Of a stretch of DNA of 64,000 bases, positions 1 to 64,000 are shown in pieces. Source of the stretch: Paramacrobiotus metropolitanus (taxonomy: Eukaryota; Tardigrada; Eutardigrada; Parachela; Macrobiotidae); assembly GCF_019649055.1 (NCBI RefSeq), contig NW_026570312.1, positions 434,001-498,000 of the forward strand. Reading direction: 5' to 3'. The stretch's first letter is position 1, and each line of letters starts with the position of its first letter. The notes under the pieces were generated by a model. The model did no database searches, had not been told where the DNA came from, and was given only the letters and a program-made list of their open reading frames with translations. A program made the translations under genes and the position numbers.

Positions 1-99
1 TTACAGAGAGGTGTATGTTATACAGGAGCACTGCCCTCAAGGGCTCTGGGGCGTAGCCGCCGGGGGTTTTACTTTACCAAAATATTAACAAAATACCAG

Positions 100-175
100 A
101 GTGTGGATATTAATCGGTCTGAATGTTGGTTTTGCTGCCCTTTTGTATGCCTGGCGTTGGAAGATCCGGTACTAA
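100..175 (+). CDS. Candidate terminal exon ending in a membrane helix
   Basis: An acceptor-like AG at 98-99 is followed by an open stretch of about 24 codons that reads as one hydrophobic helix with a basic Trp/Arg/Lys end (WRWKIRY) before TAA at 173-175. This pattern fits the last exon of a multipass or type I membrane protein whose earlier exons lie left of the window. The ends of ABCG-type transporters look similar, but the stretch is too short to assign. It could be chance. Confidence 0.25.
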
Positions 176-800
176 ACGGATTACAATTAAAAGCCAGCAC
201 TTTGTTTTACAGTATACGAACTGGTTTTTTACCAGCCTAGCCAACTATATGTTATGCTGGGGTTGAATAAGCTGGTAAAACTGTTACCGGTTCCATAAAA
301 GGTGTATGTTATAGCTGTAAGGGGGTGAATGTTATAGAGAGAACTGTCCTTGTGTTAAAGTCTACCGGACGGTTTGGTTCCCAGCCTCATGTATGCAGTA
401 ATGAGGTGAATATTATAGGAAGGTGAATGTGAAGAGGAGTTTCACTGTAGTATCCAAGAATGAAATCTCCTTTTAGGTGTTAAAGCAGTGGCAGGCCGGT
501 GACCTAAGGTTTGCCAGAATGTCACTCGACGCTGATTTTCCCTGGGCAAAAGTACCGTTGGAATCGCTGACGAAATTGGCCATCTTCATCTTGCAGTAAC
601 ATGTGGCCGACAATTATCCCCAACGAGCCCCTTGTCATAAATATTGAACATAGAAACAAAAATCTACAAGCAGTTTTTCATCCTTCAGTGGCCACATTAC
701 GAGCATAGCAAAAGAGTATCATGAGCATGTAGGTATTGATAATTAGGATAGATACATGGGATTCTTATTAAGAAATTTGAGAAAGTGTTTTCTGTTGCTT
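176..800. other. No gene seen
   Basis: This is AT-rich sequence with repeated short phrases such as GGTGAATGTTATAG around 300-430, probably a decayed dispersed repeat. No open frame with coding character was found on either strand. Confidence 0.4.
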
Positions 801-804
801 GCGG

Positions 805-1665
805 GGGATTCGACCATGTTGTTCATGGGCAGTCTGAGCATCGCCGTGGCCGCAGAAGAAAACAATCTAAGAGAGCAATACCGGTTAGTGCAATATAAGC
901 TTCTAATTATAATACAAAAATGAACGTAAATGAGGTACTTCGCTATTCTCATATTCCGGTCACTTTGAGTGAATGGTTTCATGTGCCGGTCACCGGTCAC
1001 TGGTAAATTTTGTAGATGTGAATAGAATTTGTACAATTCTCGACAATCGGCTGTGTCCACCGACTACGGCCATGATCACGGCATCGCTGAGACCGCCATG
1101 CTAGAGCTATTTCGACGTAAACGGACGGCTAAAAAACTGAGAACCTCTCGGATATTTTAACCGTCCTCGTGATGTGCCGAGAACGGTTCAGCTGGCGCCA
1201 CAGCTGGTACATGTCCGCTAAAGGTCACCAACAGGTAAGGGTGACGCCTCAAAGATATACGTCTCCGCTGCACGTGGCGGTCAATATCTTGGTAAAAGGA
1301 TTTAACGATACATGAATCAATAAATATTAATTTACCGCTTGTCTAAGTTCCGCTGATGCTCCATAGTAGTCGGAGTCGTTGAGCAGAATGCATTTAGATG
1401 CAGACGAGTTGCGCTGCATGTGAGGAATGACCTGTGCGTGGCGTACGCGGCCAACATTGGCGGCACGGCGGCGCTGACCGGCACGAACCAGCCGCACGAT
1501 GCCCATTATCGTCTCCAAGGGACATACCAGCCACCGGCGTGAACTTTGCCACGTTTCTCTTGTTCTCCCTGCCGGGAATGCTGCTGACGCTGATCGTGGC
1601 CGTTATCTGGCTGCAGTGGATGTTTATCAGCACATGGGGCGTTGATTGCCGCACTGCTGCAAAGG
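805..1665 (+). pseudogene. SLC13-type Na+/dicarboxylate (sulfate) symporter remnant
   Basis: Three plus-strand pieces occur in the order expected for an SLC13 carrier. At about 808-880 a frame reads DSTMLFMGSLSIAVAAEENN, matching the family's early membrane segment. At about 1050-1110 there is a short piece resembling the TTAMI helix. At 1438-1515 a frame reads VAYAANIGGTAALTGTNQ, the family's signature loop. At 1530-1650 a frame reads GVNFATFLLFSLPG followed by a Leu/Ile-rich helix and WLQWMF. The last two pieces are in different frames with no convincing splice sites between them, and the regions between are stop-rich, so the gene is probably dead. Introns that I cannot delimit are the alternative. 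SLC13 proteins import di- and tricarboxylates or sulfate across the plasma membrane. Confidence 0.6.
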
Positions 1666-1689
1666 GTACTTTCTGTGCGTTTTCAGGAA

Positions 1690-2480
1690 AGAAACACGAC
1701 GAAATGACAAAAAAAATCCTTAAAAAAATCTGTATGTTTTTGCAAACTACTTCTACACAAAAAATCTGAAAACTGTATAATTCAACGGGAAATTATGATT
1801 GTTTACCGTTGCTCAGTGTTATTATTCAATCCGTCGCAAAAGAAAAAACACCCGAAAATGGCTCGGCGTCGGACTGACAAAAATGAACATCACAAAAACC
1901 ATTGAGCACCGAATAAAAATCACTGTGTGTCACAACACGTTCCATTAAAATATCCTTCGCACATAAAAAACCCTCGCAATAAATAAATAAAATCCCTTAC
2001 ACCAAAACACTCTGTAGACACAGTGAAAAAAACTCAGCAGACCAAGTAAGATATCTCCATTAACGGAGTTTGGGCAAATCTCTTTAATACTAATAAATTA
2101 ATACTAGCAAAAATCCATTTCTCCGCCGCACGACACACAGCATACCGCGCGGTTACTGGCCTTCTTTCTCTGCAAGAGACAAAAGAGATGCGAATTACAA
2201 GCCTGTAAGAGTTTCTTGCGTAAAGTACAGCGAAAAACGCAAATTCATGGGTTGTGCAAAGCTGCATGCTACGGCGCGCCACACCACACTGTGTTATCTT
2301 GGTTATTAATTCACGTTAAATGTACATGTAAAAATGATTATTGATGATTAAATACAGTGTATAACTACAGGCATACAGCAGAGTGTAAAGGTGACGATAA
2401 TAAAAATTTTATGGGGAAATTAAGCACTGGAAGACTGCATGAAGAGCTGGGCCGGCTGCCATGCGTATCACCGGAAACCG
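1690..2480. other. AT-rich region, no gene seen
   Basis: This stretch has many A and T runs and no credible coding frame. Some minus-strand open stretches exist but lack coding composition. Confidence 0.4.
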
Positions 2481-2484
2481 TTAC

Positions 2485-2723
2485 CTACAGCGCTTGTCCG
2501 CCTCGGCCTGCGAGTCCTGCAAAGCGCGAGCGAGATCGTCCATCTCATCCTTTTCCATTGCGTCCGCTGGTTCGCCGCGCACAGGCACACTCCCTTGGCC
2601 GGCCGTCGACGCAGCCGCGGGCGGGGCCCCACTGCCGCCCGCCTGCGTTCCAGACGTGCTGGCTTCGCTGTCGCCGGGCGGATGCGCGGCCTGGTAGGCC
2701 GTCAGGATCGATGCGCAACGTGC
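2485..2723 (-). CDS. Isolated exon with a ubiquitin-interacting motif
   Basis: On the minus strand an acceptor TTTTGCAG (AG at 2725-2724) precedes 239 open bases that end at a donor GTAACG (GT at 2484-2483). Entry is in phase 0 and exit in phase 2. The exon is much richer in GC than its surroundings. It encodes an Ala/Gly/Ser/Pro-rich linker followed by DEMDDLARALQDSQAEAD, which fits the ubiquitin-interacting motif pattern of an acidic run, then Leu-x-x-Ala-Leu-x-x-Ser. Such motifs occur in deubiquitinases, proteasome shuttles and endocytic adaptors. The overlapping plus-strand frame is a shadow. No flanking exons could be linked to it: the coiled-coil exon at 4806-5055 does not join directly, because the phases disagree and a stop would result. 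Confidence 0.45.
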
Positions 2724-3046
2724 CTGCAAAATGCCGTCATCAGTGTGCTGTCCCGCTAGCGCAACCAGAAATAATTTATCGCGCACACAGTACATACAAG
2801 CTTGTCGAGAAAAATCCGGGAGAAATTCAAATTTGTGGATTGCGCACTGTATCTGTTGTGTAGTGGCCGCTGCTTAATTATATACTAACATTGCTCAGTG
2901 CGCTTTACCTGTACCTGTACGCCCATAATTTCTCGACAAGCTAGTACATATATTACGGTATTAGTACAGTACAACGCAGTGCCATCCCAGCGATGCATCA
3001 AGTCATACTGTGTAACTGATGTGTGTAATGATACTGTGTAACTGAT
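2724..3046. other. No gene seen; left flank of foldback repeat
   Basis: The sequence contains a short direct repeat (about 17 bp, ACTGTGTAACTGATR) near 3008-3046 just before the foldback element. No coding signal was seen. Confidence 0.35.
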
Positions 3047-3663
3047 ACATGCACGAAAACTTACACTTTCGCGCACTCCCAAACACATTTTGGTTTCGGT
3101 TTATGACGTTTTGTAGCCAGAAGATTTGTATACACGGGCGTGGAAACCGTTTGTGCGCGCAACATCCGGTTCGGGAGTTATGGCTGTTACAAAATTCCAA
3201 AAAGTTTAAATGCGTTCAGGTGTACCAAAAGTCTCATTATGGACCGATCTCCCTCAAATTCTGCACGTAAATGCACATAACCACGAAGAACGTTTTTACG
3301 CCGATTCAGACTTCCATGATTTTTTTCAAATTTTAAAATGAATTTTAAAATTTTTGAAATTCATTTTAAAATTTGAAAAAAATCATGGAAGTCTGAATCG
3401 GCGTAAAAACGATCTTCATGGACATGCGCATTTACCTGCAAAATTTGAGAGAGATCGGTCTATAATGAGACTTTTGGTACAACTGAACGCATTTAAACTT
3501 TTTGGAATTTTGCAGCAGCCTGCCAGCCATAACTCCCGAACCGGATGTTGCGCGCACAAACGGTTTTCACGCCAGTGTATACAATTCTTCTGGCTACAAA
3601 ACGTCATAAACCGAAACAAAAATGTGTTTGGGAGTGCGCGAAAGTGTAAGTTTTCGTGCATGT
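3047..3663. repeat. Foldback element with about 300-bp inverted arms
   Basis: The left arm 3047-3345 and the right arm 3357-3663 are near-perfect reverse complements around an 11-bp AT-rich centre. The right arm carries a small insertion near 3510-3525. Both arms contain the phrases GCGCGCAACATCCGGTT and ACCAAAAGTCTCATTAT. Related single-arm sequences occur at about 4090-4260, 4640-4740, 37547-37965, 45790-45975 and 57040-57120. The frames that cross it are shadows of the repeat. This is a non-autonomous foldback or large MITE-like family. Confidence 0.85.
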
Positions 3664-4805
3664 ACACGAATTCGGTACCATGTACCGGCCCACTTCCCTT
3701 AAAATGAAAATAAGTGTTCAACACTAACCTGCTTATACTGCGGATCCTCCTCCGAATCCAGCTGTTCCCGGCCGCGCTTCCTGCAACGGGACCAGTATGT
3801 TGTGCTGAATTGACACTGTACTGCTGAAATTAATACGATGCGGCAAATTCTCTAACGTATGTACTGTATGTTAATGTACTGCTGAAATTTTTACAGTGAA
3901 GCTGTAGCGATACAACCGGCTTTCGCGGCAAAAACGCACTAAAAACTACGTACGGCTTTATGTACTGCGAAATTACAGAAAGTATGCCGGTACATTATAT
4001 GAAATTCATGTGCATTTGCCCAAAGCTTTCCTTTATACCTATAACACGTTTCTGCGGTGCTTTATGACGTATACGAGTAGCTAATTGGCACGCATTGGCG
4101 AGAAAATGGTTTGCGCGCACAACATCCGGTAGCGGAATTATGGGTGAAATAAAATTTCAAAACGCTGAAATTCTCAGTATGAACTATACAGCGCTGCTCT
4201 TCACATTCTGCATGAAAACGCTCATTGGTATTTAGATCGTTTCTGCATCGAAACAAGTTAGCATGATTTATTTCGAAGTTAAAAATTGAAACAAAATCTT
4301 ACACATAAATTTATTTCAAACTTGAAAAATATTGTGCACGCCTGAATTCAGTTTTCTTCAATTTGAAAAGCATATAATTTTTATTTTGAATACAACTTCT
4401 TCATTTAAAACAACAATTTGAAGAGCATCGGTGCGTTCATCGGTTCGATCGTCATCAAAACATTGAAAGAGAATCGGCTTAACGAGACGTTTTCTTAAAC
4501 TTGTGTGCGTACTCAAATTTTGGAAAATAATTTATTTTTTTCAAAACTCAACAAACGGCTGTACAGCCGTTTGTTGAGTTATGAAAAAATAAATAGCACA
4601 TAAATAGTTTATAAGCCGACGTATACAAATCAATGCCGTAAAACAATTCAAAGAAGTGTTTGGGAGTGCGCGAAAACGATAGTTTCCTACATGTTCACAC
4701 AATGTACCGGCATACTTCCCTTATACAAATTTGTATATATAGAACAAATGCCGGTTTACATATGGCATGGCCAGCTTAAATATTTTCCCCTTATTTTCTG
4801 CTCAC
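3664..4805. other. Decayed copies of the foldback arm; no gene seen
   Basis: Degenerate arm sequences lie at about 4090-4260 (GCGCGCACAACATCCGGT present) and about 4640-4740. AT-rich DNA with a perfect palindrome lies between them. No coding exon was recognised. Confidence 0.45.
4545..4580. repeat. Perfect 36-bp palindrome
   Basis: Arms 4545-4562 and 4563-4580 are exact reverse complements with no spacer, centred on GTAC, and are flanked by T-rich and A-rich runs. This is probably the remnant tip of a foldback repeat. Confidence 0.85.
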
Positions 4806-5055
4806 TTGGAGTCTTTGCAACGATGTTCCTGATTCTCCTTCTTCGACGCTTCCAGCTCCGCCTCCAGCGCACCGATGGTCGTCTGCTGCGCACCGATGGT
4901 CGTCTGCTGTGCGTTGATGGTCGCTACATGGGCAGCAACGGTGCCTTCCAAGGCCGTAATAGCGTCATTGGCGGCCTGGAGTTCGTGCGCCGGCACCATC
5001 GCAACGGGCGCCACTCCCTCGGCCAGCGCCTCCAGCTCCAACAACAGCGGATTGG
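4806..5055 (-). CDS. Isolated coiled-coil exon
   Basis: A minus-strand acceptor ATTTGCAG (AG at 5057-5056) precedes 250 open bases that end at a donor GTGAGC (GT at 4805-4804). The exon is GC-rich in an AT-rich setting. It encodes Leu/Ala-rich helix including two copies of a 7-residue unit (AQQTTIG) that form heptads, followed by LEAELEASKKENQE, a strong coiled coil. Entry is in phase 1 and exit in phase 2. The entry phase matches the exit of the candidate exon at 8030-8142, so these may belong to one minus-strand gene, but a match by chance has odds of one in three. The function is unknown. Confidence 0.4.
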
Positions 5056-8029
5056 CTGCAAATCACAATGGCAAAAATGATTATTCTAGCATAAACACGG
5101 CGCTGTATAATCGTACAACCAAATTCACTTCTGCAATTGGTAACGAATACGAACGTGGAACGTGGCAAAGAATACGTCAAGCTCTTGATATTAAACTTGG
5201 TACGTCTCTCTATGTATGGCACTTATCGTTAATTATTTTAAAACGAATACACAATTTCATTAACTGGCGCTTCTGTCGCCATTACGAAAAAAAGTAGTTA
5301 TTGTACATAATGCATGTTATTTGAATTTATCGCACATTTATAAACTTTATCTACATCCACAAAAAGTCAGTTTCGTACTGCCAGAAACTAAAAAGTACAG
5401 TATATCCTTGTAAAAACTAAAAAGTATACTTGTTTAAATACTTAGATACTGTTGTTAAATATACTGTTAGATTCTATAGTTAAACAATTTAAATACTTAA
5501 ATAATACTGTTACACAATTTGCATAAAACGTCACGGATTTATATAAATTTGTGAAGATAACGGATGCTCTAAGATGGCAGCGGTCACGAAAATCGCCACG
5601 CCAACCGTGTGGTATTCCACTGGCGATGCGTTCGCACATTTTATATAAAGGACATTCCAAAAGTAAATTTCCCTGTTCTGTTACTCCCGCTTTCAAGGCA
5701 TTCAGCTAAAAATCACCCATTTTGTAACACACACCTACGCGCTTCGTGCTGTAGAGAGGCAATGCACGAAATTACAATTCGGAACAATTACTGTTAAATG
5801 TTTTAATAGGCAATAGCCGCCAAGATAACAATGATTGCATGCGCCGGTACACTACTTAATAGTTAAAACTTAAACATTAAAAAATGTTTAAATTTTAAAC
5901 TGTTAAATTACTGCTATCATTAGTCATTACTATCAAATTAAGAATACTTCCCAAAAAGAACAAGGACAATTTTTGACGCCCTTCCTCGTGGTTTACCCCC
6001 AAGGTTTTTGTCAGTTTTCACAGGCTTCGTCCTCACTTTTCGGGAAGCTTAAAATGTCCCTGAGTTTAGCATTCTTCCTTTTTATCATACAATTTATGAA
6101 ATAAATTACTCATGTAATTTATTTCAGCCCATTACCGCATTTTCAGGAAAAGAGGAACTTTTTGTGACCAGGCCGGTGCCAGAAATGGAAAGCTACGCAG
6201 CTTACGTACGATTTAGAAAAATCTTGAAAATAGTTTCCTGTTATCGGCGCATATTTCGAAGTTCTTTGGGGTATACGGTGGGCATCATTTGGCGTAAATT
6301 GTGGTTTTTATGGGGCAAAAAATCATGCATACACAAAAACGGGAAGGCTGGTAAAAAAATTAGTCTGGTGAAAGAAAAACGTTTTCTTTTAATTCTCTGA
6401 GCTTTTCAAAATGTTTTGTTACCACTATAATATTAAGGACACCATTTGCAGTTGACATTTTTAAAATATCGACAAAATCATATCGGCAATGAAAGAGGAA
6501 AAGAATGACGATAAAAACGGGGCACGAAAGCTCAATAAAATTGCACAAGTCATTCCCTTTTTTATTTATCTTTCTTCATTAACGAAACTTTCGATTCTTT
6601 TTTCCCCGAATAGTTCACAGAATGGCATACCCAATAAAAATATTTCGCTTGTGTGTTCCTCCAAATGGCCGACTTACATTTGGTAGTATGTCCTTTGTAT
6701 TGCACTTACCACGATAGTCCCTTCTAACATTTTCTTTACATTAGCTGATTTTGTTGTTCAGATATCGATATGCTTCGCTAATATCATTACCTCGGTTGAT
6801 ATAAAACGTTATGCACTAGCAAAATTGTACAACCCTAATTTCTAAAAGGATAACACAGTTTAACTGGATGCAGTTGTCCAAATGTTGTAGTTGTATGAGC
6901 ATTTCCTGATTTTAACTTTACCGTATCGGCATTTTTTAGACATCTTCAATAATGATGTTATTAACCCAATGTTGCGTTCAGTTTCCGGCCAAATAGTGAT
7001 TTTAGGCTCAGCAAATGGTTGTAGGCAACGGATGCAGTGAGCAGTTACGCTCACGATCACATTTGAAGATGCGTCCAGGGGATGATGGCACCAAAGTTTT
7101 CCTTTGCTCGGCAACAGTATTTTCTTTCACTCGGTACCTGAAATGTATCATTCGTACTCGATGCAGCAAGATTGCCAAGGCGAAATTAACAAATGTGGAG
7201 ATCAGAGTGCATTAAGAAACTGTGCAAAGAGACCCTTGCGAACGATTACACATGTAAGTACTCAACCGTCTCAACGGTAGAGTATGAGCTGATAATCTTA
7301 ATGTGGCATAGCTAAGTCTTGGAATCTACGCGAAGCGAGAACGGCATCTCAGCCCATAATAATTATTTTATTAGCAACTTCGACACTGCCAAAATTCAGA
7401 ATGAGAACAAAACTGATGCCACAGTATTTCATCCGCGAGACTTATATACGCGCAAGAAGCATCCGGTTAGCAACCGTTAGCCAAACCAAAACAAAAGAGA
7501 ATCTTCTAGAAAAACACCAAAGTACGAGCAGAACTGCAGAAGTACATGGACATCCGCGATCGAGAGCGGCTAGCGATCAGAACCACATTATTTTCAGACC
7601 AAAACACAAAATACCACCCTCGTACGGCACCTATATATTACGTCAGATCACTCAGATGTGTGCAGCCACTCCTCGACCAACCTTGCCTCGACTTTGGGTC
7701 GGGTATGTTGTCACCGGCATCTTTGGCTTTACCCGGCAAACTGGCTAAAGCACAGCGGAAAGCACTCTTTGAGCGCGTACATTCGGGCAAGCCCTGTAAT
7801 TCTATACGTACGCTGTACTTAGAAAGCCGCTTACAGCAACAACGGTAACTATGTTACAGTAGATCAGAATCCCTGTGTGTAAGATCTTTAGTTCTTAGGT
7901 CGCCTTTAACTGCTCGTTCACGTAACTGCCAAAGCGCCCGGTGAGAAAATAATGATAAGATAACAGTCAACGGTGAGTCAGCGGGCAGCTGCCAGTTAAG
8001 CACCGGGTCAATCGGCTTGGACAACGTAC
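5056..8029. other. AT-rich intergenic or intronic DNA
   Basis: No convincing coding exon was found. A 75-bp phrase at about 5796-5870 (GGCAATAGCCGCCAAGATAACAATG and neighbours) recurs at about 39110-39175, marking a small dispersed repeat. Several open frames of 60-115 codons lack coding composition. Confidence 0.4.
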
Positions 8030-8142
8030 GTGTGCACCACCTGGCTGCGGTATCCGGACGCACAACTACAGGCAGCGAACTTTCCGTGTCATCCTCGGAT
8101 CCTGTACCAGGTGTTTCCGCAGGCTTTCGTCGCAAGTTCCGG
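8030..8142 (-). CDS. Candidate small exon of unknown gene
   Basis: A minus-strand AG at 8144-8143 (TTATCAG) and a donor GTACGT (GT at 8029-8028) bound 113 open bases with entry phase 2 and exit phase 1. The 37-residue product is polar (Arg, Glu, Thr, Asp, Ser), and no domain is recognised. It lies just downstream of the serpin-like gene on the same strand but does not resemble a serpin. Evidence is limited to splice consensus and composition. Confidence 0.25.
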
Positions 8143-8175
8143 CTGATAATTCGACCCAATGCCCGCTACCAATTA

Positions 8176-9980
8176 CTAGGATATAGTTGGATCCGTCACG
8201 CGTGCAATGATGAGCGGAACATTGACCATCTCATTCCAGATGACGACTAAGAATGGTCGATTGACCACAAAATCTGGAACGCATTTCACAATGAGGGGCG
8301 TCATGTTGAACGATTCAAAGGGAGAAGTCGTAAGGCCGTATTCCCAGAGGTCTGCAAAGCATTCCGGCAAGTTATAATAATCAGCCGCTGACCTCGCTCG
8401 TGCGTGATTCATCTAGGCACATGCTGACAAAAACAACACTTGACTAGCCTAAGCATGTTTGAGGTACTTCGTGTATAAGGATATGGGAGAGTGCCGAATT
8501 GTACTCGCCTTGGCTACTCAAAAAACAATCAGTCAATCAATCAGCGAGCAAAGCCACCTATGAACAACCAGTGCACACTGCACACGCTGCATGTTTTTCC
8601 TTGGGTTTCAGTTTCCTCACCTAAAATAATTTGCTGTCCAAATTCACCGACCGACAGCGGGTCCGTCGCTGGCACATGCAGTACGTGGTCAACGGTTTCC
8701 GGTATCAGATGGCGAAGGCAGAAAGGAGTCAGTCCCCTGCTGGCGACTAACGGCTGCAGATCCGTAGTGTAGGTGATGCGAAACTTGGACACGAGAATGT
8801 GCAGCACGATTTGGCTGCTCTTCTCGCGCCAGCGCAGCAGCCGCTCTACCGTCAGCGTCGCTTCCAGCTGACGCGTCGTCCCGTCGCCGTCGGGCGGCGG
8901 AAGTAACAGCACCATGCTGTATTGTACTGTGAGCGATAGCTGCACTGACGTTCACCCTCACGACCATGGCGCTACGCTGCCGATGACGTGTCTGTGTTGT
9001 GTCTCTGTTGGTTGGTTGACGGCTAAAGCCGCTCATTGTTCTCGCCTAGTAGGCGGCGCCCAAGTGCGCGTGCGAAGCAGCAGGGTTTGGCTCTTCGCTC
9101 AGCAGATTTGTCAGTTCATCAGTCAGTCAGTAAAGTTTGCTCATGCTAGCTGGATGTCGTGTGTACTGTGTTGCACATTTATCCATAGCCTATAGCATAG
9201 CACGCTACGCAGGTTCCTGTCAGTCTGGGACGCTGCCCTGGATTCATCCTGAATCCCACATTATAGTACTGGGGCCCGGCCGCGTAGAGGATGACCATCT
9301 GCGGATCGTCCGCGTCGGCGTTGTCACGGTTCGCGCAGATGTTGTGGCAATGCACGTCTCCTGCGTACTCGCACACCATGAAATCCACCTTCTTCTGCAC
9401 ATTTCCCGGGCACGTGAAAATCCCCGGCCTGGTCAGCTCGGGTTCGAACGGCTGCTCGAAAGCGCCCTGAAACTGACAGCGGCTGGTAAGAATAAAATTC
9501 GGTACACGAGCGGCGGTTTGTCCGGTTGAAGGCAGCTCAACATCATTTTCACTTTTACATGCAGATCTAAAAGTCTGCAAACATTTTCTTTTAGGAAGTA
9601 CGAATAAAACAGAAATAAACTGTCATAGGCTTAATCGAAAAAAAAACTTAATAATTTTATAAGACCAAGCGATACCTACTCGTAATATCATGTAACTATG
9701 TACTATGTAATATTGGCTGTGTTTTACAAGCTACGTCCGTTGTTCGTAGCGATTCTGCCGATCATGGCCAGTGGCGTGCCGTGTCAAGCGTTAGAGATAA
9801 GACGGCCGATTCCGCTGCTTCTTGGGGCTGCACCATCATGCAGCAACGTCGCTCCAGGACAAATTTGCGTTTTTCGAAAACACTCGACAAAACAAATATC
9901 TGTATGTTCATACGGAAACGCATTGTAGGTGTGACCGACGCTGAAATCAAGGAGCAGTATTCAATGGGCAACGGTCGCAC
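8176..9980 (-). pseudogene. Serpin-like gene, probably degenerate
   Basis: Four minus-strand pieces follow serpin order. At 9980-9765 a frame with acceptor TGATTTCAG reads NIQIFVLSSVFEKRKFVL, like the conserved strand and helix after the N-terminal region. At 9520-9215 it reads SRCQFQGAFEQPFEPELTRP and then KKVDFM, matching the shutter region (family pattern YFKGxWxxxFxxxxT). At 8920-8690 it reads MVLLLPPPDG and later KFRITYTTDLQPLVASRGL, matching the MVIVLP and LPKF segments. At 8300-8179 it reads NRPFLVVIWNEMVNVPLIIARV, the C-terminal strands, before TAG. Phases between the 9.2-kb and 8.9-kb pieces do not agree with visible splice sites and the reactive-loop hinge is not recognisable. It may be a pseudogene or a diverged non-inhibitory serpin. 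Confidence 0.6.
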
Positions 9981-10143
9981 AGCAGCACTGACATCCCCAT
10001 GAAATCACTGTAATTCGGTACGTATTATTTTTGCAATTAATGTTAAGATAAACCTCCGTGGCACTCGTAGCAGAGAATACCAGCGTGCTTTTCCATAAAT
10101 AAAATAACTCGATGGAACGCTGCATCAAGAACGCAACCCGACC

Positions 10144-11349
10144 TATCGGCCACGGTAGCGCGACAACTCTATGACCTTCGTTTCGCTGACCGACAATTTG
10201 ATGACCGACTTGTTGCTGACTACCACAACTTGCTGACCGACAAATCGCTGACCGACAGTTCGCTTTTTTACAAACTGGCTGACCGACATCTTGCTGAAAC
10301 TAATTTGCTGAACGACAGCTTACTTGTCGGTCAGCGAAATGTCGGTAATCGACAACTCACTGACCGACAACTTGTAGAAGACGAAAACTTGCTGACCGAC
10401 AATTTGCTGATTAGTTCAACGCACATTTGCGATATTTACGCGAAAACCAGAATTTTCGTTGATTTAATAAAAAGGAAGCAATGCTGTGACAGTTATAACT
10501 GAAATTCAACTTTTTGCCATTTAGTAGGCCGTATTAAGTTCACAAGTATGTTATGGTCTCAGTCAATATTAATTATTACTAATAACTGTTAAAAATGTTT
10601 TAATAATTACACCGGTTTCTTAGGTGTCTTAGTATTCTTAGGTTTCTTAGGTTTCTTAGGTTTCTTGGGTTTCTTTGGTTTATTAGGTTTCTTAGGTTTC
10701 TTAGGTTTGATGACCGACTTGTTGACCGTTCTTAGGTTTCTTAGGTTTCTTAAGTTTCTTAAGCTTCTTAGGTTTCTTAGGTTTCTTAGGTTTCTTAGGT
10801 TTCTTAGGTTTCTTAGGTTTCTTAGGTTTCTTAGGTTTCTTAGGTTTCTTAGGTTTTTTAGGTTTCTTAGGTTTCGTAGTTTACTTCTGTTCCATAGACT
10901 TTTTAAGAAATTCCCTCGTACGCGCTCGGGCAGAAAAAAGCAGAAATGGACGACTGGAATTGTCAGATTGCTCCATAAGCCGGCAAGAGAAGTGTTTGTG
11001 GTATCCGATCATAATCACCCAAATTTAGTTATTCAAGGAATTGATTGGTAACAAACTAAATTTGTTGTCAGCGAGTTGTCGGTATTTCCATAAAACGTCG
11101 GTCACTAAAATGTCGGTCAACAATTTAGTAAGTAAGTAAGTTGTCGGGTAAACATTCTGTCAGTCAACAAAATGTCGTCAGCAAATCGTCGGTGTCAGCG
11201 AACTGTCGTTCAGCAAAATGTCGTTCAGCGATTTGTTGTTTCAACAAACTGTCGGGTCAACATTTTGTCGGTCAGCAAATAGTCGTCAGCAAGGTGTCGG
11301 TCAGCAAGATGACCGTCAGCGAGTTGTCGGTGTGCCATCGGCCACACAT
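10144..11349. repeat. Foldback-like element: inverted minisatellite arms around a TTAGGTTTC core
   Basis: The left arm (about 10144-10425) is built from a unit of about 13 bp, TTGCTGACCGACA, with many variants. The right arm (about 11065-11349) carries the reverse complement, TGTCGGTCAGCAA. The outermost ends also pair (CGGCCACGGTAGCGCGACAA against the reverse complement of 11325-11347). Between the arms lies the 9-bp tandem tract at 10618-10882 plus non-repetitive DNA. Terminal inverted repeats made of short tandem units are the hallmark of Drosophila Foldback-type elements. No transposase frame was found inside. Confidence 0.7.
10618..10882. repeat. 9-bp tandem repeat (TTAGGTTTC)n
   Basis: About 25-28 copies of TTAGGTTTC occur with few variants, interrupted at about 10707-10730 by a unit related to the flanking arms (GATGACCGACTTGTTGACCG). 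Translation gives a false Phe-Leu-Arg repeat frame. The unit contains the arthropod telomere motif TTAGG, but the 9-bp period argues against a telomeric tract. Confidence 0.9.
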
Positions 11350-12142
11350 AAATGCAAATAAAACTTGTACAGTTTTCACGTTTATTTAATTTATTTACTA
11401 GTAGACCCCGCGCAAATTGCGCGCAACATATCGGATACGTAACAGGAAAGTATTAAAATAAGAAGGATATCATCATTATTTATTTTTTGGTGACAAAGAT
11501 CACGGTTTTTTTGTATCATTTTCACTATCATGCTCTGTATTGTTTGTGCGAATAATGTTTTCGTGGCAACGTCACAAACTTGGAGCAATTGTAAATCCAC
11601 AAGGTCTGATACCGGAAGCAGCACTATGAGTCTGTGACTTAGAACTAAGGAGCAGACGTTGCTCATTTGACGTTTCTGCCTATCCCATCCATAAAAATGA
11701 TTTTTCCACACATGCCGTTTAATCCGAAAGTATCAGTACGAAGTACAGGAAGTGGTGGGAAAGCGGAATGCAATCCCGTGCAAAAAATTGCCACGATTAA
11801 TGTCTAACTTGATGTTCCCATCGCGCCAAAGCTTGGCGTCGGGCGTCGCCTGCGGCTCCGCCTTTGGTTCTTATTCCACAAAAAGAGTAAAAAATCAGAT
11901 TTTCGAAAATTTACGACGCAGAGGAAACACCTAATGTTCCGTGACATCTGGAGCCACCTCTTCTCAGATCTAACTTTTCCTGGTTCTGCTGCAGAGTAAC
12001 TATAACTGACTTGGAGTAAGAACTATCGAATGATACATAGATGCCGCGCAAATTGCGCGGTTTAAATCGGCTACATGCCGTTCTGCGGATAATTCAGTCC
12101 AAAAGCTACCATTATTATCTATGTAAGGTACTTTGTAGCATA
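11350..12142. other. Spacer between two foldback elements
   Basis: No gene was seen. The 17-bp palindromic phrase CCGCGCAAATTGCGCG occurs twice (11408-11424 and 12044-12060). A longer shared segment (CAGATCT followed by ACTATCGAATGATAC) occurs at about 11968-12040 and again at about 13230-13290. Confidence 0.5.
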
Positions 12143-12588
12143 AGCGATGTGCAATGGTATCATCCCATTTCGCCAACGGGACATTTCGCCAACCGGACAT
12201 TTCGCCAGTGGGACATTTCGCCAACCGTAGTTTTTTTTTATTTTCTTAGGTTTTCTTAGGCTTCTTAGATTTCTTCGTTTTTTAGGGTTCTTAGGTTTCT
12301 TGTTTTCTTAGGGTTCTTTAGTTTTATTAGGTTTCTTAAGCTTTTTTAGGTTCTCTTAGGCTTCTTATATATCTTGGTTTACTTAGGGTTCTTAGGTTTT
12401 CTTAGGCTTCTTAAAATATTAGGTTTCTTAGGTTTCTTAGTTTTTTCTCGTGTTATTCGATTCTAATTTCTAACTGTTTGTGATAACTTCGTTTCGAGCT
12501 GCTGACATAACGAAATGTCCTGTTGGCGAAATGTCCTGTTGGTGAAATGTCAGGTTGGCGAAATGGGTGGTAGCCTGTGCAATACAGT
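12143..12588. repeat. Second foldback-like element with a different arm unit and the same core
   Basis: The left arm (about 12155-12231) is a 15-16-bp unit, GGGACATTTCGCCAAC, repeated about four times. The right arm (about 12514-12573) is its reverse complement, GTTGGCGAAATGTCC. The outer ends pair (GCAATGGTATCATCCC against GGGTGGTAGCCTGTGC). The core at 12236-12448 is a degenerate run of TTAGGTTTC units. The architecture matches 10144-11349 although the arm sequences are unrelated. Confidence 0.7.
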
Positions 12589-14599
12589 ACAACTACAGAC
12601 AGACAGACAGTACTTATTTTATTTAACTCCACCGTGCAGAATAGGGTTGGCGCTATTGGCTGTTGTCTTACAACGATTTTTTTTAAATTTTTTCTCCCTT
12701 GCTGCTTCGTCTTCTGCTGGTTGCCACACATTTTACAAAGCAGAAATTTTTTAGAAAACCTTTTTTTACTGCTCTCGAGCCCGTTCACTGTGCCAAAAAA
12801 TGCATACTTCAACAATGGGAGTACCTATTCCAAGGCTCACCAGCTGCTGCCCGTGGACGCGCTGCTGGTATGCTTTTTTAAAACTGGTCAGACTTCTGCG
12901 GAGGGCAGTTGTTTTAATCATCATGGTTAAAACTGTTCGATACGCTTCGACTCTTCGTTGCTTTTTTCATAAAACTCTCCTTTCTTTCGGAGCCTGAGTT
13001 TCGATGAGAAATTAAAAAGGCGGCGCTACCCTATAATTTACAAACATTCAAGTTTCTTTCCAGTGAAACGTTCTGGAGGCCCTTGGCTGCTTGGCAGCAA
13101 GGGGGGTTTTGGTTGTTTATTTGAGACAATGGTGAGGTGGTCGGTTCTGCAATGGTGGATTCTTCATTTCTCCCGTAGACTTGGCATGTTAAGTTTTTTC
13201 AATGTTTTGTGAAACTGGAACTGGTTTTTTCAGATCTGACTTTTGATGGCTCTACTACACGATAAGAGCTATCGAATGATACCAAGACATCGAAGTTTGG
13301 TCTTGTGTGTGGCTGGGACTGACTCCCCGCAGTTGAATTTTGAGCGCTTCTTATTCTTTTAGTATAAAGGATTTTCGTATAAAGGATTTTCTTCGTATGC
13401 AGTATGCAATGTGGTTAGGGTTCGGCTGGCGGTTGGCCATAAAAAAATTCGGTCAGTGTTTTAAGGTTGTCCGTCTCTTGACCGGCAGGGTGTGCCGTCA
13501 ACCTGTCAAGTGGCGTAAAGTGTAGACTTGCCGCCCAGTGTGACGGGTACGTTTGTAAGTGCGGATCATTCCGCTGCGGTCCCTTCCAACGGTCGAATAA
13601 GTTCAACACTTTGACTTACTTTGCTGCACTTTCGCGGCAGCCACTGCAGCTGTTTGAAGTATTTTTGTTTTCGTGAGTCAATTTTGTGCCTGTAGGGTTC
13701 GTGCACCACTGTACCGTGTAAAATGGAGCGCTTCTCAATTCGATAGACTTTTTCTATCTAGCACGCGGAGATGGATGTAGGTAGCAATATCGGTCCCATC
13801 TCTGGCGCGGAGTGTGTGCGTCTGCTACCTCGAATTGGGATTTGCCCTGAATCTGTGCGGAGGTTAAACCATTAAACCTTAAACCTCAAGAGCATTATTC
13901 TAATACAAATCGTCTTATGTCTCTGCATAAAGTAAAAAATCCAGTCCATGTTATACGAGTAATATAAATTTATTATAAAAAAGAAAGCTGGAACGCGCCG
14001 CGTAAAACGCGTTGTCGTCCGGATATTAAGCTTCGGGCTTAATATCCGGACGTAGAAAAAAGCAGAGTGACTTCCGTGTCTGTTGCACAAAGCAGTAAAT
14101 TATAATGCTTAAGAACAGTCTCTTATGCGTCTCTTAAGTGCAGTTGTGGTGCTTGAATCAGCATTTTCGTATTACTGCGAATGTCTGCATAGTTCCAAAG
14201 GAAAGATATTGCCGAAAGTAATTTTCAGCAAAAGCGGTGATGTTTACCTCACAGCCTGTACATAAAACACGGTCTACAGCCTGCCGCTTAGAGTTGTTCA
14301 GCACACTTAAAGAACTGCAGAAAACCTCAGCTACTTCAATGCGTTTAACGCCCGAGAACTGTGTTGGTACATCTGTTAGATACGACCGGAAAATCATTAT
14401 GCATCCGTCAGCTGACTTAATTTTGCACGCAGTTCTTCTCGCTGTTTTACACTGCACTGCTGCCAAAAGCGTGTTCGAAAGATTAAATAGTTCTGACGTC
14501 AAAATTAAGAATTAATAGAAATATCTGGTTTCAAAAATAGTTGACAAATAACGCATCCGAGTAATGATTAGTAAATAATCCAAACTCTTTCCCTGCTTT
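12589..14599. other. No confident gene
   Basis: The stretch includes T-rich DNA, the repeat phrase shared with 11968-12040, and a minus-strand open stretch at 14158-14502 with several cysteines. That stretch faintly recalls a decayed LRR module, but I could not confirm it. Confidence 0.35.
14016..14052. repeat. Perfect hairpin, 16-bp arms, 5-base loop
   Basis: Arms CGTCCGGATATTAAGC (14016-14031) and its reverse complement (14037-14052) enclose TTCGG. It has no T-run downstream and no gene that it would terminate, so it is most likely a repeat relic. Confidence 0.8.
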
Positions 14600-14888
14600 A
14601 AAGGAGATGAACTGAATAGTGACGATGCTTGTGTATTCTCCCCGCTGCCGCACTTCAATACGGAGCTGATGACGCGCGATCAGTGCGAGCTGCAGTTCAC
14701 TGCTAACTGCGGAGTACGCATCAGCGTCGGCAATTCGTTCGCCTGCGCACAAAACCAAGGTTTGGCCATTAACTGCAGTGAAAATGCGACAGACGAGGAA
14801 GTGCACAAATTAGCACTGGCCCTTTCCAAGCCGCCCCTCAAGGCGGTCTCCATCAGTCTGAATGACGGACCGCTACTAACCTTATCCC
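14600..14888 (+). pseudogene. Fragment of an astacin-LRR family ectodomain module, cut by a retroelement
   Basis: A plus-strand frame reads SPLPHFNTELMTRDQCELQF and continues through a Cys-containing strand to KPPLKAVSISLNDGPLL. It aligns residue for residue in pattern with the start of the first module of the astacin gene at 38470-42588 (SPLPTFSGEAMSPEQCAVQF then APPLRAIRVALVEDQ). The similarity begins near the same point, just after the protease domain, and stops at about 14888-14900, where retroelement RNase H sequence begins on the other strand. No protease domain was found upstream. This is the remnant of a third family member. Confidence 0.7.
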
Positions 14889-17800
14889 GAGGGCACTGCA
14901 TAAGCACTGCACCAACAGCGATAGTGCTGGCATCCACCACGACACGGGACAAAGCTTCCGGGTCATAACGGGCCAAGACCGGCGCCGTCACTAATGCTTC
15001 CTTCAATTGTTCAACCGCAAGGCACTGTTCTGTTCCCCATTCAAAGGTGACTTTTTTCGGAATAAACTGCTGCAATGGTTCCGCAATTTCTTGGAAATTT
15101 TTGATGAATTGGCGATGATACCCAACCATGCCCAAAAACCTTAAAATGTCTTTTTTGTCTTTAATAGGGCCGAATTCCTTGACTGCCTGAATTTTCTGTG
15201 GATCGGTACTGATACCAAACTGATCAACGGTATGTCCCAAAAATGTAATCGAATTTACAAACAATTCGGTTTTTTCAGGGTTGATCGTCCAACCACACTC
15301 CTGGAGCCTCAGAAAGAGCTCTTGTAAATCCCGCATGTGATCAGCCAAGTTTCTGCTAAAGACGATAATGTCGTCAATGAAAACTGGAACGTTCCTCCAT
15401 TTCATGTTTGCAAGCGTCAAGTCCATTGCACGTTGAAAGGCAGAAGGCGCATCCTTCATGCCAAATGGTAAGACTTTGTATTGAAAAGTAAACTCTTCTC
15501 CGACCATTGTTGTTTTGCACCGGTCTTCCAGCTTAATCTTTATTTGCCAAAAGCCACTCTTCAAATCAATTTTACTAAATACAGTAGCCTTATCTAACGC
15601 ATTAAGAATATTATCCACTCTAGGCAAGGTAAAGCTACTGCCCATTAATCGTTCATTTAATTTACGGAAGTCAACGGTTAGTCGCCGGGATTTATCCTTC
15701 TGTTTCACTATACAAATAGGACTTTCCCACGCCGAATTTGTCGGCTCGATGATACCATCCTTAATCAATTCTTGTGTTTTAGCCTGGAGCCATTTCCGAT
15801 CTTCAAACGATGTGCGATAGGGAGGAGTTCGAACCGACAAACTCGTACCTGTATCTACAGAATGCTCATAAATGGTGCAACATCCAACCGGACGAGCTTT
15901 CGTTGGTAACACAGACTTTGCCTTATAGAATATGGCCTTTAATTCCTCCTTGCTCGGACAAATGTCTCCTACTTTAATTTTTGCAAAGGTTTCTTCAGTT
16001 TCAGGATCTACAGTACCGGCGACGGCTGGCTGAAGTTGCATCGCTACACATTCATTAATGTTCTCCGGGACTGGGACGCCTTTCTTATCGCCTGAAACGC
16101 CACAGGAGTCATCGTGATAACTCTCCTGGAACTCCGAAAAGTCCATTTGGTACACTGCATCAACGAGCGCCACTTCACCGAGGTTAGTTTGCTCGTTTAA
16201 GACCAACGGTTTATCCGATACATTAACGACGCAAACCCTACAATTACCATATTCATTAATCGTCAAGACGCCATCCAGTAAAACAGCGTTTTTATTTGTT
16301 TCTGGAATTTTACCTTCATACAAAAACGGCTGAGTGTACAGATACTCACCCTGAAATTCCATAAACTGCTCATCAGACATGGCCGTAGTTGCACGAATTA
16401 TTCCCTGCGAATGGGGCTGGATTATCACCGGTGAAGCCGGAAATAACTCCATTTTAAAGCAATCAATCGGGCCGGGTTCAGGCTCGAAGCGATAGATGTC
16501 TTGTTCCGCGTAATTAATTTCCGTTTGCGGTTTTGCTTGTTTCAGGTGGGCGTCCCTGTACGCCAGCTCGATGGCATCCTTTATGTACACGCATGCCGGA
16601 ATCTCTGTGGACTCACGAACATCCTGCGACCGCTTTGGTACGTTTTTTTCCACTTGTTGCTGTGCCGAAGCCGGCTGAACCGTTTCAGCGGACATTTGGC
16701 TTACCGCCTCACGCTCTGCGTATTCGCGCTTAATTCGTCGACTATAACTAGATTTCTTACGCCGGGGCGGACTCCTTCCCGAACTTTCTGGTGATGGTTC
16801 ATAATTTCCCACAATTGGCTGTGCTGCACTCACTACTGTCGGTTCCCTTAGTGCTTTGTGTTTTTGAATTTCATTCCAAATTTTCCACTGTTCATTGATA
16901 TCGACATCCACTGGAGCACCGTAGGTTGCCCTAACTGCTGGAGGAAGCAAATCCGACACCTGGTCACTGATCAACTTATGGTCCTGCGGTGAGCTACTGA
17001 TTATTTGAGAGTTTATTTCTCTTTGCTTCTCCGCCTGTTTATCTTCGTAGGAGACTGGACAAGGACCAATATTAATTGGCTGCATATCGTCAGCTGGGAT
17101 AAAGCTACCATTCTCGAATTCACCTGCTGGTGCTGGATTATCCTGCGAAAAGGTAACTTTTCGTTTTCCTGTTGCTTTTTGAGCGGCCAGCTGCTCATTT
17201 CGTTTGGTTAATTCAAAATGCCGCCGATCATTCACCGAATTTCGACATATATCACAGTTCTTCTCATAGCGCTCGATTTCGATTATGCAATCCGGCCAAT
17301 AAAACAATTTAACTAAATACGGATATAATTTCTCACGTGGACCGTACACTTGCTTATGAATTAACACTTCGTGAAAGCAGGCTATTAATTTCTGCCGCCA
17401 TTGGTGTGGCACATAAATCCTCGGACAGGCACCATTATGATCGGGCACTCTGCATAGAATTCCCTCGCAAATGATCAGCCGATTAATTTCGTGCTTAGTG
17501 AAGTTAGTATTGGCATGCGACGGCTTCTTATACATCTTGTACCACATCCTACTGTCCACACACATCTGCTGAGTTTCTCTCCAGAACAGTGGATCACGGA
17601 ACATTTTTTCAGTAGGAAATAGCCCTTTATCCTGCGGCCTATCCATCGGTATCATCCACCTTTTTAGTTCAGGGTTCCGTGCCATGAAAGACGGGTAATC
17701 GTGAACCTCATCTACGTCTCTGCGGTCGCGTTCGACAGGTATAACGTTTAACAACTTGTTATCCAAAGTTAAACATTCGGCAGATTTCGACGATTTTTCT

Positions 17801-17940
17801 AATACGCCCAAATACAAATATTTTGCTACAGGATGTTGTTGCAGGACTGCGTCCAAGGATGAAATCTGAATTGGAAGTTGCAAGGGATCGTAACCCCCAC
17901 GAACTTGACTGGGAACAGGACTAACCGATACCGGAGACAA
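14889..17940 (-). CDS. Retroelement pol: integrase-type zinc domain, linker, reverse transcriptase, partial RNase H
   Basis: About 1,010 codons are open on the minus strand. Residues of about 110-240 contain ICEGILCRV, a His pair and FYWPDC followed by CDIC, which is the HHCC zinc-binding domain that normally starts an integrase. About 250 polar residues follow. A linker has the pattern IIQPHSQGII. Then comes a canonical Ty3/gypsy reverse transcriptase: LTVDFRKLN, FSKIDLKSGFWQI, LPFGMKDAPSAFQ, the catalytic FIDDIIVFS and FLGHTV. RNase H starts with VVVDASTIAVGAVLMQ and is lost at the junction. In ordinary gypsy elements the zinc domain follows RNase H, so its position before the reverse transcriptase is unusual. 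The frame continues past the junction antisense to the host fragment. Confidence 0.85.
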
Positions 17941-18405
17941 GGTACTCGAGCTGCTTGCCGGCGACGGCTGACTGATGTTTTCTTGTTTAATTGGCAGCCG
18001 GGAAGATGCCGGTTCTCTCCCCCGCGAACTTCACTGCATATTATTTACAACTGTTTCACCGCCTCCCCCACGAACTTGACTTGGTTCTGGGTGTTTCTCC
18101 GTCTTGATTTCTTTTCTAATTATAGATTTAACCGGTTCATCAGCGACGGAAGCCGTTTCTGGAAGATACTGCCGAATCATTTCTTGTACAACGCCGCGAA
18201 CAAACTCAACATCTCGCTGGTCAGACCCCGCGTTAACCGGCGGCACCTGCACGACCACTACTTCTTTGATTTCCGCCTTTACCGGTGCATCAGCCACCTT
18301 TATTACTTGAGAAGGCTGAACTGGGCGCGGCCACGACTGCTTAGCTTTCTGTAAATGTAAGATACAAATCTCTGGATCAGCTTTTGCCAGAATTAAATGT
18401 GCCGA

Positions 18406-19060
18406 TTAGTAAGGTACGAATTTTGCTTCTTTAGCGACACCAATTCGCTCTGTTAACATCAGCGCCGGTATCAAAGGCGATGGTTTAACTCCCGGGGGAA
18501 TTAAAGGATCAAAATCGTGCGACCGAATGACATCCGACATAAGGTGAGTTTCACGACGTAAGAATGCCGGCGCACCGGGCGGTCTGCGCGAGAGACGCCA
18601 TGTCATTGTATTCATGTCCAAAATAAATGGTTTCGTTGCCAGGAAGTCGATACCCAACACAATGTGATCCCAGTCGAAGGTGGAGCTTACAAGCATCGCG
18701 TGCTCGAAAGCCATCCCAAATTCGTGGATGGTGACCACCACCGAAAGCGGCTCGACCAATTGTCTTCTTTGATAAGCGGTGTGGACAACTCTGCCTTTAA
18801 TGTGATCCGGACACCGGTGAATATTTAATTTTAGCCATTTTCAAAGACATAACCGAAATACTAGAACCCGTATCCAGCATTGTTTTCACCTTCTGATAAT
18901 TGACATCGATTACAGAATACCAAGCCTGTGCGTCCAGCGTCGGTAACAAACACACGTGATCTGCCAGCGGATATTGGGAGAAATCCTGGACTTCCATTTT
19001 GTGACACTGTGGCGTTGGCGAGGACAGACCTGCCGGTAAGTCCAGTTCCATGATATTCAT
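18406..19060 (-). pseudogene. Retroelement aspartic protease region, frameshifted
   Basis: The first part (19060-18797) carries KTMLDTGSSISVMS, the catalytic DTGS motif of a retropepsin. The second part (18759-18406, different frame) carries IVLGIDFLATKPFILD, the protease's C-terminal strands. A frameshift lies near 18810. An in-frame TGA at 19084-19082 separates it from the gag region in the same frame, as in readthrough-type gag-pro junctions, although here it may simply be a mutation. Confidence 0.8.
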
Positions 19061-19081
19061 CTGCTGCTGCGGAATATTATA

Positions 19082-21025
19082 TCAAGCCAACAATTCTGCA
19101 GAAGGCTCATACTGACGAGGGAGTACAAACTGGTTCGTACAACCTGCTGCAGGATGTAACCCGTGGCAGCGGAAGCAAATTTTAACCCCACGATTTGTGC
19201 GCCACTTTTCTTTTAAAATATTTCGTTCGTCAAACGGAGGCTGACTGTTAGCCTGCTGATTTTGACGATAATTCTGGCCCTGGCCATTCTGACGGTTGTT
19301 ATTATTATTATAACCGCCGCGCTGGTTATTATTCCCACGGTAGTTATTATTTTGCCGATAATTCCCACGGTTATAACCGCCGTTATTATTATTATTATTC
19401 ACAGGGACATCCTGCTGATACTGCGGATCGAAATTGTGTACCGGTTGTTGAAACTGAGGCTGCATTACCGGCATCATCGGATTCATCATCTGTACGGGGA
19501 CAGGCATAGCAGCTTGCATCGGAATGGGCTGCTGAAATGTCTGCGCAAACTGTACTGGTTGCTGCTCAACAAATTGTGGTTGTTGACACACCGGAACCGG
19601 TACGAACTGCGGCTGGGGTACATTCAGGATAGGCTGAACTGAAGCCAAAGAGTTCTGCCGCTGCGGAATCACTGTTTCAGTGTACGAACGGGAGTATCCT
19701 CCACGATTGTTCCCGTAATTTCCACGACCTCCCCGAGTCGGGTAATAATTTCCTCTCTGAGACGAACCACCTCGGCCGCCTCTATTTTCGTAATTCGAAT
19801 TATTATTATTATTATTATTACTGCCCGCACTTCTTGGTTCTGCAGATAAATTCTTCTGAATCGATTCAGGCGCTTTCTTTTCTTTATTCATTCGTTTCCA
19901 TAATTTTTCACAATCTTGTAACTTCTTTTCAAATTCTGTGTAATTTTTAGGGGACGCAGTATAGATTTCCCTAAACCATGCCGGCCGATGATCTTGTACA
20001 CCCTCCAAGAGTGGTTTAACTTGCTCTTCATCCGAAATTTTTAACTCCCCGAACCATGGAAGAAAACTGTCCAGGTAAGCGCGAACTGGCTCGTAAAAAT
20101 CCAGTTTGCGGTTATTCATTTTCCTGCGTATATCCGCTTTGGACAATTAGCCATTAAAGTGCTCAATAATTGCCGGTTTAAAGAAATCGGACCATGACTT
20201 TCCTTTATTGTCTTTCCAGAACCTTTCGAACCATTGGAAGGACGCTCCCGTGAACGCGCCGGTTACTCTACGGCAAGTGACCTCATCATTCCAATTATTT
20301 GTGGTTCGACACTGCTCCACGTTCATGAGCCATTTTTGAATTTTTTCTGGATGAGAATCATCGAAGGTAAGAAGCTTCATACTGCTTTCCGTTTTATCAT
20401 TTCCTTTGTCCGCGAGTTTCGCTATTAATTCAACCACAGTCTCTTGTGTAAGGGCTGTTCTGTCAGAAATCTGTGTTTGTTTAATTAACCATTCTTCTAG
20501 ATTTAAATTTCTGGACGTGGACTCATTACTGGCTGTGCTACTAGGACGGCGGTGTTCGTCATCAGCTAGTACATCATCCATCAATTCATTTTCAGTATCA
20601 GAACCGTCCCTGTTTTCAGATCTGCGCATCTGACGATTCACGTCATCAGATGTCCTTTTGAATACCTCCTGGCGTAAATCTGTTGGTCGGTTTCTCTTTT
20701 GATTAGGCGGCACAGTTTCCTTGGGAATCTGACTTTCTGAAGACGAACGGGGCATAGCGTGAGTTTCCGAAAATTCGACCCGTGATTCCTGTCTAGGCTT
20801 CCGCAAAATGCTAGCCGGGTTAGTTGCAGCAGCTGAGTGCTGTTCATTAGATGTTGAGAAGTTCTGTAGGTCAAACAGGGGAAGTGGGGCAGGCCGCAAC
20901 ACATCTCCTGTTGATACCGGCGCTTCTCTTTCAAAGTGTTTTTGACCACCTCCAAGAACAACCTCTGGATTGCTTGCCTGAATTCCTCCTCCATCTTGGT
21001 CAGTTGATCTTGCTTTTCGTACCAT
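19082..21025 (-). pseudogene. Retroelement gag with zinc knuckle, split by an in-frame stop
   Basis: Two abutting open stretches (21025-20147 and 20146-19082) are in one frame, separated by a single TAA. The join falls inside a retrotransposon gag domain (EKIQKWLMNVEQ and FQWFERFW upstream, then FYEPVRAYLDSFLPWF downstream). After an Asn/Gln/Gly/Arg-rich stretch with long Asn runs there is a CX2CX3HX4C zinc knuckle (CFRCHGLHPAAGC). The N-terminal 90 residues overlap the preceding frame. Gag forms the particle shell and packages RNA. This copy is broken. Confidence 0.75.
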
Positions 21026-22797
21026 TCGTCTCGGAGCTGTTTGTTTTCCTCGTACAGACGATTACAGTTTTGATCTTTCTCGAAGGCGGCAGCTTGTGCT
21101 TCCTTTTTCGCTTGAATCGCTTTCTCACAATTTGCACATTTTTTATCCTTTTTAATATCGCTCAGTTCCTTCTGGACTTTCCGATTATTCTCCTTTTCCG
21201 TGTCCAACAATCCTTCAAGCCGTTCAATTTCTTTTTGTGCCACGTCATTTTTTTCCTTAGGAATATGCATTGGGCACACAGTAGACAGTTTATTAAGCTG
21301 TACATTCGCTTTTGTTTGGTCCCGCTGCAGGGTGTCCTCCCTGTCCTTGGCGCGCTTCTTTTCGTCGACTAGATCCTTAGAAAGGTTCTGAGACAGATTT
21401 TGCGCATCCGCTAAATTTTTATTGGTCAATTTGTGCGCATCTTTTTCCGCATTTAAATCCCTATGTGCTTTCATTAATTTCTGGTCTAAATCAAAGACCT
21501 GCTTCGCGGTATCTGGGAATGTTTGGGCTTTAAAACCGTCAATAGCAGCTTTCGCCGCTGTTAAATCTCGCTGGGCATCTTCCAACTGTTTTTCCAAAAG
21601 TCGGTTCGTGTCCTTTAATCCATCATGATCATTTTTCATGTTGTCATATGCGTTTTGTGCATTTTTATTTGTATCTCTTAGCCGCGAGAGATTATCAGCC
21701 GCGATGCGTAATTCATTCGCCAACCGGTCATTTTCAGTTTGCTCATTTTCAAATTTAATACGCATTTCACTATAATCATTTTGGAATTTTAACTTTTGAT
21801 TTCTTTCAGCATCAACCCGAGCATCCAATGACATGGAACTCCCCATTTCGTCGACTTTTAGTTTCGTGGTGGCTATCCATGTCCGCAGACCCTGGAGTAG
21901 CACGGGCATCGTCTTCCGAGCGACTAGTCCCACATCTTGATCCGTTTGCGTGAGAGCCAGTAGCTCATCAACTTCCTTCGCTTTGGTGAGAAATTCTTCA
22001 TCTGGTTGTTCAAAATCTTTCTCCGAAACAAAAGCGTGTAATTTCAATTGTGACGGGTGAAAGGACATCGCACCACCCAAAATGCTTTTCTTTCTTGCAG
22101 AAGCTTCCGGGGCTATATTCATATTTTCGCCAAACGCCATGTGAATAGGCCTATCATCCTCTGATCGGCTATCCAACTCATCCATACCGAAATCTGGAAG
22201 AGGTTGTTCTTTACCAATCAAACTTTCCTCTGAAGGTGGTTCTACAAGTTTAAGTGGCTCAGTATTTGGTTCACTACGAGTAACTTGTTCTGTTTTCTTG
22301 TTAGTTTTCGATTTTGCCGCCACCGTTATTTTGAGTCGATCGTCAGAAACGGACTCCTTTGGTTTTACTCGAACTTTTGCAGCTGCTTCAAACGCAATGA
22401 TAGCCGCTTGTCTACGATCTTCCATATTCTTCTTGTATTCAGGTAGCCACTTATAGGCCTTCTTTACTGCTTCATTAAACTGATCATCGGTAATATCCAG
22501 GTAGGCTTCTGGAATGCACCGTTCAGTCTCATGCCATCCATTATAATAAAAAAGAGCCTTTTTATTTGGATCGACTGACTTCCCCAATTCTTGAAAATCT
22601 ACCCACGACTTGCCACAATAAGCTCTCGGTAGATTGGGTGCCTCCAAGTTCAAGGCGAAGTACATTAATCCTAATGGAATTTCATCCGGTTTGAATTTAA
22701 ATCTGGTTTGTGTCGCTGCTGCTTCATATGGGCCAATTATGACCTTATCTTCTGGAACCTGGCTTATCGCCTTGTTCCCATTTTCTGGATTGGACAT
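20638..22797 (-). CDS. Retroelement N-terminal gag or extra ORF with long coiled coil
   Basis: The open frame of 719 codons starts at ATG 22797-22795, shortly after the leader repeats. Residues 1-150 are mixed, including a WVDF and a WHETERC phrase. Residues of about 150-270 are charged linker. Residues of about 300-620 are a long coiled coil rich in Lys, Asp, Glu, Asn and Leu, with one CX2C pair (KKCANCEKA). The meaningful part seems to end near 20940, where similarity moves to another frame. The last 90 codons overlap gag and look antisense or out of frame. A separate, long coiled-coil N-terminal region is not standard for Ty3/gypsy gag. Confidence 0.65.
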   Translation of the reverse strand: MSNPENGNKAISQVPEDKVIIGPYEAAATQTRFKFKPDEIPLGLMYFALNLEAPNLPRAYCGKSWVDFQELGKSVDPNKKALFYYNGWHETERCIPEAYLDITDDQFNEAVKKAYKWLPEYKKNMEDRRQAAIIAFEAAAKVRVKPKESVSDDRLKITVAAKSKTNKKTEQVTRSEPNTEPLKLVEPPSEESLIGKEQPLPDFGMDELDSRSEDDRPIHMAFGENMNIAPEASARKKSILGGAMSFHPSQLKLHAFVSEKDFEQPDEEFLTKAKEVDELLALTQTDQDVGLVARKTMPVLLQGLRTWIATTKLKVDEMGSSMSLDARVDAERNQKLKFQNDYSEMRIKFENEQTENDRLANELRIAADNLSRLRDTNKNAQNAYDNMKNDHDGLKDTNRLLEKQLEDAQRDLTAAKAAIDGFKAQTFPDTAKQVFDLDQKLMKAHRDLNAEKDAHKLTNKNLADAQNLSQNLSKDLVDEKKRAKDREDTLQRDQTKANVQLNKLSTVCPMHIPKEKNDVAQKEIERLEGLLDTEKENNRKVQKELSDIKKDKKCANCEKAIQAKKEAQAAAFEKDQNCNRLYEENKQLRDEWYEKQDQLTKMEEEFRQAIQRLFLEVVKNTLKEKRRYQQEMCCGLPHFPCLTYRTSQHLMNSTQLLQLTRLAFCGSLDRNHGSNFRKLTLCPVRLQKVRFPRKLCRLIKRETDQQIYARRYSKGHLMT

Positions 22798-22917
22798 TCT
22801 TACTGTACGTACAGTAACTATTGTGCTACTGTTTCTCGTAAAGCTCTGATATTGCGATTGTGCAACTCAGATTCGCTACACAGTCCTCCTTTGAGGTTTG
22901 AACTGCTCAGCGAAAAC

Positions 22918-23350
22918 TTTTATCACAGCCGACCTTTGCGGTCCGACTGTTAAAATAACTGTTAAAATTACTCTGCTGCACTTTGCGTGCTGCCGTAATT
23001 TTAACTTACAGGTCAATCACCGTTTGCCGGTGTTTACCTTTTTCACGGTCCACTGTTTCTAGCTGCTGCTTTTGGCTACCGCTTGCGGCTTGCCTTTATC
23101 AAGCTGCTAGAGATGCAGTGCCACAGTACCGTACTAACTAATTACTGCAGTCGACCTTTGCGGTTTCAACTATAGTAATGAATTTATTAAAATCACTCCG
23201 CTGCACTTTGCGTGCTGTGATGATTTTAATTTCTATTTTCCACACAGGTCAGTCACCGACTGTCTGTGTTTACGTTTATCCGGACACTATCTCTGGTTAC
23301 CGATTTTGGCTACCGCTTGCGGCTTGCCTTTATTCAGCTACCAAAGATCG
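22918..23350 (-). repeat. Leader region of two tandem copies of a unit of about 221 bp
   Basis: Copies start at about 22926 and about 23147 and share CGACCTTTGCGGT, CTGCACTTTGCGTGCTG and GGCTACCGCTTGCGGCTTGCC. Shorter partial copies follow at about 23505 and about 23670. They sit between the primer-binding site and the first coding frame, where a packaging or translation-control function is possible but unproven. Confidence 0.75.
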
Positions 23351-23770
23351 TTATCTCACCTGGCCACCGACAATGGCTCAGTGCTCACTATCTGATCTAT
23401 CTGCTGGCCGGGTACACTGACACAGCAGTTCACAGTTTATTCGCCGCGGTTACTGCTTTGCGCAGACAACCCGGAAATTACCCACAAAATACTGCCTAAT
23501 TCACACAGCCGACTTTTAAGGTTTCGACTTTTTTCCTACGGTCCACTTTTAAATTAATTTAAATTTAATTGGCGAGGAAGCTCACCAGTGAGGAAGCTCA
23601 CAAATTGCGAGGAAGCTCGCCAAAATAAATTAAATTAGGCCAGATCTGGAACGCTGACCTCCTTCGGCGCACCTTTGCGGTTCGACGCATCCTGTACGGA
23701 CCACTTTTACTGTAAATTACCACCAAACTTTCCACCAATAATTTTCTGTTACATCGGGAAAATTAAAAGA

Positions 23771-23785
23771 CACCGGTGGGCGCCA
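23771..23785 (-). other. Retroelement primer-binding site
   Basis: The minus strand reads TGGCGCCCACCGGTG immediately after the LTR end (ACGACA). TGGCGCCC is complementary to a tRNA 3' end of the form GGGCGCCA, the primer class used by many retroelements. Confidence 0.75.
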
Positions 23786-24093
23786 TGTCGTGTATAAGCG
23801 TTCACACCGGTTAGGGTTTCATGAACAATCTTTACTCTTCCACGCCTGTAAATGTCAGTCGGTCGGCAACTCTCATCTCAAACTGTAACAGATCTTATGG
23901 TGGAAACACGAACTACTCAGGAACACGAGAACTCAGGAATCCCTAAGCTGGAACACTCCAACCACAACTTCCGGTCACAGTTTCTATGAGGATCAACAAA
24001 GAGCTAGGACGATTGTGTCACGAGCAAACCTGTATTCTATGCAATAATCCGGGAACGATCATGTACATCAGAAGGAACAGGTATTGCTGTCTC

Positions 24094-24099
24094 TTTATT
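24094..24099 (-). promoter_or_regulatory. LTR polyadenylation signal
   Basis: The minus strand reads AATAAA about 100 bp downstream of the TATA box, consistent with the R region of the LTR. Confidence 0.5.
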
Positions 24100-24200
24100 A
24101 ATACACTTCACAGTCCACAACGCAAGGAAATCGTAAAACAGAAAGCAGTCTCAGAAGTAAATCTCAGACTACTGATCCCGATATTAGATGTGACAAGAAC

Positions 24201-24207
24201 TTATATA
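24201..24207 (-). promoter_or_regulatory. LTR TATA box
   Basis: The minus strand reads TATATAA within GTCTATATAAGTTC, about 155 bp into the LTR, a normal U3 promoter position. Confidence 0.65.
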
Positions 24208-24813
24208 GACTCCGCGTAGTGACATCATATACACCACTAGTAAAAGAGAACAGCAAATCACAGCATAGATTGACTAGATTGTCGGTTATGTTGCAGGTGG
24301 AAGGCGGACAGTCAGCATCCGTACGTACGTCTCGGCGTGTGATCCTACTCCCACACGTCACAAGTATTAATCACTTCACAAATTGTCGACTAGATGCGCG
24401 GCAAGAATCCAGAGAAATTCTCCGGCGTGACACTGCCATTTTGTCACGATGGTTCTTTAGAAATTAGCCGAATCGGCAAATCCCAGCGACATTGCACGCA
24501 TGCGGACTTGCATGAGAATACGCGGCTGTAGCCGGTATGTGGCGATCGTGGCGCGCTTCCAGTCGGAAATGCGTCAAGTGCCACGTTTAAAAGCCACCAA
24601 ATTGCATTTGAGCCAGCATTTTTCTCGGAACAAGGTCCTCGAAACCGACCCGTGGTATACGGCCGACATCAGATTCCGGTGAAGACGCCATATGCCAGTG
24701 CTGAGGCAGCTGATCGGCAATGGAAACCAATGCCACATAAAGCCGGTATCCACAAACAACAGCTCAAACTGCCAACGTTCGATGTACGATTTACTTCTCA
24801 CCCCTTTTACAAG

Positions 24814-25340
24814 ATGGAGATTTCCCTAGTATTCTTCTTCGCACTTATGTGCTTGGCTGGAATCGCCGTTGCACCTGCCGACTGCGGTAAGTGACCTTTA
24901 CGTTATTGTCTATGCCTATAGTCAACGACATGATAACTCGGTTAATGGTAAATTTCGGCCTTTGTACAGAGAAACTCGAGATTCGCGATAAGAAAAAGGA
25001 ATGCCAAACGAATGAAGACTGCTTTACCAATTGTGCCGACGTGTGGTGTAAAAGGGGATACTGCGAATGTTCGAATCGTTACTATCCGCAGACTAGAGCT
25101 ACTGGACCCAACCATGGACGCTGCCACAGGACTGCCGTTAAAGTGGTACCCAGCCGCAATCAGGCATCTTCATCACAGAAAGCACCGTCATCTCATGCTG
25201 CTCCCGCTAAACTACCTAAACAAAAAGCCGCCGCGCCCGCCGCATCAGTAATTGGGTCTTCCACAGCAAAGACTACGACATCTACTATACGTCCACGGGT
25301 TTCGGTTCGTCCGGCCCCTGCGGCAAGTGACGAGCACTGA
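24814..25340 (+). CDS. Secreted cysteine-rich (EB-like) protein, two exons
   Basis: Exon 1 (24814-24886) starts with ATG and encodes a signal peptide, MEISLVFFFALMCLAGIAVA, then a Cys. It ends at donor GTAAGT. Exon 2 (24970-25340) follows an 83-bp intron with acceptor TTTGTACAG. Phase 1 on both sides gives 147 residues. The domain of about 50 residues has eight Cys in a pattern like ECQTNEDCFTNC then WCKRGYCEC, resembling the EB module of nematode and arthropod secreted proteins. The C-terminal 70 residues are Ala, Ser, Pro, Lys and Thr-rich and probably extended or O-glycosylated. It lies just outside the LTR of the retroelement, on the opposite strand. Its role is unknown. Confidence 0.75.
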
Positions 25341-25627
25341 CTTTTGCTGTGCACGCGGTTCTTGCGCTACTTACAGTATATCCTGTACATGTGTTAGTCA
25401 CCAGTCCCAGCTGACTCAACGAGTACAAGAAAATCAAATTTGGCAAGAAAATTATGAGCTTTTTTAGCATTAGTTGTTGTTTGAATCTGCTTGAAAATTG
25501 TCGCTGAAATTGTTAGATCATGAAAGCAATTCCACGAATAACTCTTTTATGGACCTTATTAACTTGTTCGGCTTATTTTAAGTGTCGGTCAATTATCACT
25601 TCCAAGTGCTTGACAGCTGTTTCCGCT

Positions 25628-26770
25628 TTAAGCTGATGACCGTTCAAAACAATTGTTGGTACTTCCTACTTCGGTTTCTTTACTGCGGGCAGAATGTACA
25701 AACATTAACTTCGACTTGCTTTCGTTAATTACGAGATTGTTAGTGTTAAACCATTCTGTAATAGCCTGCAGAGCACTTTGTAGTTTGCTAGCAGCCGCTT
25801 TGGTATCTGCTTTGACGTAACAGATGGTGTCATCGGCAAAACATTCTAGTTGCACGCCTTTAAAATCGGTTTGGAGATAATCATTAATGTAAATAGAAAA
25901 CAAGTTGGGACCGAAAATGGACCCTTGCGGGACACCAGTTCGCACTTCCGCCCAACGGGGAAGATATTTGCTGGCCCGTAGTCGCTACATTCTGCCGGTT
26001 AAATACGAGTGAAACCATGCCAGCGCCGAAGATTTAACTCCGATATTTCGTAGTTTTTTCAACAGTGTGTCGTGACAGGCAGATGGAAAGGCCGGCGCCT
26101 TTAGATCGAGAAACAAAATCGCTACTGCTTTTTTTGGTCAATGGCCGTTTTCCATGCTTCCGTCACTCTTAAAGGTAACGTTTCGCACGAATGGCCGTTG
26201 CGAAAGCCCGATTGATTAGAAGAAAAAATATCATGCTCTTTAAGAAATTTAATCAGTTGCGTCTGTGCGGCTTTTTCAAAAACTTTCGCAAGGTTACAGA
26301 GCACCCAGCTGAGAGCAGAGAGATCGGCCGCAAATCATTCGGGGTTGTTGGGTTGCTGCATTTTAGTAAAGCAACTACGTCAGCCATCAAATATTTTCGG
26401 AAACGTGTTCTTCTTAAAGCACTGGCTAATTAGGTGATTAGGTTTTCCCGTTTCTCGGCACAACGAGAAACGGGAAAATTTGTTGTAGAAGCTTGTGCGG
26501 TACTCCATGAGGTCCTGCACACTTCTGTTTTCCCAACATCTTAACAACAATCTCGTTAACAACTTCAGCGGTTACGTATTCAAATTCAAAAGATGCCGAG
26601 GTGTTTTCTACAGGTACAGTAGCCGGCGCGTGCTGTGCGCCATGTTCACCCATAGTAGCAAATTGGTCATTTGATTCATCTAGATCGAACGGTACATCAT
26701 TATTCGGCTTACTTCTGTTCAACAGCTTGTTCAGTTCTCGCCAAACCAATGCCGAATTTTTGCGATTTTC
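25628..26770 (-). mobile_element. Fragment of a non-LTR retroelement reverse transcriptase, frameshifted
   Basis: Three minus-strand pieces in order are recognisable. At 26749-26440 it reads KCAGPHGVPHKLL (entry to the polymerase). At 26304-26122 it reads LAKVFEKAAQTQLIKFL then SNQSGFRNGHSCET. At 25945-25650 it reads GVPQGSIFGPNLFSIYIND then the catalytic FADDT. These are the standard motifs of jockey/CR1-like polymerases. Frames change between pieces, and no endonuclease or tail was found. It is a dead 5'- and 3'-truncated copy. Confidence 0.85.
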
Positions 26771-27309
26771 AGAAAGGTACTGCTGTTTAGCTTACTGCCA
26801 GTTTAGCTACTGACATCCATCCCTTTCGTATATGATTTACGATAATATGTGACAGAAGATCTACGTGTTCGATAATTGCGAATGCGCCCTGTTCTTCGCT
26901 ACAAGCCAGATTCATAACTGGTTGCGTAAAGATGCAACTAGTGCAATACTGGCGTTTAAAGCAACAGCGACTATTGCTTTAAACCTGGGTCTGATTAGAA
27001 CTGCTGGTATCTAAGCCTAACCCATGAATTCGTATATTCCCTTGTACCTTTTACGCAACCAATTTTCAATCTGGCTTATACGTTGCACGAGACGATGATA
27101 ATTATTATAAACAATATCCAGAAAGTTAGAAACCACCCAGTGGCGCAGAAGCGTACGGCCAGCGGCAAGTTACTTGCCAGTACGCAAGCACACTCTTGTA
27201 CCGTAATTTCTATTGCCTTTACCCACAGCGACATAAGCAAAAACACGGGTTTTCTACAATCTCGCGCAAGATATTCCTGATTGTTGTAGACAATTGATTC
27301 ACACCATTA

Positions 27310-27665
27310 GATAGAGAAATAAATTTCTCTTCTTGGGGGACGGTGCCGTGAGGCGGTTGCACGTCCACCCACTCGAAATCACGATAGCGGTAGCCATCAA
27401 CGGGGGCGACTCTCCCGGGAAACCAGATCCAGGCACCGTCGGGATGCCGACGCAACAGCACCTGGGCGTCCGTCGTCGGCCGCTCCCAGAATGTGTCGCA
27501 GCGGAAAATGCTCCCGTACGCGATCAGCTGCGCGCGCCTTCGCGGGCATTGGAAATCAATGATTGGTCCCGTTTCCGCCACGTTGATAACGCGGCCATGC
27601 TACAGCTGACCGTTGACGAGGACGTTTACGGCGTTCCAGTCAATTACGTCGTCACCGGAAATAAA
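27310..27665 (-). pseudogene. Fragment of an unidentified host protein, with one stop
   Basis: The minus-strand frame reads DDVIDWNAVNVLVNGQL, an in-frame TAG near 27600, then HGRVINVAETGPIIDFQCP, a Cys/His-poor globular stretch with HPDGAWIWFPGRV, and FEWVDVQPPHGTV. The composition is coding-like and GC-rich, and similarity to a folded beta-rich domain is plausible. Without the stop it would be one exon of at least 115 residues. I do not recognise the family. The overlapping plus-strand frame is a shadow. Confidence 0.4.
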
Positions 27666-27892
27666 CAGTTTGCACGGCAGTCTCAAAGGTTCACTAATTT
27701 TCTACTGCGAGTGACACAGATAAGAAGGTTATGCACAGAATGCCAAAGTTACACTGGATAATACTGTACTGAATAAGATTTCGTTGATAAGAAATTTGTA
27801 GAGGAACGATGCGCAAAAAACTATCAACTCAGAACCAGAACAATTTGGATCCTGCTGTGCGTTGCCTGATGACTGGGTTGAATTTTCAGTAG

Positions 27893-28597
27893 GCGGTATC
27901 AGTCCCGGAATCAGGCTTGTGGATCCATGCATTACCGGCAGCTTGCCTCGGTAATCTATTGGATGACAACGCTTTTCGCATTACCGTTGCGCTGCGTCTG
28001 GGAGCACCGATCGTTACTCCGCACGTGTGCGTTTGTGGTGGGTTGGTCGACGAGTTAGGCCGGCATGGACTTCGCTGTAAGCGGTCTGCCGGAAGACTAC
28101 CACGACATGACGGAATCAGCGCAGAATTTACTCGAGGCTTGAAGTCAGCCGGTTTTCCTTCTAGAATGGAACCAAAAGGTCTGTCTGTGAAGGATAAGAA
28201 AAGACCGGACGTGATCACACTAATACCGTGGGCGCGCGGAAAACCGCTGGCCATAGATGTTACCTGCGTGGACACGCTGGCGGCCTCGTATATCGACCGC
28301 ACTTCCGTGAACGCCGGCGCAGCAGCCGAACTCGCCGCCGAAAGGAAGAAACTAGCGAAACACGCTTGGATGCAAGCAAGATACGATTTCGTTGCTGCAG
28401 CCATTGAAATTTACGGACCTTATGGAGACGGTACTAAAAAGCTAGTGGAAACGGTATAGCGACTTCAACTGGCCAAAAGCGGGCGAAAGAGTTTTTTAAA
28501 CAGCGAATATCTATGCAAATACAACGGGGAAACGCGATTTGTGTAATGGGTACGATCCCCGATCAGGATAGCATAGAGGAAGTGTTTCTTTTGTAAA
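27893..28597 (+). mobile_element. 3' end of a retroelement with a predicted restriction-like nuclease domain
   Basis: The frame at 27917-28459 encodes ALRLGAPIVTPHVCVCGG, then GRHGLRCKRSAGRLPRHDG, then RPDVITLIPWARGKPLAIDV, and a tail rich in Ala and Glu. The zinc-finger-like Cys/His cluster followed by a PD...(D)-x-T pattern suggests a C-terminal nuclease of a non-LTR retroelement. This is inference. A frameshift near 28459 separates the last 45 residues (KEFFKQRISMQIQRGNAICV to TAA at 28595-28597). Paralogous copies lie at 34530-35740, 51143-52156 and, as tails only, 33252-33420 and 63260-63300. Confidence 0.7.
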
Positions 28598-30058
28598 TGC
28601 CGTTTTGCTCTGGTGCATAGTTTGGAAGGCCAAGCTTGTCCTTGTGTTATTTCATGGATTGAGCATTGTACCGGAAAGGATATGGACTACATTATTGTGG
28701 CTAGATGCGTCCAACTATGCTGGTCTTTCCGTGAATAAAAAATTTTCAGTTAATCGTCCATAATGTACCATATTGATCCAACGGATACACTCATACCGAT
28801 CACGGGCCGCCGAGTGGCGCAGACTGCCGCAATGCAGCCGCATTCCTTTTACGCACCATCGCAAAACTTCTCACCAGTTCTCATAAAGAAATAATATGTA
28901 CACTTGACCGCACATATTGAAAACACTTGTGAATTCGGTTATTTCGTAGATACATGAGCTGGGAATTGTGGCTGACGGGAATCAGTGATGCACGCGAATG
29001 GCCTTAGCCAATGCGTCTGGCAAGCACACACGCGCACATCCGGCTAACCGGCACCGGCAGTATGTTGGCGGCCTGCACACTTTTATAATAATATTGCTTC
29101 AGATTACTACATTATTTTTTGGAAACCATTATTTTTGAAATCCTTTTCACCCCCATTTCTTATAGCCACCCCCTTTCACCACCCTATATTTTTTACAGCC
29201 ACCCTTTTCTGCTGTTAATTAAATAACAATACCCCGTTGTTGTTGTTTTAGACGCTCCTTTTTTATCTTATTTTTATAATTTGTCCGATGACGCCAAATC
29301 ATGAATTGTTTTATAAGCCTTCCGTGCAGGAGAACTGGAACACCATTCGTACACATTCCGCAGGATTTAGTCGTGTTCTTCTCGCAAGTCGTACCAAAGC
29401 TTACACTGTTGTGAAGAAGACTTCCACGAAATTATTAGTGTTGCTCGCCACTAAGCGGAATCCGTGTCTGTATGCCAAACTCCACATTCGTGGACAGTCA
29501 AAAGAGTTTTCGGTCACTGCAGCCTAATATAATTAGGTTACGTAAAAATGCCTAAACAAATTTCTGTATTATCGGTAGATATTTTTAATTTATCAGCAGT
29601 ATTTGTACGTACATGTATGTAATTGCGTTCTTTCTGGCTTTAAAGTGGCGGAGGAAAATGCGGGACGAAGTTGTTCGTATCACATAAACGCAAAGCAATA
29701 ATGGATGCGCTGTTCGTTAAAACTCAGATCTGCCCAGTGCAACACTTCCAAACGCTTTTTGGGCTTCCGAAGATGTGCTGGATGTCCAGCGGCTGCTATA
29801 CTGTACAAGACAGCCCCGCTGGCATTTTTTGGGTATAACAGTTGACCGTCGAGCGATAAAACCTGCAGAAGTCTCTGGCAATCGGCAAACGATAAAACAT
29901 GGCTGATGCCGCGGAAAATGTGGCAACAATTATAAAGCACGCCCATAGTGCTTGGTAAACTGTATGATTTCTTGAAAAGTACTTCCAAAGTACCGCGAAA
30001 ACAAGAGCGACAAATTGCGTTAAAAATACAATCGCGGCACTTCCAGATCTAGAGAGGA
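28598..30058. other. No confident gene
   Basis: AT-rich DNA. The minus strand at 30050-29690 contains an acceptor-like CTCTCTAG followed by a hydrophobic open stretch and, in another frame, an open stretch of about 100 codons with coding-like composition (LQVLSLDGQLLYPKN). A decayed membrane-protein exon is possible but not supported further. Confidence 0.3.
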
Positions 30059-32640
30059 GAAGAATTCGCAATTCATTCTTTATGCAGTTGCACCACTGAA
30101 AATTGGAAATAATTGTATGCATAAGGAATACGGTTTTCGTATTTTTGTGCGGTATACATTTCGTAAGGTCACTGCACTTACCGTTAATGCTGCTGTGACA
30201 GGCTTCGCCGACTGCGTCACGGACTCTCGGGTAATTACCCGTAACGCAGTCCCCGAAGCCTGTATGCTTATAAGTTATAAGCGTACGTGTTTCCATGGCG
30301 TCAGTTTTAACGTCGCATTTACATACAGTACTGGGGACTTCCGCAGGTGTTTTGTCCCTGACAAGGCAGTCCATGAATGCAAGCGGCACTAGTTTGCATC
30401 GACGGACTGCCATGTCATGGCACTCGTCTGCATTCATGGATACAACTGGCTGCGATAATAAAATTACAGCACTTTATAATATTGTAAAAGAATATCAGTT
30501 GTCTCACTTGTCGCTGGTGTTCCTGTTGTGCCCCCTGTTGGGTGTCATAATATGCCTAATCGTTGCTGCAACATGTACACTGAGAAGAACGGTTACAACC
30601 ACAATTATGCGCCCCATTGTATTATAATAACTTAAACAGGTAATTCAGATATGACTGTTGTTGCCATTCTGCTTGTCCCTTTCGGTCACTAGAAACTGGT
30701 TTTTATTCACAATTACCGCTTGATAAGCACTATGTTATTGCGGTCCTGAAGTGGGTAGAAAAATATAACTGGAGCAATACCGCTGCGTCAGTACTTTCTC
30801 GTGAATTTCCAATGAAAGCGATCACAGTTTGCTGCGCCAAGTACTTTTAATTATAAAGCTAGGCTATCGGCAGTAATTCAAGAACTTTCCAGAGAGGATT
30901 GCAGGAAATCTGTTCAGGAACGCTTGAAAAGTGTTGAGCTACGCACGATAAGGGCATAACCAGTTTAGGCAAAAAGCGAAATTTTTTCGAGTCTGCGAGG
31001 TCTTTTACAGGAATCAACTGAGCAAAACCGCTTAAACAAGCAAGAAAAAGGAACATGCCCCTTCTTGAAACAGTAATTTAAATACGTATTTTGAATTTTA
31101 TAAAGTAAGAAAGAAACCCCTGAAGGGGAAATTCACTGGCAAAGCATGCTACCAGTTTTTGAGTTCAAAAAAAAGGAAAGATCCTAAAAGAAAGTTAAAG
31201 AAACCTTTAATTCATAAAATCAGAGTAAGAAAGAATTTCTCCGGCCGGATATAACAAGGAGTGTTTTTATTAATTTAATGGAATGGAATGTTTTTTTATT
31301 AATTTTATTGGATTTTTCAAAGCACTAACTACCAATCGGATAACCTTTTTTTCACTGTACGCACCGCCAACTCTGAATTTTTGCATTTAGTGCAGCAGTA
31401 CAGTCTGCACTCTGCACCTCGCAGCACCCTGTTCCTGACCTGACCTGTTTCTGTCTTTGTTGTACCTCTTATGCATTAACCTATAGAAATACTCGTAACA
31501 GTACGGGTGTGCATTGTAGCGCCACAGATATCTAAGTTATGAATTCGTTAAGGCTTAAGAGTTTGTGTTGTAATAAAATTCTTTGGAAGTAGGTATGTAC
31601 TATACAGAGTAAGGGTTGACTTAACACGAGGTTCCCAGTGGTTCGGTCCCTTTGCGGTAACTCAAATAACACGGTATAACACGACTTTACGTCAAACGCA
31701 CTTGAAGAGATATCATGAAAATGATTTTGCTACACTACAAGATTTTTCCACAACGTCGTTACACAGGCCCATTAAAATAGTTTTTACAAATTATCCGGCT
31801 GATGAAAGAAATCGGTCTCTGTGATGTAAAGATCAAATTAATTATGAAATACTACTTTTAGTCAACGTTTGTGCCGAGGCTGGCCGTTTCCCACGCATCC
31901 GACACTGCTAAAAATGCATTTCCCGGTGCCGATCTGGGCTGCAATTAAGCATCCGGTGCCACCGGACCGGAACAGTGAACAGTTGCTTGTCCGGAAGGGA
32001 CGCTCGAGATTCCTGAAGATGCCAGTGCAAACGCCCAGAAGTTTGTGCAGCAGAGAATTGACGCGATTAAATTCTTGCAGCTTTTTTACAGTCATTTGGC
32101 CTGTGTAGTTGAACGCGCCGCTCATTAAAGATATATATTTTCAGCTGCCAACTCTTCTATTTGGGAAATGCCTTGTGGATTGTTTGCGCCGGTCACAGTA
32201 AATTGTCGGTGCATGATGTAATAAGAAAAAATAGCAGAAGCGACCAGTGGCTTACATAGCAGAAGTACACGCGTTGCTTGTTTTGGCTCACAAAGGTTGA
32301 GTAAATTAAATATACTGCAAGCCAGTCTGATAAGCGGTTTATATTGTTGAAACGGTTCCCAGCGTGTTAACGACCTCAGTCGCTTTGGAGAAAATTAAGC
32401 TGTTTTGAAGGTCAATCTGATAGCGAATAAACATTTTGTTAGTGCGGCTAACAGCGTTTTTTACGCTTTCAGATTAAAAATCCGTTGGATACGCATTGTA
32501 TTTGTAACAATTTTCAGTTTGATGATAAAGGATCTTCAGTTTAGAAACGTTACAGAAAGTGCAACGAACTGGTGGGCTGCATGCGTACATGTATCGTGTT
32601 CCCGGGGAAATTCTGCTTAAAGGCGCCAGTATCTTACTGC
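30059..32640 (+). repeat. Duplicated 2.6-kb repeat, copy A
   Basis: The whole stretch is colinear with copy B (52329-52388 plus 53848-56730). Within it, 30512-31043 matches 54228-54759 with only one mismatch that I can see, whereas the flanks differ by roughly 10% with indels. Contents include a hairpin (30201-30262), an open frame at 30295-30627 ending in a membrane helix (LVFLLCPLLGVIICLIVAA) and kept in both copies, and a broken version of the Cys-containing frame that is intact in copy B. It may be a transposable element or a segmental duplication of a small gene. Confidence 0.8.
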
Positions 32641-33251
32641 AGCTACGGCATTTCCATTATAGTAAGTATGTATTTCGAAAAAGCTATCCTGTACGGCTGT
32701 ACCCGCTTTTTCATTTCGGATAATTTTATTTTGTTGTGCGTCTTTAGAGACGGGATTATACGGCCCTCCGAGTGTCCTTCGGCCGTCATAGTCTGGAGGC
32801 CGAGGAGGCCACTACCCGATACGATAATATCATAGCCGTGGAGCACAAGATGCCTTTCACTGCCATCCAGACTTAAATTGGATTTCGAAGCGAAATGGGC
32901 TGTGTCTGTTTTATCTGACTCAGGTAAATCAGACAAAGGTCATTCCGCGGCCAAATCCACCGCAAGTCTTAATGTAAATCACCGTAGCTATAATAAAGAC
33001 CAAGCCGGTTTAACTGCTGCTGTAGATTCCTTGCTGGTATCAGCTGCTGTTTTAGTAGATTGTTTAAAATCTACCATACCACGATCTAGCGGTATGTCAT
33101 AATTTGAATTTATATGGTATATATCCATGATCTCTTTGAAGAGCAAATTGTCAGAAATACACCATTCCTAGGATTCGGTTGAAAGATAAAGCTATACCTT
33201 TAATAAGTATCATGGTACCAGTACGAACTATGGACCAGAACAAAACAGCAT
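32641..33251. other. No confident gene
   Basis: A minus-strand open stretch at 32936-32643 has coding-like content (RHLVLHGYDIIVSGSGLLGL) and the opposite strand is also partly open. Neither has splice context that I could verify. Confidence 0.25.
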
Positions 33252-33420
33252 TTACAAAAGAAACACTTCCTCTATGCTATCCTGATCGGGGATCGTGCCC
33301 ATTACACAAATCGCATTTCCCCGTTGTATTTGCATAGATATTCGCTGTTTAAAAAACTCTTTCGCCCGCTTTTGACCAGTTGAAGTCGCAATACCGTTTG
33401 AAAGATTATTTACAATGGCA
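33252..33420 (-). mobile_element. Retroelement 3' tail fragment
   Basis: The minus strand encodes KRAKEFFKQRISMQIQRGNA and VMGTIPDQDSIEEVFLL before TAA, the same tail as the copy ending at 28597. Only the last 55 or so codons are present. Confidence 0.75.
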
Positions 33421-33779
33421 ATAAAACCAATTTTCGTCCGCTGCCAATATCTGGACACACTTTAATTACCGTAAAACCTGAATCAAGAACGCATTATGCA
33501 TTATTTTATTGTGCATACAACGGTTAAATGTGTTTAACAATAAAAGTGATTTATTTAATTGCAACTCTCGAGCACGAACTTCGAAAAGACAGACAAGTGA
33601 ATCGAATGCATGGTGCCAAATTCGTGTACATTATACTTGTACGAGTTATACTCGTAGTAACATAATCATATTAATGGCTAATATGCAGTGAATGTTAAGT
33701 TTAATTTGTGTTTTAGTTCGTTTTACAGTGTGGACAAGAATCACCGTTATCATCGAGCAAGGTACTCGTACATATGTGT

Positions 33780-34260
33780 AAGCCGGTACGTTAAGTGGTG
33801 GATATTGTTGAAGCGGTTAACAGCGTGCTAACAACCTCAGCCGCTGTGTAAATCACGCTGTTTCAAAGGTCAATTTGATAATGAAGAAACAGTGTTAGTG
33901 CGGCCAGCAGCTCTTCATTTTGCGATGGAAAAATATCGAAAACCAGTTGGATATATACTTCTGCTGCATGTGTTAGACTGTCCCACATTGCTAACCAGTT
34001 GTTAAAACGAAGTGTTGAGCTGCTTGTAAAAAGGAGCTATGCTTCTTGAATATCTTTGCTTAAAAGTCTCCCAATCTTAGTGCCGCTGCGTCCGCGTCCT
34101 GTAAGAATGACCATAAGAGACGCAGCTCCCTTTAGTAACGGAAGCAAGGTACGGGTAGTCATGTGGAACTGATGTGAGGAATCCACGTGATTACCCGTAC
34201 CTCACTTCCGTCGACGGCATCTTAAACCGACAACAAAATAGGCGCGACATATTAGTACGT
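33780..34260. repeat. Dispersed hairpin-bearing module
   Basis: The left part carries AAGCGGTTAACAGCGTGCTAA and the right part an imperfect hairpin at about 34137-34212 built from GGTACGGGTAGTCATGTGG and CCACGTGATTACCCGTACC. Related modules are at about 32290-32620, 49900-50040, 56450-56900 and 57600-58080. Confidence 0.65.
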
Positions 34261-34529
34261 AACTCGCAGTATTTCCAAAACTCGGTTTTACTCGCATGAA
34301 TAGCGCTAAATTTTAACAGAGGGAATTTCCTTCTGTGCGGTACGATATAACTTAATTTAGTTTACTATCTGTTTACGCGTACGGTTAGTATTACACTGTT
34401 TAGAGTTATTCATCTTACCATGAAATTCAATATGTAAGGTCATACAGTGCATTGCAGGTAGAATAATACAACGGAAAACAATGAAACAATCATCCGCAAC
34501 AGATACACCCCAATCACAACAAGAAAAAT

Positions 34530-35740
34530 TCCTCTACACTGTCCTGCTCGGGAATCGTGCCCATAACGCGTACCGCATTCCCGCGCTGTATCTGTTTAGA
34601 CAAGCGCTGCCGAAAAACTCTTTGGCTCGTTTCTGGCCAGTGGCAGAAATTAGGCAGCTTCCAACCTTGTCCACAAGTTTCTTAGTGCCACCGCTCCAAG
34701 GTCCGTGAATTTCGAACGCCGCCGCAACGAAATCGTATCGTGGCATCAGCCAGCTGTGCTTCGATAACTTTCCCCTTTCGGCTTGCTCCGCAGCGGCTCC
34801 AGCGTCCACGGAGGTGCGATCAATATAGGAAGCCTCGAGTGTGTCAACGCAGGTAACATCTACAGCCAGTGGTTTACCTCGTGCCCATGGTACTAGAGTG
34901 ATGACGTCCGGCCTTTTGTTATCTTTACCCGACAGGCCCTTTGGCTCCATTCTGGCTGGAAAGCCCACTGTCTTAAGGCCCCTGGCGATCTCGCCGCTAA
35001 TACCGTCGTGCCTTGGCAGTCTTCCTGCAAAGCGCTTGCAGCGAAGTCCATGCCGGCCCAACTCATCGACTTGCATGCCGCATACGCAAGCGTGAAGAGT
35101 AACAATAGGCGCTCCCAACCGTAAAGCAACGCTGATTCCGCGTTTTGAAATAGGTTTCCGAGTCAAGCAGCGGGAAGTGCGTGAATCCAGATACCGGATT
35201 CGGGTACTGATACAGCTTTGAGATGCGCGACCTGATCCAGTGATCCACGCAATTAGGCTAATTTGGAGAATGTCGGAAGTGTAGCGGGCGTGCCCCATGC
35301 TAGCACTGAGCACAGTTTTGAGATCAGTGGGCTTAACGAAGAAGCCGAAGCCAAGTAGGCTGGGGGAGCTAGCTCCTCGGTACGTCTGATCCCCAAACCA
35401 CCCAGGCGGAGGGGCATGGATGCTTGCAGCCATGTCGGGTAATCCATTTGGACATTGGTTATGCGCTCGACTGCGTCGCGAAACAGCTGGTCCAACCTAT
35501 ACATCTCTTCCGGGATCATCCATGCGAGTGAAGTACGTAAAATATGCACGACTTTTGGCACACCCAGACAGTTTTTAAGTAAAAACAATGCCTGGTGATT
35601 AGGTATAAGGCGCAGTAGTGTGCACATTAACTCCAGTTCCTCCATCTTTTTTGCGATCATCGGTACCACTCCTGATGGCAACAGAGAAGATTCCAGTAGA
35701 TTGAGCTGGTCAGCCGGCACAACTGTCAGATCAGGGAATA
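34530..35740 (-). mobile_element. Retroelement C-terminal region, second copy
   Basis: Two minus-strand frames (35720-35253, then 35433-34534) encode first RLGGLGIRRTEELAPPAYLA with upstream helical sequence, then the Cys/His cluster and RPDVITLVPWARGKPLAVDV as at 27893-28597. A frameshift lies near 35260. The end, ALWARFPSRTV then a shifted tail, marks the 3' terminus near 34530. This copy extends further 5' than the one at 28 kb, showing that the nuclease-like domain follows a linker typical of reverse transcriptase C-termini. Confidence 0.75.
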
Positions 35741-36094
35741 TTCCATATATTTGGAGTAGAAATTGTGCGGCTGTTTCGAGTACATAGCCTTGTAACTCGA
35801 GAGCGCCAGCGCTTTAGTTATTTTTCATATTTATTCTATCTATGAATTGTTGTACTAGCGTTTGCATTTTTGTTAACTGGACGGCCACTAAAGAGCTTTT
35901 TAAAGCTTCTACCAACATGAAAAATATTAATTTCGGGAATAGAATTAAATAATTATTGCCAAACAAGGTGATAATATAACCGTGTTGACCTTTTCTAACG
36001 GACCTATAATTCTGGCTCTAGGACTCGAGTAGGGTATCAGTCATTTGAGTTTTGTACTACAGAGTAAAAGCTTGGAATTTTTATCTCTTTGCAG

Positions 36095-36507
36095 GTACAT
36101 CGGCAGTATTGAAAGTGGAATAGAACTGATCGAAACGGACGCTTTGACACGATACAAATTCGATCCAGATGACGCCAGTGTTCTTGATGAGCAGCGCGAT
36201 GTGGAGAAAGTTTCCTGCACGACCATGTGTGAGCTATATATTCGCAAGGTACGTGCAGCTCCATAATGCAATGTTAGAAAAAAAAAACAGAAATCACTTA
36301 GTAGAAAACCGTGCAACTAAAGATAACTCCACAGTGGAATTATCTTTAGTTGCACGGTTTTCTACCAAGTGGAATTTCCACTGTATAATTTAATTGCAGA
36401 TCGATGCAGGAAAAAGCATCTGCTGGGCGCATCATCTCATCCAGCACAGTTTCACAAAAGAGCCAGCTGCTCGCCCCATTGTCGTTTTCCGCATGATACG
36501 AGCCTAG
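36095..36507 (+). CDS. Last two exons of an unidentified gene
   Basis: Exon A (36095-36248) follows a strong acceptor (TTATCTCTTTGCAG) and ends at donor GTACGTG. Exon B (36400-36507) follows TTTAATTGCAG and ends at TAG. The frame is continuous (exon A enters in phase 2 and exits in phase 0). Together they encode 86 complete residues, with an acidic first half (GIELIETDALTRYKFDPDDA), three Cys, and a C-terminus HSFTKEPAARPIVVFRMIRA. No domain is recognised. Upstream exons were not found. A retroelement copy occupies 34530-35740 just before exon A, so the gene may be disrupted or have a long intron. Confidence 0.5.
36301..36365. repeat. Perfect inverted repeat in the intron
   Basis: Arms 36301-36326 and 36340-36365 (26 bp each, starting GTAGAAAACCGTGCAAC) are exact reverse complements around a 13-base spacer. 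The hairpin lies wholly within the 151-bp intron of the two-exon fragment. Confidence 0.85.
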
Positions 36508-38469
36508 CGTAAAGAAACTAGTGAAGTACTCGCTCAAAGATATCAGCAATAAGATGATTACACGAAGTAGTTGGCAGACGGCAGTTAGGTGCTTTTAAGG
36601 CCAAGGCTAGTTCGGCTTAATTGAGATGAAGAAGGCCGGTTTTATCGGCCTTCTTCTATTGTCTTCGGTGTTTACTTTCATTCCACTGACCATTGCCCGG
36701 TTTTATGGTTGTTAGTAAAACAAAAGATGTGGATCTCAATTCTGCGTTCTGCATTGCTTTCATCGCAGGTCCGATAACTTGCATAAGCGTTTGTAATGGT
36801 GAGCCGGGCCAGTCACTGCTTGCACCATCATTCAGTTTAGGCAGCTAACTTGAAAAATTCATATTTCATAACCCTGCAGTTTTATAACTTTGATAATGCT
36901 GCCATCTAATAGAGCAGTCTTCATTCTATATAGCCGCTTCTTTTTGCAAAACGACACCTTATGATTATAGCCGTACTAGCCATGGCCTTAAGCAAGCTTT
37001 GAACCGTGTCAATTTTGTTTAAGGAGTCTTTTCTGTCTATCTGCACTCGTACTTTTCGATTTTACTATTTGGCCAGGTTTAAAATCCCAGCTAGAATGTC
37101 ACCCTAGCCGGAAACGGGCTACCTGCTCCACGATGAATAATATTAATATAATCTGTTTAAGCTGTTAACTTGTGCATGCCAAACAGCACTTGATACGTAA
37201 ACATTACTGCGAAATAATAACATGATTTTATTATCGCTCAGCAAAAAATACGTACCAGAATTCCTATCCCACGACTGCACAGGCGAAATTAACATTCTTT
37301 ATGTTGACTTTAAGCTGGTGCTAGTGAGTCGCTGGGGCTAAGTCAAACAACAACATCGTGCTGTAAATCAAAGCTTATTCATTAAATGGTAAGAAAAGGG
37401 GAATTAAAGTATCTCAATTCTCATCCATCATTCGGTCATCCATCTCATTCATCATTCGGTTTGTCCAGAATTAGGAGTATTGTACCGTACAATACATCAG
37501 ATTTTTAGAGCCCTTAATTAAGGGACTGGGTTCAGTACATGACACCAATTTCGTGTACATCCACGGCAATTTTCGCTGTCGCGAACTCCCAGACGCGTTT
37601 TTGCATTGCTTTATGATATTTTGTAGCCAGATAGCCAGAGGATTTGTTACCGTAGGCATGAAATCTGTTTTCGCGTGCATCATTCGACTGCGGAGTTATC
37701 AAGATAACAAAATTCCAAAAAGTTTAAATGTATTCACGTGTACCAAATTTATCCAAAAGTCTCATTATGGACCGCTCTATTTCAAATTTTGCACGTAAAT
37801 GCACATAACCATAAAGATTGTTACACCGATCCAGACTTCCACTATTTTTTCCGAATTTTAAAATAATTTTCAAAATGTTTGAAATTCAATTCAATTTACA
37901 ATTTGAAAAACATGCTAGAACTTGGGATAGGTGTAAGAACGATCTTCATGGTTATGAGAATGTTTCTTCATCCATGTTATACTGTGTAATAATTATTGAG
38001 ATGTACGTATTGATCACGTTTCCTTGTCCACAAAAATTAGGGAAATTTGTAGAAGACAGTTATTGTGGCACCTCGAAGCCCGATATCCCATTGGCTTTGG
38101 CTGGGTTGGAGATGTAACGCAGTGCAGAATTTGTCTAGAATTTTTCCGCATAAGCGCTGAAAATCCTAAGATTGATACTGTGTATTCACCAAAAGAATAC
38201 TTGAAAGATAATTATTTTCCCAAATGCAAAAATTGCTAGTGTTGCAAGTAGCGGAACATTACTGCTGTACAGATAGTGCAATTTCCTGCAGGCATTGGTT
38301 GCGGTTTTTCTGCAAGGCAGAGCTTCGCCAACCAAAAAACCGGTTCTACTGTTATGCACAAAAATTAATGGCTATACAACTGCCGTCAACTTACTGGATA
38401 TGAGCAGGCTGACTTCACTAACTGTTTTATTGAGCTAAGGGTTTTGCGGAGCACGTGCAGTATTTGACA
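36508..38469. other. Intergenic; contains a diverged foldback copy
   Basis: A copy of the foldback arm from 3047-3663 spans about 37547-37965 (CCAAAAGTCTCATTATGGACCG present), with a shortened second arm. No gene was recognised between it and the astacin gene. Confidence 0.5.
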
Positions 38470-41400
38470 ATGGTTTTCTTTAAGTTGCTTTTCTGGTGTA
38501 ACGCCATAGCGGGTATCATCGCGAACTGGGATGATCGCGACTATCATGATGACTGGGATGATGTGGTTGTCGACCTACCCTATGGTGAGTCATGAGCAAT
38601 CATCGGTTAAATTACGTACTTTTGCTTTTGACCGGAAGTTTCTACTAGAAACTTTCTAGTGCTTGCCTTAACTTGAAAACGCATGGCTGCAAGTGCAAGC
38701 TGTGTACGTAATAGTTTTTCGGCCTAACTTCACTGTTTTTCATTGTTTGCGGAAACACTCTTTCCCGTGCGTGGCACATTGCTGTCTGAAATCATCCATA
38801 AAATAGAAGTAAGTATTTCTTGCACCAGGTTTTTGAAAAACAGGAGCACACCAGAAAATCGAGAAACCTTGACTGACCGTGAAAGAAAGGGCGCGCCAGT
38901 TGTGCTCTTTGCTTACGTATTTTGTGAACAATTGTTGGAGCTGTGCCTGCGCTACACAGGAACGCGGCGGAAAGCACACACCAAAATGAATAAAATTGGC
39001 ACAATTTTATTAATAAGCGCTTATGAATGACAAAATCTATCGGCCCAGTTTGGGCAAAGGGACAAAAAAACTATGGCTATCCTAAGCTGTCACTTACTAC
39101 GTAATATTTAATGGGCAATAGCCACCACGATAACAATGACTGCAAGCGCCGGTACACTACTTAATAGTTAAAATTACTACGTTGCTTATAATATTATGTA
39201 TTTGGAAACGCAGCCTGAACTGAAGGCTGAAGGTAATTAAAATCCACGATTTCTGCGCTCATTAGCTGCAGACCATATTATTCCACAATAACCCATGCTC
39301 AGCTCATTTGTATCAAATGTCAAAAACATCAAACATAACACTAAGAACATAATTACAGACTGGGAGATGCGCATGGACCCGGCCACGATGCAAACACATT
39401 TAGCAAACACGAGTTCAGGCGCATTTCTGCAAGACGACATCATGTATGCGGATGACTTTGGCAATCAAAGCAACAGAGATATCATTGCGCGTAAGTTCAA
39501 CGCGTTTTTGATGCCTAGATCAAGCCCGAAGTAATGTGGTGATGTGGTAATGGATAAATACCTTTACTGTATGGGCTTCCGAGCTACAGCAGCTTTACTT
39601 TAACTTAAGATGAAAAAGGGCTTAGTTTATGCATGTAATCATTTATAGCACTGACTATGTCTGTTGAACTACTTCCCACAGAAGTTAGCCGGCTCAGGCT
39701 GTGGCCCAACGGAAAAGTTCCTTTCCAAATAAGCAAATTATTTGGTAATTATGCCAGTTTATGTGGTATTTTACGGACTTTATGTATGTTGCGGACGTTC
39801 GTAATCTGCGACTCCTTAATCACATCGCAATTAAGTAACCTCTTATTGTACTTGTTTCAAAGTTCAATTGTTCTAGCTGCTCAAGATCAGTTTATTATTC
39901 AACATTCTATCTCGCTGATCGAGGCAAAAACGTTCAGATGCGTGACGTTCACAAAAAGAACAGACGAACAGGACTACATCATGTTCCGACCGAGCAACAA
40001 GTACGGTTGCTTATGAAATGGCTAACCGCGAATCTTCACAGATGCAATTCGTTGAGTCGAAGTCAATTATGTTAACAGATAGGCTCAAACTCAGAGAACA
40101 AGCAGTCGAAATTACTTGAAACCAGTGTCACCTTTAGTCAGTGAAAGGCTATTACGTAAAAGGATGCCAGTTATTATTATTATTATCAGTACCAATTTGC
40201 AGTTGCTCCTCTTTCGTGGGATTTCATGGCGGAGCGCAGGCTATATTCTTAGATCCCCGACGCTGTATCCAGATAGGAAGAGTGCAGCACGAGATCCTGC
40301 ATGCACTGGGCCTCTATCACGAGCACAGTAGACCGGACCGCAATACCAGCATAATACTCTATGAAGACCAAATACAGGAAGGTCATGAAGCAGACTTTCG
40401 AATTATTCCCAACATGCCGACATTTGGAACGGCCTACGACCTGGAATCGCTCATGCATTATGGGCCATATGATTTCGCCAAAACCGACCACGAGGTCATG
40501 ATCCCTAAATATTCCGGGAAATCCTATCGCATGGGCCAACGGCTGGGATTAAGTGTGCGCGATGCGGCCAAGTTACGCACCGCCTACCGATGCCAAATTG
40601 AGCAGGAGGACGGCATGGACCAGCCGGTTTCCCCTTTGCCCACATTCTCTGGCGAAGCTATGAGTCCAGAACAGTGTGCTGTGCAGTTCTCCGACAACTG
40701 CAGGCCGAAAATTGGCAGTCGAGATAACTGCTCTTTTATCCTGTCGCTGGAAGTTCGATGCCGCGGTAATGCCAGTGCAGAAGAAATCCACGTCGTGGCC
40801 ACTGCTATGGCGGCACCGCCGCTCCGTGCTATCCGGGTGGCATTGGTCGAAGACCAGATCGAAGCGTTAGCGCTCGCTCCGGTGGCGGAGCAGGTTGTAG
40901 TTCTTCTTATGATGTACTGCTCGGCTCGCGATCCCACATCGAAACTTCCGGGGCTGGCGTTTACGAATTTGCTGGAATTCGTCCTGGACAGCTGCTCTAA
41001 TGTGGTAATAAAACGGAGTGATTTTCAAATCTCACTGAAGCTGAGATCCATTATTTTTTCCAACGTGACAATTGTCTATCTGGAAGACGGTACTTTCAAC
41101 AATTTACCAGATCTCCAGATCGTGGCGTGGCATAAGGATCTTCCACATACTTTCGGCAAAAGTAACCACGAAGGACGCCGGTTCGTCCTTAACTCTTATC
41201 AAGAGTACGATTCCGGCCTTGAAATGCAAGGATTCTTAAAACGATTACACTGTGATTGTCAGTTCGCATGGTTGAGAAAATGGCTAGCGCAGAATACGGC
41301 ACTTAAGCGTTCAGTAAAGCCCGGAGAGGTTTACATGTTGGCTGGTTATATGGGCAGCTTCGGACTACAGGCCACTGACGTGTTTCTTCCTGTGGATTGT

Positions 41401-42588
41401 GCTGCAGAACCATTTCCCTGGAACCTCGACATGATTGATCCTACCCAAACGGCATTCTCCCGCAATGAACCACGATGTCAAAAAAAGCCAGCTAACGTTA
41501 CATACAACAATTACAAGCTACTGCGAACGTTCTCTTCAGATCCGATCGATGTGGAGCAGTGTTTCCTACAGTTCAGTAGGACCTGCGCACCGGATGCATC
41601 CAGATTCCCTTCCGCTGACGATCTGATAGAATACTGCCTGATGAGCTACGTAGCGAACATAACCGCTTTACAAATTAACTGCGCTGGTCTCTCTACCACA
41701 CTGCGAGAAGTGCAAGATATCGCCTTTTCTTTCGCGAAACCTCCCTTGCGAGCCGTCGAACTGCTGTTAACCGACGGAGGTCACGTCGTGTACCATGCCT
41801 TCTCTCCGATCCGAGCGCAGGTTCTCGTTCTTAGCTTGTTCGACTGCGTTGAATCCCGCACAACCGATAAAATATCGAGTCTGGGATTTGGCAATCTAAG
41901 GCGGCTGACGCTGACAGGTTGTCGGGACCTGGTCATTGAGGCTGAGGATTTTATCACGGTTCCCCATATTCAGATGCTGCTCCTATCAAACTCCACGGTA
42001 ACGGGAATGACGGAGATGACCTTTAGCCAACTATTACATCTGGAGGTACTTTCTGTGGAATTCGAAATGAACAGGATGCGTGATAAACTGTTGTTGGATA
42101 AGCAATTTGTTGATTACGTACACAACCTCCACTGCAGCTGTCAGTTTGCTTCGTTCCGGAAATGGCTACAGCAGCGCTTCATTGATAAAATGAAACTCTG
42201 GCACGCCGATGAGATCTTTTTTAAAACCTGGACCGCACAGTCGGTATGCCGAAACCGTGTTATATCCGACAACGGAGCGGTTATAATGCTGCAGGATAAC
42301 GAAGGATTCTTCCGCGAGGATTACCACAAGTGGATCTGCTTGGCTAAAGAAGATTTGTATTTACCGGTGGACTGCGGCATTGCAGAGTTCACTAACGCTT
42401 GGTTATCTGCGGATTACAGCATAACCAATTTTTCTGTCAACGAAACAACATGCAAAAAATCCATTGTAACAGAATGCCCAGGCTTAAATTGCCTATTCAC
42501 GCCACGCCCACTGACATCGAAGAGCGACAGAAAATTCTATGGCGCTTATACGAAAGGTGAATGCGGTTTATTAAAAGCGGCAATTTAA
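38470..42588 (+). CDS. Secreted active astacin metalloprotease with two LRR-like modules
   Basis: Five exons are proposed: 38470-38584, 39359-39490, 39682-39744, 39877-40000 and 40203-42588. All have GT-AG introns and compatible phases (1,1,1,2), giving 939 residues. Residues 1-18 form a signal peptide (MVFFKLLFWCNAIAGIIA). An acidic propeptide with FLQDDI resembles the astacin FxGD switch. The mature domain starts near RLWPNGKVPF (about 88) and has the zinc/catalytic motif HEILHALGLYHEHSRPDRN (His174, Glu175, His178, His184) and Met-turn SLMHYG (Met229, Tyr231). Two modules of about 300 residues follow. Each has a QCxxxF start, KPPLRAV-type strands, LRR-like repeats and a Cys cap (LHCDCQFAWLRKWL, LHCSCQFASFRKWL) resembling an LRRCT. 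All catalytic residues are present, so the enzyme should be active outside the cell. The first exon rests on phase and signal peptide only. Confidence 0.8.
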
Positions 42589-42754
42589 ATTATACCTTTC
42601 TTCCGTACATGTACTCGTACATTGTTTCGTTTTTGTTTTTGGAGAAATAACATGGAATTCATAATTTCTAATGTTTTTTTTAAATCATAATTTCTAATGG
42701 TACGAATCTTTTAGTCGTAATCTATTTTCTTGCATTTTATATTTTTTGAATTTT

Positions 42755-42760
42755 AATAAA
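42755..42760 (+). promoter_or_regulatory. Polyadenylation signal of the first astacin gene
   Basis: AATAAA lies 167 bp after the stop codon in AT-rich DNA, before the next gene, and supports the stop at 42588 as the true end. Confidence 0.5.
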
Positions 42761-43044
42761 CCAACTTGCTAATGCCTGAATCTTGCCAGTTTCCTTACTA
42801 AGAACATATCATTCGAGCACTAAGCGAATGACTGACAAAGTTTGTCAGACAAACTTGTCAACTCTAACGACGAAATGAACTTTCTAATTTTTCCCCGTTG
42901 ATTTTAGCATATCGAAAGCACACTTGCTCAGGCAGGTTGCCGCAGTCACACAACCCGGCAAACGTAACAGTTGCTACAGTTTTTTACAGTGGCTGCAGTG
43001 ATTAAAGGTAGAGCCACGAAGTGATTAAAGGTAGAGCCACGACG

Positions 43045-46000
43045 ATGTTATGTTGCCTTATAGACTGGATGATCAACATCAACCAGCAAGTGACAAGAGA
43101 GCGCAGATCGGAATTCACGACACTGGATGATACAGCGACATTTCATCATTATGACGACCAGGCGCTTAACAATAATTCGGCACTGCAGGATGCAGGTCGT
43201 CTGCCCGATAACGGTATTTGGCCGCAGAACGGCAAAAACATTCCATACTCAATTGACGCTAATTTTGGTAAGTGCATTAAGAAACGCTAACTATTCCGCG
43301 CTGTACAGCCATTAAATTCTCAGAAACGATAACTATTCCGCGCCTGTACAGCCTTTGGAAAGGTTGTACATGCGCGGAATAGTTACACAGCGGAATTCCG
43401 CCGTATAAGTATTAGCTCGGTTATCTGCAAACTGCAATAATGCAAACTTGGCACAATAACATTCACTTTGTTCACAACACAATGCCACCCATCAGGTAAA
43501 TCTATGTTTTTATATGTTTATTACCGTAACGGCCGAAAGTCGTGTCACTGGAAATACTACCCGTATTTTACTGTGAAACTTACAATTAGATGCGGTTGAT
43601 CAAGCGGAAATTCTCGATGCACTCCATGCGATTGAGTCTCGCACCTTGCAATGCTTAACCTTCATCAGAAGAACGAACGAAGATGACTGGATTGCGTTTT
43701 TGAAAACAAATAAGAAAAGGTATGCTTGGCATGTCGCGAATTAAATTCTCTTTTGCACTGGTAGTTGGTGCGGCACGAAAATTCTGCACCTGCTAAATTC
43801 TCAGAGGTGCAACATCGATTTGTTAATAACAGGTTATGGTGTATATTTAAGCGATTCAGATAAAGACTACGACAAGAAGGTGGAGGCACTTTTATGTGCA
43901 CGTCCAACCAGTGTAGCATTAGCGCCGCCAAATACACCGCATGGGAACAGTGAACTACTTTGAACACGAGGGTAGCATTAGCCGGACACTGGACCGTACG
44001 GTTTTGTAATTTATCATGATCACTCGCTTTCTGCCGATGAGTCATAAATACCGTAGATACGAAGTACACGGCTGTTTAGGGTAGCCGTCGCAACCGCTGT
44101 CAGAAATGGTGTTATTAAGTAGAAAATTCGGAAGAGGCGTGCGCGAAAGAGAGTTGCGAGGCAAAGCTGGAAGTAAGCCAAACGCTCGTCGGAGAATGGT
44201 CCGCCATTGACTGGTGGATCCTGTGATGAATTTGAAGCATCTACTGCTTCCGTATCACGCCGCTCCGTTGCGTTCCGTATTACTGCTTCCGTTTTTTACT
44301 GCTTCCGTAGGTGTCAGTCACATGTGGGCAAGCAAGGTGGCCAGCAGAATATAACTTTATCCTACGCCTGCGTCACCCGCGGGACTATCCAACATTTGGT
44401 TCTGCATGCTCTCGGCCTCTTCCATGAACACCACCGCCCGGATCGCGATGACTACGTGGACATTTACTACAATCACACTGACCTTCTCCCCACTGATATC
44501 ATGTTGCGCAGATTCCCAAACATGTCGACGTATGGAACGGATTATGATCTGGAGTCGATCATGCACTATGGTGTGTACGATCTGGCCGATCCACGCCATC
44601 CCAACCGACCGGTGTTCGTTCCCAAAAACCTACCAAAAGGGAAACGCGTCAAACTGGGCCAAAGGCGCTCGCTCAGCGCTAAGGACATCGTCAAGCTGTG
44701 GACGGCGTATAACTGTACCATCCAGAAGGACCGGCCGTTGGGCGTCGAACCCGTTCCGGATTTCCAACGCACTAGGCTGTCGTTAGCGCACTGTCAGACC
44801 TTGACAAAGCTGAAATGCTGCAACATATCCGCGCTAAGCTGCAGCCAATCAAAAACTATCCGATTGTTATGCGACTTCGACACAACCAGTAGAGACTGGA
44901 AGGACGTTTCGACAACGATAGCCACGTTTCCTTTACATGCGATCACCTTACATTTATTTGACAACCATGAACTGCGGAGCGGCGGAAGCGCTACACGCAC
45001 TTTTGATCCGATTCGGCGGCAAATTGTTCTGCTGACGTTCAGCTTCTGTACGGGTGTGTACTCCGCAGCCCTTATATCGTTACTGCGTTTCGCTAATCTG
45101 GTGAACTTCACGGTGAGGTTCTGCTACGAAGTGGTCATAAGGAAAATGGATTTTATTGGGCTGGATCGGCTGGAAATCGTGATCTTCAGTTTCAGCACCA
45201 TACAGAGTTTAGAATGGGACACCTTTAGCATTTTACCGGCACTGAGAATTCTCAGTCTGGAGAACAACATATACACCAATAGGAGTATGCGAATACGGCA
45301 AAATAACGTCAGTTATATGGGAGTGGATCAGCGCGTTGCCTATATTCGGAGACTGCATTGCAGCTGTGATTTTGCCGCTTTTCGTTTATGGAGAAATGCC
45401 AATAAGAATCTACTGTTTAATGTGCTTGAGGGAGAAATTCATTACATTGACGGCGTTATGCGAAACGATGAAATTGCCGCGCGAGAGATTTTTTATCCAG
45501 TTGACTGCCTTGCTGATCCTTTTCCAACTGTGGAAAGCGCGTTTAACTATTCTCAAACGAATTATTCCATAAACGAACCACGGTGTAAGTGCAAAGTTTT
45601 GGATTTTTTTTAGTCTACTAGGGCAGTTTTTTCAGGCCGTGGTTAACAAGCAAACATTTCCAAGACTGTACAAATGCCTAGACTACACTAATCCCATTCT
45701 GCTGTTTTCTTAAGGAAAATGTCCGGATTCAGATACTAAAACGTTCGCTTTCAGGCACTCGGAACACTTTTTTGTACTACTTTATGTCATTTTAAAGCTA
45801 AATGATTTGCATACTTTGTCCGGGAAACCTTTTACTCGCGCAGCATCCGGTTGCCGAGATATTGCGAACCAATATAAGCGCAAAGTTTAAATGCATCGTT
45901 GTGTACCAAAAGTATGGTTATGACCCGGTCTTGTTGAAACTTTGCTGTAAGTGTACACCAATGAGGTTAAGATTATTAACATAGTGAATTCACCGTTCTG

Positions 46001-46809
46001 TACTTTAGGCGGTTTGCCCTCAGCCGTTGAGCGGCCCAACCAAACTGAATCTACCAAAATACCGATTCAGAGACCGGAAACTGCTGGTACCGTAAATTAC
46101 CAAAACAAATAATTTTTATCTGTTAAAGAAATCCTGCTCCGAGTTAATGCTTTTATACAGTTTTTTGTAGGTCGGAACCACTCGAATCCTTATCAAGATA
46201 GCGAGGGTATCAGCCAGTTAACGGACTGATCTACATGTGACGTGCATTTCATTTTTGAAGAACACCTTTTTTTGTCTAGAATGGCCTCTCTTGTTCAATA
46301 CTTCCATGCTTTCGCACCGGTTATTCACGACACCGAGCCCGGAAAAAGGTTGGCCTAGTTTTTGGTGTATTTTGTATTTGGCTGTTTCCCGCTATACATG
46401 AGTCATAGAGACGGACACTTACCTAGACACTACAGCCGCCGCCAACCAGCAAGCTGACTCGGGCAAATGGTTGTATTCTTGCCTGGGTGTACTGGCCGTG
46501 CTGGTTTCCATTCCCGTTATATATTTTATTTGGCGCTGGTCAAAAGAGCACCGTTCCAGTACCAAGAATCCGGCCTCGACGAATACTGATCGTTATTCTG
46601 CCGACAACGGATATCCTATGGGATCTCCAGCTGAAGCGGATCAGTCCATGGAACTATCGGTTCGGAGTCGGGACGACAAAGAGGGTTCCATAAGTTCAGC
46701 TTCCGACATAGTCGAAGCTGCGCAACTGTTAGGTGTCGCACCGGCTGCTGACACTAGCTCCTTAGAGTCTGCATCTGGTGTGGATAAAATGGCGAATACA
46801 GAAAATTAA
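43045..46809 (+). CDS. Membrane-anchored astacin-LRR pseudoprotease
   Basis: Proposed exons are 43045-43267, 43590-43719, 44311-45584, 46009-46086 and 46403-46809. Phases agree (1,2,1,1) and the total is 2,112 bases, or 703 residues. The mature domain starts at GIWPQNGKNIPYSIDANF. The zinc motif reads HLVLHALGLFHEHHRPDRD: the three His are kept (146, 150, 156), but the catalytic Glu is Leu147 (codon TTG at 44396-44398). The Met-turn SIMHYG is intact. One LRR-like module with Cys cap LHCSCDFAAFRLW follows, then NEPRC. Exon 5 supplies a transmembrane helix (about 592-614, SCLGVLAVLVSIPVIYFIW) and an 89-residue Ser/Asp-rich cytoplasmic tail. The 5' start is uncertain because no clear signal peptide is seen, and an upstream exon is possible. 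Intron 1 holds an inverted repeat (about 43323-43385) and intron 3 a foldback-arm relic (45790-45975). Confidence 0.7.
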
Positions 46810-46909
46810 CCTTACGCTCATTGGGAAATAAGAGAGAATTTTGCTATCTACTCTGTACCAGGGGCAGCAGCTATACTGGTGCAAGGCTGATCTTGACCAA
46901 CACTGTGGC

Positions 46910-46915
46910 AATAAA
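46910..46915 (+). promoter_or_regulatory. Polyadenylation signal of the pseudoprotease gene
   Basis: AATAAA lies about 100 bp after the proposed stop at 46807-46809, supporting exon 5 as the terminal exon. Confidence 0.5.
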
Positions 46916-46954
46916 ATTAAAGGATTTCGTTTAGTACCTGGATGATGAGTATGG

Positions 46955-47246
46955 TTCAGACCTGGACACTGGGCAGTCATGGCAGACAGTCATGCAATCA
47001 CCGTTAGAGTTACGAGTTACAGGGAGCGTCCGAGTTACACTGTCCATGCAAGTAAAATCGAGTTTTGAGTTATACGGGGAGTTACGCTACGATAAAAAAT
47101 ACAAGTTATATACAAGTTTTAGGCGAGTTGCGCTAGAGCCAAGTTTTTTGGGGCAGCGAGTTACTGTACGCTACAGAGTTACGTTAAACCTCGATAACTC
47201 GCAAATAACTCGCGTTAAGTTGTAGAGTTAACTGTCCGGGTCTGGA
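46955..47246. repeat. MITE-like element with inverted ends
   Basis: Ends TTCAGACCTGGACACT (46955-46970) and the reverse complement of 47231-47246 match at about 14 of 16 positions. The interior is a degenerate array of GAGTTAC and AAGTT phrases in both orientations. No coding content. Confidence 0.55.
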
Positions 47247-47530
47247 AAACAACCGTGAAATGTTTACACATATTTTTTTCGATTTACGCTTCCCCGTAAT
47301 CAGCTAATACCTAACCAGAGAACGGCGCTTGTTCGGTATCGGATTACTGCTTAAGATATATGTACATACATTTTATTATGGGTAACGTCTGTGTGTTGAT
47401 ATCCACACCGGATGAATCACTTCTCAACAACTCCTGTCGAATGCAATTATCCCCGTTTTTTGTAGCACAGTTTTTGTAGCACAGCGAAGTATTAACGAAA
47501 GTATTTTGTCTAGAACAGCAGGAAAGCCAA

Positions 47531-49139
47531 CTAAAATTCTTCGACGCGACCAACAAAAAGAATGGCGTTGGTTGGATTATGGCGAATGGCGAAAATAAAC
47601 GGATGATCAGCGACGAACGATTTGGGCGGCTCGCGGTCGGCTGATGCTCCCAGTACGAATAAGGTCACAGCGGCGGCTTCCGTCCCGTACTCATCAATTT
47701 CTAGCAACAAGGTCAAACTGTTATCGGCTTGAAAATGACACAAATATTGAATAGGTGTCTAACAGGCGACGCAGAATAGTCACGAACGGCTGATACGATG
47801 TGAAGGTTATCTGACGTTTTTACTTTTTCTTAATAACTTTAATCAGTATGTTTTACAAAAGGCAACGCCTAGCGTTCACGAAGACGAAGAATCCATTCCA
47901 GTTAATGCAAGATGGAACAGTTCCCAAATTACTCTGAGCATTACCAAGCTGAATTTCGAGACCTAAACGTTGAAAAAGAAAACAGATGAAGCGTCGAGAT
48001 GGAACAGGGCTTTCTCTCGTTCGATTATACAGTTTCTTGTCGATTTCCTTCAACAAATTACTTATCTTACATACTTATCTTGCCTACAAATTACTTCTTT
48101 CAACAACCTTTTTATTACTTGTCTTACCTACGAACGCCTTATGGAATGCATGACTGATGTGCCATCTGTTTGGGAATTTGAATGGTGCCATATTTGAGAA
48201 ATCCGCTGTGCTATTATCAAACGCTTCCCTAACCCCGATCAGCAGTAACATGGCGCTTAAATCAAGATCCGCTTCCGCTCTGAACTTGGGAATATCAACC
48301 GAAACCTGTTTTTCCACGACTTTCTTCTGCAGCTCACCAAGCACACCAGCGGTCAATTTCTTCTCCAAAGCACGAAGACCGTCTTTTTTGTTAGGCAGCA
48401 AAAACAACATGGCGCCTTGGTTGTTAACGTATGGATACTCAATATATTTCACATCTAAATGTGCATCCTCCGCGTAAGGAAGCCCATAGACAAACTGGTG
48501 CATGGTGTCCACCTGGATCGTCTGTCCGGTCAGAAGAGTGAAATCCTTCTTTTTGGTTAGAAACGGCTCAAACTGCAGATCCGGCTCCCAGTTGGCTTTG
48601 AAGTACAGGGCGTTGGCTAGCACCGCAATACTGTCGTTCACCACCGCCCCGATGGGCAGGACGTCCTGGATGCGTCCGTTGGATCGGTCGGCCACCCATT
48701 TGTTGATTTCCCGGCGGGATTTTTCCGGATCCGCTTTGAAATCTTTGGACTCGGCTTGGGATTCCAAGTAGTAAACCAGATTATCTTGAAACTGTTTCTG
48801 GAAGATCATACCTTTCTGTAAAAAGATAGCGTTCACCAGACTGATGATAAAGCTGGCCCTTGGATCGGTAGATTTCGTTGAGGTGAGGTTGGCCATGGAA
48901 GTGGAAAATGCGGTAAGTAGTGCATCAACGTCACTGCGGAAGTACTGATCAAAACGGAAGCTCTTGGCCAGGTTGGACTTGGTCGAACCGGATGAGCCGA
49001 CGTAGAGCAGCGCGCTGGCATACAGAATAGACACGGGGGATAATGCCAGATTGCCAGTGGGTTGCAGCCGGATAGCGGCGTTGTACAGCTGGGCGACGTT
49101 GGCGTCCAGCAGCTGGTTAAATGTCGAATTTTCCATCAT
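47531..49139 (-). CDS. Intracellular-type inhibitory serpin, two exons
   Basis: Exon 1 is 49139-48128 (ATG at 49139-49137) and exon 2 is 47700-47531 (TAG). The donor TAG|GTAAGAC and the acceptor TTGCTAG|AAATT agree in phase 1, giving 393 residues, the usual serpin length. There is no signal peptide ([20 protein letters not shown]), so it should act in the cytoplasm or nucleus. Serpin marks are [39 protein letters not shown] and [11 protein letters not shown] in exon 1. Exon 2 has the hinge [13 protein letters not shown], then [17 protein letters not shown] and LFVGRV. The hinge has small residues at P12-P10, as in inhibitory serpins. Gap-free counting from P15 Gly343 puts P1 at Ser357 and P1' at Ala358. 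It would be expected to trap a serine or cysteine protease, not the neighbouring metalloproteases. Confidence 0.9.
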
Positions 49140-50369
49140 GAACAATTAAGCGTGACCGGCTGCCATTGCCAGAAAGGTTTTACTTACTGCCTGTCTAACG
49201 TGGTCCGGATTATTAGCTACTCGGTCTGAGCGGCTGCTTAACGCATACGTAAGAAGATTTTAAGGCTGCAAAATTCCGGCGACAATTGAATCACATGCCT
49301 AACCGGTTATAATTGTGAAATCACGCACAAAATTTATTACTGCAGTTTACGAGGCTCCCTTGTGAGTGCAGTTAATCAAATCACAAATGCATCAGTATGA
49401 AGGCCATGCCTCGAGCGGATTACGTAATGTTTCGTCCAAGTGCCCCATGCACCTACCCGAGCAGGCATGCCACCGTCACTGCAGGGGATCGCCACTGCCC
49501 CTTTTGGGATTGTTGTTATACAGGTCCCTTTTCATAGTGTTAATAATTTCACTCTGGTCTCTGACTAGAAAAAAAGTCCACGCCCACGTGGGGCGTGGAC
49601 CCTACTTATTATCTTCAGTCTGTCCCTACTTATTATCTGCCATGCATAGTTCTTTGCTCATATTGCGATTAGTTCGACGTAATATGGTTATGTGCAACAA
49701 CATTTTTGATGTACAACTGGTTAAGCGGCTACATAATTTTATCTGCGATAATCGGTACACAGTTTCTGAAAAAGGTTCTTCATAACATCGTTACAGGCGG
49801 CAGGCCTATTTAAATAATTTTCATTATTTATCCGGCTAAGGAAAGAAACCGCCAGTACTATGGCCCGATGCACGGCGTTTGCAACGGAACATTTTAATTT
49901 AGCTGTTGTTGAAGGATGTTATGCTTATGCAGCATGACGATTACGGGAACCATCATGTGGAAGTTTCGCATGATTACCCGTACCTCGCTTCCGTCCAAGA
50001 CATCCCAAAATGACAGCGGGATGTGCGCGGCATATTTGTCTATGGTAGCCTCTATGGTAGCGTATACGTAACTCGTGGTTTTATTCAGAACTCGGTTTTA
50101 CTGGCATTAATTGCGTTACTCGCACGCTTCCTGTAAATCCTAACTTTAACGGTCCCGCTTCCCGATAAAGGTCAACTTCCTGCGGCACGATACATTAAAA
50201 TTTTGTTTATGTGATTTACTATCTGTATGACCACTGGAAGCAGTAAACTGTCCTGTGTAATACGCCTGTTTTGGGTACATTTGGTTGTGTTCGTGTCTAG
50301 AAGAAGCCGGGCTCCTGCGGCTATTAACTTGTTGATCACTCATGCACGCCAAATGCTCGTTGCACTTTA
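49140..50369. other. Repeats and no gene
   Basis: A near-perfect hairpin lies at 49575-49599 (GTCCACGCCC and GGGCGTGGAC). A copy of the hairpin-bearing dispersed module (ATTACGGGAACCATCATGTGG through ACCCGTACCTCGCTTCCG) lies at about 49900-50040. No coding exon was seen. Confidence 0.45.
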
Positions 50370-50613
50370 TTAATATTCCGGGAACGAATAGCGTGGACGC
50401 TAAATGCTTCCGCCCACCAGATCCGCGTCCGCGTGGGACGGATGCAGCGTAGTACGCTGCCTGAACAAAAAGGTTGTCGCTACCGGCATAAATGTGTTGA
50501 TCTACAGCAGCAGGCGTCAAGCGGGGGTAATCTGCAAGTAATATGATCTGCCAGTAATATGAATGCCGGAAACGTATCGATCCCCGACAATATGCGTGTA
50601 CCGAATAATTATA
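50370..50613. repeat. Dispersed repeat, shared with 63324-63547
   Basis: The two stretches are about 85-90% alike by eye over about 230 bp. They share GGGAACGAATAGCGTGGA, CCGCCCACCAGATCCGC and GGAAACGTATCGATCCCCGA. The minus-strand frame of 181 codons crossing this copy is not conserved in the other, so it is not a gene. Confidence 0.7.
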
Positions 50614-51142
50614 ATGAATCATTTCATGGGTATAGTAAATTACTGTATATGCATTCCAGCCATAAGACTTTGCGGGGGAATACTGTTTCATTAAAAAAAT
50701 TTAAACACTGAAAAAACAACCGGAAATGCGGAATCTGTGTTATTTCCGTCGGCACGCCGCACGTTAAAGGGCAGTGTACTGTAATGGATCATTTCCTTTG
50801 CGAACAGCCAAAGTGAAATGCTTGAGAAAAGCAGTGGAATGCACAACTCCACTGATGTGATTCACACATTTCCCGGCTTATAAAATGCCATTATTCGGTT
50901 AAAGCTGGGTCGAAAGCATCCGGCGTTTGAATTGCTATGGGAAAAGCAAGTTAACGATTTACCATGAGGAGCACTTCTTGTGATGTATGTGTAGCGGCGA
51001 TGTAATACTTTATTAACCTGCTCGCTACCGAGCCAACCAGACAACTAATCGCTAAACATGGCGACAAAATCGCTTTCAGTCCCTGTGTAATGTACGTACC
51101 AACCACGACGACTACCCGTGCTGGCGGCAGGCGACACTACCA

Positions 51143-52156
51143 GTGAGCAGAGGTGGCATAGGCATTCGTCGAGCGGAGGAATTAGCACTCCCAGCCTATT
51201 TGGCATCGATTCACTCCGCGTCCGATTTAATGTCTAAGCTGCTACCTGATCACCCCCCCCCCCCCGTTAACACTTCCGCTGCCTTGGAATTGTGGAAAGC
51301 GAACGCGCGCCTCACTGATCTTCCTGAGCCTAACTTTAAGAAGTTACAACGGTCCTGGGACTTACCGCTGTGCAATGCATCACTATCGACTCTCCTGGAC
51401 GTTTTCCGCCATGACGAAGTAAACAGGGCTCGACTCCTGGGTCAGTCGACTCCAGAAGCCGGTTTATGGCTGAATGCCTTGCCCTCGGCGCATATCGGTA
51501 ACCTTCTCGATGATGAAACCGTAATGATATCGATCGGGCTGAGACTGGGAGTTGCAATCTGTGAGCCTCATCTTTGCGCTAAATGCAACAAGCCGGTCGA
51601 CGTGTACGGCCACCACGGCTTGTCCTGCTCTTTTTCAGCCGGAAGACATGCTCGCCACGGTGGCTTAAACAGTATTGTGTGTAGAGCGTTGGTATCAGCT
51701 GGCATCCCCGCCAAAGTGGAACCCCGGGGAACTTCCCACACGTCAGACAGACGTCCAGATGGTTGCACCACCTTCGCTTGGAAACGCGGTATGTGCTTGG
51801 CATGGGAAGTGACATGTGTGGACACTGTCGCTATGTCACATCTGCGATCAACTTCAACGACAGCAGGATCCGCTGCCGCACAAGCGGAAGAGAAGAAAGT
51901 GCGATTTTATTTCTATCTGGAGGGTAGATATATCTTCGCACCGCTGGCTTTCGAAACACTTGGTCCATGGGGAAAGTCAGCTACCCGTTTAATGAAAGAA
52001 ATCGCCAAGCGGCTTCAGCAGCACACGGGAGAGCCACGCTCGCACGAATTTCTCCGCCAGCGACTGTCACTGAAAATTCAGCGAGGAAACGCCGCTTCCG
52101 TGCTCGGAACAATGGAAGGAGCGGCGTCATTAAACGAAATTTTGTTTTCTGATTAA
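51143..52156 (+). mobile_element. Retroelement C-terminal region, long intact copy
   Basis: A single open frame of 337 codons encodes GGIGIRRAEELALPAYLA, a helical middle, LRLGVAICEPHLCAKCNK, then GHHGLSCSFSAGRHARHGGL (a Cys/His cluster), RRPDGCTTFAWKRGMCLAWE and CVDT, and a tail QRLSLKIQRGNAASVLGT before TAA. It is the intact counterpart of the broken copies at 27893 and 34530 but belongs to a different subfamily. The PD...E/D-x-T spacing suggests a restriction-like nuclease used to nick target DNA (inference). The polymerase part is missing upstream. A run of ten C at 51252-51262 lies within the frame. Confidence 0.7.
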
Positions 52157-52387
52157 CTGTTTATAACTGTGATGTTACCGCGTTTCAATGAAATAAAAAT
52201 ACAGGCGACAACAGTAGACAACAGATACGCCGTTGCTACGGCACATTAGCCATAGCCACAGGGCAACAATTCACGAGATACTTTGTACTCGTACGTCACT
52301 GTACCAGTACGTACAGTCATAGACTACAAGAAGAATTCGCAATTCATTCTGTATGCAGTGGTACTACTAAAAGTGGAAGTAATTATC

Positions 52388-53847
52388 AATAGATTCATAT
52401 ATCCTTACGTCCTTATTTTTTGAAAATTATCTCCTAAATCAGGATTGATGTTTTCAATAAGTTGATAATTTTATAAAATAAAACAACGCACAAACGTTCC
52501 TACCTTTATCTTCAAAAAAATCTTAAGTTTAAGAGAAGGTCTAAAAAAATTTTTAAAAGTTGTAGTACTTAAGGGTTGTTAGTACTTAAAGATTGTTAGT
52601 TTTGAAAATTATCTCCTAAATCAAGATTGATTTTTTCAATAAGTTGTTAATTTTATGAAATAGAACATCGCACAAACGTTCCTACCTTCACCTTCAAAAA
52701 AATCATAAGTTTTGAAGAAGGTCTAAAGAAAATTTTTAAAAATTGTTAGTACTTAAATGTTGTTAGTACTTAAATGTAGTACTACGTAAGTTGTAGTACG
52801 AGAATGCTGTTAGCTTCTAGAGAGTTCGCAACTTAGCAACGTAAACAATAGTTATTTAAAATTGCCAATTACATCAAACATAATTTTACTTTTTCTAATT
52901 CTTGAAACCTTTAAGACGTTCTTAAATCCGTTTGATTACCTCAAAATTTAACTATAAGTTCTTCCAAAGTCGGCTTTAAAGCTTTTACATTTCAAGATTT
53001 TTAAATATTTCGAGTCGGCCCCGCGCAGCGGGGCCGTTACCTTTATATATTTCCAGTCCAGAGTTTCTAAATTTCAAAAATGTCTAGAAATTTGAGCACC
53101 TCAATATCTCACGGTCTAAATTGTCTAATTTATATGTAAATTCTAAGTATGTAAAAGCCGCCCCGCGGCCCGTATATAGTATTCACTCACGAAGCGGCTC
53201 TGTGATACTGGTGGCAGCTTGGGCATTCATTAACCTACGTTGCTCTGTAATTCTGTTGGTAGCTTGGGTAATCACTAACCTCGAAATCTAATAAATATGT
53301 ATTTATTTTGTTTTAATAAATTCTGAAGAGCTTGACTGAATGGCTGAAAATCTTACATTCACTTAGTAGCTAAAGATGCAGCCTGCGAGGTCACTTTGGC
53401 CCAAAGTCTTTGGGCAACCGTTAATTGTTTCCCACAACCACAAGTTTCCATTAATTCAGCGCTGAAATATCGGCTGAATGGTTTTTTATGGGCATCGCGC
53501 AATATTATCTGTCGTACCAAAAAACTCAAGTTTACAGTTCGTTAAATCGGCAATATAAAGTTACATTAAAAACGTGAAAAAGAGCCATGAAACAAGAAAA
53601 TTACGGAGGATTTCAGTTTTTATAAACTGGTCGAATTTAACCGGAAAGCTTGAAAACTTTCCGCATTTCTACATGTTCAGAATATTTTCGTGCTGGCCTC
53701 GCTGGGGTTTTATATTTGAAATATTTCTTAAATTTTTTTTAATGCTGTACGAAGTATGCTTTGTGTTTCTTTCATTCTTCCATACCTCGAACACAACTGG
53801 TCGCGCGCTAGCGCGACCGATACTTGTAATATAATATTATTACAAAT
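52388..53847. mobile_element. Nested insertion with tandem repeat and GC-rich hairpins
   Basis: Boundaries are set by comparison with uninterrupted copy A (30059-30120). The insert is AT-rich and non-coding. It contains a 182-bp tandem duplication, a hairpin of the form GGCCCCGCGCAGCGGGGCC (about 53015-53035), a GC-rich stretch at about 53158-53172, and a 20-bp palindrome GGTCGCGCGCTAGCGCGACC near its right end (about 53800-53820). A subterminal GC hairpin recalls Helitron-type 3' ends, but no CTRR terminus was found. Confidence 0.55.
52421..52785. repeat. Tandem duplication, period 182 bp
   Basis: Copy 1 starts at 52421 and copy 2 at 52603, both with TGAAAATTATCTCCTAAATC. They share GCACAAACGTTCCTACCTT and AAGGTCTAAA with scattered differences. 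Confidence 0.85.
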
Positions 53848-55937
53848 TGCATAAGGAACACGATTTCGTGTTTTTGTACGGTATTCACATCGTAAGGTCA
53901 CTGCACTCACCGTTAATGCTGCTGTGGCAGGCTTCGGCTACTGCGTCACGGACTCACGGGTAATTACCCGTAACGCAGTCTCCGAAGCCTGTATGCTTAT
54001 GAGCATGCGTATTTCCATGGCGTCATGCAGTTTTAATGTCGCATTTACAGTACTGGGAACTACCTTTTTGTCCCTGGCAAGGCAGTCCATGAATGCAAGG
54101 GCACTAGCTTGCATCGATGAACTACCATGTCATGGCACTGGTTGGCATTCATGGACACAACCGGCTGCAATAATTACAGTGCTTTATAATAATGTAAAAG
54201 AATTTCAGTTGTCTTACTTGCACTTGCCGCTGGTGTTCCTGTTGTGCCCCCTGTTGGGTGTCATAATATGCCTAATCGTTGCTGCAACATGTACACTGAG
54301 AAGAACGGTTATAACCACAATTATGCGCCCCATTGTATTATAATAACTTAAACAGGTAATTCAGATATGACTGTTGTTGCCATTCTGCTTGTCCCTTTCG
54401 GTCACTAGAAACTGGTTTTTATTCACAATTACCGCTTGATAAGCACTATGTTATTGCGGTCCTGAAGTGGGTAGAAAAATATAACTGGAGCAATACCGCT
54501 GCGTCAGTACTTTCTCGTGAATTTCCAATGAAAGCGATCACAGTTTGCTGCGCCAAGTACTTTTAATTATAAAGCTAGGCTATCGGCAGTAATTCAAGAA
54601 CTTTCCAGAGAGGATTGCAGGAAATCTGTTCAGGAACGCTTGAAAAGTGTTGAGCTACGCACGATAAGGGCATAACCAGTTTAGGCAAAAAGCGAAATTT
54701 TTTCGAGTCTGCGAGGTCTTTTACAGGAATCAACTGAGCAAAACCGCTTAAACAAGCAAAAAAAAAGAACGCGCCTTTTCTGAGGACAGTAATTTAGATA
54801 TTTTGTTTTATAAAGTGAGAAAGAAGCCTCTGAAGGGGAATTTACTTGGCAACGCATGTACCAGTTTTTGCGATTTAAAAAAAGAAAAGATCCTAAAAGA
54901 AACCCTTAATCCAAAAAAGCAGAATAAGAAAGAATTTGTGCGGCCGGATATAACAAGAAATGTTTTTATTAATTTTATTGAGTTTTTCAAAGCACCAACT
55001 AACAATCGGATAAACTTTTTCGCTTGCTGACTGTACACACCGCTAACTTTGAATTTTTGCAGTTAGCGCAGCGATACATTCTGCACTTCCGCAGCACCCT
55101 ATTCCTGTCCTGTTCCTGCCTTTATTGTAACTCTTATGCAATAACCTACAGAAGTAACAGTACGAATGTGTATCGCACCGCCATAGATATCCCGTTCGTT
55201 AAGGCTTAAGAGTTTGTCTTCTAATAAAAATCTTAGGAAGTAGGTATGTACATATTAGGAAATTTTAGATTTCACATGGTTTAGGCTCTGTACACTAGAA
55301 ATTACTGCGTAACCTAAACAGGACGTCAGCAGAATGAAAATCGCTTAAAATGCTTGTACGGACGCACACTTGCAGTGACGTACAGCTGAAAATTAAATCG
55401 AATCGAGAGTGCCGAGAGCGTGACCAACCTGCTATCGGCGAGGCGGTTAGAGCACACAAAAAAGATCCACAGGCAGCATACGCTGGCTTATCGCTCAGCC
55501 ATATGGCTGAGCCGTCGTATTGTACAGATCCGCGTAAGGCAGATAGTTTTTACGCGTCAGCCAACGACGTTGGGTTACGGCGCCTTACGTCGCGAACGGA
55601 CGTAAATCAACCCGTAACGCCAACGCCTACATGAAAGTCGAACTGTACGGAACTTGTTTTGTGAAATCTAAAATTCGCTATTAAGGATTGATTTAACACG
55701 ACGTTCCCAATGGTTCGGTGGCCGGTCCCTTTGCGGTAACTCACATATTGCGGTGATAACACGACTTTACGTCAAACGCACTTGAAGGTATATCAGGAAA
55801 ATGGTTTTGCTACACTACATATTTTTTTCACAACGTCGTTACACAGGCCCATTTAAATTGTTTTTACTAATTATGCGGCGAAGAAGAAACCGGCTTCTGT
55901 GATGTAAAAATGATTAATTAAAATACAGAAATTTCAG

Positions 55938-56215
55938 CCAACGTTTGTGCAGAGGCTGACAGTTTCCCACGCATCCCGGACGCTGCTACAAATGCACTGT
56001 CCGGTGCCGACCCGGGCTGCAAGCATCCGGTGCCACCGGAACAGTGGGCAGTTGCTTGTCCGCAAGGGACGCTCGAGATTCCTGAAGATGCAAGTGCAAA
56101 CGCCCGGAAGTTTGTGCAGCAGACAGTTGGCACGATCGTTGCATCTTGTGTACAGTTATTTTGCCTGGGCAATGAAGGCTCTCCGCACGCTGAGCAAAGC
56201 GTCCTGGAACTGTAA
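55938..56215 (+). CDS. Coding-like Cys-containing frame inside copy B
   Basis: An AG at 55936-55937 (AAATTTCAG) is followed by an open stretch with coding composition: ALSGADPGCKHPVPPEQWAV, then QGTLEIPEDASANARKFVQQ, to TAA at 56213-56215. The matching frame in copy A (about 31870-32100) is broken by stops and small indels. A host exon captured in a repeat, or a gene duplicated with its surroundings, would explain it. The family is not recognised. Confidence 0.35.
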
Positions 56216-56730
56216 ACGCGCACTAAGGACAAATATTTTCAGCTGATTGAGCGCTAGCCAACGCTTCTATTTCTGACAAGCCTTGTGGATTGTTTGCGCC
56301 GGTCACCCGGCACACTAAACTGTCGGTGCATGATGCAGCAAGACAAAATAGCAGAAAACACGAGTGGCTTACATAGCTGCCGTGCACGTTTTGCTTATTT
56401 TGGTTCACAAATGTTGAGAAAAATAAATATTCTGCAGGCCAATCTGATAAGTGGTTTAACATTGTTGAAGCGGTTCCCAGCGTGTTAACGACCAATTAGC
56501 CGCTTTGGAGTAAGTTAAGCTGTTTTAAAGGTCAATCTGATAATTAAGCAGCATTGTTTAGTGCAGCCAACAGCGTTTTTGAGCTTGCAGATTTAAAATC
56601 AGTAGCACATACACTGCATGTGTTAAAATTTCCTTCATCTATACTGGAACCATTTTAATAAAAACATTCCAGGAAGTGCAACGCACCGCTGTGCCGCATG
56701 TAAAAATGTACCGTGTTTCGTGGGCACCTT

Positions 56731-58180
56731 ACTTAAAAGCTCGCTAATCTTATTCCAACTGCATCCGCGTCCTGAAATACTAACCACGAGATCCTGTGGT
56801 ACGGCGAGATATACGGGTAATCATGTGGAACCGGATCTCTAGAGATACGGTTCCACATGACTTCCCGTATCGCGCTTCCGTCCAAGGCAACAAAAAGGAC
56901 AACGGGATGCGCGCCATTTCCGCTGCATTGACCGTACGGCACTTACGTTGTAATTTATGTCTGGAACAGGCGATCCCATACTCGCTTTTCTCTTCCTGGA
57001 TAAAATTTTATTTTGTTGTGCTTGGTCAAAGACCGATGAGCAACAAGTGTCTGCGAGTGCGCGACAGCAAAAGTTTCCGTGGATGTACACGAATTCGGTG
57101 CTATGTACCGGGCCGAATCCCTAAAGTTTAATTGTTTCTTAGTTTCTTCGTATAACTAAAAGCGGCTTTTTACAGTGTGGACGAGAATCGCCGTTATTAT
57201 CGAGAAAAGTACCGCCAGTGCATATGATGTATATTCACCAAAATGTAATCACAAAGCCTATCGGCAAAGTGCATATTATTGCTGACTTACTTTGCTATAA
57301 CACTAAAAATATGGTTAAACAGTGTATATGTACTATGTAGAACTTTTACAGCAGAAGTAATACACGTCATGCGTGCAGACGTTGCAGATGCATTATCGCT
57401 GCATCCCTTATAATATTTTCCACACAGTGTACACTGCACTGTGACTTTCGGTCTGGATATCGCTGACTTTTTACATTTTTGTATATATTTATTATATTAC
57501 GCGTATGGACTGTCAAAGCGAAGGTCGTGATCGGCGGCTTGAATTTTGTAAAACAAATGTGTAATAAACAAGGTACGGTATTCGGAAAGTCAATAATCTG
57601 ATAAGCGGTGCATATCGTTGAAGCGGCTAATAGCATGCTAACAACATCAGCACGTTTTCAAGTAAATAATGCTGTTCTAAAGGTCGCTCCGATAACTGAA
57701 GAACATTTGTTTAGTGCGGCTAACAGCGTTTGCTTTTGCGCTTTCCCATTGAAAATCAATTGGATATACACTGCATGCGTTAAAATTTCCCACACTGCAA
57801 CGAACCAGCTGGGCTGTACTTGAAAACGAACCACCGTTCATTTTACATGCATGCGCAGCTGGTGCGTTGCATCGTGGCTTGGCTGTGCTTCTTGGACATC
57901 TTTGCATTGAAAGTCTCCTATTCCCGTTGCAGCTGCGTCCGCGGTCTGCAAGAGTAACCACAAGAGATGCGGCTCCACTGTGGTGCGGAAGCAAGATAGG
58001 GATAATCATGTGGAATCGATTCCACACGATTACCCGTACCTCACTTCCGGCCACGGCATCATAAACCGACAACATAATGTACGCGGCATAATTTGGTCTA
58101 TGGTAGCGTAATTCACAGTATGGAAATCGCGTAACTCGCACGAACAGCGCTAAAGTTCAACAACAGAACGAATTTCCTGC
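56731..58180. repeat. Two further hairpin-bearing modules
   Basis: Hairpins at about 56795-56880 (ATACGGGTAATCATGTGGAAC against TTCCACATGACTTCCCGTAT) and about 57984-58050 (TGATTACCCGTACC type) each lie beside the GCGGCTAAYAGCGT phrase. A short foldback-arm relic is at about 57040-57120. No gene was seen. Confidence 0.6.
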
Positions 58181-61100
58181 TGTACGGTACGATCAAACTT
58201 AATTTAGTTTACGATATGTATGACAACGGTACGGTTTTTTTTTCTCTGGGTACATTTTATTTTCGCGTAATGAGCAACAAAACTTTTCACACATTCTACA
58301 TAAGATTTTGAGAGGCTAAAAACACAAGCGAGTAACACAGCAACATCTACAAACACAGGCGGGCGAATAACGGTTCGGTTAGTATTACACTCTTCTGCGG
58401 CTGTTTCGGTTTGTCAACTTGTCAAATCGGTTTCTTATTAGGAGACAGCGCGCGGCGCTGCTATGAATGCAGGGCCGGTATAAATACCAGTTGTGGCGAT
58501 TTCGTGGCACCGGAAGCACTCACCGTTGTCTGTCCGGAAAGGACGCAGAATGGCCTATAGATGAAAGTACCCGAATGCACGTCAGTTAATTCTTTAGAAT
58601 GTACGTAGGATTAAAACACTGGAAATCGACCGCGCCGGTCGATCCGTGGTGCGTTAAAGCGAAGCATCTACTGTTTTTCTAATTCTACATTATTAACTGA
58701 CCTGAGCGAGACTGAAACATGAGCACCATATTTAGCGTGTTGCACAATGCAGTCAGTAGTGCTGTGCATGTGAATGATGATATCTGTGAATTCGATAAGT
58801 TGATGCCGATCAACTTATGGAAATCATGCAAATGCGTGAAACCAAAGCATTAAAAAATTTTGTGAAAATTCTAATCGCCAATCCCGATGCAGAGCGTTAT
58901 CTCACATGGACTTTGTACCACAAAATCTGTAGATGCACAACGGTGTGCATGATCAGCGTGTTAAGATTCTAGAGACATACAGTACTTATTGTAGAGTACT
59001 AACGTTCCATGAGTAATGTACGCCGTTTTCATGTACTTAGCTGGTACAGTACATGTTTGCTTCTTCCGTTTTGAGCTTACTAATTGGTTGTTGGCATACG
59101 CCGTATTATGACATCGGCGGTGTTTTCTGTTTCTGAACTTTCCCATGTTAAAGCAGAGAAGTGGGCATCTGTTTTTGATAGAAAAAGTTAGTCTTGACTA
59201 AAGTGATGTGTGAACTTGCAATTGCTAATAAGAACTTGTGTTATGAAAGCTCTCGTGTCTTCTGTAGCGAAAACATTAGTGTGTTTACCTACCGGAAGTC
59301 ACAATTAATCTGGATAACTAGTTTTATTAACTGCATCATCCAGATCGTATTCGTGCACGTAGTTGGATAACTGGTAAAGTGTTTTACTAGTTATCAGTGG
59401 ATTAGGCATAAGAAATAGTTCGTAGTGTTTATTTCCCACTTTATCTACTGAACCTCGGTAATACCGACGCCGGAATCCCATATTCATGAAATCTGCGAGT
59501 TATGGAATGAAATAATCTTATCGAAAGAATCATATTCTTCAGTAAACACGTTCAAGAATGCCCTCGACCCAGTGCTAATCTGTAACCCGAACAGGGGTTG
59601 TTTGGGCCTGTCAAACTCCCCTGTTCGGGACCAGAAACGAAGTCCGAGGTGCCATTGTGCGGGCCAGAGAGCTCAGGCCTACCGGCAAACGGGCGGAAGG
59701 CCTATTTGTAGACCCACTCTGAGCAAGTTCTGGTTCCGCCTGGGCCTATCTAAACACGATATGTAGCAGCGTTCTGGCCCAGTCCAAACATTAAAATTAC
59801 TTTGAATTTGCGGTTGCTTTTTCGTTTTATATTTTACATGTTTACTTGAATCGAATGCTGCTTTGCATGATTTAAGTAACCTATTAAGCTTTATTTATGA
59901 TCACGTAGCGCATCATATGCACTGATCATAGGTCTGCGTTAATCACGTCATAAACATAAAAACATGATGCACAGCGTATATATAACTACATTTATTTCTT
60001 AACATTTCGGTGCAAAAATTCGTAATTAACATCCGCATCAGCTCTGTTCGAAAACGCCCTCCGACTCGATGGCATACAGCTTCTCTCGCTACTTCTTCTC
60101 ATCGGAAATATTCGGCAGCAATCGGTAGGTTTATAAACGGCAGCGGGCAGGAGTTCGTGAAAAATTTTCATCGGATAATGGAGAATCTATGCGCAAAATC
60201 CTGAAATTAAATAACAAACTTATTGATCAACTCAATAGTTAATAAAAAATTATTTATTATTTAGAATCAATAATTTACTGCATTCTGAAAATAATTAAAA
60301 TGAGCCTACAAATGATTTGGGTTTTCTCCACAAACTGGAACCTACATATACACCGTACACGCGAAGAAAATCATAATAATGCACGACAATAATTAAACAT
60401 TTAAAAATAAAACAAAAATAGAAATTTAACTATCAGTAAAAAGTTGAAACAAAGTTCCCAATATGCAAATAAAATATACAGCACATTTGTTTGCATATGG
60501 CTTTCAAAGTACTTTTAACGCAACGCACGCACCTGCACGGGAATATCCTGTTTATCAGTTACTTATGATTTCCACATTTTCCGGAACTTCTTTCTCTTGT
60601 TGGACATATACCATGGGAGGTTTCGACAAGGTGGAAAAAAGTTTTTCGACGATCAGACAGCTGACGCAAGTCCAAAGTTGGCAAAACCCACGAACCGTTG
60701 CAACAGTAAACGCTAAACTGCATGAAATAACAGCACAAAGTCATGCAGCGCTATGAACCATCTACCAGGAGCAGTCTTTATAGGTCTGGTGTACACTAAA
60801 ATGCCTTTGTGATTACAATAATTAAAAGGAGAAACAGAGGATATCGTAAAACTTAAAAGAAGCGGAAGAAGAGAATTTATAAATTTGCGCTTTGTAGCTG
60901 CATGAGCAACAAATAAGTACATGTGATCATGACATCTACAGCAACGGTAGTACCGCCTCCAAGCGCGGGAAAGCGAACTACCACGGCTGGCAGTTTCCAA
61001 ATAGCATCGAAATGTTTCAGTAAATTATGCTTTAATAATGATATTTATTTAACTGCTTACGAATATATTATTTATTTTTTCAATGTGCTAATTCAGGTTT

Positions 61101-61219
61101 CAACTTTGTATTTATAGAACTATGTATAGTTCATTAATATATTTTAAATAATATAGATATACACGCAATGATCTGCAGCGCGTACGTTGTGTCATACGTT
61201 TCAAGCAAACGTGAATGAT
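58181..61219. other. No confident gene
   Basis: AT-rich DNA. A TATA-like GGTATAAATACC at about 58478-58489 precedes a short stretch related to the Cys-containing frame of the duplicated repeat, but no open frame follows. 59588-59627 is a hairpin of the form GAACAGGGG...CCCCTGTTC. Confidence 0.35.
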
Positions 61220-61265
61220 CATTATAATGACTATTATTATTATTATTTTATTATTATTATATTAC
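61220..61265. repeat. (TTA)n microsatellite
   Basis: An interrupted run of TTA/TAT trinucleotides. Confidence 0.85.
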
Positions 61266-61986
61266 GGAACTTTTTCGACCGGATACACGGGCGTAGTACA
61301 TGCATGCATATACTTGCTGCCGGTCTGGCGGGTCAGCACAGAATAAACCAAAAGCTGTTTCATTGGGCGGGGTATTTCTTTACTATCAAAACTATCCTTT
61401 GTGATTCAATAGGAACTGTGCAGTCGGCACCGCTAGATTTTGTTGGCTGAATTGAATAAATAAAGAAGTCTTTATTAAATTTGTGGGCCAGAACTACGAT
61501 TTTCTGGGCCAGAATATTTCAGCGCCACGCTGGGCAAGTTCTTCCCACGAATCTGAACCAGATCTGGCCCACAATACGTTGGCCCAGAAGTGCCATTATC
61601 CTGGAACAGAAAATGTTCCAGATAGGCCAGAGTATTTCGTGCCCCGACCTGGCTTAATTTCGTTTCTAGAAATTGCACTGGGGACAGAGTCACCTGGAGT
61701 AGACTGCAGTGGAGTAAGCTGCAGCGTACCAAGAAAAACTGCGATACCGACCTGTTGTACTAAATTTTAAATTGTATAATATTTCTACTGACAACGAACG
61801 ACTTTGACGACTGCTTCCACTTTGTTTTTGCATGTTTTTGTTTGCCGAAATATGAGCATCTAACACGTAAACGTGTAATGACCTTTAACAAATGTTAAAA
61901 CTTTTTCTTTTTGATAATTTCAACTTTTGTTCCTTTTGTCTCGAGTGTCAAATGCTTTGAGGGGACCGTGTCCCGATGCATAAGAC
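61266..61986. other. GGGCCAGAA-rich stretch; no gene
   Basis: GGGCCAGAA and TGGCCCA phrases occur in both orientations at about 61485-61640. Similar phrases lie at about 59620-59780, so this is probably a small inverted-end repeat family. Confidence 0.4.
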
Positions 61987-62017
61987 AATAAATTCAAATT
62001 CAAATTCAATTCAATTT
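61987..62017 (+). repeat. Retroelement-type tail (AATTCA)n
   Basis: AATAAATTCAAATTCAAATT and continuing repeats follow a short GC-richer stretch (GAGGGGACCGTGTCCCGATGC). Tails of this form end many non-LTR elements and their SINE partners, so a short element probably ends here on the plus strand. Confidence 0.5.
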
Positions 62018-63259
62018 GGATGGTCATCTAGTACGGTAGATGTGGTGCATCTTCCGTATAGCATGTCAGTACTGTATTATGTTCCTACAGAATTAACGTG
62101 ACTGCTAGCAACACTATCACTGGCAGTTTCCGCATGAGTCATATGCAGTGACTCAGCCCGCCCGCCGGGCAGCCCGCGGCTCACTGCCCATCAAAAACAC
62201 AAGCAAGCACAAGCAGGAATATTAGGAAGATAACGCAAGCATTCGCATCGTGGTTATGTCTGAGCGTGCAAAACTCATGGTGTCTGTTTGGCTAGCGCTG
62301 ATGTTTTAGTAAAATTGACAAGAAATTGTTTTTCCCTGTTATACGGAAGTTTCATTACTAAAAATCTTGAAATATTCACTAACGCTTTGTATACTACTTT
62401 AACATTCGTGCCCGAAATTAATTTGAATTTTTCAATTGCGTGCTAAAAAGCAATTAAATTAAGTCGGTTAATTATACAACAGACCAGACGTTGACTGTAA
62501 TTTCTTAAAAAATTAACTACTTTACGAAATTAGAAACAGACTTCAATTTAGGTAAAATTGCAAATAATAATAAGCGAATTAGCGATTAAACATGTCCTGA
62601 TCAGTAATAACCAATTATCGTACAGCAAACTGGTGTACACTCATGAAAAAGCAATCTGACCGAACCGAATAAAAATTATCATCGGTATATATTGCGGTGT
62701 GTAATTGTACTGTGCAGTTAATGTAGTAAATAATCAAATAATAAGTGTGTATACGCATTGGTGTGAGTGCTGAGCCAGTGGTAGCGTTAACACTGACAGT
62801 TTCCATATATAATTCTGTAAAACCATAATAACGTACTCGTACGATGTTACCTTCTGCCGAATTGAATAAAGAATTTTATTAGAAAAAAAGCGAAATGTTT
62901 GCGATTATATATAGCTTCTTTCCGTGACCTTTGCAACGGCACGATGCCTTCCGCCGGGCACCACGGCTTCACCGGGCAGAGAATGCTCTCGCGCAACTAT
63001 CATTATCTTTCAGCATTTTCTTGTGAAATCTCCCCCGCGGATCTTGTCCCGCTGGATATCAGTTTTATGTATATATCGCACACCTGCACTGCAGAATAAT
63101 TAACCATATAAATATTGTTCACCGCAGGTGTGTTATTACAAAATAAAGCAGCATTTCTTTTGGATTTTCAAAGACTAGCAGAAACCAGATCCCGCCTAAT
63201 TGTGGACCTCGTAAATGACCGTAAAAACTATGTACCCAGAACAAAGTTACTGTATAACA
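62018..63259. other. No gene seen
   Basis: AT-rich DNA with no coding exon or recognised repeat, apart from a GC-rich patch at about 62158-62185 (CCCGCCCGCCGGGCAGCCCG). Confidence 0.35.
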
Positions 63260-63547
63260 GAAAAACTTCCTCTATGCAATCCTGATCGGGAATCGTGTTC
63301 AATGCTCATTTCTCTGGAATAATATTCCGGGGAACGAATAGCGTGGAAGTTAAATGTTTCCGCCCACCAGATCCGCATCCTCGTGAGACGGATGAAGCGT
63401 AGTACGCGCTGCCTGGAAAAACGGTTGTCGCTACCGGCATGAACATGTTGACCTGCAGCAGCTGGCGTCAAGCGGGTAATCTGCCGGTAATATTAATGCC
63501 GGAAACGTATCGATCCCCGACAACATGCGTGCACGAAATAATTATAA
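63260..63547. repeat. Retroelement tail fragment and dispersed repeat
   Basis: 63260-63300 (AAAAACTTCCTCTATGCAAT, minus strand) matches the retroelement 3' tail at 33252-33300. 63324-63547 is the second copy of the repeat at 50370-50613. Confidence 0.65.
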
Positions 63548-63850
63548 GAATCTTTTAGTGGGCACACTGGGCAGTATGTTCACCATAGAGCATTGTGCAG
63601 GGCTTCATTAATAAGATTTTAAATACCGAAAAAACAACCAGAATCGATGTCATTTGCGTGGACACAATAGATATTATTCTAACATCATTTATTAAATTTA
63701 ATTTTCTGTATTTTTTTTGTTTTGTTTTCATCGTATTCTGAAAACGATGGTCTCTTTCCATTTCTCACCGTTAAAATTCTTATGCCCGATGTACTTTATT
63801 TCAGTAGCACGATAACAAATATCAAGACCTTACTCCGGTTACCGATACAA

Positions 63851-63929
63851 CGCTAAAATTAAGAATGCTTAATAAACCAGTACATAAAAGTTTTATGTAC
63901 TGGTTTATTAAGCATTCTTAATTTTAGCG
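63851..63929. repeat. Perfect 39-bp-arm palindrome with 1-base spacer
   Basis: Arms 63851-63889 and 63891-63929 are exact reverse complements around a single G. The arm begins CGCTAAAATTAAGAATGC. Absence of any mismatch suggests recent origin or correction between arms. Confidence 0.95.
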
Positions 63930-64000
63930 TACGTACCACAGTGTATTGTACCGGCAGAGTAGAATATTTGCCCGTATTTAAGATAATCATTATGTATTGT

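What the first reader, a model, noticed from the sequence alone, without database searches (positions are those of the whole stretch)
43045..46809. Membrane-anchored pseudoprotease next to its secreted active paralogue
Two phase-compatible downstream exons (46009-46086, 46403-46809) add a transmembrane helix and an 89-residue Ser/Asp-rich tail to the inactive astacin-LRR, while the adjacent gene encodes a secreted active form. A receptor or decoy that binds the same substrates, or dimerises with the active enzyme, would be a coherent two-gene system.
Basis: inference. Interest (0 to 1): 0.8.

Follow-up and report, generated by a model that had tools for sequence, protein, structure and literature searches.

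The report
One gene: active-plus-dead tethered protease
What looked like two neighbouring genes, a secreted protein-cutting enzyme and its dead membrane-bound cousin, is most likely one gene for a single cell-surface protein that carries a working and a non-working copy of the enzyme in a row, and the same layout recurs in the animal's genome.

Summary
The inactive astacin-LRR module (catalytic Glu to Leu, HLVLH) and the transmembrane exon 46403-46806 are real; a profile built without the window finds that exon at E 1.7e-11. The 78-base exon at 46009 only fits splice rules. The two-gene reading is not supported. The ATG at 43045 lies in an intron just before a phase-1 acceptor and gives no signal peptide; the other 13 of 14 genes compared lack an in-frame ATG there. 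The 'adjacent' active gene has a phase-1 donor (42556|GTGAAT) that joins in frame to that acceptor: ten exons, one open 1626-residue protein: signal, active astacin, two LRR domains, pseudo-astacin, LRR, TM, tail. The A-to-B stretch was modelled in 14 genes of this genome. First modules keep HExxH in 14 of 14; second modules have HLxLH in 16 of 16 scored and are strongly constrained (catalytic dN/dS 0.04-0.09 in four pairs). Likely mechanism, inferred: the pseudo-module with its LRR docks substrate or a partner and tethers the active module in cis, as in carboxypeptidase D. A new variant of a known kind. No RNA evidence was available.

The parts
38470..38584 (+). exon 1: start codon, signal-like peptide MVFFKLLFWCNAIAGIIA, acidic stretch; ends phase 1
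   Evidence: homologous exon in L004 (E 1.1e-7)
39359..39490 (+). exon 2: pro-region of module A (DW... FLQDDI)
   Evidence: L004 model
39682..39744 (+). exon 3: start of astacin domain A (LWPNGKVPF)
   Evidence: L004 model
39877..40000 (+). exon 4: astacin domain A
40203..42556 (+). exon 5: astacin A with QHEILHALGLYHEH, then two LRR+cap domains; phase-1 donor GTGAAT at 42557
42557..43063 (+). A-to-B intron (holds the stop 42586-42588 and the ATG 43045 that made it look like two genes)
43064..43267 (+). exon 6: linker with RERRS dibasic site, pro-region and start of pseudo-astacin B
43590..43719 (+). exon 7: pseudo-astacin B
44311..45584 (+). exon 8: pseudo-astacin B with QHLVLHALGLFHEH (Glu to Leu), Met-turn SIMHY, then LRR + cap
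46009..46086 (+). exon 9 (possible stalk; splice-consistent only, no homologue seen)
46403..46809 (+). exon 10: short stalk, TM helix, 89-aa cytoplasmic tail, stop

Best explanation
One ten-exon gene (38470-46809) encodes a single 1626-residue type I membrane protein: signal peptide, active astacin metalloprotease, two LRR domains, linker with a conserved dibasic E(R/K)R-S site, pseudo-astacin (catalytic Glu to Leu, three zinc His kept), LRR domain, TM helix, cytoplasmic tail. Shown by sequence and comparison: one open frame with matching phases; the same A-to-B arrangement modelled in 14 genes of this genome; strong constraint on the pseudo-module; a conserved TM exon in a subset. Inferred: that the two halves are made as one chain in the animal, and that the pseudo-astacin is a non-cutting docking or pairing domain that, with its LRR, holds substrate or a partner and tethers the active astacin at the cell surface in cis, as proposed for the dead third domain of carboxypeptidase D. 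Cleavage at the dibasic site could release the active half while the pseudo-half stays on the membrane.
For: Single open frame and phases. A-to-B joint modelled in 14 genes. Phase-1 donor in 10 of 10 A ends tested, 0 of 10 in phase 0, none of 2000 base shuffles reaching 10. No in-frame ATG before exon 6 in 13 of 14. HE in 14 of 14 A; HL with three His kept in 16 of 16 scored B. B rows are one side of a branch (97/95), A rows one side (99/97), both with the same deep split; A and B distances correlate, r 0.899 over 13 genes, 0 of 20000 permutations as high. B catalytic dN/dS 0.04-0.09 in four close pairs, A 0.04 and 0.10 in two. LRR profile hits TLR13 at 2.7e-16 and other LRR ectodomains. E(R/K)RS in 14 of 14 linkers. 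TM exon conserved.
Against: No transcript or protein data. The spliced aligner joins A to B by construction; independent support is. Against codon shuffles the donor count is not striking (mean 7.77; 10 of 10 in 142 of 2000). In C63far the aligner took other donors and two tiny exons, so that joint is uncertain. One A-to-B intron (C19far) holds a 13-residue match to the exon-1 signal (E 0.097). TM exon not found for 9 of 17 B modules. Strict R-x-(K/R)-R in only 3 of 14 linkers. The highest permuted correlation was 0.895, close to the observed 0.899, and within the 10-gene subclade it is modest (r 0.471, 959 of 20000). The tree does not make B the nearest relative of A: single-module rows group with B. 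Three B modules had no A in the fetched DNA: C7c, C31, and C252 at a contig end. The docking function is untested; the fold prediction failed.
Confidence: 0.7

Rival explanations
1. One locus, several products: the full A-B chain plus a secreted A form (intron 42557-43063 retained, stop at 42586-42588) and/or a B-only membrane form (exon 1 spliced straight to exon 6). These joints are all phase 1, so each combination stays in frame.
For: Phases; A's frame reads through the donor to a stop 17-197 nt later in the 10 genes tested; AATAAA in the A-to-B intron of the window and 5 other genes of 14.
Against: No AATAAA in 8 of 14 such introns, several of them under 300 nt, and the sequence after the donor does not align well, so no conserved secreted end.
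Confidence: 0.15
2. Two separate genes: a secreted active astacin-LRR and a neighbouring membrane pseudoprotease with an unseen first exon.
For: A has a stop codon; the C19far intron has a weak signal-like match; the window has an in-frame ATG at 43045.
Against:: no convincing start or signal exon for B, conserved phase-1 donor in A, short gaps.
Confidence: 0.08
3. The B module is a decaying remnant, anchored but without function.
For: Some copies may be damaged: the C135b model skips the active site, the C252 model holds an ill-fitting stretch, and large exons of L007, C7b, C135b, C58c and C7c are split by the aligner.
Against: Low dN/dS in B's catalytic domain; 16 of 16 scored share HLxLH with three His.
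Confidence: 0.04
4. B is still a protease that uses HLxxH with another base.
For: Three zinc His kept in 16 of 16 scored; Tyr kept in 8 of 17.
Against: The catalytic Glu is needed in metzincins (established knowledge); Tyr lost in 9 of 17.
Confidence: 0.03

Closest known systems
Carboxypeptidase D (M14)
   Same: Tandem peptidase domains in one chain, last one inactive, then TM and cytosolic tail; the dead domain is suggested to bind partners or present substrate (PMC11266112, section 9 read)
   Different: Unrelated fold and chemistry; two active domains; no LRR
Meprin alpha/beta (astacins)
   Same: Astacin catalytic domain; membrane tethering of a secreted partner (recalled)
   Different: Two active subunits from two genes with MAM/TRAF/EGF domains (recalled); no pseudo-domain, no LRR
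Pseudoprotease ADAMs (for example ADAM11, 22, 23)
   Same: Membrane-bound metzincins with lost catalytic residues (PMC11266112 passages)
   Different: Zinc His often lost too in the table passage seen; one peptidase-like domain per chain, disintegrin modules
LRR receptor ectodomains (TLR13, TLR8, LGR5, SLITRK1)
   Same: LRR plus Cys cap similar by profile, followed by one TM in this protein
   Different: Short LRR stacks with protease modules attached; the tail exon matched no TIR (only a weak BatA match, E 0.24)

Membership tests
Astacin (M12A), module A | Pfam PF01400 and HExxHxxGxxH plus Met-turn SxMHY | tested here: met
   E 9.1e-36; 14 of 14
Astacin (M12A), module A | signal peptide and FXGDI pro-motif | tested here: inconclusive
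   signal-like exon 1 by eye; FLQDDI is not an exact FXGDI (motif from PMC9848320)
Astacin (M12A), module B as an enzyme | catalytic Glu of HExxH | tested here: not met
   HLxLH in 16 of 16 scored
Astacin domain, module B | PF01400 match, three zinc His, Met-turn | tested here: met
   E 1.3e-32; His in 16 of 16 scored; Met in 15 of 17, Leu in 2
LRR domain | LRR Pfam score over the cut-off | tested here: not met
   LRR_8 24.8 and 22.2 bits, cut-off 27
LRR domain | profile similarity to solved LRR+cap structures | tested here: met
   TLR13 2.7e-16; 115 distinct sequences at E<=0.01 (60 shown)
Type I membrane protein | N-terminal signal, one TM, cytosolic tail | tested here: inconclusive
   model by hydrophobicity; TM exon conserved in 8 of 17; no topology program or experiment
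Carboxypeptidase D-like layout | active and inactive peptidase domains in one anchored chain | tested here: met
   layout of the gene model only; not an M14 member
Carboxypeptidase D-like layout | dead domain binds or presents substrate | not testable with these tools
   needs biochemistry
Meprin | MAM/TRAF domains | tested here: not met
   no such match at E<=1 in the five pieces scanned

The most novel reading that the evidence does not exclude
A multigene family of cell-surface recognition proteases: each protein pairs a cutting astacin with a non-cutting copy and three TLR-like LRR domains, so that target binding by the pseudo-half directs cleavage by the attached active half, with dibasic processing able to turn a tethered form into a secreted protease plus a membrane receptor stub that signals or recycles through its conserved tail. 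This would be a one-gene protease-receptor unit expanded in one animal lineage, perhaps for defence or gamete recognition.
Probability: 0.2. Interest if true: 0.8.

Novelty: new variant of a known kind. Interest (0 to 1): 0.6.

Why it matters
In the texts searched, LRR-fused or tandem active/inactive astacins were not mentioned: the 2023 astacin review has 0 hits for 'leucine', 'LRR', 'tandem' and 'inactive' in its main text, and the M12 pseudopeptidases in the passages seen of the 2024 review are ADAMs and unc-71. If the single-chain reading holds, this genome offers a natural series of 14 related genes in which an active and a dead copy of one protease have stayed linked since before the family's deep split, a good system for asking what a pseudoprotease does for its active twin in cis. 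It also corrects a gene model that annotation may split in two.

Tried and rejected
AlphaFold2 on exon 8 with a two-row window-only alignment gave mean pLDDT 32.4: unusable, so no fold search was made and the second job was not used. Start at 43045: rejected. Operon with trans-splicing at exon 6: disfavoured, because exon 6 has an early Met in only 2 of 14 genes (window, L007) and no signal peptide follows. Conserved poly-A signal in the A-to-B intron: AATAAA in 6 of 14 only. Separate signal exon for B: weak candidates only, the best in C19far. A first splice model with a wrong first base was corrected. Organism: 169.8 Mb fits the 170 Mbp reported for the tardigrade Paramacrobiotus metropolitanus (PMC11191345 passages); an inference, not a test.

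Rows dropped: C135b from the B tree and the distance test because its model skips the active site. In the tree the active-site columns were not left out. dN/dS used 9 A exons and 12 B exons of the 14 and 17: the L003 A exon and the C252 and C31 B exons gave stops in the coordinates used (their models start inside the exon, so this is at least partly framing), and exons split by the aligner did not enter. In one search, 10 of 14 A ends were tested (L007, C7b, C135b, C58c left out, their A exons being split in the models). L019 of the C36 cluster printed no ORF.

Full report
What is there. The window is G000:C92:434001-498000 of a 169.8-Mb animal genome. Exon 44311-45584 encodes an astacin domain (PF01400, 1.3e-32) whose HExxH reads HLVLH, followed by an LRR region. 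The upstream ORF 40138-42588 encodes an astacin with intact HEILH and two LRR-type regions. Downstream, 46403-46809 encodes a TM helix and an 89-residue tail.

One gene, not two. Reading splice sites and phases gives a single open model of ten exons, 38470-38584, 39359-39490, 39682-39744, 39877-40000, 40203-42556, 43064-43267, 43590-43719, 44311-45584, 46009-46086, 46403-46809, 1626 residues, all introns GT-AG. The stop at 42586-42588 lies inside the intron after donor 42556|GTGAAT, and the ATG at 43045 lies just before acceptor TAG|43064. Module A has the same kind of phase-1 acceptor before its own DW motif, so A and B look like two copies of one phase 1-1 module type; the tree, however, does not make B the nearest relative of A.

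Tests of the joint that do not depend on the aligner. In 10 A C-termini (of 14 genes; the other four have split A exons in the models), a phase-1 G|GT donor occurs in 10 of 10, 79-106 nt after the last Cys, against 0 of 10 in phase 0 and 3 of 10 in phase 2; base shuffles give a mean of 3.45 and at most 9, codon shuffles a mean of 7.77 and 10 in 142 of 2000. In 14 genes, an in-frame ATG directly upstream of exon 6 exists only in the window. Modelled A-to-B introns are 62-282 nt in 8 of 14 genes, and 8 of 14 hold no AATAAA. Against: one intron (C19far) holds MFSKFVFWLNAIA, similar to the exon-1 signal, E 0.097, perhaps a relic of a duplicated first exon; and the C63far joint is uncertain, with two tiny exons in the model.

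A family of such genes. The genome holds 18 QHLxLH and 34 QHExLH sites of the patterns searched, 0 for the reversed controls; 15 of the 18 have a QHE site 3-15 kb upstream on the same strand (my count from those lists; one of them, C19:309514, is a second B after C19:305679). Fourteen A-B genes could be modelled over the A-to-B stretch: the window, L001-L007, C63far, C19far, C326far, C7b, C135b, C58c; exon 1 was recognised by similarity in only a few of them. Three further B modules had no A in the DNA fetched: C7c, C31, and C252, where the contig ends. A cluster on contig C36 has single-module astacin-LRR ORFs: of 12 printed, 10 keep HExxH and 5 have a TM in the same exon.

The pseudo-module. 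HE in 14 of 14 A; HL with three His in 16 of 16 scored B (the 17th, C135b, is not scored because its model skips the site; one search lists an HL site there); Met-turn Met in 15 of 17, Tyr in 8 of 17. B rows are one side of a branch (97/95) and A rows another (99/97), with the same deep split. A and B distance matrices correlate (r 0.899, 13 genes, 0 of 20000 permutations, highest 0.895), but the signal inside the 10-gene subclade is modest (r 0.471, 959 of 20000). For B exon 8, six of 66 pairs had dS below 2, with median dN/dS 0.17; for its catalytic part four close pairs gave dN 0.08-0.11 at dS 1.06-2.76, a ratio of 0.04-0.09, and its LRR part 0.14-0.22. A's catalytic part gave 0.10 and 0.04 in two pairs, the third being saturated. 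TM and tail exons are looser: 0.27-0.68 over ten pairs of five loci.

Anchoring. A homologous TM and tail exon was found downstream of 8 of 17 B modules: window, L002, L003, L004, L005, C63far, C19far, C31. For the others it was not found within the 1.4-5.6 kb read, so those may be secreted or have a distant or different exon. Tails share a pattern (QSMELS...DDKEGSISSASD in the window, QSIELS...DDREASIDSASD in C31). The LRR part is below Pfam's cut-off in the window, matches LRR_8 weakly in 6 of 8 members (E<=0.1), and as a profile hits TLR13, TLR8, LGR5 and other LRR ectodomains.

How it may work. Inferred: the dead module keeps its zinc ligands, so it is more likely a binding or pairing domain than an enzyme; with its LRR and TM it would hold the active module at the cell surface and may present substrate, as suggested for the third domain of carboxypeptidase D (PMC11266112, section 9 read). 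A dibasic E(R/K)R-S site in 14 of 14 linkers could allow cleavage between the halves, though only 3 of 14 fit the strict R-x-(K/R)-R rule. Alternative splicing could also give A-only or B-only products because these joints are phase 1. The fold prediction failed, so nothing structural supports this.

Literature. Eight searches listed no paper whose title or abstract concerns astacin-LRR fusions or tandem active/inactive astacins; this says nothing of papers not held. PMC9848320 and PMC8191133 were seen as passages only, PMC11266112 as passages and section 9, PMC11191345 and PMC12167791 as passages.

Verdict. Interest 0.6; new variant of a known kind.

Noticed in passing
B modules of 17 loci: The 8 B modules with a TM exon found are exactly the 8 that keep the Met-turn Tyr; the 9 without one found have F, L, V or S there. 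On the tree this is about two clades, so perhaps two events.
   Followed up: partly
G000:C36:427200-522600 (L017-L029): Cluster of single-module astacin-LRR ORFs, 5 of 12 printed with a TM in the same exon; two (L027, L028) have a degraded zinc site.
   Followed up: partly
whole genome: 164 astacin matches (a lower bound; exon by exon): a very large astacin expansion.
   Followed up: no
48087-49145 (-): Single-ORF serpin just downstream (PF00079, 4.3e-67).
   Followed up: partly
36305-36368 and about 43311-43390: Hairpin-like inverted repeats in non-coding stretches, seen by eye.
   Followed up: no
34537-35496 (-) and 51056-52153 (+): Two ORFs with similar LGGLGIRR/RGGIGIRR..EELA.PAYLAS text, probably mobile-element remnants; no Pfam match at E<=0.01.
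   Followed up: partly
L012 (G000:C19:309421-309714): A second HLxLH module with a stop inside the match follows the C19far gene; perhaps a broken extra B copy.
   Followed up: no
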